From positions 1 through 30,313 of the IMG/VR virus record IMGVR_UViG_3300047274_000119: a DNA stretch of 30,313 nucleotides; one strand, given 5' to 3'. The translations under genes were made by a program, and so were the position numbers. Each line of letters opens with the position of its first letter. The stretch's first letter is position 1. Below the pieces are notes generated by a model. It did not search any database and was not told the origin of the DNA. It worked only from the letters and a program-made list of their open reading frames with translations. Source of the DNA: a virus. This document shows, in pieces, positions 1 through 30,313 of the stretch.

Positions 1-1
1 G

Positions 2-1084
2 TATCGGCAGGCGAAGAACGTGGCGTGGGATTATTTGAAGCAGTTTGCCGGTGCGATCCCTGGTGTGAAGTTTCATGAGACGGAATTACGGTGTGACTTG
101 CCCACTGGCGGCAGGATCTCGTTGCTTGGTGCTGAAAATCCGGACAGCTTGCGCGGTATTTACTTGGACGGGTGCGTGATGGACGAGGTTGCGCAGATGC
201 CGGAGAATGTGTTTCCGGAGATCATTCGGCCGGCCTTGTCGGACCGGAAGGGCTGGGCGGTTTTCGTTGGCACGCCGAAGGGTCACAATGCTTTCTATGA
301 GCTGTACGAACAGGCGTCGTCCAATCCGGATTGGCTGTGTGTGGTTAACAGGGCCAGCGAGACGGGTGTGTTGGATGAGGAGGAATTGACGGCTGCTCGG
401 CAGACGATGACTGAGGATCAGTATCAGCAGGAGTTTGAGTGCAGTTGGAATGCCAACGTGCCTGGTGCGATTTACGGCAAGGAGTTGGAGGCGGCTCAGA
501 TGGAGGGTCGGATTTCGGAGGTTCCGTATGATCCGAGCAAGCGGGTTGATACTTGGTGGGATTTGGGGATTGGGGACAGCACGGCGATTTGGTTTACGCA
601 GACGGTTGGTCGCTCGGTGCATGTGATCGATTTTTATGAGGCTCGGGGTGAGGGTTTGCCGCATTATTGTGAGGTGTTGAACAAGCGCAGATATTTGTAC
701 GGGACACATAATGCGCCGCATGATATAGAGGTACGGGAGTTAGGCAGCGGAAAGAGCCGTAAGGAAGTGGCTTGGGATCTTGGTTTGAACTTTCGGGTTG
801 TGGCTCGTCTTCCGTTGGAGGATGGGTTGCACGCGGCTCAGATGTTGATCCCGAGGCTGTGGTTTGATCGGGATAAGACGACGGCTGGTTTGGAGGCATT
901 GCGTCAGTATCATCGTGCGTACAATGAGAGGACGCGTAGTTTTCGGGCGTCACCGGTGCATGATTGGACGAGCCACGCGGCGGATGCGTTTAGGACGTTT
1001 GCGGTTGGGTATCGTGAGGCTGGGCCTGTGTTGAGGGCGCCCCAGATTCGGGCGGAGATGGACTATGATCCTTTTGCGGCATGA
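2..1084 (+). CDS. terL: Terminase large subunit, 5'-truncated by window edge
   Basis: This is the ATPase-nuclease motor that packages phage DNA into the prohead through the portal. The reading frame is open from base 2, so the gene starts left of the window and the N-terminal Walker A part is missing. Numbering from the GTG at 20, a Walker B-like segment lies near residues 49-56 (YLDGCVMDEVA, Asp-Glu at 55-56) and a GTPKG coupling motif at 84-88. An RNase H-type nuclease domain follows, with candidate metal ligands Asp181 (WWDLGIGD), Asp235 and Asp322 (SHAADAFR). The gene ends 6 nt before the next start and lies just upstream of the portal gene, the usual partner. Plus-strand G is far more common than C here. 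The family call is firm; the exact T7-like or other subfamily is not resolved. Confidence 0.93.
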   Translation, partial: YRQAKNVAWDYLKQFAGAIPGVKFHETELRCDLPTGGRISLLGAENPDSLRGIYLDGCVMDEVAQMPENVFPEIIRPALSDRKGWAVFVGTPKGHNAFYELYEQASSNPDWLCVVNRASETGVLDEEELTAARQTMTEDQYQQEFECSWNANVPGAIYGKELEAAQMEGRISEVPYDPSKRVDTWWDLGIGDSTAIWFTQTVGRSVHVIDFYEARGEGLPHYCEVLNKRRYLYGTHNAPHDIEVRELGSGKSRKEVAWDLGLNFRVVARLPLEDGLHAAQMLIPRLWFDRDKTTAGLEALRQYHRAYNERTRSFRASPVHDWTSHAADAFRTFAVGYREAGPVLRAPQIRAEMDYDPFAA

Positions 1085-1090
1085 GGTGAG

Positions 1091-1972
1091 ATGATGAAAA
1101 GTTTTGGCGAAACGCTGCGTGACATTGGGCGTGCGCTTGGATTTAGTGACCGGGCATCTGTGGTCGAACGTGACGCGGCGATTGCCTCGAACCGTGAGAG
1201 GTTTGGCAGCCAAGCGCCCAACGTGTCGCTTCGGCCTAGAGAGCGTCCGACTGTGTCGATGCTTGGCGGTGGTGGAGGCGGCGGTGGTGGTGGAAGCCAG
1301 GGTGCGCAGAAGCCTAAGCCGGTTACTGGTCCGTATGATCCGGCTGATGTTGCGTCGTATTTGGAGCGTCGGAAAGAGCAGTTGGCTGGCATAGACACTG
1401 GGATTAATTTGGACGAGACGCCTGAGCAGTTTATTTCTGCTGCGGAAGAGAAGGGTACTCGTCGGCTTTCGCAGTACATGTCGGCTGATGAGATTGCTGG
1501 TTTGTCGTCGCGTCAGAAGTTGGCTGCGGCTGAGTTGTTTACCAGCAAGGGTTCGGCTGGCAATTTTCTGAGCGATGAGGATCTTGCGTTTATCCGTGAG
1601 GGTGGCGGCACTGGTTCGGTGTTTAGCCCAAATCGATCGGTAATGAAGACAGGCGGCAAGGAGTCTTTGTCGCGTTACAAGGATTCTACTGGGGGCGGTC
1701 TTGCGCGTGCTGTTGAGCTTGGTCGTATTAGCAAGGAAGATCTGACGCCTGAGCAGTTGAAGCTGTATGAAGCTGGTGCGAAGAGGCGTGCGGCTGCCAA
1801 AGCGTCTGGCCAGACTGAAGAAGTTTTGCGTGGTCCCGAGGCTGCGGCGATGGAGAGTGCAAAGCAGGGTCGGAAGGCGACGATTTTGACGAGCGGGCAG
1901 GGGTTGTTGGCTGATGAGGCTGACGAGCTGCGCCGCCGTCGTTCTCTTACTGGCGGAGGGTTGATCCAATGA
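1091..1972 (+). CDS. Hypothetical virion-region protein with poly-Gly linker
   Basis: I do not recognise this 293-residue protein. It starts at ATG 1091 after a GAGGTGAG ribosome binding site and overlaps the next start by 4 nt. An N-terminal segment (1-55) is followed by an uninterrupted run of about ten glycines near residues 58-68. A charged, mostly helical region with many Arg, Lys, Glu and Ala residues then runs to the end. The poly-Gly run suggests a flexible hinge between two parts. Its place between terminase and portal suggests a role in packaging or in the portal region, such as a head-completion or small-terminase-like function, but no motif confirms this. Confidence 0.75.
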   Translation: MMKSFGETLRDIGRALGFSDRASVVERDAAIASNRERFGSQAPNVSLRPRERPTVSMLGGGGGGGGGGSQGAQKPKPVTGPYDPADVASYLERRKEQLAGIDTGINLDETPEQFISAAEEKGTRRLSQYMSADEIAGLSSRQKLAAAELFTSKGSAGNFLSDEDLAFIREGGGTGSVFSPNRSVMKTGGKESLSRYKDSTGGGLARAVELGRISKEDLTPEQLKLYEAGAKRRAAAKASGQTEEVLRGPEAAAMESAKQGRKATILTSGQGLLADEADELRRRRSLTGGGLIQ

Positions 1973-2169
1973 TGGGCAAGATGATTGCTGGTTTGATGGG
2001 GAAGAAGTCAAACCAGGTTGCCAAGGGGATGAGTGCTTCGGTGAATGTAGATCCGCTGGAGCGTTTGAACCAGAAGATGGCTGGCCGCACTGAGGGCGGT
2101 GCTGTGAAGAAGAAGACCAAGGAGGACCGCGCGCGTATGTCGATGATGCGGTCGATGGGAGGCATGTGA
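1969..2169 (+). CDS. Small basic hypothetical protein (66 aa)
   Basis: This is a short protein rich in Met, Lys and Arg, with no signal peptide or membrane span. The ATG at 1969 overlaps the stop of the preceding gene (ATGA) and its own stop overlaps the portal start in the same way, so all three are probably translationally coupled. The C-terminal half carries a Lys-rich patch (KKKTKEDR) and a Met-rich end (MSMMRSMGGM). The function is unknown. The coupling to the portal gene and the basic character fit a minor virion or DNA-binding role, which is inference. Confidence 0.7.
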   Translation: MMGKMIAGLMGKKSNQVAKGMSASVNVDPLERLNQKMAGRTEGGAVKKKTKEDRARMSMMRSMGGM

Positions 2170-3773
2170 TGCAGGTTGATCCGCTGGTTTCCAAGCTAAA
2201 CCGTCGTTATCAGGATTTGTCGAATGCGCGATCGAATTGGGAGCGGCATTGGCAGGAGCTGGCGGATTACATGTTGCCGCGCAAGGCGGACATCACGAAG
2301 AAGCGCACGGAAGGCGACAAGCGCACTGAGTTGATTTATGACGGCACGGCGATTCATGCGGTTGAGATGTTGGCGTCTTCGTTGCACGGGATGCTGACCA
2401 GCCCGAGTACGCCGTGGTTTTCGATGCGGTATCGGAATACCGCGCTGCAGCGGAATGATGCGGCGAACGAGTGGTTGGAAGTTTGCATTGACCAGATGTA
2501 CCAGGCCTTTCACCGCTCGAACTTCCAGCAGGAGGTGCATGAGCTGTATTACGACTTGGTGGTGTTTGGCACCGGCGGGATTTACCTGGATCTGGTTGGT
2601 GAGGATCTTCGGTTTGCCACGCGTCACATTGCCGAGATTTGCATCTCTGAGGATGCGAACGGGGTGGTTGATACGGTTTACCGCAAGTTTAAGATGACGG
2701 CGCGTGCGATGGAGCAGCAATTTGGGCCTGGCAATTTGCCGACCGCTGTTGTGAAGGATGCGCAGAACGAGCCGTTCAAGGAGCATGAGATCATTCATGC
2801 GGTGTATCCGCGTGGCGACGCACCCGGCAAGGGTTCGAAGCGCAAGCCGATTGCGTCGATTTACTATCACAAGGGTACGAAGGCGCTGCTGTCTGAAAGC
2901 GGGTTTGATGATTTCCCGTTCATGGTGCCTCGTTTTGTGAAGGACAGCGTGTCGATCTATGGCCGATCGCCGGCAATGACGGCGCTGCCGGACGTGAAGA
3001 TGCTGAACAAGATGTCGGAGACGACGATCCGCGCTGCTCAGAAGCAGGTAGATCCGCCGCTGATGGCACCGGATGATGGGTTTATGCTGCCGATCCGCAC
3101 GACGCCTGGTTCGCTGAACTTCTACCGGGCTGGCACGCGTGATCGTTTGGAGCCGTTGCAGATTGGTGCGAACAATCCGCTGGGCTTGAACATGGAAGAA
3201 CAGCGTCGGCAGGCGATCCGGCAGGCGTTTTATGTTGACCAGCTGTTGCTGGCGCAGGGGCAGTCGATGACTGCGACCGAGGTACTGCAGAGGAATGAAG
3301 AGAAGATGCGGATGCTCGGCCCTGTCTTGGGTCGGCTTCAGTCTGAGTTGCTCCAGCCGCTGATTTCTCGCGCCTTTGCACTACTCCTCCGGAGCGGTCA
3401 ACTCCCGCCCGCTCCGGAGGAACTCCAGGGCCAGGACATTGACATCGAGTATGTGTCGCCGCTGGCCAAGGCTCAGAAGCTGACGGATCTGCAGTCGATG
3501 CTGCGCGGGTTTGAGGTGATGATGCAGGTGGCCGAGATTGCGCCTGTGATGGATTACCTGGATACCGATCGGCTGGTGCAGTACCTGGTCGAGGTTACCG
3601 GCATCCCGGCGCGTGTGATCCGCTCGGATGAAGAGGTTGCCCGCATTCGTCGTCAGGCGGCCCAGGCTGCGCAAGCACAGCAGCAGCAGCAGGCCGTGAT
3701 GATGGAGAGCGAAGTTGCCAAGAATGTGGCGCCGTTTGTGAAGGCCACGGGCATGATGCCGGGAGCGCAGTGA
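2166..3773 (+). CDS. Portal (head-to-tail connector) protein
   Basis: This is the dodecameric ring at one capsid vertex through which DNA enters and leaves and onto which the tail is built. At 535 residues it is almost the same length as T7 gp8. The N-terminus has the family's typical helical start (NWERHWQELADYMLPRK, about residues 20-36), followed by the conserved stretch on clip and wing regions (GMLTSPSTPWFSM near 77-89, GTGGIYLD near 136-143). The C-terminus is Gln-rich (AAQAAQAQQQQQ), as in other connectors. ATG 2166 overlaps the upstream stop. Position between the terminase and scaffold genes agrees with the call. Confidence 0.95.
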   Translation: MMQVDPLVSKLNRRYQDLSNARSNWERHWQELADYMLPRKADITKKRTEGDKRTELIYDGTAIHAVEMLASSLHGMLTSPSTPWFSMRYRNTALQRNDAANEWLEVCIDQMYQAFHRSNFQQEVHELYYDLVVFGTGGIYLDLVGEDLRFATRHIAEICISEDANGVVDTVYRKFKMTARAMEQQFGPGNLPTAVVKDAQNEPFKEHEIIHAVYPRGDAPGKGSKRKPIASIYYHKGTKALLSESGFDDFPFMVPRFVKDSVSIYGRSPAMTALPDVKMLNKMSETTIRAAQKQVDPPLMAPDDGFMLPIRTTPGSLNFYRAGTRDRLEPLQIGANNPLGLNMEEQRRQAIRQAFYVDQLLLAQGQSMTATEVLQRNEEKMRMLGPVLGRLQSELLQPLISRAFALLLRSGQLPPAPEELQGQDIDIEYVSPLAKAQKLTDLQSMLRGFEVMMQVAEIAPVMDYLDTDRLVQYLVEVTGIPARVIRSDEEVARIRRQAAQAAQAQQQQQAVMMESEVAKNVAPFVKATGMMPGAQ

Positions 3774-3982
3774 TGAAGCAGATTGAAGATCTGAAGCTGA
3801 CGTATCGGCGCACGTTCAACACGGAAGACGGCCAGAGGGTTCTGGCTGACATGAAATCGCGGTTCTCGTTTGAGGCCAGCACGTTTATTCCTGGCGACCC
3901 CCATTATTCCGCCTTCAAGGAGGGACAGCGAGACGCTGTGCTTTTGGTCGTTAGGATGCTCTCCGAAGGCGGCAACCCGTAA
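3770..3982 (+). CDS. Bbp19-like small phage protein
   Basis: This 70-residue protein overlaps the portal stop by 4 nt. It has the pattern I associate with Bbp19-like phage proteins: a helix starting with YRRTFNTEDGQRVLADM, then an FIPGDPHYSAFKEGQRDAVLLVVRML segment ending in a short tail. The second segment is quoted for its key residues F-x-PGDP and F-x-EGQRD. Such proteins are encoded next to portal or scaffold genes in short-tailed phages. Their role is not known to me. The family call is from memory of the motif order and was not checked against a profile. Confidence 0.7.
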   Translation: MMKQIEDLKLTYRRTFNTEDGQRVLADMKSRFSFEASTFIPGDPHYSAFKEGQRDAVLLVVRMLSEGGNP

Positions 3983-3991
3983 GGAAACACG

Positions 3992-4798
3992 ATGAGCGAA
4001 GAGACAATCCAGGGTACTGGATCTCCTGAAGCCACCAGCACGGCAGCACCTGCGCCGGTTGGGTTCCTAGACAGCCTTCCCGAAGATCTGCGCAATGAGC
4101 CGAGCTTGCGGCTGTTCAGCGATCCCGCGTCGTTGGCAAAGAGCTATGTGCATGCGCAGCGTATGATTGGCGCGGACAAGATCCCGTTGCCGGGTAAGTC
4201 GGCCACGGATGATGAGTGGCGCCAGGTGTATCGTCGCCTGGGCGCACCGGAAGATCCGAAGGCCTATGACATCAAGCTTGGCGCTGATGTGATGGGCGAC
4301 AATGAGATGCAGGCTTTCCGCGCGGCTGCGCTGGAGGCTGGGCTGAACAATCGGCAGGCCAGCCGCATTGCGCAGTTTATCGAAAGCACTGTGAGCCAAG
4401 CGCGTGAGGCGCAAGGCACCAATGTTGAATCGGTTCTGCGCGAGAGCGAACAGGAGCTGCGGCAGGAATGGGGCCAGGCGTTTGACCAGAAGCTGTCTTT
4501 GGCCAACCGTGCGGCGACGACGTTCTTGGGCAGCACTGAGCTGTTGGACACAATTGAGTTGGCTGATGGGCGGTTGCTGGGCGATCACCCGGCGATCGTG
4601 AAGATGTTCGCGAACCTTGCCAATGAGATTGGCGAGGATCGTTTGCTGGGCGAATCGACCGAGCTGGTGATGACGCCGGCGGATGCTCAACAGAAGATCA
4701 GCGAGATTACTAGACAGGGTACCCCATATTGGGATAAGTTTCACCCTGAGCATCGTCAGTATGTCGATGAGGCCCTGCGCCTGAGAGAGTACATGTGA
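3992..4798 (+). CDS. Capsid assembly scaffolding protein
   Basis: Scaffold proteins guide assembly of the procapsid from the major capsid protein and are lost or degraded before DNA packaging. This 268-residue protein is acidic and mostly helical, with a low-complexity Ala/Pro/Ser/Thr start (1-25). A conserved block around residues 26-95 holds FLDSLPEDLRNEPSL, a SYVHAQRMIG segment and LGAPEDPKAYD. The rest is charged helix ending in a short Arg-rich tail (ALRLREYM). It starts 9 nt after the preceding stop behind AAGGAAAC. The place between connector and capsid is exactly that of T7 gene 9. Confidence in the role is high from context plus the conserved block. Confidence 0.88.
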   Translation: MSEETIQGTGSPEATSTAAPAPVGFLDSLPEDLRNEPSLRLFSDPASLAKSYVHAQRMIGADKIPLPGKSATDDEWRQVYRRLGAPEDPKAYDIKLGADVMGDNEMQAFRAAALEAGLNNRQASRIAQFIESTVSQAREAQGTNVESVLRESEQELRQEWGQAFDQKLSLANRAATTFLGSTELLDTIELADGRLLGDHPAIVKMFANLANEIGEDRLLGESTELVMTPADAQQKISEITRQGTPYWDKFHPEHRQYVDEALRLREYM

Positions 4799-4815
4799 TG
4801 CGGCGGATAATCTTC

Positions 4816-4905
4816 GGACCCGCGCGTCAAGCCTGTGAGCCAGGTGGATTGACTGCCCAAGCAGTAAGCACGGTCCTGCAAGGGGCAACCGAGCGTAGCA
4901 ACCCT
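4816..4905 (+). ncRNA. Candidate structured RNA leader upstream of the capsid gene
   Basis: The 133-bp gap between scaffold stop (4798) and capsid start (4932) holds no gene but can fold as a three-way junction. GGACC at 4816-4820 pairs with GGTCC at 4872-4876, extended by GCGC 4822-4825 against GCAC 4868-4871 with one mismatch. Inside are a hairpin CCTG-TGAGC-CAGG (4832-4844) and a hairpin ACTGC-CCAA-GCAGT (4852-4865). Downstream, CCT-GCAA-GGG (4875-4884) competes with AGGG 4881-4884 pairing to CCCT 4902-4905, so two exclusive folds are possible. A candidate cis element controlling capsid translation or mRNA processing. I made the pairing by eye and computed no energy. Confidence 0.45.
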
Positions 4906-4931
4906 GAAACCTTTGTTGGAGTGAAAGACTG

Positions 4932-5795
4932 ATGTCTACTCAAATCACTACGGCATTCGTCAATCAGTTTTCCGCGAACGTCCAGATGCTGTCGCAGCAG
5001 ATGGGTTCGCTGCTGCGCAATGCAGTGGACGTGGAAACTGTGAACGGCGAAAAAGCCTTCTTCGATCAGGTCGGTAGCGCTGCTGCTGTCCTGCGCACCT
5101 CGCGTCATGCGGACACCCCCCTGATTGATACGCCGCATTCGCGTCGTATGGTCACCATGTCGGACTACGAATACGCCGACCTGATTGACGATCAGGACAA
5201 GGTGCGCCTGCTTGTCGATCCGACCTCGACCTACTCGCGTGCAGCTGCTGCCGCCATGGGTCGTGCAATGGACGACGTGATCATCTCGGCTGCTCTGGGT
5301 ACTGCCCTGACCGGCAAGGATGGTGGCACCTCGACCGCTTTCGCCACGGCAACCAACCAGATCGCCGCTGGCGCCACTGGTCTGACGCTGGCAAAGCTGA
5401 TCCAGGCCAAGGAAATCTTGGATGCTGGTGACGTTGATCCGTCGATCCCGCGCTACATCGCGGTCTCGCCGAAGCAGATCTCAAACCTGCTCAACAGCAC
5501 CACCGTGACTTCCTCGGATTTCAACACCGTCAAGGCTCTGGCGATGGGCGAGATCAACAGCTTCGTTGGTTTCAACTTCATCGTGACGAACCGTCTTGGT
5601 GTTGATGGCTCCGCTGCACGTCGCGTCATCGCTTTCGCGATGGACGGCATCAAGCTGGCGATTGGCCGTGAGCCGACCGCACGCATTGATGAGCGTGCTG
5701 ACAAGTCGTATGCGACCCAGATCTACTATGCGATGACGCTTGGCGCCACCCGCATGGAAGAGAAGAAGGTCGTTGAAGTCCTCTGTGCAGAATAA
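4932..5795 (+). CDS. Major capsid protein
   Basis: This is the main shell protein. It follows the scaffold gene and precedes a small structural gene, as in T7-like phages. At 287 residues it is shorter than T7 gp10A. Conserved features include the N-terminal FSANVQMLSQQMGS helix and GEKAFFDQVGS near residues 38-48. An RRMVTMSDYEYADLIDDQD segment near 71-89 is typical of capsid proteins in this group of short-tailed phages. The end is GATRMEEKKVVEV. An HK97-type fold is expected from the family and is not visible directly. The ATG at 4932 follows GGAGTGAAAG. Codon choice shifts here to C-ending codons (ATC, GCC, CTG), as expected for a very highly expressed gene. Confidence 0.92.
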   Translation: MSTQITTAFVNQFSANVQMLSQQMGSLLRNAVDVETVNGEKAFFDQVGSAAAVLRTSRHADTPLIDTPHSRRMVTMSDYEYADLIDDQDKVRLLVDPTSTYSRAAAAAMGRAMDDVIISAALGTALTGKDGGTSTAFATATNQIAAGATGLTLAKLIQAKEILDAGDVDPSIPRYIAVSPKQISNLLNSTTVTSSDFNTVKALAMGEINSFVGFNFIVTNRLGVDGSAARRVIAFAMDGIKLAIGREPTARIDERADKSYATQIYYAMTLGATRMEEKKVVEVLCAE

Positions 5796-5807
5796 GGAGA
5801 CTGAGCA

Positions 5808-6269
5808 ATGGCTACTGTTTACTCTGCGCAGCGCACGAACACCCGTGCAAACCCGACCGTGAAGAATAAGGCCAACGAGCTTGGTGGCCGCGTTCGTATT
5901 GCTCACGGCACCTATGAGGCTTCGTCGCTGGCTTCCGGCGACGTGATCGAGCTGTTCGTCCTGCCGGACGGCGCTCGTCTCATTTCGGGCTTCATGGCCA
6001 ACGACGCGCTTGGCGCTTCCACCACTGTGTCGGTTGGCTATGCCGCCCACACCAACGCGGCTGGCACCGCTGTCTCGGCTTCGGCTGCGGCTTACCTGGC
6101 TGCCACCTCGACTTCGTCGGCTGCTAAGACTGCCATCCTCGCAACCCTGGCTCTGGGTTCGGGTTCGGAAGTTGACGCAAACGCCAACGGCATGACCGTG
6201 ACTGCGACCATGGGCGGTGCCGCTGGCACTGGCACGATCGAAGTGACCATCATGTACTCGGTCGATTGA
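5808..6269 (+). CDS. Capsid-associated small structural protein (putative)
   Basis: A 153-residue protein starting 12 nt after the capsid stop behind AAGGAGACTGAGC. It is rich in Ala, Thr, Gly and Ser and low in charge after residue 50, with alternating small and beta-favouring residues and the ending TIEVTIMYSVD. This looks like a beta-structured virion protein. It shares the C-ending codon use of the capsid gene, which suggests equally high expression. A head decoration or minor head protein is the best guess from position, composition and codon use. No family motif was recognised, and a neck or fibre-base role is possible. Confidence 0.72.
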   Translation: MATVYSAQRTNTRANPTVKNKANELGGRVRIAHGTYEASSLASGDVIELFVLPDGARLISGFMANDALGASTTVSVGYAAHTNAAGTAVSASAAAYLAATSTSSAAKTAILATLALGSGSEVDANANGMTVTATMGGAAGTGTIEVTIMYSVD

Positions 6270-6276
6270 TCCTACT

Positions 6277-6301
6277 TAGGGGGCGGCACAACCGCCCCCT
6301 A
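6277..6301 (+). terminator. Strong GC-rich hairpin after the capsid gene pair
   Basis: TAGGGGGCGG (6277-6286) pairs perfectly with CCGCCCCCTA (6292-6301) around the loop CACAA, giving a 10-bp stem eight bases after the stop at 6269. No T-run follows, so it is not a classical intrinsic terminator. It may act as a partial terminator, like the T7 terminator just after gene 10. It could equally be a 3' stabilising or processing structure that keeps capsid messages abundant relative to the tail genes that start at 6322. Confidence 0.6.
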
Positions 6302-6321
6302 CCACCATAAGGGGCGCTCCG

Positions 6322-6927
6322 ATGACCAGCACAGTTGATATTGCGAACTACGCGCTGAACATGATCGGAGCATCTAATATCTCCAGCTTTGATGAGAACA
6401 GCAAAGCCGGACGCCTGGTCAACCAGCGTTATGCCAATGCGCGTGATGCGGTGTTTCGTTCTCACCCATGGAATTGCCTGATCCGCCGTGCAGAGCTGGC
6501 GCAAGAGACGACAGCTCCGGCCTTTGGCTATGCCTATCAGTATCCGCTGCCGACCGATCCCTACTGCCTGCGCGTGCTGGAATTTTCGAATGGCGCCTTG
6601 TCCTATCCGCAGGACAACATGTTCTCGAACAATGGCGGCCCGGTGTTTGTTGTGGAGGGGCGTAAGCTTCTTACGGACGAAGGCACGGTTCGGATCAAAT
6701 ATGTCGCGCGTGTCACCGATCCGAATGAATATGATGCAAGCCTGATTGAGACGATCGCGGCGCGGCTGGCCATGGAGATTGCCTACGCAATCACCGGCTC
6801 GACCACTGTCGTGCAGCTTGTCAGCGCAATGTATGATGAGAAGATCCGCGAGGCCCGGTTCGTTGATGCGACCGAGGGTGCGCCCCAGAAGCTGGAAGCC
6901 AGCGACTTCATTGAGTCGAGGTTCTAA
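6322..6927 (+). CDS. Tail tubular protein A (T7 gp11-like)
   Basis: This is the adaptor ring protein that joins the portal to the tail nozzle in T7-like virions. It has 201 residues; T7 gp11 has 196. The N-terminal pattern is characteristic: DIANYALNMIGASNISSFDE, then QRYANARDAVFRSHPWNCLIRRAEL around residues 37-62 (key residues Y-A-x-A-R and HPWN). The C-terminal half contains IAARLAMEIAYAIT, then a helix with MYDEKIREAR. It starts behind AAGGGGCGCTCCG and overlaps the next gene by 1 nt (TAATG). Confidence 0.9.
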   Translation: MTSTVDIANYALNMIGASNISSFDENSKAGRLVNQRYANARDAVFRSHPWNCLIRRAELAQETTAPAFGYAYQYPLPTDPYCLRVLEFSNGALSYPQDNMFSNNGGPVFVVEGRKLLTDEGTVRIKYVARVTDPNEYDASLIETIAARLAMEIAYAITGSTTVVQLVSAMYDEKIREARFVDATEGAPQKLEASDFIESRF

Positions 6928-8930
6928 TGGCGAGAGCTGCACCAGCCTTTAGCACGTTTGCAGCCGGTGAAATCTCCCCCCGCCTTGAGGGGCAGATTAC
7001 GCTTGAGAAGTACAGGCAGGGGCTGTCTGATCTTACCAACATGGTTGTCATGCCGCATGGAGGCGTACAGCGCCGGCCAGGCACTGAGTTTCTGGGCGAG
7101 GTGAAGAACAGCGCCGTCAAGACCAGGCTGATCCCGTTTCAGTTTAAGACTTCGGACACCTACATCTTGGAGTTTGGGCAGGAGACGATGCGGGTGTACC
7201 GCAACGGCTTGCAGGTTCTGACAGGTTCGGCCAAGACGATCACCGCTGTGACCCAGGCCAACCCTGGCGTTTTGACATCCAACTCGCACGGCTTCAGCAA
7301 CGGCGAAGAGATCTACATCACCGATGTCGGCGGGATGACGGAGTTGAACGGGCGCAACTTCATTGTTGCCAACGTGACCACCAACACGTTCACCCTGAAG
7401 GATGCGTTTGCCGCTGACATTGATACCACCAGCTTCACGACCTACACGTCTGGCGGAACGGCTGATAAGATCTATGAGATCAGCACGCCATACGTTGAGG
7501 CTGACCTGTTTGATCTGCGCTATGCGCAGTCGGCTGACACGATGTACATCGTGCATCCAAGCTACGATATTCGGATTTTGTCGCGTACCGGATCTGCAGC
7601 TTGGACGCTGACCACGGCCACCATCACCGGCACTCCTAGCCCTGGCCTGAGTGGCTCAAACAACCGCCCCAGCGTTGTTACTTTCTTTGAGCAACGCTTG
7701 GTCTTTGCCGGAACGAACAACAACCCACAAACGCTTTGGTTCTCAAAGAACGGCGATTATCTCAACTTTACGGTTGGCACGGCGGATAATGACGCGCTGA
7801 TTTACACGATCGCCTCAAGCCAAGTGAATGCCATCCGGTATCTGTCATCAACGCGGGTGCTGACGGTTGGCACTTCCGGCGGCGAATACGTTGTGACTGC
7901 AACCAATAGCGGGCCGATCACGCCCACCACGACGTTAATTAGGAAGTATTCAAACTACGGCACGGCATCGACAGAGCCTGTCCAGGTTGCGGATGTGACG
8001 CTGTTTCTGCAGCGCAACAACCGCAAGATCCGCGAGTTCAAATACGTCGGCGACATCAATGCAGACGCCTACACGGCTCCTGAGATGTCCATCTTGGCTG
8101 AACATATTACCCGTGGTGGGGTAACCCAATTCGCTTATCAGCAAGAGCCTGACAGCGTGATCTGGATGGTTCGGGCGGACGGCACATTGGTCGGCATGAC
8201 GTATCGCCGTGAAGAGCAAGTTGTGGCTTTTCACAAGCATGTGATCGGCGGAGAGTTTGGCGGCGGCCAGGCTGTTGTCGAAAGCATCGCAACCTTGCCT
8301 TCCGACACAGGCGAAGATGAGCTGTACATGATCGTGAAGCGCACAATCAACAGCGTCACCAAGAGATATGTAGAGCTTCTGAAACCGTTTGATTTTGGCA
8401 GCGCCACCACTGGCGCTTTCTTCGTAGATAGCGGGCTGGATTATAGCGGTTCGGCCACGACAAGTTTGTCTGGCTTGTTCCACCTTGAAGGCGAGACAGT
8501 TTCAATTCTAGCCAACGGGGCAGTTCATCCTGACAAGGAAGTCACATCTGGCGGTGTCGCACTAAACTTTAGCAGCACGGTTGCCGCTGTTGGCTACGGT
8601 TACAGCAGCAACTTGCAGACGCTGCGTATTGAGGCTGGATCTGTTGACGGCACCAGCCAGGGCAAACCCAAGCGCATTCACGCCATCACGGTTCGTCTGC
8701 ATGAGACTGTGGGCGCCGAGGTTGGCAATAGCGCTGGTGAGCTGGATCGGATTTACTTCCGCGACAGCTCAATGGCCATGGACACTGCAGTGCCTTTGTT
8801 CACGGGCGACAAGGACATTGAATTCCCTGGGGGCTTTGACGATGATGATCGCATCTATGTGCGACAGAACCAGCCGCTGCCACTAACAGTTCTTGCGCTC
8901 TTCCCGCGCATGAACACGTTCGACAAGTAG
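6927..8930 (+). CDS. Tail tubular protein B (T7 gp12-like nozzle protein)
   Basis: The nozzle protein assembles as a ring below the adaptor and contacts the fibres and the cell surface. The 667-residue product begins with the family signature FSTFAAGEISPRLEGQ, then a YRQGLSDLTNMVVMPHGGVQRRPGT segment near residues 29-53 (key residues G-L-x-D-x-x-N-M and GG-x-x-RRPGT). The rest is long beta-rich sequence with FKTSDTYILEFG, FEQRLVFAGT and a C-terminal lectin-like stretch. T7 gp12 is longer (794). It is joined to the preceding gene by a TAATG overlap. Confidence 0.92.
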   Translation: MARAAPAFSTFAAGEISPRLEGQITLEKYRQGLSDLTNMVVMPHGGVQRRPGTEFLGEVKNSAVKTRLIPFQFKTSDTYILEFGQETMRVYRNGLQVLTGSAKTITAVTQANPGVLTSNSHGFSNGEEIYITDVGGMTELNGRNFIVANVTTNTFTLKDAFAADIDTTSFTTYTSGGTADKIYEISTPYVEADLFDLRYAQSADTMYIVHPSYDIRILSRTGSAAWTLTTATITGTPSPGLSGSNNRPSVVTFFEQRLVFAGTNNNPQTLWFSKNGDYLNFTVGTADNDALIYTIASSQVNAIRYLSSTRVLTVGTSGGEYVVTATNSGPITPTTTLIRKYSNYGTASTEPVQVADVTLFLQRNNRKIREFKYVGDINADAYTAPEMSILAEHITRGGVTQFAYQQEPDSVIWMVRADGTLVGMTYRREEQVVAFHKHVIGGEFGGGQAVVESIATLPSDTGEDELYMIVKRTINSVTKRYVELLKPFDFGSATTGAFFVDSGLDYSGSATTSLSGLFHLEGETVSILANGAVHPDKEVTSGGVALNFSSTVAAVGYGYSSNLQTLRIEAGSVDGTSQGKPKRIHAITVRLHETVGAEVGNSAGELDRIYFRDSSMAMDTAVPLFTGDKDIEFPGGFDDDDRIYVRQNQPLPLTVLALFPRMNTFDK

Positions 8931-8939
8931 AGGTGATTG

Positions 8940-9461
8940 ATGTTTCAGTTCCTAGCACTTGGCGCTTCGATCCTCGGGGGCATATCGCAGAAGCGGGCTT
9001 CTGACAAAGCGGCTGCAGCTGCCAAAGCCGCTGGCGAGTTCAACGCCAAGATCATTGAGCGCGACATTGACCTTCTGGAGCGCCAGCGTCAGATCTTTAA
9101 CGCCAACTTCCTTGTTGAAGCTGAGCGATCAAAAATAGCCTTTGAGCGCGATGTGCAGGGCGCTGTGCGTGCTGGTTTCGGCTTTGCTGGGATCGACATA
9201 TCAGAAGGCTCTCCGCTGCAGATCTTGCGCGAGAACGCGCGTGAGTTTCAGTATCAGCAGGATGTTGCGGAGTTTAACCGCGAGATCGCCAACATGCAGA
9301 TTTCGGATCAGCAGGAAAGTGCTAGGCTGAATGCGCAGTTGTCCCGCATGGAAGGTGGCGCACAGGCTGCCGGCTTGCGTGCGTCTGGCAGGGCCAGCCT
9401 GATTGGCAGCGTCGGAACCGCCGCTCAGATCGGCTACGAATACAAACTGTTTGGTGGGTGA
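8940..9461 (+). CDS. Internal virion protein, gp14-like (putative)
   Basis: The 173-residue protein starts at ATG 8940 behind AGAGG (8929-8933). A TTG at 8937 is also in frame but lies too close to the ribosome binding site. Residues 1-20 are hydrophobic, followed by an Ala/Lys-rich helix, then a long charged helix. A glycine-rich patch (GFGFAGIDISEGSP, near 80-94) precedes a second long helix and a Gly/Ala-rich end. This layout and the position directly after the nozzle gene match T7 gp14-type ejection proteins, which enter the host outer membrane. Sequence identity to T7 is not visible; the role is inferred. Confidence 0.75.
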   Translation: MFQFLALGASILGGISQKRASDKAAAAAKAAGEFNAKIIERDIDLLERQRQIFNANFLVEAERSKIAFERDVQGAVRAGFGFAGIDISEGSPLQILRENAREFQYQQDVAEFNREIANMQISDQQESARLNAQLSRMEGGAQAAGLRASGRASLIGSVGTAAQIGYEYKLFGG

Positions 9462-9463
9462 CA

Positions 9464-11215
9464 ATGAAAATTCCAGTCTTCCGCTCTGAGGCTCAAGCCA
9501 CCAATGAAGCACCAGGTTCGCGCATTACTGCGCGGATGAATGCACAGCCATTCGTGCAGGCTGCCTTGGCCAAGGGTGAGGTCATCGGCGCGGCCATGAA
9601 GGGGATTGGCGACTACGCACTTGTGCGCGCCAAGGCTGAGGCCGAGGTGCAGTACAACGAGGCCATGCTTGCAGCCGAAGAAGAGATGCGCACGCTGGCC
9701 GAAAGCCTGAAAGAGAGCGGGCGCCTTGGCGATGTGATCAACGAAAAAGGCACCGGCGCTTGGCAGGTGCAGACCAAGGACATGCGTGAGCGTCTGGCCG
9801 ATGGGCTGTCCAGCCGATCGATGACGGACCAGTTTAATGCACGCTTCAATCAGCAAGAGCTGACCGTAAGGTTCCAGCTGCGTGATGCCATTGAGACCCG
9901 CATCAAGGCGCGTGCAGCTGCAGCGGCCAAGGCTCGGCAGGACGCGCTGGTTGCTCAACTCTCGGACCCACGCACTAATCCTGACATGGCAGCCATGCTG
10001 CTGACCAGCCAAAACGCAGAGCTGCAAGCAAGTGTCGCAAATGGCATTATGACGCCTGATACAATGGCAGCAGTGAACACTGAAATGGTCAATAAAATTG
10101 TTGGCAATGTGACCAAGGGCTATGTTTCCGCAGATCCGGCAAAAGCGATCGCGTTGATGAAGGCGCTGGAATATCAAGAGCAAGTTGACGCTGGCTTGAT
10201 GACCGCACAAGAAGCGGCAGAGCTGTCTGGCCTTGGCCCTGATGCGTCTTACACGCTGTCTGTTTTGCGCATGGCTCGACCAGATATTGTAATCGAAGCT
10301 CTCGGCGCTGCGGTCACAGAAGCCAATAAACTTGACGGCGCATTGGACGAGCTGCGCACGGAGCAAACGGCTGCAACCAACTTGTCTAATCAGAACCTCT
10401 ACAACTCAACATTTGGAGTTGATCCCACGGCTCCGGCCAGCTTGGATTTGACGCAGCGCCTGCAGGCTGCAAACCCTCAAGCTTTGGCTCTCGCCGGCAT
10501 CAGCCCAGATCAACCGATTAACGGCAAGCAATATTTGGACGCAGCAACAAATGCGCTTGATCGCCAGAACTTCTTGTCGTTCGAACAGCGCAAGACGCTC
10601 GACACGCACCGCAATCCGGATGTGGCGGGGCCGTTTGCTACGCAGACCGATCCTGGAGTTTACAAGAAGCTACATGACAAGCTGCTGAGTGGCACGCTCA
10701 CAATGCAGGATCTTGATGCCAACATTGGCGACTTGTCTCTGCAAGATTGGAAGGCAATGTCTGAAAACATGCAGACCGAGGCAGGAGAAAGCTTTAGGCT
10801 TGTTGATGATGGAGTAGCATCTGCCTTTAACTACAACAGGGCGGTGGCGCCTACAGATGATCAAGCGAAAGAGGCGCAGGCTGCCTACGCATTCGTGATC
10901 GCCCAGCTGACCCGTGAGTACAACGCAGCCCGAGAGGCTCGCAATCCGATGACATCAACGCAGCTTACAACCCGCGCCAATGAACTGGTGGACGAGCGCA
11001 TGGTGTCTTATCGGGCAAGCCTGAAGGCGCAACTCAGTGATTATCTTGCGACTCAGACACCATCTCTCGGAGTTACTTTGAGGCCTGGAAATGAGCTGGC
11101 AGATCTGGATGCCTGGTATGAAACTCTGACGGACCCCACACAAATTCAGCAATCTAAGCATGCTGCGATCCGTGCGCAGATCATGCGCTACACGACGATG
11201 ATACAAGGGCAGTGA
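9464..11215 (+). CDS. Internal virion (ejection) protein 1, gp15-like position
   Basis: This 583-residue protein is almost entirely helical and Ala/Gln-rich, without membrane spans. ATG 9464 is preferred over the in-frame GTG 9458: it leaves the GGTGGG ribosome binding site (9453-9458) free and starts just past the upstream stop at 9461. The N-terminal third has long helices rich in Ala and Glu (QYNEAMLAAEEEMRTLAESL). The remainder is less regular. T7 gp15 is 747 residues and occupies the same place. It probably forms part of the channel that carries DNA across the periplasm. No enzymatic motif was seen. Confidence 0.75.
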   Translation: MKIPVFRSEAQATNEAPGSRITARMNAQPFVQAALAKGEVIGAAMKGIGDYALVRAKAEAEVQYNEAMLAAEEEMRTLAESLKESGRLGDVINEKGTGAWQVQTKDMRERLADGLSSRSMTDQFNARFNQQELTVRFQLRDAIETRIKARAAAAAKARQDALVAQLSDPRTNPDMAAMLLTSQNAELQASVANGIMTPDTMAAVNTEMVNKIVGNVTKGYVSADPAKAIALMKALEYQEQVDAGLMTAQEAAELSGLGPDASYTLSVLRMARPDIVIEALGAAVTEANKLDGALDELRTEQTAATNLSNQNLYNSTFGVDPTAPASLDLTQRLQAANPQALALAGISPDQPINGKQYLDAATNALDRQNFLSFEQRKTLDTHRNPDVAGPFATQTDPGVYKKLHDKLLSGTLTMQDLDANIGDLSLQDWKAMSENMQTEAGESFRLVDDGVASAFNYNRAVAPTDDQAKEAQAAYAFVIAQLTREYNAAREARNPMTSTQLTTRANELVDERMVSYRASLKAQLSDYLATQTPSLGVTLRPGNELADLDAWYETLTDPTQIQQSKHAAIRAQIMRYTTMIQGQ

Positions 11216-11216
11216 C

Positions 11217-13844
11217 ATGGCTGGACTGATCGAAGACGACACCGACGTTGAGATGGGCCGCTATGACGAGGCCTATCAGATCAAGACATACTCCGGCCTG
11301 TCGCCCAGCAACATGCGCGGCGGTACTGTCCAGTACGATCCAATTCGGAAGGTTGAGGCTGTCTACGTTGATCTGCCATCGGGCGGTAAGCTGCGCATCG
11401 GCGATCGCCCTGTAACGCCAATGCAGGTGGCAGAGACGGACGCGGCGGCTGCCAAGAAGGAAGAGATGCTGGCACCGCAACCTGGCGCTACGTCCACATC
11501 GCCTGTGCCGACCAACGGTCGTGCGCCGATCGAAAGCATTATTGGTGGTGCAAACGGTCCAGAGCTGGCTGACTATGAAGCCGCCGGCTACACTGAAGCC
11601 GAAGTCATGCAGTACGAAAAGTCTCGCACCGAACAATACATGGCACAGCCCAACATTGCTGATGCGGTCAAGCTGACGCCTGATCAGATCAGCCAATACG
11701 CTGCGCAACCTGGTGCTGAGATGATCTCAGATTATCAGCCGCCAGAAATGTTTGAGGGTGCCGTTTCAGAAACGGTAAAGGGTCTTGCAAGGGGCGGCTT
11801 GGTTAATCCTTCAAAGTTCTTGAAGGAAAACTTTAATCTGTATGACCCGTTGGTTTTTCAAATTGTCGATCCCAAAACTGGCGAGTTTGATCCTCAGTTG
11901 AAGATTGTCAGCCGTGAAGAGAAGACGGAGATCGATCGGGCAATTGCAGCTGGCGAAATGCCCTTTGCACTGGACTTTGAGCAACTTGTGCAATCTGACG
12001 CTGAGGCTGGTCCTGGCGCCAAAATGATTGGCGGTTTGTCCCAGTTCGTCGGTGCGTTTGCAGGGGTTGGCAAGCTTTTCAAAGTTGGCAGCGGCCTTGT
12101 CGGTGCTGCATCTCAAGGCGCTGCCGCTGACTTTTTAGGATTTGAGGGCAATGAAGGTCGCTTGACTGATTTGCTGCTTGAGCTTGGGGTTCCTGAAAAC
12201 CGCGTGACCGACTTCTTGCGCACAGATCCTAACGACCCAGACTACGTTGGACGCTTCAAGAATGCGCTTGAAGGCGGCGTTCTTGGCGTCATTGCTGATC
12301 AGATTGCCCCTGTGTACCGCATGATCAAAGAGGGCGGCAGCAAAACAGAACTCGGCCAAGCTATCGGAGATCTGCGTTTCCAATCTCGGCAATTGTTCTC
12401 TGACCGTCTTTCCGATGTGATCGGCGCAGGCCGCGCTATCGCTCAGGGCGACACAGAAATGCTGGGCGAAGTATTTCAGCGTGGCAGGCCGCCGCAGAGC
12501 TTGAGTGCGGCTGCGCCTACAGATCGACCAGTTACGCCCGAATACCTTCAGCAGATCGGTGTTGAAGTGCCGCCTAGTCGGGGAGGCCTGCCTGGCCGCA
12601 TCTCGACCAGATTGCCAACAGCTGCAAAAGCAACAGAAGATCCAATGACGGGTGAGCTGATCATTGGCTACGACGAACTGAAAGCTGACCCCAAGGTGTT
12701 CGAGCCAAACGTCAACATCGTCAGGGATTACCCGAACATGCGTCCGCAGCCTGACGCCACGACAGACGAGACCGCAGAACAATTCGTCACCCATGTGAAG
12801 GACAACTTGCTCTATCTGCACGATCAAGTGCCAGAGACCACCCGTGCGCGTAGTCAGCTTTGGTATGACGGCGCACGCAACATTACCGATCGTTGGTCGA
12901 AAGAGTACGGCGTGGCTGACACTGGCGTTGCCGGTGCGCTTGCCGCCCTTTCGCCTCAAAAGGATTGGTATCAGAACGTCAGCTTGGCACAGCGCGTCCT
13001 TAACGTCGTCAAGTCAAAGGGCAACAATCCATCAGTGTTTTCTCCCGAGATGGAGCAAACATTCCGCAGGATCGAGTCGCTGAACAAGCCCAAGTATGAA
13101 CCCTTGCTGGATGCCATCAAGGGCAAGTCTTATGACGAAATCACTGACCCAGATCCGGCGGTTCAGAACACCCTGCGGGCATTGTTCGTTCGCCTGCACG
13201 ACCAAACCTACAGCTTGCCAGAATACAAGATTGTTGGCCCTGAAGGCGACTTCCTTGATGTTGCCAGAAATGCTGACGGTTCGTCGTCTCGCGTTGCCTG
13301 GGGTTCTCTCAACGAGATCGGCAAGGCGATCGGAGCGATTGAAGCGAACGGCAATGTCAGCACGATCTCGCGCCTCATGGGCGAACGCCATAAGGTCAGA
13401 AACTTCTACAACAACATCTACGATCCCAACTCTCCGTATGGTGACGTGACGATCGACACGCACGCAGTTGCGGCTGGCTTGTTGCGCCCGCTCAGTGGCA
13501 ACTCTCTTGAGGTTGACCACAACTTTAAAAACATGAGCGTTGCCGGTCGCGGGACGACAAAGGGTTCAGCGGTCAGCGGTGTTTCTGGCAACTACGGTTT
13601 GTACGCAGAGGCGTATCGACGCGCGGCTGCAGAGCGTGGTATACTTCCACGGCAGATGCAGTCTATCACATGGGAAGCGGTTCGTGGCCTGTTCCCTGAC
13701 ACGTTCAAGACCGCAAAGAACAATGCCGATGTCGATGCGATCTGGACAAGATACCGCAACGGCGAAATCGAAATTGACGAGGCGAGGAGTTTGGTAAGTG
13801 AAAGAGCAGGCGGCATCAGACCCCCAAGCTGGCAACAGCAGTGA
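11217..13844 (+). CDS. Internal virion protein 2 with an enzyme-like C-terminal domain
   Basis: An 875-residue protein in the ejection-protein block. Residues 1-180 are low in structure (Pro, Thr, Ala). Residues 180-300 include a Gly/Ala-rich, possibly membrane-active stretch (MIGGLSQFVGAFAGVGKLF). Residues about 530-870 look like a separate folded domain. RSQLWYDGARNITDRW is followed by GALAALSPQKDWYQNVSLA (near 572-592), then VTIDTHAVAAGL near 743-754. A segment near 790-826 holds YAEAYRRAAAERG, Q-x-Q-x-ITWEAVR. That motif order resembles a domain I recall from actinophages as DUF7178, whose helical pattern is glycosylase-like. The domain name is from memory. The ATG at 11217 lies just after the preceding stop (TGACATGG). 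Confidence 0.75.
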   Translation: MAGLIEDDTDVEMGRYDEAYQIKTYSGLSPSNMRGGTVQYDPIRKVEAVYVDLPSGGKLRIGDRPVTPMQVAETDAAAAKKEEMLAPQPGATSTSPVPTNGRAPIESIIGGANGPELADYEAAGYTEAEVMQYEKSRTEQYMAQPNIADAVKLTPDQISQYAAQPGAEMISDYQPPEMFEGAVSETVKGLARGGLVNPSKFLKENFNLYDPLVFQIVDPKTGEFDPQLKIVSREEKTEIDRAIAAGEMPFALDFEQLVQSDAEAGPGAKMIGGLSQFVGAFAGVGKLFKVGSGLVGAASQGAAADFLGFEGNEGRLTDLLLELGVPENRVTDFLRTDPNDPDYVGRFKNALEGGVLGVIADQIAPVYRMIKEGGSKTELGQAIGDLRFQSRQLFSDRLSDVIGAGRAIAQGDTEMLGEVFQRGRPPQSLSAAAPTDRPVTPEYLQQIGVEVPPSRGGLPGRISTRLPTAAKATEDPMTGELIIGYDELKADPKVFEPNVNIVRDYPNMRPQPDATTDETAEQFVTHVKDNLLYLHDQVPETTRARSQLWYDGARNITDRWSKEYGVADTGVAGALAALSPQKDWYQNVSLAQRVLNVVKSKGNNPSVFSPEMEQTFRRIESLNKPKYEPLLDAIKGKSYDEITDPDPAVQNTLRALFVRLHDQTYSLPEYKIVGPEGDFLDVARNADGSSSRVAWGSLNEIGKAIGAIEANGNVSTISRLMGERHKVRNFYNNIYDPNSPYGDVTIDTHAVAAGLLRPLSGNSLEVDHNFKNMSVAGRGTTKGSAVSGVSGNYGLYAEAYRRAAAERGILPRQMQSITWEAVRGLFPDTFKTAKNNADVDAIWTRYRNGEIEIDEARSLVSERAGGIRPPSWQQQ

Positions 13845-13989
13845 TGGAATTCTTGCGGTGATGCGCAAGTTCAATTTGCCCATGACCCGTGAGCAATACA
13901 TTGAACTTGCATACTTCGGCGAAGAACCAGAAGGATTTGGAGCAGAGCTTGAAGAAGCTCTGCCCGAGCAATTCCAAAAAGGTCAGTAA
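13798..13989 (+). CDS. Small acidic hypothetical protein between ejection genes
   Basis: A 63-residue protein with a GTG start at 13798. The start is supported by AGGAG at 13785-13789, eight bases upstream. It overlaps the end of the 875-aa gene by 47 nt. The core reads MTREQYIELAYFGEEPEGFGAELEEALPEQF, a pattern (TRExY-x-x-LAYFG...ELP) that I recall from many small phage proteins in this position. It is acidic and has no membrane span or Cys. Function unknown; a virion-assembly chaperone or minor internal protein is possible. The long overlap with a structural gene argues for co-translation. Confidence 0.65.
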   Translation: MKEQAASDPQAGNSSDGILAVMRKFNLPMTREQYIELAYFGEEPEGFGAELEEALPEQFQKGQ

Positions 13990-13991
13990 GC

Positions 13992-16900
13992 ATGGCAGTC
14001 GATCCCCAGCAACTCGCAACCGAGCAAGACCAGCGCCAGGCCATCACGCAGATGGGCGCACCGACCGAGTTTGCGCAGGGGCCTGAGCAAGCAGTTCGCG
14101 TGGCTGGTCCATTTGCTGAAGGTTTCATTGAGCTGCTCGGGAAGATGAAGGGCAGCGTCCAAGCGGCACCGGGAGCGACTACGCCTGGCCGCGTACCGAC
14201 ACCGCAAGAGCGTCGTCTGACCGACGACCCTCGTTTCTCTGAGCGTGCAACCAAGGAAGCCCTGGCGCCGCAGGTGCTGTCGCCGGAAGGCGTTACACGC
14301 TTTCAGGAGCGTGGCTTGCAGGCACCAGCTGTCAACGCACCGCTCACCGCCCAGCCGCAGGTGGATGTGCTACAGTCGGCCACTAGCGCCCTAAACGATC
14401 AAGCCGCAGAGGCGGCCACCAATGCCGAAGCAATCCGCACAGATGCCAGCAAGGCGCTGAACGCTGAGACGCAGGGCTTTCGGCCTGAAACCGGCGTGGC
14501 ACCGGAAGAGATCACAGATCCCGTCCTTGACGCCTTGTCTCAGCGCGATCTGCAGATCAAGAGCCTGAAGGACGGCGGCGACTTCAACTTCGACTACATG
14601 GCCACCACGGATGACGTGAAGGCTACGATCACGGCTGTCGCAGAAACACTATCCAGTGAACAGGCTGCCGTCACTCGCGGCGTCGTCACCAACAAGACGA
14701 CCATAGAGGAAGCTTCCAAGCTTGCGGCAGATGAGATCGGCCTGACCCGTCAGTTGCTCAAGCGCCGCGTCGGTGATGGCGCACTCAACGCTGCAGAGAT
14801 GGTGGCTGCCAGGGATCTCCTGGTGCGCAGCGCCACAAAGCTCACAGATCTGGCCGAGAAGGTTAAGACGGGTGAAGGCACCGCTGTCGATCGTCTGGCA
14901 TTGCGTCGGCAATTAGCGATCCATGCCGGCATTCAATTGCAGCTTAAAGGCTCTCAGACTGAGGCCGCGCGTGCGCTGCAGTCGTTCCGCATTCCGGTCT
15001 CTGGCGAACTCAACGCCCAGCGCATGAGCGAAGAAGCACTGCGTGCGCTGACCGATTCGGGATTTGACGGGGCAGGAGATGCAGCACTTGCACAGCGCAT
15101 TCTCGACATGGGCCGGTTGCCAGAAGGTAAGCGGCTGGCGGCATTGAATAAGCTCACGGAACGCGGCTGGTTCCTTAAAACGTCTGACGCAATTAATGAA
15201 GCTTACTTGGCTGGGCTTCTTTCAAGCCCAGCAACTCAGGCAAAAAACCTTTTGGGTGGTGTAAGCTTTATGCTTTACCAGATACCAGAAGAGATGATTT
15301 CTGGCTTGATTGGCGCAGGTATCCGCAAGGTGAAAGGCAAAGACTCGGCCTACAATCTTCGCGAAGATCAAGTTTATGTCTCGGATGCCATGGTCCGAAT
15401 GAAGGGCTGGATCGACAGCGTTGGCGATGCTTTCCGCATCGCTTCAATCGCAGCTAGAACTGAAATTCCAACGGATCAAGTCACCAAGCTTGACTACAGC
15501 GTTGGCTCAATCCGCTGGGACAACGAGAACTTGTTTGCGCGTGGCATCAACAACTTTGGCAAGATGACGCGAATTCCTTTCCGTATGTTGCTGGCGGGCG
15601 ACGAATTCTTTAAGACTGTTTCGCAGCGCGGCGAACTCTACGTTGCGGCTCATCGTCGGTATCAGGCAGGCCTGCGTGCTGGTGAAGACCCGCAGCGTGC
15701 GCTGGATGAGGCTGGCATGGTGCTGCTTGATCCGCGCGCTGTCAGCGATGATTTGGTTCTGAAGTCGCGCTACGACACGATGACAGCAGACACTGGGGAA
15801 ATTGGCAGGCTTGCTGGGAAACTTCAAAGCATACCGATCCTTGGTCGAATTCTTGTTCCGTTTTCTACCGCTCCGACGAATGAAGTGATGCGCACTCTAG
15901 AGCGCTTGCCGTTACCGACCAGCATAATAAATGGGTTCGCGAACATGCGCGGTGTGAACGGCCCCAAAGCGCAGCAATTGGCGATGGGCCGCGCGGCTGT
16001 CGGATCGATGACCTTTGCATATGCCGCACATCTTGCCGCGCAAGGTCGTATTACTGGTCCCACGCCAGAAAATTCGAAAGAGCGCCAAGCATTGCCGCCT
16101 GGCTGGCAGCCGTACAGCATTGTGCTGCGTGGCCCTAACTTTCCCAAAGATGAAGACGGTGACTACTTGCCGATGTACGACGAATACGGTCGGCCCAATG
16201 GCCCACTGAACTACGTTAACTATGCAGGATACGGCCCTGTTTCAGCTGTCGTAGGACTTGGCGCAACTATTCCGCAGATGATGGCCATGTCGCTCGATTC
16301 GGAGACGCTTCAGAAGATACCAGCCGTGGCGCTCGGTGCAGTTCTTGATTACTACAAAGAAGTCCCGATGATGCAGGGCCTTGCCCAAATCTTTGAATTT
16401 GGCAGGGACCTAGAGGCAGAGAGCATTCTGCGCAGCCCAGCTGTTGCCGCTACGCCGATCGGCCTGCCAAACATCTACAGTTCTCTGCAGCGTGCCTTGC
16501 TACGTGCGAACGATCCGACAAAGATCACCCCGCGTGATGATGTCGAGTACTACACGATGGAAGAAGCTGAAGCTGGATTTGCGGCAGGAGACCGTAGGTT
16601 TACACTTAGAGATGGCCGGATAGACTACTCACTTGTTGGCGTGCCAAAGGGTGATAGTGGCACACAGCTGCGCGAAAGCTTGACGATGCTGCGTGCATAT
16701 CAACAGCAGGACAGCATGTTTGCTGATGAGCGTGACCTGAACGCGGTTATGTACGACACGCTGGGCAACGTCATCGGCGCTGAAGACGTAAGCTTTTCGG
16801 CTCGCCCAGGCTTGTCTCTTTGGAACTTGACCACTGGCTTGGTCGTAAAGCCTGGTCGTGAGCTGACTGCGGTCGAGAGCGAGATGATGAAGCTGGCCAG

Positions 16901-17255
16901 GGATGTTCGCGGCTGGCCGATCACCAATACAAAAGAAATCAATGGCATCAAGCTTGGCGCTGGTGCGCAGTCGGATCTGACGCGGATCGCCAAGAACGAG
17001 ATCACGTTGAACGTATACGGCATGGGCTATGCAGATTTCCGTGGCGCTCTGGAGCAATTAATCTTTTCGCCTCAATACGTCATGTCCAACGATAAGGACA
17101 AAGCTGGGCTTGTCAGGCAGCTGAACGGCTACTTCTACAATGGATTTGAAGATCAACCTGGCGCGATTGCTAATTTGCTGCAACTGCCAGACTATGCTAA
17201 CTTGCGCCAGGCATATGATGATGTGCAGGCGCTTAAAGAACAGGGCATCAGATGA
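13992..17255 (+). CDS. Large internal virion (ejection) protein, gp16-like position
   Basis: This 1,087-residue protein is the last and largest of the ejection block, as gp16 is in T7 (1,318). The first 370 residues are Ala/Gln-rich helix. Around residues 400-440 comes EAYLAGLLSSPATQAKNLLGG, quoted here only for its SSPATQ-x-KNLLGG core, then a hydrophobic amphipathic segment (MLYQIPEEMISGLIGAG). I recall similar 'LSGPATHxxN' cores in large phage polyvalent proteins. No lytic transglycosylase motif was found, unlike T7 gp16. Residues 640-760 include a possible membrane-associating part. The stop overlaps the fibre start (ATGA). Confidence 0.8.
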   Translation: MAVDPQQLATEQDQRQAITQMGAPTEFAQGPEQAVRVAGPFAEGFIELLGKMKGSVQAAPGATTPGRVPTPQERRLTDDPRFSERATKEALAPQVLSPEGVTRFQERGLQAPAVNAPLTAQPQVDVLQSATSALNDQAAEAATNAEAIRTDASKALNAETQGFRPETGVAPEEITDPVLDALSQRDLQIKSLKDGGDFNFDYMATTDDVKATITAVAETLSSEQAAVTRGVVTNKTTIEEASKLAADEIGLTRQLLKRRVGDGALNAAEMVAARDLLVRSATKLTDLAEKVKTGEGTAVDRLALRRQLAIHAGIQLQLKGSQTEAARALQSFRIPVSGELNAQRMSEEALRALTDSGFDGAGDAALAQRILDMGRLPEGKRLAALNKLTERGWFLKTSDAINEAYLAGLLSSPATQAKNLLGGVSFMLYQIPEEMISGLIGAGIRKVKGKDSAYNLREDQVYVSDAMVRMKGWIDSVGDAFRIASIAARTEIPTDQVTKLDYSVGSIRWDNENLFARGINNFGKMTRIPFRMLLAGDEFFKTVSQRGELYVAAHRRYQAGLRAGEDPQRALDEAGMVLLDPRAVSDDLVLKSRYDTMTADTGEIGRLAGKLQSIPILGRILVPFSTAPTNEVMRTLERLPLPTSIINGFANMRGVNGPKAQQLAMGRAAVGSMTFAYAAHLAAQGRITGPTPENSKERQALPPGWQPYSIVLRGPNFPKDEDGDYLPMYDEYGRPNGPLNYVNYAGYGPVSAVVGLGATIPQMMAMSLDSETLQKIPAVALGAVLDYYKEVPMMQGLAQIFEFGRDLEAESILRSPAVAATPIGLPNIYSSLQRALLRANDPTKITPRDDVEYYTMEEAEAGFAAGDRRFTLRDGRIDYSLVGVPKGDSGTQLRESLTMLRAYQQQDSMFADERDLNAVMYDTLGNVIGAEDVSFSARPGLSLWNLTTGLVVKPGRELTAVESEMMKLARDVRGWPITNTKEINGIKLGAGAQSDLTRIAKNEITLNVYGMGYADFRGALEQLIFSPQYVMSNDKDKAGLVRQLNGYFYNGFEDQPGAIANLLQLPDYANLRQAYDDVQALKEQGIR

Positions 17256-18427
17256 CGGTCAGCAGCAGCACCAGCCGGGTATCGTACAACGGCAACGGAT
17301 CGACCACGGTCTTCGCCTACACGTTCAGGATCTTTGACCAGGATGACCTGACGGTCATCATCCGCTCGGCCAATGGCACCGAGACGGTTAAGACCATCAC
17401 GACCCACTACACGGTCAGCGGTGTCGGCAGCGCAGGCGGCGGCAACGTGACGATGCTCACGGCGCCGGCATCCGGTGAGACGCTGGTGATCATCCGTGAG
17501 CAGGATCTGATCCAAGAGCTGGACATCGTGCCGAACGATCCGTTCCCAGCTTCGTCGGTTGAGGATGCGCTCGACAAGCTGACATTCATGGTGCAGCAGC
17601 ACGAAGAGACGCTCGGTCGCACGATCAAGGCATCGCGCACCAATACGATCTCTTCAACAGAATTCACGGTCTCTGCAGCTAATCGTGCGAACAAGGTGTT
17701 TTCGTTTGATGCCAGTGGCGATCTAAGCATCGCGCAAGAAATTGGCACCTTCCTCGGAAACTGGAGTGCATCTACACCTTACAAGCCGCGAGATTTAGTT
17801 AAAGACACATCGACCAACAACATTTTTATCTGTGTCACGGCTCATACATCAAGCGGTGCGCAGCCGATTACCACTAACGTGGACAGCGCCAAGTGGGTGT
17901 TGATTGTAGATGCGGCGGCGGCGGCGGCGTCTGCGGCAGCTGCAGCGGCTAGCGAATCTGCCGCTGCGTCTAGCGCATCTTCCGCATCATCGTCAGCCAG
18001 CGCGGCTTCTGTGGATGCAACATATATTGCCGAAGTTGCAGTAAACTATCTTGGGGCAAAAACGAGTGACCCCACCCTAGACAACGAGGGCAATGCGCTC
18101 ATCGCAGGGCAACTATATTTTAATTCGGTTTCCGGCGACATGCGTGTTTACACGGGTTCGGCATGGTCAATTGCATATCTTCCAGCTACGGGCTATGTGA
18201 CACTCACTGGAACTGAGACGCTTCTAAACAAAACGCTCAACGATCTAAAGATTTCTCTCGGCGGAACCAATGGTACCACAGGGCAATCTCTTATTTCTCA
18301 GGGACCTGGGCTTGCGCCAACTTGGGGTTCGTCCAGTGGAATTGCACAAGGATTTGTCACCCAATCTACTGGCGGCAATGCGCCTCCAGGTTCCTCCACC
18401 CCGTCTGATTCCATCGCTCTGATCTAA
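17252..18427 (+). CDS. Tail fibre protein with T7-type N-terminal attachment domain
   Basis: The fibre binds the host and attaches to the tail through its N-terminus. Residues 1-130 match the T7 gp17 N-terminal domain pattern: YNGNGSTTVFAYTFRIFDQDDL, key residues Y-x-G-x-G-x-T-x-F-x-Y-x-F, then YTVSG, IIREQDL, the IVPNDPFPASSVEDALDKL region and the HEETLGRTIK end. Next come a short beta module (GNWSASTPYKPRDLV, FICVTAHTSSG) like small carbohydrate-binding folds and an Ala/Ser-only helix near 228-250. The C-terminal part carries LGGTNGTTGQSL, a motif often seen before fibre tips. At 391 residues it is shorter than T7 gp17 (553), and the tip may be supplied by downstream genes. Confidence 0.88.
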   Translation: MTVSSSTSRVSYNGNGSTTVFAYTFRIFDQDDLTVIIRSANGTETVKTITTHYTVSGVGSAGGGNVTMLTAPASGETLVIIREQDLIQELDIVPNDPFPASSVEDALDKLTFMVQQHEETLGRTIKASRTNTISSTEFTVSAANRANKVFSFDASGDLSIAQEIGTFLGNWSASTPYKPRDLVKDTSTNNIFICVTAHTSSGAQPITTNVDSAKWVLIVDAAAAAASAAAAAASESAAASSASSASSSASAASVDATYIAEVAVNYLGAKTSDPTLDNEGNALIAGQLYFNSVSGDMRVYTGSAWSIAYLPATGYVTLTGTETLLNKTLNDLKISLGGTNGTTGQSLISQGPGLAPTWGSSSGIAQGFVTQSTGGNAPPGSSTPSDSIALI

Positions 18428-18436
18428 GGAGAAATC

Positions 18437-18838
18437 ATGGCTACCTCAGCTCAATACGCCGCTGTACCTAAGATTGGCGCAGCCCTTCTCACCACGGCAG
18501 ATACATCTCTGACGGCACCTACGACAGTTGGCACTGTGGTCACGGCAGGTTCATCTGGAACTCGGATCGACTACATCGACATTCAGGGCGTTGCCACGAC
18601 ACTCTCGGGTCTTGTGAACCTGTTTATCTACGATGGCACCAACTACCGTCTATGGGCGCAGGTTCCTGTCTTGCCTATTACGTCTAGCACCACGGCTCCG
18701 GCTTTTGCCGCTACGCTGTCAAGCAACAGTCACGCCAACATTATGCCGCTGGTGCTCCCTTCGGGCCACTCTCTCCGTGCGACGACTTCGGTGGCTCAGA
18801 CCGGGATCAATGTCATTGGCTTGGGAGGTGACTTCTAA
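18437..18838 (+). CDS. Probable fibre-associated small structural protein
   Basis: A 133-residue protein rich in Thr, Ser, Ala and Gly with regularly alternating beta-forming residues (LVNLFIYDGTNYRLWAQVPV). It has no Cys and little charge. It starts behind AAGGAGAAATC, 10 nt after the fibre stop, and its own stop overlaps the next start (TAATG). The composition and place suggest a small beta-sandwich virion protein, perhaps a fibre tip or connector. I recall similar proteins next to fibre genes in other phages but cannot name a family. Confidence 0.7.
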   Translation: MATSAQYAAVPKIGAALLTTADTSLTAPTTVGTVVTAGSSGTRIDYIDIQGVATTLSGLVNLFIYDGTNYRLWAQVPVLPITSSTTAPAFAATLSSNSHANIMPLVLPSGHSLRATTSVAQTGINVIGLGGDF

Positions 18839-20103
18839 TGAACAAAGGTCAATACGGTTTTGGTCTTCCGCCCAATCAGGCCACTCGGGTAGCTCCTCCC
18901 GTCTTCACCCGAAGCAGAAACTATACGGTTCCCGGAACGTACAACGACTTTGTCGTCCCTCAAAACGTGTACCAAATCCAAGCTTTTGTGGTTGGGGCAG
19001 GTGGTTCTGGTGCTGCTGGAACCACGAACAATGGTGGCGGCGGTGGCGGCGGATTTGCTTTGGGCATCATTGATGTGGTTCCCGGACAAACTCTTTCAAC
19101 GATCACAGTTGGTTCTGGTGGTGCCGCTGCGGCTAGCGGAAACAACGGCAACTCTGGTGGCACGTCATCCATCGGCTCTTTGATGTCGGCCACTGGTGGC
19201 TCTGGTGGCTCAAGAGCCACAACGACAGCGGCACTTACTGGTGCAGCGGGTGGCACAGGCAGCGTTGCAAATCTCCGGGGTGCTTACACGGCATCCGGTG
19301 GTGCGGGTGGTGGAAAAACTAACACCTCTTCTTCCGCTTCAGATAATGGGTTTGGTGGAGGTGGTTCTGGCTCCTTGCTTGGAACCGGCGGGGATGGTGG
19401 CTCGTTCACCGGGAACACAACTGGTGCCATAAGGTACTTTGGCACGGGCGGTGGGGGCTGGGGTGGTCGAGGCGGTCACAATGGCACCAGCGGCTCGGCT
19501 ATAGCTCAGAGTGGCGCTGGCACTGGCGGCGGCGGCCTTTTCCCCGGCGGAGATTTTCTCCAAACAAGCAGCACTCAAACCGCTTCTTCTGGAACCGGAG
19601 GCGGTGGCTCCGCTTCGGCGGGAGGGGCAACGTCAGCTTCCAATGCCTCTGCAACCAACGGTGGCTTGGGGATTCTTGCTGCTCGCGGCATTGGCTCTAC
19701 AACTTCAGGGAGCACGACCTCGGGCAGCTCCGTTGCAGTTGTACCCCCGTCTTTCAACTACTTTTTGTCCTTTATAACCCCGGAAATTCTTAACGGCTCT
19801 GGAGGTGGAGGAGGTGATAAGACTGTTACTCTCCAGTCTGCGGGAGATGGCGGTATTGGTGGCGGAGGCGGTGGTGGCGAAAGCGGCACCCTTGGCGGCA
19901 CTGGTGGTATCGGTGGTGGAGGCGGTGGTGGTGTCGGGAGTTCTGACTCCGGTGGTAGTGGCGGTATTGGTGGTGGAGGTGGCGGCGCTGCTCAAGGCGT
20001 TGGCGGAAATGGTGGTATTGGCGGGGGCGGCGGCGGTGGCAATGCGTCATCCGGCGCTGGTGGCAACGGCCTCGTTGTTTTGATGTGGACGGAGGGATAC
20101 TAA
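18838..20103 (+). CDS. Glycine-rich adhesin / fibre tip candidate
   Basis: A 421-residue protein. Residues 1-60 form a short beta domain (YTVPGTYNDFVVPQNVYQIQ and FVVGAGGSG) that introduces many phage and bacterial glycine-rich proteins. The rest is dominated by Gly, Ser, Thr and Ala with repeated runs of six to eight glycines. The last 90 residues contain four GGIGGGGG units, encoded at 19849, 19903, 19960 and 20011. Poly-glycine strips packed into a polyglycine-II core are known from the gp38-type adhesins of T4-like phages such as S16. A similar receptor-binding role is inferred. The sequence ends in a hydrophobic NGLVVLMWTEGY strand. Confidence 0.78.
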   Translation: MNKGQYGFGLPPNQATRVAPPVFTRSRNYTVPGTYNDFVVPQNVYQIQAFVVGAGGSGAAGTTNNGGGGGGGFALGIIDVVPGQTLSTITVGSGGAAAASGNNGNSGGTSSIGSLMSATGGSGGSRATTTAALTGAAGGTGSVANLRGAYTASGGAGGGKTNTSSSASDNGFGGGGSGSLLGTGGDGGSFTGNTTGAIRYFGTGGGGWGGRGGHNGTSGSAIAQSGAGTGGGGLFPGGDFLQTSSTQTASSGTGGGGSASAGGATSASNASATNGGLGILAARGIGSTTSGSTTSGSSVAVVPPSFNYFLSFITPEILNGSGGGGGDKTVTLQSAGDGGIGGGGGGGESGTLGGTGGIGGGGGGGVGSSDSGGSGGIGGGGGGAAQGVGGNGGIGGGGGGGNASSGAGGNGLVVLMWTEGY

Positions 20104-20105
20104 TC

Positions 20106-20498
20106 ATGAAGTACGCATGGATTGAAGCTGACAAGATCAGAGACATCTGCCTTGGCGACCCGGTGTCCTGTTATCACCCTGACGTAGCCCAGTTCTACAA
20201 CACACTGGTGCCTGACGACGCAGCGAATGGCGACGGTTGGGTCAATGACACCCTCGTAAAACCAGAGCCTCCTGCCCCTCCTGCTCCAGCACCTCGTACT
20301 TGGGATGCCGCCAGTGTGCGTCAACATCTTACTCTCGGTGAGAAAGTGAAGTGGGACAATGATGCCTCTCCCGAGGTTGTCACTGCAAAGCAGGAGCTTT
20401 CTTCTGCCAAGGGCGTTGACGACACCACGGAAATCCTCAACTTGCTTGTCGGCGCTGGGGTTATATCTCAAGCGTCGGCAGACAAAGTTCTCGCCTAA
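20106..20498 (+). CDS. Hypothetical tail-associated protein (130 aa)
   Basis: The ATG at 20106 is chosen over the in-frame ATG 20085. GGAGG (20091-20095) lies 10 nt upstream of it, and it starts just after the adhesin stop. The N-terminus (KYAWIEADKIRDICLG and SCYHPDVAQFYNTLVPDDAANGDGW) is a small folded domain, then a Pro/Ala linker (PEPPAPPAPAPRTWD). A helical C-terminus follows (VRQHLTLGEKVKWDND and beyond). The N-terminal pattern is one I recall from small proteins next to tail-fibre genes in various phages. Position directly after the adhesin allows a fibre chaperone or fibre cap role, but this is a guess. Confidence 0.65.
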   Translation: MKYAWIEADKIRDICLGDPVSCYHPDVAQFYNTLVPDDAANGDGWVNDTLVKPEPPAPPAPAPRTWDAASVRQHLTLGEKVKWDNDASPEVVTAKQELSSAKGVDDTTEILNLLVGAGVISQASADKVLA

Positions 20499-20519
20499 GT
20501 CTTTGCAGGAATGAGCGCG

Positions 20520-20744
20520 ATGGAAGTTGTTGATACAATCATGCAGTGGATCGTTGCCCCGGTTGCGGGCTTTGTTCTGTGGATGTACCGCACGCAGCAA
20601 GACCATGCCACCAAGCTGGCTGTTCTTTCTGCCGTACATGAGGCGAACAAAGAAGCCCACGACCGGGAATTTAAAGAGCTGCGTGAGAGCTTCAAGCGCG
20701 TGTTTGAAAAGCTGGACGGCATTGAGGCCGCGTTGCGGAAGTGA
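20520..20744 (+). CDS. Small membrane protein with C-terminal coiled coil
   Basis: The ATG at 20520 (MEVVD) has AGGA at 20507-20510 nine bases upstream. An in-frame ATG at 20511 abuts that site and is less likely. The 74-residue product has one membrane span (IVAPVAGFVLWMY, about residues 10-23). A charged helix rich in Glu, Lys and heptad-spaced hydrophobics (EFKELRESFKRVFEKLDGIE) then follows. The layout is like single-span phage holins or accessory lysis proteins. Its place at the head of the membrane and lysis cassette supports this, but no family was recognised. Confidence 0.65.
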   Translation: MEVVDTIMQWIVAPVAGFVLWMYRTQQDHATKLAVLSAVHEANKEAHDREFKELRESFKRVFEKLDGIEAALRK

Positions 20745-20884
20745 CCGTGCCGTTGATCTGGGTGGGCTATACCCACCTCTGGATCGACGGGCGCATGGTA
20801 TTTGTCAAGATTTGCAGGTATACTGCTGACATCGCGCTGGCGGTTGATCCGCTGTCGTTTTGTCCGCCGTTCTGGAGCCTGTAG
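20741..20884 (+). CDS. Short possible protein (45-47 aa) overlapping its neighbour
   Basis: An open frame begins at GTG 20741, overlapping the preceding TGA (GTGA). A second GTG at 20747 is also in frame. It ends TAG 20882-20884, directly before the ATG of the next gene at 20885. The product reads as a short hydrophobic and aromatic peptide (WVGYTHLWIDGRMVFVK, then FCPPFWSL), with two Cys. Start-stop junctions on both sides and the absence of any other gene in this 140-bp space support it; there is no clear ribosome binding site. It is shorter than most gene finders accept. Confidence 0.4.
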   Translation: MTVPLIWVGYTHLWIDGRMVFVKICRYTADIALAVDPLSFCPPFWSL

Positions 20885-21376
20885 ATGTTCGACCCAGTTA
20901 GCATTGGCATGGCCATCTCTGTCGGCAGCAAGGCTTTTGGCCTGCTGAAGCAAGGCATTGCGGCTGGGCGTGAGATCCAAGACATGGCGTCTCAGTTGTC
21001 AGAGTGGGGCAAGGCTGTCTCTGACATTGCCTATGCCGCTGACAAAGCCAACGAGCCGCCTGGCATATTCAAGACGCTCTTCGGTGGTGGCAATCAGCAA
21101 ACGGCGATCGACATCTTCGCGGCGCAGAAGCAGTGCGAACAGCAGCGCAAGGAGCTGCGGCAGCTCATCAGCTACACCTACGGCAACGATGCTTGGCTAG
21201 ATTTCCAGAACATTGAACGCCGGGTGCGAGAGCAACAGCGCGAACAGGTCTACCGCCGCCGTGAGATCATCGAATCGATCATGGAATTTTTGCTGTGGTC
21301 GGGTATAATCTTGACCACGATGGTGCTGGCTGGCGTCGGCCTGTACTTCTGGGGCGTCTATCTGGGGAGGTGGTAA
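20885..21376 (+). CDS. Phage protein with C-terminal membrane anchor (163 aa)
   Basis: ATG 20885 follows GGAG at 20874-20877. Residues 1-60 form an amphipathic Gly/Ala-rich helix (SIGMAISVGSKAFGLLKQGI). Residues 70-135 are a highly charged Arg/Gln/Glu helix (QQRKELRQLISYTYG, ERRVREQQREQVYRRRE). Residues about 138-158 are one membrane span (LLWSGIILTTMVLAGVGLYF). A cytoplasmic helical domain with a C-terminal anchor is the likely topology. I recall related proteins just before small membrane proteins in aquatic phages. Function unknown; location within the lysis cassette suggests a holin-associated or membrane role. Confidence 0.7.
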   Translation: MFDPVSIGMAISVGSKAFGLLKQGIAAGREIQDMASQLSEWGKAVSDIAYAADKANEPPGIFKTLFGGGNQQTAIDIFAAQKQCEQQRKELRQLISYTYGNDAWLDFQNIERRVREQQREQVYRRREIIESIMEFLLWSGIILTTMVLAGVGLYFWGVYLGRW

Positions 21377-21377
21377 G

Positions 21378-21569
21378 ATGGCACTAGAGCATTGGATATG
21401 GCCTGCCTTTGCAATTGGTATTGCATTGGTATTCTATTTCAGCGGCGACGGCTTTTATCGCTACCCCTGCCAGGATCCACAAAACTGGGCTGCCTTGGAG
21501 TGCCAACCGCCGATCTGCCTTCGCACCAAGAACTGCGCCGATGATCTAACTGGAGGGGCTGCGCCATGA
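21378..21569 (+). CDS. Cys-rich single-span membrane protein (PCQDPxNW motif)
   Basis: A 63-residue protein with one N-terminal membrane span (about residues 6-21, IWPAFAIGIALVFYF) without a lipobox, so it should remain anchored. After it comes a compact Cys-rich segment: YPCQDPQNWAALECQPP, then ICLRTKNC. Four cysteines spaced this way could form two disulphides in the periplasm. I recall the PCQDPxNW-x-x-x-x-C pattern from marine T4-like and podovirus genes of unknown function; this was not checked. It overlaps the next gene by 4 nt (ATGA). Rz1-like spanin function is possible but nothing shows it. Confidence 0.7.
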   Translation: MALEHWIWPAFAIGIALVFYFSGDGFYRYPCQDPQNWAALECQPPICLRTKNCADDLTGGAAP

Positions 21570-21847
21570 GCAAGAACGATCCTGACTTCCTCGAAGCCAA
21601 GCTGCGCTATTTCATCGGCGTTTCGCTGACCCTGATCCTTGGCGGCAGCATCTTCATCATCCTGTACTCGCTGGTCTTCGTGACCCAGCCGCTGGGTGAA
21701 AGTTCAGAAAATGACCGCGCCCTGTTTTCCATCCTTACTCCGATCGCCAGCTTTATCACTGGTGCTTTGGGCGGCGTGATGGCTGCAGGGAATAACCGCA
21801 AAAAGGGTGGCGATGACGAGCCGCCGGCACAGGAGTACACCGAATGA
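21566..21847 (+). CDS. Putative holin (two membrane spans)
   Basis: A 93-residue protein with a charged N-terminus (MSKNDPDFLEAKLR). A first span covers about residues 16-38 (FIGVSLTLILGGSIFIILYSLVF), a polar loop (QPLGESSENDRA) follows, and a second span covers about 52-72 (FSILTPIASFITGALGGVMAAG). The end is Lys/Glu-rich and charged. Two-span proteins of this size close to an endolysin gene are typical class II holins, which open the inner membrane for the endolysin. The gene overlaps both neighbours by 4 nt. The lysis role is inferred from topology and place. Confidence 0.68.
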   Translation: MSKNDPDFLEAKLRYFIGVSLTLILGGSIFIILYSLVFVTQPLGESSENDRALFSILTPIASFITGALGGVMAAGNNRKKGGDDEPPAQEYTE

Positions 21848-22071
21848 TTGGACGCATCGTAGGAATGCTTGTTGGCCGCAAGCTGAAAGAGAAGGCCGTT
21901 GATGCTGTGCTGGACAAGGTGAACCTGCCTGACCCGGTTGAGAACGCGATCAAGATTGCAGCCACGGGCAACGTCGGCGATCTGCTCGGCGGCATGGGCA
22001 AGGACATGGCGCAGGAAGCTGTGCTTGGTGAGATCACCAAGAAGGTTCGCATCAGAAAGCCGAAGAAGTGA
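21844..22071 (+). CDS. Small basic hypothetical protein (75 aa)
   Basis: A 75-residue protein overlapping the holin candidate by 4 nt (ATGA) and the nuclease start by 4 nt (GTGA). It begins with an amphipathic stretch (MIGRIVGMLVGRKLKEKAVDAVLDKV), quoted for its G-R-I-V-G core, then a middle Gly-rich segment (GNVGDLLGGMG) and a basic tail (KKVRIRKPKK). There is no clear membrane span. It might sit on the inner membrane face. Function unknown. Confidence 0.6.
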   Translation: MIGRIVGMLVGRKLKEKAVDAVLDKVNLPDPVENAIKIAATGNVGDLLGGMGKDMAQEAVLGEITKKVRIRKPKK

Positions 22072-22469
22072 AGTGGCTGGCCCTGCTCCTACTGACGGCT
22101 GCGCCTGCTCATGCTTATGAAATTACCCGCGTCATTGACGGCGATACCGTGGAGATTGCGGTGGATTTTCTTCCGTCGCCCCTGCCGCCCAAGCTGTCAA
22201 TCAGGGTCATCGGCATCGATACCCCAGAGAAAGCACCTCGCGCTCAATGCGACGCGGAAGCAGCTTTGGCTAAGAAAGCCAGCGCCTTTACAAAAGACGC
22301 GGTTGCCAATGCGCTTGAGGTCGATGTCAAAATCTTGAAGTGGGACAAGTACGGTGGCCGGGTGCTGGGGACCATCTTTCTAGACCACCAGAGCCTAGCT
22401 GAAAGCCTGATCTCTGCCGGCCTGGCTCGCCCCTACAAGGGCGATGCGAAACAATCCTGGTGTGAATGA
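22068..22469 (+). CDS. Secreted staphylococcal-type nuclease (SNase family)
   Basis: A calcium-dependent nuclease of the SNase (thermonuclease) fold that cleaves DNA and RNA. The GTG start at 22068 overlaps the previous stop (GTGA). Residues 1-16 form a signal peptide ending AHA. The family's key residues are present: Asp26 in IDGDTVE, Arg46, Asp51, Thr52 and Glu54 in RVIGIDTPE, and Arg98 in YGGRVLG. These correspond to Asp21, Arg35, Asp40, Thr41, Glu43 and Arg87 of the S. aureus enzyme. At 133 residues it is a minimal single domain. A secreted nuclease in the lysis cassette suggests it acts in the periplasm or during lysis, degrading host or competing DNA. Confidence 0.9.
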   Translation: MKWLALLLLTAAPAHAYEITRVIDGDTVEIAVDFLPSPLPPKLSIRVIGIDTPEKAPRAQCDAEAALAKKASAFTKDAVANALEVDVKILKWDKYGGRVLGTIFLDHQSLAESLISAGLARPYKGDAKQSWCE

Positions 22470-22480
22470 GGAGATAGACA

Positions 22481-23359
22481 ATGAGCCTTCTGACCGAAGC
22501 CCAACTGGCGGCTATGATCCCGACCAACAAAGAGGTTGCCGCCTGGTGCGAGGAGCTGAACAAAGCCTTGCCCAAATACGACATCACGACGCCGGAAAGG
22601 ATCGCTGGCTTTATCAGCCAGTGCGCCCATGAGAGCATGGACTTCAACGCCATGTCCGAAAACCTGAACTACCGCGAAGAGACCTTGAACAAGGTGTTCC
22701 CGCGTTACTTCGGACCAGGCAAGCGCAACGCTGCAGAGTATGCTCGGAACCCTGAGAAAATTGCCAACTACGTCTACATGGACGAGTTCCGCACCAGCAA
22801 GCTAGGCAATACCCAGCCCGGTGACGGCTGGCGCTTCCGTGGGCGTGGCCTGAAGCAGCTCACCGGGCGGGACAACTACACCCGCTTTGCCAAAGACTAC
22901 GACATGACAGCGGAAGAGGCTGCCGTGTGGGTCGAGACCAAAGAGGGTGCGTTGGCATCGGCCCTGTGGTTCTGGAACACCAACAACCTGAACCCGATTG
23001 CTGACACTGGCAACGTGGCTGCACTCACGAAGAAGATCAACGGCGGGAACATCGGCCTAGCCGATCGCAAGCAGCGCTACGACAAAGCCATGGCTGTGCT
23101 GACGGGCAAGATCCCCTTGCGTGCAGCCAACAGCAAGACTGCCCCGGTCAATCCGCAGATCACCGACGCTGTCACGCAGATCCTGCGCAAAGGATCTAAG
23201 GGTGATGCGGTTAAGAAGATGCAGGCTGCGCTCGGCATCAAGGCTGACGGCGACTTCGGCCCCGGCACTGAGGCTGCGCTGAAGAAGTGGCAGGCAAGCA
23301 ATGGACTGACGGCTGACGGTGTGGCCGGACCAAAGACACTTGGCAAACTGATTGGGTGA
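22481..23359 (+). CDS. Endolysin: GH19 chitinase-like domain plus peptidoglycan-binding domain
   Basis: This enzyme cleaves the glycan strands of the cell wall at the end of infection. Residues about 15-210 are a GH19 lysozyme/chitinase-like domain. The two acidic residues expected at the active site are Glu51 in CAHES and Glu60 in SENLNY, and the substrate-groove segment WRFRGRGLKQLTGRDNY follows near 117-133. A linker with basic residues leads to a peptidoglycan-binding domain at about 225-292 (GSKGDAVKKMQAALG, DGDFGPGTEAALKKWQ, DGVAGPKTLGKL). No signal peptide is present, so export needs a holin. The start has GGAG 11 nt upstream. Confidence 0.94.
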   Translation: MSLLTEAQLAAMIPTNKEVAAWCEELNKALPKYDITTPERIAGFISQCAHESMDFNAMSENLNYREETLNKVFPRYFGPGKRNAAEYARNPEKIANYVYMDEFRTSKLGNTQPGDGWRFRGRGLKQLTGRDNYTRFAKDYDMTAEEAAVWVETKEGALASALWFWNTNNLNPIADTGNVAALTKKINGGNIGLADRKQRYDKAMAVLTGKIPLRAANSKTAPVNPQITDAVTQILRKGSKGDAVKKMQAALGIKADGDFGPGTEAALKKWQASNGLTADGVAGPKTLGKLIG

Positions 23360-23363
23360 CGCG

Positions 23364-23519
23364 ATGGACAAGAAGCCTGGACTGTACGCGAACATGAACA
23401 AGCGCAAGGAAGCTGGCACGTCTCGCGACAAGGACGACAGTACGATCGATGACAAGACCTACTCCCTGATGACCCGCAAGTCTGGGCCATTCAAGGAGAA
23501 GGAGAAGAAGCGTGGCTAA
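23364..23519 (+). CDS. Small basic hypothetical protein (51 aa)
   Basis: A 51-residue frame from ATG 23364 to TAA 23517-23519, just after the endolysin stop, too short for many gene finders. The product is highly charged: KKPGLYANMNKRKEAG at the start, then DKDDSTIDDKTY, and a Lys-rich end (KEKEKKRG). The 'KKPGLYANxxxKR' start recalls small proteins common in aquatic phages. It overlaps the next GTG start by 8 nt, and the AAGGAGAAGGAGAAG near its end doubles as the next ribosome binding site. Function unknown; a DNA-binding role is possible. Confidence 0.6.
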   Translation: MDKKPGLYANMNKRKEAGTSRDKDDSTIDDKTYSLMTRKSGPFKEKEKKRG

Positions 23520-23817
23520 GTCTCCAGCCTGGCAGCGATCGGAAGGCAAGGCAGAGAGCGGCGGCCTGAACGAGAAGGGGCGCCGCTCCTATGAGCGTGA
23601 GAACCCTGGCTCGGATCTCAAGGCGCCGGTGAAGTCTGGCGACAACCCACGACGCGCCTCGTTCCTGGCGCGTATGGGCAACATGCCTGGGCCGGAGCGT
23701 GACAAGGACGGCAAGCCGACCAGGTTGCTCAAGTCTCTGCAGGCCTGGGGCGCAAGCAGCAAGGCCGACGCCAAGAAGAAAGCATCGGCGATCAGCGCGA
23801 GGAATAAAGATGACTGA
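23512..23817 (+). CDS. Conserved phage protein, DUF6321-like
   Basis: A 101-residue basic protein with a GTG start at 23512 behind GGAGAAGGAG. The motif order SPAWQRSEGK, GGLNEKGRRSYER, GDNPRRASFLARMGNMPGP and GKPTRL is one I recall for a widespread family of phage proteins named DUF6321; the name was not checked. There are no membrane spans. The basic, glycine-punctuated sequence and late-operon position suggest a virion or DNA-associated protein, but there is no known function. Confidence 0.75.
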   Translation: MAKSPAWQRSEGKAESGGLNEKGRRSYERENPGSDLKAPVKSGDNPRRASFLARMGNMPGPERDKDGKPTRLLKSLQAWGASSKADAKKKASAISARNKDD

Positions 23818-24565
23818 TCTCGAAGCCCACCACAGCTGGCAGCTGCACAAGGAAATGCCGTTTAACCTGCGTGCCTCCATGGGGCATGTCACGAACGGCA
23901 CGCCTGTCTTCGTGTATGGCAACAATCCGGATGTGCAGAACCTCGAGGAAACCATTTGGTATCACGGCGGCGTGTATCAATATCCGACCAGTGCCACGCA
24001 GATGAAGGTATCATCGGACGATGCCACTGCCACATGCCAGGTAATGATCAACGGCCTGGATGCCAACTACATGCCGATCAATGAGATCATCACGATCACC
24101 GGCCAGACAGCCGTGACCACCACGCTGTCGTACCTGCGCATTCAGAACGCCTATGTGCTGGCCAACCCGACTGCGCAGAACATCTACATCGGCACAGGCA
24201 CGGTAACGGCAGGCGTGCCGGCTGAAGTGTATGAGCGGATCTTCAACGGTCACAACAGGACAGAAAGCGCACGATACACGGTGCCGGCTGGGCGCACGTT
24301 CTACATCACGCACGGCACCATCTCGCATGGATCTGACACGACCAACGCATTTATCACCGGACGCCTGGTGTATCGACTGTTCGGTCTGCCCTTCCAGAAC
24401 GCAGCGGTGGTGAACCTGAACAACAAGTTCATTGACTTCTGGTTTGATTTCCCGATTGCCTTGCCCGAGAAGTCTGACATCGAGGCCGAGGCCTTCTGCT
24501 CTAAGCAGCAGACCAACTCGGTGTCAGCTTCTTTTGAGGGGATCTTGATCACGGAGACGCAGTGA
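23810..24565 (+). CDS. Putative virion structural protein (251 aa)
   Basis: The same frame is open from an earlier ATG at 23699, but ATG 23810 (MTDLEAHHSW) is preferred. It has GAGG nine bases upstream and starts near the previous stop, whereas the earlier start would overlap 119 nt with a well-supported gene. The protein is rich in Asn, Thr and aromatic residues in beta-pattern (TPVFVYGNNPDVQNLEE, TYSAxxx-type repeats absent). Segments such as GGVYQYPTSATQMKV and FYITHGTISHGSDTTNAFITG, quoted for their beta pattern, resemble phage virion sequences. I recall similar late-operon proteins in aquatic phages without a known role. Confidence 0.72.
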   Translation: MTDLEAHHSWQLHKEMPFNLRASMGHVTNGTPVFVYGNNPDVQNLEETIWYHGGVYQYPTSATQMKVSSDDATATCQVMINGLDANYMPINEIITITGQTAVTTTLSYLRIQNAYVLANPTAQNIYIGTGTVTAGVPAEVYERIFNGHNRTESARYTVPAGRTFYITHGTISHGSDTTNAFITGRLVYRLFGLPFQNAAVVNLNNKFIDFWFDFPIALPEKSDIEAEAFCSKQQTNSVSASFEGILITETQ

Positions 24566-24568
24566 TCG

Positions 24569-24643
24569 CGAGGGGCGCTTGGTGAAGATGAGCCGTAGCG
24601 CAGTCTGATCTTGACCAACACAAAGCCTGTGCTGCGCCCCTCG
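24569..24643. terminator. Long stem-loop between converging operons
   Basis: CGAGGGGCGC (24569-24578) pairs perfectly with GCGCCCCTCG (24634-24643), 10 bp, and TTGTTT follows on the plus strand. The 55-nt interior folds further: TTGGT (24579-24583) with ACCAA (24614-24618), AAGAT (24585-24589) with ATCTT (24608-24612), and CACA (24619-24622) with TGTG (24628-24631), giving a branched structure. It lies between the late plus-strand genes (stop 24565) and the leftward operon (last stop 24661), so it probably ends transcription from both sides. The branched interior is more than a simple terminator needs. The space from 24566 to 24660 holds nothing else. Confidence 0.55.
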
Positions 24644-24660
24644 TTGTTTAATCTATCGGG

Positions 24661-24969
24661 TCAGCCGGACGCCTGCAACCGCTTTGCCTCAGCTTGCTTT
24701 GCCAATGCACGTTCGATCGATTCCTTGCTGGCCGACAGCTTCACCTTCTTAGGCGGCTTGTATGGCTCGATCTCATCGACCCACACACGCTGCGGCGCAG
24801 TGAGCGGCTTGCCGAATGTCATCAGCGGCAGCACGATCCCGAACCGCTCGCAGGCGCTCTCAATGCTTTTCCTGTGGAAGCCAAAGTGCTTGCTTGCCTG
24901 GCCGGCATTCCAGCGCTTGGCCAGGGCAGCCTCCATCATATCCCTAGTAATAATCCTTCGGCCACTCAT
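24661..24969 (-). CDS. HTH-like small regulator (102 aa), last gene of leftward operon
   Basis: A basic protein whose residues 8-45 read as a helix-turn-helix-like region (MMEAALAKRWNAGQASKHFG, then HRKSIESACERFGI). The pattern 'ASKHFGFHRKSIESACERFG' (20 residues) has the spacing of a recognition helix in a small DNA-binding domain. The C-terminal half is Lys-rich (KPPKKVKLSASKESIERALAKQ). The start has GGAGAGAG upstream, and the gene overlaps the preceding gene by 26 nt. The stop at 24661 leaves 17 nt to the terminator stem. It may control the operon or host genes; HTH identity is inferred by pattern only. Confidence 0.68.
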   Translation of the reverse strand: MSGRRIITRDMMEAALAKRWNAGQASKHFGFHRKSIESACERFGIVLPLMTFGKPLTAPQRVWVDEIEPYKPPKKVKLSASKESIERALAKQAEAKRLQASG

Positions 24970-25135
24970 AGGCTCTCTCCTTGATCTTGTTTATTTCCGG
25001 TAGGTTTTGCTGGAGCATATACATGATAAGCTCAAGCTGCTCGGGCGTTGCCCAAAGCCCACCCGGCACGCGCACATAGCCAGCGGCGCGGATGGCCTGC
25101 GCTTGGGGCGATGTGTCGTGCCGGGTGCGGGTCAT
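24944..25135 (-). CDS. Small hypothetical protein (63 aa)
   Basis: A 63-residue protein (starting MTRTRHDTSPQAQAIRAAGY and continuing VRVPGGLWATPEQLELIM) with a short basic N-terminus and a helical C-terminus ending EWPKDYY. It overlaps the upstream gene by 4 nt (ATGA) and the downstream gene by 26 nt. The overlap pattern matches the rest of the operon, which supports it as a real gene. No family recognised. The segment AIRAAGYVRVPGGLWATPEQ resembles small phage proteins of alphaproteobacteria, from memory. Confidence 0.6.
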   Translation of the reverse strand: MTRTRHDTSPQAQAIRAAGYVRVPGGLWATPEQLELIMYMLQQNLPEINKIKERAYEWPKDYY

Positions 25136-25467
25136 GTGCCTTTGATCTCTGCGAGGGTGGCGAGGGCGATGTCGCGCATATCTTTGAATGCTTCTTCCAC
25201 CTCATAGTCTTCGCCCCAGATCATTTGCTCATCGCGCTTAGCAATGGCGAGCAGCCCAGCCTCCGCCTTCGCCAGCTTGGCTTCATACCCCACCATGATC
25301 TTGTGGATGCCCTTAGCCACACCCTCGATGTGGTCATGCAGCTTTGCGTTCTCGGCAATCAGGGCTTCGATGCGGTCGGCGGCGGCAAGGCGGGTTTCCC
25401 AGATCGGGTCTTGCCATTCGTATGCCTGATTTTCCCGCAGCCGTGCGATCAGTTCTTCGTCACTCAT
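25132..25467 (-). CDS. Coiled-coil acidic protein of early operon (111 aa)
   Basis: The frame is open from 25602, but ATG 25467 (MSDEELIARLREN) has GAGAGAG just upstream and fits the 8-nt overlap with the preceding gene. The product is helical and acidic: AADRIEALIAENAKLHDHIE followed by more heptads (YEAKLAKAEAGLLAIAKRDEQ, then IWGEDYEVEEAFKDMRDIAL). The LIxRLRxxx...AADRIEAL pattern is common in small alphaproteobacterial phage and prophage proteins, from memory. No known function. It weakly points to an alphaproteobacterial host. Confidence 0.65.
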   Translation of the reverse strand: MSDEELIARLRENQAYEWQDPIWETRLAAADRIEALIAENAKLHDHIEGVAKGIHKIMVGYEAKLAKAEAGLLAIAKRDEQMIWGEDYEVEEAFKDMRDIALATLAEIKGT

Positions 25468-25747
25468 GGCTCTCTCTTTCGGTCTCTGCGAGGGCGGCGC
25501 ACATAGCCTCATATGCTGCACTCTGGTGGCTGTCCTCGTGGACACAGAAGGCATCCAGCATTTTACCAGCAGCCGCCACCACCTTCGCCAGCTTAGCATC
25601 AAGGGCTGCCACCTGCTTTCGCAGGGGCTTAACTCTCTCGTCGTGAGCGTGCTTTAGGATTTGTGCGATGAATTGCGATGCCGCGTCCTCTATAATGCTG
25701 CCGCGCACCAGTTCGCGGGCCATCTCTCTCGCTTCTCCGTCAGTCAT
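25460..25747 (-). CDS. Helical hypothetical protein (95 aa)
   Basis: ATG 25747 (MTDGEAREMARELVRG) overlaps the upstream stop by 4 nt and has a GGGGG run six bases upstream. An in-frame TTG at 25765 is less likely. The protein is mainly helix: an N-terminal acidic part, then KPLRKQVAALDAKLAKVVAAAG, quoted for its heptad leucines, and a C-terminal part with two Cys (FCVHEDSH and MCAALAET). It shares the coiled-coil nature of its neighbour. No family recognised. Confidence 0.6.
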   Translation of the reverse strand: MTDGEAREMARELVRGSIIEDAASQFIAQILKHAHDERVKPLRKQVAALDAKLAKVVAAAGKMLDAFCVHEDSHQSAAYEAMCAALAETERESHE

Positions 25748-25959
25748 CTCCGCCCCCTGTTCCAAGCGAGGCGCGAGATCTTGTTCGCCAGATCGTCCAG
25801 TTCCTCGACCGACACGCGGTTGTCCAACAATGCGGTGTAGATCGCGTTGGTCAGCCGCTTGCTGGGCAGCACAGCCGACCCCTGAATGATCGCCGCCACC
25901 GCCTCGGACTGCACGTCACGCACAGGCATGGTCTTCGGTTCTCTGTTCCAGAACATCAT
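25744..25959 (-). CDS. Small hypothetical protein (71 aa)
   Basis: A 71-residue protein overlapping both neighbours by 4 nt. The middle (AVAAIIQGSAVLPSKRLTNAIYTALLDNRVSVEELDDL, quoted in part for its GSAVLPSKRLTNAIYTALL core of 19 residues) is a helical domain, and the end is basic (RLAWNRGRR). The start ATG 25959 has GAGGAGGACG upstream. Function unknown. The basic tail would allow nucleic-acid binding. Confidence 0.6.
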   Translation of the reverse strand: MMFWNREPKTMPVRDVQSEAVAAIIQGSAVLPSKRLTNAIYTALLDNRVSVEELDDLANKISRLAWNRGRR

Positions 25960-26366
25960 GCGTCCTCCTCCGGCAGATCGAAGCAGGTCAGCCGCACCAC
26001 ACGCCCTGCTGCGACCAGCTCGGCCAGCTTGGCTGCGATCTTTTCGTCAACCATGTTCATATCCTCGGCAATCTCTTCGACGGTGGCGCGGCCATCAGCT
26101 TGCAGGTTGCCCAAGATGAAGGCCCCCAGCGTATCATCCCGTGATACAGGCGTGGCATCCTCCAGCGAGATCGCCAGCCACGGTGTCTTCTCCGGCTGGC
26201 TTATGTTGGGGACGATCTGCGCCATGACCTTCTGGCCGGGGCGCAGGCTGGCATCCAGCGCCAGCTTGCTAGGGATAAAGACGTTCTGCGTCATGTCGCT
26301 GGATAGCACGGCGAAGGTGGTGCCTGTCTGAAGGCGGTTGGTTACAATAAGTTCAGTCGGTTGCAT
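25956..26366 (-). CDS. Two-domain protein with winged-helix-like C-terminus (136 aa)
   Basis: ATG 26366 (MQPTELIVTNRL) is chosen because GGAAAAGA lies upstream; the same frame is open from 26480 but that N-terminus is atypical and overlaps the neighbour more. Residues 1-70 look like a beta-barrel (NRLQTGTTFAVLSSD, NVFIPSKLALDASLRPGQKV) reminiscent of cold-shock/OB-type nucleic-acid binding. Residues 80-130 read as a winged helix (TLGAFILGNLQADGRATVEE, IAAKLAELVAAGRVVRL). A DNA- or RNA-binding regulator is a reasonable inference. The family is not named. Confidence 0.62.
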   Translation of the reverse strand: MQPTELIVTNRLQTGTTFAVLSSDMTQNVFIPSKLALDASLRPGQKVMAQIVPNISQPEKTPWLAISLEDATPVSRDDTLGAFILGNLQADGRATVEEIAEDMNMVDEKIAAKLAELVAAGRVVRLTCFDLPEEDA

Positions 26367-26538
26367 TGTTCTTTTCCAGTTCTGCAAGTTGTTGCTCGGC
26401 GTCGCGCAGGTAAAAGCACAGGATGCCGATGTCCTCTCCGATAGCGGCGGATCTGACACCAGTTCCGTGCAGCCGCTCAAGATCCGCGATCTGTTGTTTC
26501 TTCAGTTCGATGTAGGCGAGTAGGTCTTGCTTGCTCAT
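26353..26538 (-). CDS. Small coiled-coil protein (61 aa)
   Basis: A 61-residue protein overlapping the methyltransferase stop by 4 nt (ATGA) and the next gene by 14 nt. It is two helices with heptads ([20 protein letters not shown] and YLRDAEQQLAELEKNNATD). One Cys is near the middle. No DNA-binding or membrane motif. It could pair with the neighbouring coiled-coil proteins. Function unknown. Confidence 0.6.
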   Translation of the reverse strand: MSKQDLLAYIELKKQQIADLERLHGTGVRSAAIGEDIGILCFYLRDAEQQLAELEKNNATD

Positions 26539-27806
26539 TCTAGTATCTCCATTACGCTTTCGATGAAGGTTTGCGCGACCGGGGCAGCGATGGCATTGCC
26601 GTAACCGCGCAGTCGTCCCACTCTGGCGGCAGACCCATGAGCCAGCGGGAATGTGCTGGGTTCAACTGGCCGCCACTTTCCATCCCGGCAGAAGAGCCAA
26701 TCAGCATCTCGCCAGAAACCGTTAGTCGGGCCGCTTGAAAGGTATCGCTGGGCCATGTCCACATTTTCGTCAGGTCCGACAGCGCCACTTGCTTGTGGAC
26801 CCCCTTCGCTTTGTGCCGAGAGTGCGCTGCGTTGAAACTCTCCTCCGTCGCGTAGCCCGCGTTGAAACTGTCGTGAACCTGCGGCGTCGGCCAGCCTGCA
26901 ATCCAAGCCACCCTCGGCACCGTGTCGTCCCGCATCTGGCCGTCCCTCCGAAACATTGAACCCTCCAGATTGCCCGTGTCCTTGTGGTCCCGTGTCGTCG
27001 GCGTCGGCCATCCCGCCATCAGCACGAAGTCGTTCAGATTGTTCGACCGATCCGGGTTCTCCACCCGATCCTCCCCGCCCGATCTGAAGTCCCGCATCTG
27101 CGGCGTCGGCCAGCCTGTCATAGCTTCCTGCATCCTGCGCGATGGTTTCCCCAGCATCGCCTTCGCCATTTCTGGCAGTGGCGCTTGCGATCCCGTGTCT
27201 GACGTTGTCGGCGTCGGCCAGCCTGTCAGGCGTTCCGCTACAGACGGCAATGATGGGCTGAACTGGCCTTGGCCTTCTGTGTGATGATCCCGCATCTTCG
27301 GCGTCGGCCAGCCCAACAAACCAGAGGCGCTGTCTGATATGCGGCGCGCCGACGCCCGCAGCGCACAGATCAGCAGCCCCAAAGGCGTAGCCCGTTGCTT
27401 CCATGTCAGCGTGTACAAGGTCGAGCCAGCCGAGGCCGTCCTTGCTTGCAACCTGCTCGCCAAAGACGACTGAAGGGCGGCACTGGCTGATGAGATGGTG
27501 CCAGTGCGGCCAGAGGTGCCGCTGGTCATCAAACCCGCCTCTTGCACCTGCCGCGCTGAAAGGCTGGCACGGGCAGCTTCCTGTCCAAACAGGACGGTCG
27601 TCGGCCCAGCCTGCGGATCGCAAGGCGTAGGACCAGACCCCGATGCCCGCGAAGAAGTGGCACTGAGTGAAGCCTCTGAGTTCATCAGGGGTAACATCGA
27701 CAATTGATCGGTCATCCACCACTCCATCGGCTATGTGGCCTTGCTTGATAAGTTCCCGCAGCCATGCGGCGGCCTTGGGGTCGATCTCGTTGTAATAGGC
27801 GGTCAT
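26535..27806 (-). CDS. dcm: DNA cytosine-5 methyltransferase
   Basis: Transfers a methyl group from S-adenosylmethionine to carbon 5 of cytosine. Motif I is FAGIG at residues 52-56 (SAM binding). Motif IV is GSCPCQPFS at 76-84 with catalytic Cys80. Motif VI is FGEQV near 115-119 (Gln where ENV is usual), motif VIII is RQRLWFVG at 158-165, and motif X is [10 protein letters not shown] near 399-408. Residues 165-330 form the variable target-recognition region, with repeated RLADA or MADAD units. The product starts [19 protein letters not shown], typical of phage enzymes I recall. No partner restriction enzyme is present, so self-protection against host restriction is likely. A second frame inside the gene is described separately. 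Confidence 0.92.
26552..27715 (-). CDS. Overlapping frame inside the methyltransferase gene, GWPTP-repeat protein (387 aa)
   Basis: An open frame of 387 codons runs inside the methyltransferase gene, same strand, different frame. ATG 27715 ([10 protein letters not shown]) has GGAG at 27722-27725 six bases upstream. Early segments include [20 protein letters not shown] and [11 protein letters not shown]. Five GWPTP-x-x-x-x-D units (KMRD, TTSD, QMRD, TTRD, QVHD) fill the middle. The end reads [21 protein letters not shown] recall near-identical motif sets in many bacterial and phage database proteins, usually called hypothetical or methylase. The same DNA repeat gives GWPTP in this frame and LADA in the enzyme frame. 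It may be a real dual-coding gene or a conserved shadow; I favour real but uncertain. Confidence 0.4.
26883..27315 (+). repeat. Five imperfect direct repeats in the target-recognition region
   Basis: The 16-mer GGCGTCGGCCAGCCTG (plus strand) occurs exactly at 26883, 27102 and 27210, and with changes at 27000 (ending ATCCCG) and 27300 (ending AGCCCA). Start-to-start spacing is 117, 102, 108 and 90 bp, all multiples of three, so both overlapping frames keep their phase. Four of the copies have a TCCCG (T/C)(A/G)TC-type stretch shortly before them. They encode LADA in the methyltransferase frame and GWPTP in the other. They are coding repeats, not CRISPR repeats, because they are inside an intact gene and the gaps are coding. 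Confidence 0.8.
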
Positions 27807-27988
27807 TGGATGCCCAACCGATCCAGCGCGAAGTATGATGTCTTGTAGGCTTTAATAAGCCGATCAACTTGTTCAAGTTTTGCCTGTATATGCAGGCTGG
27901 GCGCGCCGTCGCTGGTCAGCGTCTCGCGGTAATCCCACAGCGCCGTCAGCACGATGTGGGTGTCTTTTGCTCCAAGTCTAACAGCCAT
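27803..27988 (-). CDS. Small hypothetical protein (61 aa)
   Basis: ATG 27988 (MAVRLGAKDTHIVLTALWDY) is preferred to the earlier in-frame start at 28057, because the small gene ending at 27990 occupies that space. It overlaps the methyltransferase start by 4 nt (ATGA). The product is a helical bundle-like peptide: ALWDYRETL, then HIQAKLEQVDRLIKAYKTS, with an acidic to basic change toward the end. No family recognised. Coupling to the methyltransferase suggests it is produced in proportion to it. Confidence 0.62.
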   Translation of the reverse strand: MAVRLGAKDTHIVLTALWDYRETLTSDGAPSLHIQAKLEQVDRLIKAYKTSYFALDRLGIQ

Positions 27989-27989
27989 C

Positions 27990-28088
27990 TCACCACCCCG
28001 CGCCGTGAGCGATGAGCAGCAGGCCGTAGCCCACAGCGAACAGGCAGATGGTGGCAATGGCCTCAGCCAAGATGTCTCGGATTTTCAT
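27990..28088 (-). CDS. Tiny single-span membrane protein (32 aa), first gene of leftward operon
   Basis: A 32-residue frame from ATG 28088, with GGAG seven bases upstream, ending TGA 27990-27992 one base before the next ATG at 27988. The peptide starts MKIRDILAEA, continues with one hydrophobic span (IATICLFAVGYGLLLIA) and ends HGAGW. It is too short for most gene callers, but its strong ribosome binding site and precise fit as first gene of the operon support it. Many phages have such tiny early membrane peptides; their roles are mostly unknown. Confidence 0.6.
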   Translation of the reverse strand: MKIRDILAEAIATICLFAVGYGLLLIAHGAGW

Positions 28089-28247
28089 TTGGGTTCTCCA
28101 TGTTTGTTAGTATGTCGTTCACGCAAACAACATGGGAGACACAATCATTCATGTCAACCCACCATTTTTGCGTTGGCGAAATATTTTTAGCTTGCCATCT
28201 GCCAAGCAAAGGGCGCATAGATTGCGTCACCGAAACAGGAGGCCAGG
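28089..28247. other. Divergent intergenic control region
   Basis: This 159-bp gap separates the leftward operon from the rightward HTH gene. It contains the leftward promoter (entered separately) and several inverted repeats that could be operators. CCATGTT 28098-28104 pairs with AACATGG 28129-28135, the latter covering the leftward -10. TGTTTG 28101-28106 pairs with CAAACA 28124-28129. TTGGC 28173-28177 pairs with GCCAA 28201-28205, and GCTTG 28190-28194 with CAAGC 28203-28207. A weak rightward promoter could use TTGCCA at 28192-28197. AT-rich stretch 28179-28189 fits a promoter region. The rightward gene has AGGAGG at 28237-28242. Confidence 0.55.
28129..28157 (-). promoter_or_regulatory. 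Leftward sigma70-type promoter
   Basis: Read on the minus strand, a perfect -35 box TTGACA (28157-28152) is followed by a 17-bp spacer and a weak -10 box CATGTT (28134-28129). The start of transcription would be near 28122, about 34 bases before the first start codon at 28088, with the GGAG site between. The -10 box overlaps one arm of an inverted repeat (28098-28104 and 28129-28135), so a repressor could block it. The small HTH protein encoded divergently at 28248 is an obvious candidate. A perfect -35 with a poor -10 suggests either an alphaproteobacterial promoter style or an activator. Confidence 0.6.
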
Positions 28248-28409
28248 ATGGTCTACACAATCAAGGAGCTGCGGCTGATGCTGGCCGATCGACCGCTGCA
28301 ATCGGTCGCTGCAGCCGCTGGCGTCAGCCACGTCACGCTCTGGCGGCTGGTCAAAGGCCGGCAAGAGGCCAAGGAAACGACGCTCATCAAGCTTACCGAC
28401 TACGGTTAA
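28248..28409 (+). CDS. Small HTH regulator (Cro-like, 53 aa)
   Basis: A 53-residue frame from ATG 28248 with AGGAGG five bases upstream, ending TAA 28407-28409. The core is a helix-turn-helix: PLQSVAAAAGVSHVTLWRLV (residues about 16-35), with the usual Ala-x-x-x-Gly-Val-Ser turn, then KGRQEAKETTLIKLTDYG. The size and position, divergent from the leftward operon, are like phage Cro-type switches. It probably binds the inverted repeats in the 28089-28247 control region. Nothing in the window shows a lysogenic lifestyle, so the switch may be early to late rather than lysis to lysogeny. Confidence 0.75.
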   Translation: MVYTIKELRLMLADRPLQSVAAAAGVSHVTLWRLVKGRQEAKETTLIKLTDYG

Positions 28410-28785
28410 TGGCAGAAACAAAGGCGCCAACTTCGAGCGCGAGATCGCGCAGCTCCTGCACCAAGAGCTGGGCATCAAGTTCGCCAGAGATCTGCGGCAG
28501 TATCAGCAGGCCGAGTACGGCGACCTGATCACCGACGATCCGGCTTGGCCCTACCTGCTGGAGCTGAAGCGCTACAGCGACGGCCCGATCGGCGGCCCGA
28601 ACACCTGGTGGCAGCAAGCCTGCGCTGCAGCCGACAAGGCGCACAAGCAACCCGTCGTGATCTACAGGTACGATCGGCAACCGATCCGCTGCGTCCTCAT
28701 GCTGCAAGGCGTCAGGGCCGACGTGAACTTCGATGACTTCTGCTACCTGGCAAGAGAGAGAATGGCCCATGACGCAATGTTCTGA
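28405..28785 (+). CDS. Holliday-junction-resolvase-like nuclease without a canonical start codon
   Basis: The frame beginning NGRNKGANFEREIAQLL and running to TGA 28783-28785 reads as a PD-(D/E)xK nuclease of the archaeal-resolvase type. It has Glu in FEREI, QYQQAEYGDL with Asp, and LLELKRY (E-x-K). The end is TWWQQACAAADKAHKQPVV and following residues. No ATG, GTG or TTG occurs in this frame before the conserved FEREI; the codon before Asn is GTT (28405), and upstream the frame runs back to a stop at 28276-28278 without a start. The nearby ATG at 28409 is in another frame. The gene may use an unusual start, a frameshift from the HTH gene, or be damaged. Coordinates begin at the GTT. Confidence 0.65.
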   Translation, partial: VNGRNKGANFEREIAQLLHQELGIKFARDLRQYQQAEYGDLITDDPAWPYLLELKRYSDGPIGGPNTWWQQACAAADKAHKQPVVIYRYDRQPIRCVLMLQGVRADVNFDDFCYLARERMAHDAMF

Positions 28786-29542
28786 CGGCTTCACCAAGCA
28801 CAACATCGACCACCTGTCGGCATCCAGCATCAACCTCTGGGCCAACGCGCCAGATGTCTGGGTCATGCAGTACCTGCACGGCAAGCGCACACCGATGGGA
28901 CCAGCCGCATGGCGTGGCATCTGCACCGAAGACGCAGTGGCCGCCACGCTACTCGGCAACCCCATCACTCAAGCCATTGATCAGGCTCTTGAAAAGTTCG
29001 ACGGCAAGTATCGCATCGGCGATGAGGCCACCACCCGTGAGCGCGATCGCATCAAACCCATGACCGAGCTGGCGGTGGCCGAGCTGGAAAAATACGGCAA
29101 GCCACACTTCCCAGAAGTCGAAGAAGGCGACCACCACCAGAACAAGGTGGAGATTGTAGCCAAGGGCGACAACTGGACCATCCCGGTGATTGGCTACCTG
29201 GATCTGGTCTACCCAGATCACGGCCTCGTCATCGATCTCAAAACCACTGGCCGCATCCCAACACAGATGTCGCCGGAGCATCAGCTTCAACGCGCCATTT
29301 ACGCCAAGGCCAACGGCAACATGGCCGTCAAGTTCCTGTACGTCAGCGAGAAAAAGATCTCGCTCCTGGAAGACGGCGATCCGACCGAGCTGCTGGCCAA
29401 GGCCAAGGCCCAGATCTTCCGCATGGAAGCCTTCCTGGCCCGCCTCGACAAGGACGAAGCCAAGGCGATCGTGCCGGTCAACCCGTCGTCCTTCTACTGG
29501 TCCGGCAACGAAGACCTGCGCAAAGAATTCTACGGCATCTGA
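28769..29542 (+). CDS. RecB/Cas4-like PD-(D/E)xK exonuclease
   Basis: A 257-residue nuclease. ATG 28769 (MTQCSDGFTKHN) is chosen over an earlier in-frame start at 28733 because GAGAGAG lies upstream and the overlap with the preceding gene is shorter. Typical RecB-family nuclease features are present: an N-terminal LSASSINLWANAPDVWVMQY (12-residue spacing to a Trp), Glu54, then Asp145 in GYLD, Asp156 and Lys158 in IDLKTT, and the QLQRAIYA helix (172-179). It probably resects DNA ends for recombination or replication. The neighbouring SSB-like protein supports this. The substrate and polarity cannot be seen. Confidence 0.82.
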   Translation: MTQCSDGFTKHNIDHLSASSINLWANAPDVWVMQYLHGKRTPMGPAAWRGICTEDAVAATLLGNPITQAIDQALEKFDGKYRIGDEATTRERDRIKPMTELAVAELEKYGKPHFPEVEEGDHHQNKVEIVAKGDNWTIPVIGYLDLVYPDHGLVIDLKTTGRIPTQMSPEHQLQRAIYAKANGNMAVKFLYVSEKKISLLEDGDPTELLAKAKAQIFRMEAFLARLDKDEAKAIVPVNPSSFYWSGNEDLRKEFYGI

Positions 29543-29581
29543 TGCCGTGATCCGAGCCTGCCGGCAGCAGGCATTCCTCGG
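29532..29581 (+). promoter_or_regulatory. Tandem hairpins between exonuclease and SSB genes
   Basis: Two hairpins lie across and after the exonuclease stop codon. ACGGCAT (29532-29538) pairs with ATGCCGT (29542-29548) around CTG. CCGAG (29552-29556) pairs with CTCGG (29577-29581), enclosing CCTGC (29557-29561) and GCAGG (29567-29571) around the loop CGGCA, with a five-base bulge on the right. No T-run follows. They may slow or process the transcript, helping set exonuclease and SSB levels. The remaining bases up to the start at 29614 hold only the AAAGG ribosome binding site. Confidence 0.45.
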
Positions 29582-29613
29582 CGCACATGCGCCCGACAAG
29601 AAAGGCACTACCC

Positions 29614-30237
29614 ATGTTTGCATTAGACACAGGCGGCAACGGCGCCAACGGTCCCTTCCTGCAGTGGTCCGCACGCGGAACCCAGTGCGGTTCGATCGGC
29701 CCGAAGTCATTCTACATTCGGTCGGGCGACAGCAAGACCGCATACGACGGAACCAAAGGCATGGTCCTCGACATCGAAAAGATGAAGACCGGCTGGCAGA
29801 AGTCGGAAGGCATTTCCGGCGTGGCACCCGAATGGAAGTGGAACCCAAGCCCAGCGCAAATGCTGCCCTCGCCCAACGATGATTGGAAGAAGGGCTTCAG
29901 CATCAACGTGGCGATCGGCGGCGGTGAGACAGCCACTTGGGAGCAGGCAGGCACAGCCGCATGGCAAGCTCTGACAGATCTGGCACCCAGCCTGCAGCAG
30001 CAGCCAGCGCCCAACATGCTGCCGCTCGTGCGCCTGGCCAACACCAGGCCGATGCAGTTCAAGCGTGGCAGCACGATCGTGCCGATCCTTGAAGTCATCA
30101 AGTGGGTGCCGCGTCCCGACTGCATGAAAGAAGGCGCAGCCGGCGGCATTGCAATGGACCCGGCACCAGCTCCGGCACCTGCGCCCAAGCCTGCACCAGC
30201 TCCGGCGCCGGTCGCAGATGACGAGCTTGAGTTTTAA
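29614..30237 (+). CDS. SSB-like DNA-binding protein with acidic tail (207 aa)
   Basis: ATG 29614 (MFALDTGGNGANGPF) is preferred over an earlier ATG at 29587 as it has AAAGG upstream and the earlier one would give an atypical start. The first 150 residues are a beta-rich domain (FLQWSARGTQCGSIGPKSFY, GMVLDIEKMKTGWQ). Then comes a Pro/Ala linker with PAPAPAPKPAPAPAP repeats and the acidic tip DDELEF. The combination of a Pro/Ala linker and an acidic tip ending in Phe is the layout of bacterial SSB tails that recruit partner proteins. A single-strand-binding or annealing-factor role is inferred; the core domain was not matched to a family. Confidence 0.7.
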   Translation: MFALDTGGNGANGPFLQWSARGTQCGSIGPKSFYIRSGDSKTAYDGTKGMVLDIEKMKTGWQKSEGISGVAPEWKWNPSPAQMLPSPNDDWKKGFSINVAIGGGETATWEQAGTAAWQALTDLAPSLQQQPAPNMLPLVRLANTRPMQFKRGSTIVPILEVIKWVPRPDCMKEGAAGGIAMDPAPAPAPAPKPAPAPAPVADDELEF

Positions 30238-30251
30238 GCTCCAAAGAAAAA

Positions 30252-30277
30252 GCCCCCAGCGCAGACACGCTGGGGGC
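30252..30277 (-). terminator. Intrinsic terminator, best suited to leftward transcription
   Basis: GCCCCCAGCG (30252-30261) and CGCTGGGGGC (30268-30277) form a 10-bp stem around CAGACA. On the plus strand a run of A (AAAGAAAAA, 30243-30251) precedes it, so read leftward the hairpin is followed by TTTTTCTTT, a classical intrinsic terminator. Read rightward there is no T-run. It therefore probably ends a leftward gene beyond the window and only weakly ends the SSB transcript. Confidence 0.7.
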
Positions 30278-30313
30278 AAGTTATCCAGGCAGGATGAGTG
30301 TCAAACAGGCCAG

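Follow-up and report, generated by a model that had tools for sequence, protein, structure and literature searches.

The window analysed here, a single virus record of 30,313 bases, contains a 133-nt gap between a scaffold-like gene ending at 4798 and the major capsid protein (MCP) gene starting at 4932; the earlier note on this DNA had pointed to a long gap upstream of the capsid gene. The flanking genes were assigned with PHROG and Pfam, and the locus is organized as follows.

3992 to 4798, plus strand: scaffold-like or capsid assembly gene, upstream of the gap (phrog_3742)
4799 to 4931, plus strand: leader, i.e. the intergenic region between the scaffold-like gene and the MCP gene
4916 to 4921, plus strand: probable Shine-Dalgarno sequence TTGGAG of the MCP gene, identified from the sequence; the ATG at 4932 lies 10 nt downstream
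4932 to 5795, plus strand: MCP gene (phrog_3437, Pfam Phage_capsid_2)

Homologues of the scaffold-like gene carry the names "putative protease" or "capsid assembly protein", and Pfam detects no RNA-binding domain in the proteins flanking the leader. The MCP shares 60-72% identity with those of cultured HTVC010P-type pelagiphages and up to 97% with those of environmental contigs; the gap is strongly conserved in about 75 environmental relatives, with a usual length of 120-145 nt. Elsewhere in the window, an ORF at 26535-27806 (minus strand) resembles a DNA cytosine methyltransferase (PCQPFS motif) and is overlapped by a long same-strand ORF in another frame. An ORF at 22068-22469 (plus strand), which resembles a secreted thermonuclease of the staphylococcal-nuclease type and has an apparent signal peptide, lies upstream of a probable endolysin gene (22481-23359).

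To describe the fold of the leader, 52 distinct leaders from relatives were aligned with MAFFT on sequence only (alignment A1). Run on this alignment without guidance, RNAalifold returned a consensus of four separate hairpins (HP1 to HP4). To this consensus we added by hand one further pair in HP3 and the outer HP4 pairs, and we scored the resulting comparative fold. Among the 52 relatives, 97.4% of its cells are paired, versus 87.2% after shuffling; two-sided changes are found in 15 of the 23 pairs, and double changes number 116, versus 24.3 in shuffled alignments. When the same fold was slid along the alignment as a control, only 23-37% of cells could pair. Folded alone, positions 4816-4905 do no better than chance (z = +0.35, with 129 of 200 shuffles folding at least as well), and single-sequence folding energy was dropped as an uninformative criterion. 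In the window, the conserved elements, all on the plus strand, are the following.

4803 to 4823, plus strand: HP1, type A (GCGG-AUAA-UC-UUCG-GA-C-CCGC), with outer pairs 4803-4806/4820-4823, inner pairs 4811-4812/4817-4818 and a UUCG tetraloop; from the RNAalifold consensus, two-sided changes in both stems and the motif scan
4807 to 4810, plus strand: AUAA of the HP1 internal loop, opposite C4819; from the motif scan
4831 to 4845, plus strand: HP2, pairs 4831-4835/4841-4845; 98.5% of cells paired, two-sided changes in four of five pairs
4846 to 4858, plus strand: pseudoknot, GG 4846-4847 paired to the HP3-loop CC 4857-4858; from covariation
4852 to 4865, plus strand: HP3, pairs 4852-4856/4861-4865, loop CCAA; 96.9% of cells paired, two-sided changes in four of five pairs
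4868 to 4894, plus strand: HP4, type B, with outer pairs 4868-4869/4893-4894 and 4872-4873/4889-4890 and inner pairs 4875-4877/4882-4884; from covariation and the motif scan
4885 to 4888, plus strand: GCAA of the HP4 internal loop, opposite U4874; from the motif scan
4892 to 4899, plus strand: conserved 3' tail AGCGTAGC (consensus AGCGCAGC), formed by nearly invariant alignment columns

A conserved structured RNA is thus present, as the earlier note had proposed, but its fold and extent differ (about 4803-4899, instead of 4816-4905). That note had described a three-way junction. Its two internal hairpins correspond to HP2 and HP3 (4831-4845, and 4852-4865 with loop CCAA), but its single junction finds no support and its closing stem (GGACC 4816-4820 with GGUCC 4872-4876) is wrong: the 5' half of this stem is part of HP1 and the 3' half part of HP4. 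Together with the pairs proposed further downstream, the closing stem is paired in 63.8% of cells across the 52 relatives versus 63.4% for shuffled columns and shows no excess covariation, and it was rejected on these grounds. An excess of the compensatory changes for which the earlier note proposed to look is therefore seen for the four-hairpin fold, and not for the stem that it had drawn.

A weighted covariation scan of a larger, model-aligned set (91 matches, 64 after removal of near-duplicates) recovers the stems and places at rank 4 a column pair outside them, formed by the G following HP2 and a C of the HP3 loop. This pair occurs as GC in 40 sequences, CG in 12 and AU in eight, i.e. as three Watson-Crick types, and the two-pair helix to which it belongs forms in 100% of the sequences of the unguided alignment A1. 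With the pseudoknot included, 97.6% of cells are paired among the 52 relatives and two-sided changes rise to 124, versus 25.6 expected. The HP3 loop thus pairs with the linker GG, not with the Shine-Dalgarno sequence; pairing of the loop (CCUAA or CCAA) with the latter in the window's group was considered and discarded, as it showed no excess over swapped ribosome-binding sites (RBSs).

Might the palindromes be those of a DNA-level element, such as a packaging or recombination site, and only resemble an RNA? Some relatives do have strong inverted repeats (for example GGATAACCTTTCC/GGAAAGGTTATCC in L189). However, the first HP3 pair is GU in 20 of the 52 leaders and never UG, and such G·U pairs kept one way round point to a plus-strand RNA rather than to DNA. 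The three pair types of the pseudoknot, the GNRA- or UUCG-like tetraloops of many members, and the fixed strand and distance relative to the MCP gene also speak against a DNA element, which we regard as very improbable. We conclude from the alignments that the gap holds a conserved structured RNA, with compensatory changes across a large phage group that includes abundant ocean phages, and that four hairpins and a pseudoknot make up its architecture, in which an internal-loop motif is repeated.

The distribution of the element was investigated with a covariance model (R1) of 116 positions spanning HP1-HP4, built from sequences that include the window and its close relatives. R1 matches the window at 4799-4914 with 102 bits, a score that, like those of its close relatives, is due in part to the presence of these sequences in the alignment of the model. 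In each of 14 group-A records (29-35 kb), exactly one match is found, at the MCP leader. Similarly, 74 (of 80) matches to the HP1 pattern in viral contigs fall 80-220 nt upstream of the MCP gene, on the same strand. In 257 Gb of bacterial genomes, the HP1 pattern has 80 matches, about the chance expectation, and none of them scores like the element. R1 fails on pelagiphage copies and on most group-C copies, which were identified through alignment and motif scan. Together with the covariation, the single copy per genome and the fixed place before the MCP gene strongly support the earlier suggestion of a capsid-specific structured leader.

That no named RNA family fits was also borne out. The window is without match in Rfam 15, as are the leaders of phiVC8, K300, CKB-S2, ZP6, Baldr and HTVC010P, and an Rfam search of six relatives yielded only two chance matches below threshold, both unrelated and away from the element. 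Distant blastn searches of the leader against phages gave chance matches only. To our knowledge, the internal-loop motif corresponds to no named family; resemblances to the theophylline aptamer and to ribozymes were set aside because core nucleotides are not shared. In the open literature that was searched, no description of the element was found; an earlier description elsewhere may exist. The element, a probable cis-regulatory RNA, represents a family new to Rfam and belongs among the structured leaders that precede phage structural genes.

The motif common to HP1 and HP4, which occur in opposite orientations, is an internal loop with R-N-A-R on one strand and a single Y on the other. The opposed first R and Y bases are A and C in most leaders, and G and U elsewhere, so that the loop can be described as an A·C or G·U mismatch followed by a bulge of three nucleotides, "NAR" (R = A or G). 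Since A·C and G·U wobbles can be isosteric, the internal loop resembles a single wobble pair with three bulged nucleotides. We refer to a hairpin with this loop as a receptor hairpin, and we searched a wider set for leaders with at least two of them (R-N-A-R opposite Y, with A/C or G/U) no more than about 200 nt upstream of the MCP gene. In the window, these are HP1 with AUAA/C and HP4 with GCAA/U, the mean in shuffles being 0.12 (P = 0.005). Two to three receptor hairpins were also detected by the descriptor scan before the MCP genes of phiVC8, K300, CKB-S2, Baldr, ct3Et533 and L301/L351, shuffled leaders averaging 0.07-0.17 each. ZP6 carries two adjacent GUAG/U copies, of which the stricter descriptor scan retained one, along with an upstream match. 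In other leaders, the scan found one copy and the second was read by eye; this is the case for ctVRi840 (AGAA/C by scan), HTVC010P, Greip, L346 and L292. Pelagiphages have a divergent version, in which HP1 was caught by the scan and HP4 read from the alignment; their leaders covary independently, with 98.9% of cells paired and 24 double changes versus 6.2. No match was obtained by the descriptor scan for YeP5, Acinetobacter MD-2021a, APEC, MT838907, PG9A-2, 1.182.O, Hodr and MEP301, the last four of which have the same MCP family, although MEP301 scores 29.6 bits with R1.

Two peculiarities were noted in these relatives. In L301 (3813-5335) and L351 (5464-6876), the MCP frame is broken after roughly 60-70 codons by a group-I-intron-like insert; the leaders of both contain three receptor hairpins and apparently lack the HP2/HP3 domain. 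In HTVC010P, a small annotated ORF of about 60 aa (gp08; L082 1227-1403) overlaps the pelagiphage HP1 and has equivalents in L083, L084 and L092; such ORFs carry automatic names ("tetratricopeptide repeat domain protein") that are perhaps spurious.

A possible link with translation emerged when the pairing energy of each RBS with its own leader was compared to that with swapped ones. In group C, this energy is -14.8 kcal/mol for own leaders versus -10.4 for swapped ones, and pairing is stronger with the own leader in 16 of 21 cases. In L187-L198, the last 18 nt before the MCP gene contain an RBS that is a near-perfect complement of a motif arm (as in L189, cited above); the partner is the 3' arm of HP4 in L188-L190, L192, L194, L195, L197 and L198, and the 5' arm of HP1 in L187, L191 and L196. 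RBSs of the window's group A exhibit no special complementarity to their own leader (26 of 54 pair more strongly than with swapped ones), and pelagiphages show no excess over swapped leaders either. The mutually exclusive downstream pairings described in the earlier note consequently find no support in the window's group, where the pairing energy is -10.2 kcal/mol with own leaders versus -9.8 with others. The complementarity between RBS and motif arm, present in one subgroup of relatives, is nevertheless the best hint of translational control.

The mutually exclusive RBS pairing of group C, like the conserved identity of the internal loops, could also be expected of a riboswitch-like sensor, in which a small molecule bound at the two internal loops would alter RBS access. 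We consider this improbable: the controlled gene is structural rather than metabolic, Rfam gives no match, and receptor hairpins differ among leaders in orientation (A-B, A-A or B-B), number (two to three) and spacing. Judged from the sequences compared, such variation would suit repeated, modular protein sites better than a single folded pocket.

As for transcription signals, the scan listed no intrinsic terminator, defined by a T run after a GC-rich stem, in 4799-4931, and no sigma-70-like promoter was seen in the 133-nt gap of the window or in its group. A near-consensus sigma-70-like promoter is located directly upstream of the first hairpin in ZP6 (12 of 12 positions) and in phiVC8, JSF9 and K300 (11 of 12), and the RNA would therefore open the capsid transcript as a 5' leader in these four Vibrio or Alteromonas phages. 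At phiVC8 L484 506-557, immediately 5' of both receptor hairpins, an annotated rho-independent terminator overlaps the 11/12 promoter within an inverted repeat; as the same stretch holds a promoter just before the hairpins, this terminator annotation looks doubtful.

Two hairpins near a predicted late transcript start, in Vibrio and Alteromonas phages, recall the put RNA of phage HK022, whose two hairpins act in cis in a phage transcript, and an element acting on RNA polymerase through antitermination or pausing could be envisaged. However, put follows early promoters and is not known to have the internal-loop rule or a link to the capsid, whereas the present element directly precedes one gene only, once per genome, and the RBS complementarity of group C suggests a translational output. 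A put-like role is thus quite improbable.

The same 5' position of the hairpins in ZP6, phiVC8 and K300, just past the promoter, would suit an RNA that protects or processes the capsid mRNA, as a 5' stabilizer or as an RNase landing or cleavage site prolonging transcript life. Leaders of phage late mRNAs can stabilize transcripts, and the capsid is the most needed product. Nevertheless, we find this explanation rather unlikely, as the conserved loop identity (A/C or G/U plus NAR bulge) and the pseudoknot exceed what a plain stem needs, the helices are short (4 + 2 bp in HP1) in contrast to the long RNase III sites that are known, and the RBS complementarity of group C favours translation.

The leader would control capsid translation or mRNA life, as the earlier note had suggested, and it probably tunes the amount of capsid protein made. 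More specifically, we see about an even chance that it is a cis-acting translational control element with repeated hairpins for which protein binding is predicted. The functional core would be the receptor hairpin, present twice (HP1 and HP4) with the pseudoknotted HP2/HP3 domain in between in the window's group, and a protein bound to both copies would set the frequency of ribosome initiation on the capsid gene. Initiation is proposed as the controlled step because the 3' hairpin mostly ends 30-40 nt before the MCP ATG and because the motif arm is complementary to the RBS in one subgroup. In group C, RBS pairing would open the hairpin, and a ligand keeping the hairpin closed would presumably free the RBS.

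As the motif accompanies the capsid module in phages that infect Pelagibacter, Vibrio and Alteromonas, the most economical ligand would be a structural protein of the phage (the scaffold or the capsid protein), resulting in feedback coupled to assembly. We put forward this specific identification tentatively, a universal host factor being the main alternative.

Several known systems offer partial parallels. Autoregulation of the scaffolding protein gene in phage P22 also involves a dsDNA phage, its assembly module and post-transcriptional feedback on a head-assembly gene. However, control in P22 is exerted on the scaffold gene itself, whereas the present RNA lies before the capsid gene and has a putative ligand; moreover, we know of no conserved RNA pair with such an internal loop in P22. 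Like the coat operator of MS2-type ssRNA phages, the receptor hairpin is short and has a distinctive unpaired feature close to a start codon (the operator binding one protein in MS2), and some relatives even contain GGAUUACC. Recognition in MS2 relies on a bulged A and the tetraloop, whereas here the internal loop is conserved and terminal loops vary, and the MS2 coat protein is unrelated to the HK97-type capsid. The gene 10 leader of T7 similarly precedes the capsid gene of a T7-like podovirus and has a promoter upstream (as in some relatives here), but this promoter is that of the phage RNA polymerase and the leader is simple, without a known repeated internal-loop motif. Finally, ribosomal-protein operon leaders provide a working model for feedback by a structural protein on the leader of its own mRNA, although no rRNA mimic was identified in the MCP leader, whose protein ligand is putative.

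The RNA family described here precedes the capsid gene in HTVC010P-type pelagiphages and in cultured Vibrio and Alteromonas phages. The internal-loop rule yields precise, testable mutations, carriers are available in culture (phiVC8, ZP6 and HTVC010P), and the small size of the two-hairpin core would allow its transfer to a reporter. The family bears on the question of how a very high, stoichiometric capsid output is set in phages that lack a strong late polymerase. Possibly, in a large dsDNA phage group that includes abundant pelagiphages, HK97-type capsid or scaffold proteins recognize the repeated hairpin with its A·C or G·U mismatch and NAR bulge as an assembly-sensing operator in the capsid mRNA. 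If this tentative view is true, capsids of dsDNA phages would have an RNA-operator system comparable, though unrelated, to the coat operator of ssRNA phages.

Follow-up and report, generated by a model that had tools for sequence, protein, structure and literature searches.

A cytosine methyltransferase gene on a virus contig contains a second, fully overlapping reading frame on the same strand, and comparison of homologues makes dual coding at this locus nearly certain. The locus very probably encodes a two-polypeptide C5 cytosine methyltransferase, the nested frame (beta) being the putative recognition and motif IX subunit. In the proposed scheme, the enclosing frame (alpha) would give the large domain for AdoMet binding and catalysis (motifs I-VIII) plus a C-terminal motif X helix, and beta, separately initiated inside alpha, would give the small domain, with motif IX and, in the GWPTP repeat region, target recognition. 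We infer a precise start for beta, its association with alpha as one enzyme, recognition as the function of the repeats and an anti-restriction role, in which the enzyme would methylate the DNA of the phage itself, probably as a defence against host restriction. The two-polypeptide reading is favoured because alpha modelled alone has ~190 disordered residues between the catalytic domain and motif X, because PHROG_1008 unites the nested beta with separate actinophage betas beside an alpha, and because M.EcoHK31I has the same published motif partition. Against it stand the occurrence of ATG 27715 in a minority of homologues and the low confidence of the beta model.

The two frames and the predicted structure of alpha

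The window (the whole 30,313-base virus contig analysed here) carries genes for a head-tail adaptor, tail, internal virion protein and endolysin; amid the virion genes, a 585-aa ORF at 9458-11215 (+) has no PHROG match. Alpha and beta share the minus strand, with beta shifted +1 relative to alpha (Table 1). A sequence-only reading of this DNA had described a 387-codon frame inside the methyltransferase gene, with its own Shine-Dalgarno (SD) site and a C-terminal motif, and each of these features was recovered: the frame is open throughout from its ATG to its stop, GGAG ends 6 nt before that ATG, and the motif is present in beta, where it is followed by a short tail. The five GWPTP units that it counted are also present, with the spacing corrected from four to three residues before the aspartate (GWPTP-x3-D, ending in KMRD, TTSD, QMRD, TTRD and QVHD). 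One DNA thus has two readings, LADAD repeats in alpha being GWPTP in beta, and alpha motif X is partly encoded by the same DNA as the beta motif IX-like segment. Motifs I-VIII of alpha span 27312-27659, and inspection of the alpha sequence found motif IX absent from this frame. Residues E117, Q118 and V119 of the motif VI equivalent are invariant in the homologue alignment. The stop of an ORF upstream of alpha overlaps the alpha start as ATGA, and coupled translation of the two is possible.

Table 1 Features of the overlapping methyltransferase frames, in window positions
Feature	Position	Strand	Basis
Alpha, C5 cytosine methyltransferase frame, 423 aa, motifs I-VIII and X	26535..27806	-	PF00145, PHROG_363, AF2/Foldseek
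Beta, nested +1 frame, 387 aa from ATG 27715 or 391 aa from ATG 27727	26552..27715	-	Homologues, PHROG_1008, wobble constraint
GGAG, Shine-Dalgarno-like, 6 nt 5' of ATG 27715	27722..27725	-	Read directly
Alpha motif IV, GSCPCQPFS	27555..27581	-	Read directly
Alpha motif VI equivalent, differs from ENV	27447..27470	-	Read directly; alignment
Alpha motif VIII	27312..27347	-	Read directly
Alpha motif X	26562..26615	-	Read directly; confident AF2 helix
Alpha residues 175-365, without predicted secondary structure; place of the recognition domain in a single-chain methyltransferase	26712..27284	-	AF2
Beta segment (15 residues) in a confidently modelled hairpin	27383..27427	-	pLDDT 82-87; wobble constraint 0.74, alpha codons 127-140
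Beta GWPTP repeat 1	27287..27313	-	Read directly
Beta GWPTP repeat 2	27197..27223	-	Read directly
Beta GWPTP repeat 3	27089..27115	-	Read directly
Beta GWPTP repeat 4	26987..27013	-	Read directly
Beta GWPTP repeat 5	26870..26896	-	Read directly
Beta motif IX-like segment (19 residues)	26609..26665	-	Read directly; wobble constraint; profile match
84-aa ORF upstream of alpha	27803..28057	-	Stop overlaps alpha start as ATGA

Alpha matches PF00145 (E 5.5e-12; 46.2 bits against a gathering cut-off of 22), with the PCQ of motif IV present, and PHROG_363 over residues 1-421 (E 8.5e-85). Its AF2 model has a C5 catalytic domain at residues 1-170, which Foldseek matches to M.HaeIII and M.HhaI (E 2.6e-7), and forms motif X as a confident helix. 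The ~190 middle residues are modelled as disordered, lacking helices and strands from about 172 to 364, with pLDDT mostly 31-51. On this model, the stretch of alpha that reads through the recognition region probably forms a disordered linker, and its frame would be kept open by the requirement for beta.

Conservation of the second frame

Homologues were fetched with the alpha protein only, and thus without selection for beta. Four scans with divergent queries, including those from Bacteroides, Synechococcus and Paenibacillus phages, yielded 222 distinct loci of 38-69% GC. In the first scan, the +1 frame was open in all 68 homologues (distinct loci, 46-70% alpha identity), usually over ~90% of the gene and at minimum over about three quarters, and the +2 frame had ~17 stops per gene. 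Under a strict rule covering the stretch from motif IV to near the gene end, the +1 frame was open in 205/222 homologues and the +2 frame in 1/222, most failures reflecting just an extended alpha tail or a +1 frame that opens later. Homologues with an intact methyltransferase and a broken second frame would have spoken against the sequence-only reading; when sought, only 3/222 loci (L031, L252 and L354) had lost the arrangement, and in these the alpha frame itself is altered and enters the beta reading, as after an indel. Stop codons were also counted against a null in which synonymous codons were shuffled within each gene (12-97% part of 69 genes), which is conservative because the gene's own codon usage is retained. 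The +1 frames held 13 stops against 257 expected, and the +2 frames showed no depletion (918 seen, 853 expected).

The second codon position of beta is the wobble position of alpha, so that fourfold-degenerate alpha sites report on beta. Across 47 distant homologues (29-58% alpha identity), fourfold wobble identity was 0.33 before beta and 0.52, 0.65 and 0.77 along it (expected 0.27-0.28), and 21 of the 45 strongest wobble columns were fully fixed. These sites are almost fixed where conserved beta residues are specified and near-random elsewhere; for example, alpha P155 is CCG in 48/48 sequences, giving Arg in beta, and alpha T361 is ACT in 37/37, giving Leu. Wobble constraint is ~0 before alpha codon 70, begins to climb in codons 71-98 and reaches its maximum, 0.92, over motif IX (alpha codons 379-392). 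The BLOSUM score of beta exceeded its shuffled null in 74/74 homologues (median z 9.2, minimum 3.4), with shared ancestry contributing in the close ones. Where the sequence-only reading had allowed for a frame free of constraint, the codon statistics (wobble, BLOSUM null and stop depletion) indicate strong constraint. These tests are simple nulls, distinct from a phylogenetic overlapping-gene model, and at the level of sequence comparison they show conservation of both frames and selection on the protein sequence of beta itself.

The start of beta can be bounded in the same way. ATG 27715 and ATG 27727 are in-frame candidates, with an upstream in-frame stop at 27733. Stops in the +1 frame occur at chance in alpha codons 27-41 (34 seen, 32.3 expected) and are depleted from codon 42 (7 seen versus 31.6 expected in codons 42-70, and none versus 102.8 in codons 99-168); therefore, beta would start at or before about codon 42. 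Among homologues, ATGs cluster at alpha codons 27, 31 (equivalent to 27715), 37 and 41, with the codon-31 ATG present in 35/74 and the codon-37 ATG in 53/74, of which 36 have an SD-like site. The beta start seems to drift among adjacent ATGs, and in the window it is most likely ATG 27715, its GGAG being the best SD locally.

Relatives of beta and alternative readings

Beta matches PHROG_1008 (E 2.2e-38) and had no match in Pfam, NCBIfam or PDB sequence searches. Its methyltransferase label reaches it via PHROGs only, and PHROG names may come from neighbouring annotation. PHROG_1008 includes the annotated internal genes K1ind2 ORF28 ('Mte8-like') and Shelly gp56 ('g55 internal gene'), together with non-nested actinophage betas beside a separate alpha: RedFox gp43 (E 8.5e-57), Anthony gp79 and Lilbooboo gp33. 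The RedFox genes gp42 and gp43 are separate and adjoining, Lilbooboo gp32 and gp33 overlap by 32 nt, and Anthony gp80 and gp79 overlap by 215 nt; the beta of all three phages holds LLPTP repeats, motif IX and motif X. The nested beta aligns with stand-alone beta (E 1.9e-6) and with the Shelly internal gene (E 3.9e-14), its profile matches the motif IX stretch of a one-frame methyltransferase over 19 columns (E 3.6e-4), and stand-alone beta aligns with the C-terminus of one-frame Gordonia and Mycobacterium phage methyltransferases (E 3.6e-24). In the 779-position model of PHROG_116, alpha (205-378) and actinophage beta (424-495) occupy consecutive positions. Together, these alignments show that beta is homologous to stand-alone genes and, via those, to the C-terminal part of a one-frame methyltransferase.

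Some loci depart from the nested layout. Gordonia phage JKSyngboy (L193) and Mycobacterium phage Papez (L195) have motifs IX and X in the alpha frame, and their +1 frame keeps LPTP repeats and ends before motif IX, which would mean a beta limited to recognition or else a frameshifted chain. In L173, as in the three loci that lost the arrangement, alpha enters the beta reading as after a single indel, producing a fused catalytic and motif IX chain that is either a natural variant or a sequencing error. GenBank records vary, some annotating both frames and others one or none. The second-frame ORF is annotated and alpha left out in Tunturi_1 (ORF50; L198) and phiKX2 (PhiKX2_110; L200), and neither frame is annotated in SAP012 (L190). 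In the phiKX2 alpha frame, the usual GNA motif X is replaced by PMRDAFAQEIIKEI. The nested layout is mostly missing from annotations, and a literature search of partial coverage found no paper describing this overlap in phages.

The beta frame might instead be reached by programmed ribosomal frameshifting after alpha motif VIII, yielding a fused catalytic and recognition chain. Such chains are what L031, L173, L252 and L354 resemble, where a single frame passes from alpha into the beta reading, and L193 and L195 are one-frame relatives. We nevertheless consider frameshifting highly unlikely: it would free alpha codons 42-168, yet 8 stops were seen there against about 140 expected; the fused chain would be without motif X unless shifted back; and the actinophage betas are separate genes with their own starts. 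Frameshifting as the only route to beta was rejected, as +1 stops are already depleted from alpha codon 42, long before motif VIII.

Even less weight is given to the view that beta is a real protein with another role (a regulator, inhibitor or anti-restriction partner) rather than the recognition subunit. Beta modelled alone has no confident recognition fold: its AF2 model is mostly of low confidence (mean pLDDT 55), with a better helix and hairpin at 76-123, and a Foldseek search with it found no PDB match. As a mostly low-confidence prediction, this stand-alone model neither supports nor refutes a recognition role. Another role fits poorly with the motif IX-like C-terminus of beta, its homology to the C-terminal half of a one-frame methyltransferase and the absence of a structured region from alpha at the recognition position. 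Finally, an open +1 frame arising as an artefact of GC-rich, repeat-rich sequence plus alpha constraint, the repeat part of which the sequence-only reading had itself raised, is rejected as extremely improbable, because although repeats occupy the middle region and high-GC sequence often contains long open frames, the shuffle null, the +2 control, the wobble fixation and the +1/+2 counts across 222 loci all contradict it, and the +1 frame is open in 37/39 homologues of <45% GC.

Known split methyltransferases and implications

The preferred two-polypeptide reading has precedents. M.EaeI is a two-polypeptide C5 methyltransferase, like M.EcoHK31I. In the latter, as reportedly described by Lee, Kam and Shaw in 1995, the large gene encloses the small one, which is read in a different frame, a layout that the window shares. 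The larger M.EcoHK31I polypeptide has motifs I-VIII, motif X and a predicted recognition domain, and the smaller has motif IX (PMC3404938); likewise, alpha has motifs I-VIII and X without IX, and the beta C-terminus carries the motif IX-like segment. However, the recognition domain of M.EcoHK31I is placed in the large subunit (PMC3404938), whereas here it is provisionally assigned to beta, the alpha reading being predicted as disordered. EcoHK31I is also part of a YGGCCR restriction-modification system, whereas the gene in the window is a phage gene, likened by motif partition, with no restriction gene nearby among the window ORFs examined. EcoHK31I sequences were not found in the collections searched, and when a restriction-linked copy was sought in plasmids and enterobacterial genomes, the relatives with flanks examined looked prophage-borne.

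M.AquI, whose split differs from that of M.EcoHK31I (PMC3404938), similarly carries its catalytic and recognition parts on two polypeptides. Its layout, with motifs IX and X both in beta, is matched by the actinophages RedFox, Anthony and Lilbooboo; in the window, by contrast, motif X lies in alpha and the genes are fully nested. The hidden HNH endonuclease of the ShiLan actinophage methylase is likewise an out-of-frame ORF inside a phage methylase gene (PMC11855218), but that is a homing-element insertion, whereas here the second frame spans the native gene, is conserved in phages of several bacterial phyla and matched no nuclease family in profile searches. PHROG_1008 and PHROG_363, which contain the window beta and alpha, are both labelled 'DNA methyltransferase', with the overlap unrecorded.

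The sequence-only reading had proposed a rare dual-coding arrangement; dual coding is supported and rarity is not, the arrangement being widespread in phages and probably the same as the known two-subunit enzyme M.EcoHK31I. It occurs in phages of proteobacterial, actinobacterial, Bacteroides, Paenibacillus, cyanobacterial and acidobacterial hosts. The kind of enzyme is already known, and what is new is its spread across phages and its near-absence from annotation. If the reading is true, few conserved same-strand gene overlaps in phages would match this one for length (~390 codons here) and spread, predictions of specificity made solely from the annotated frame would misread the recognition region, and alpha cloned alone would be expected to be inactive or unspecific. 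With layouts that range from fully nested through partly overlapping to separate genes and one frame, the birth or loss of an overlapping gene would become directly testable. It also appears likely that obligate bipartition extends to an entire superfamily of phage cytosine methyltransferases, with the recognition domain and motif IX in a second frame, so that single-frame database annotations would describe half an enzyme and specificity would evolve under a two-frame constraint.
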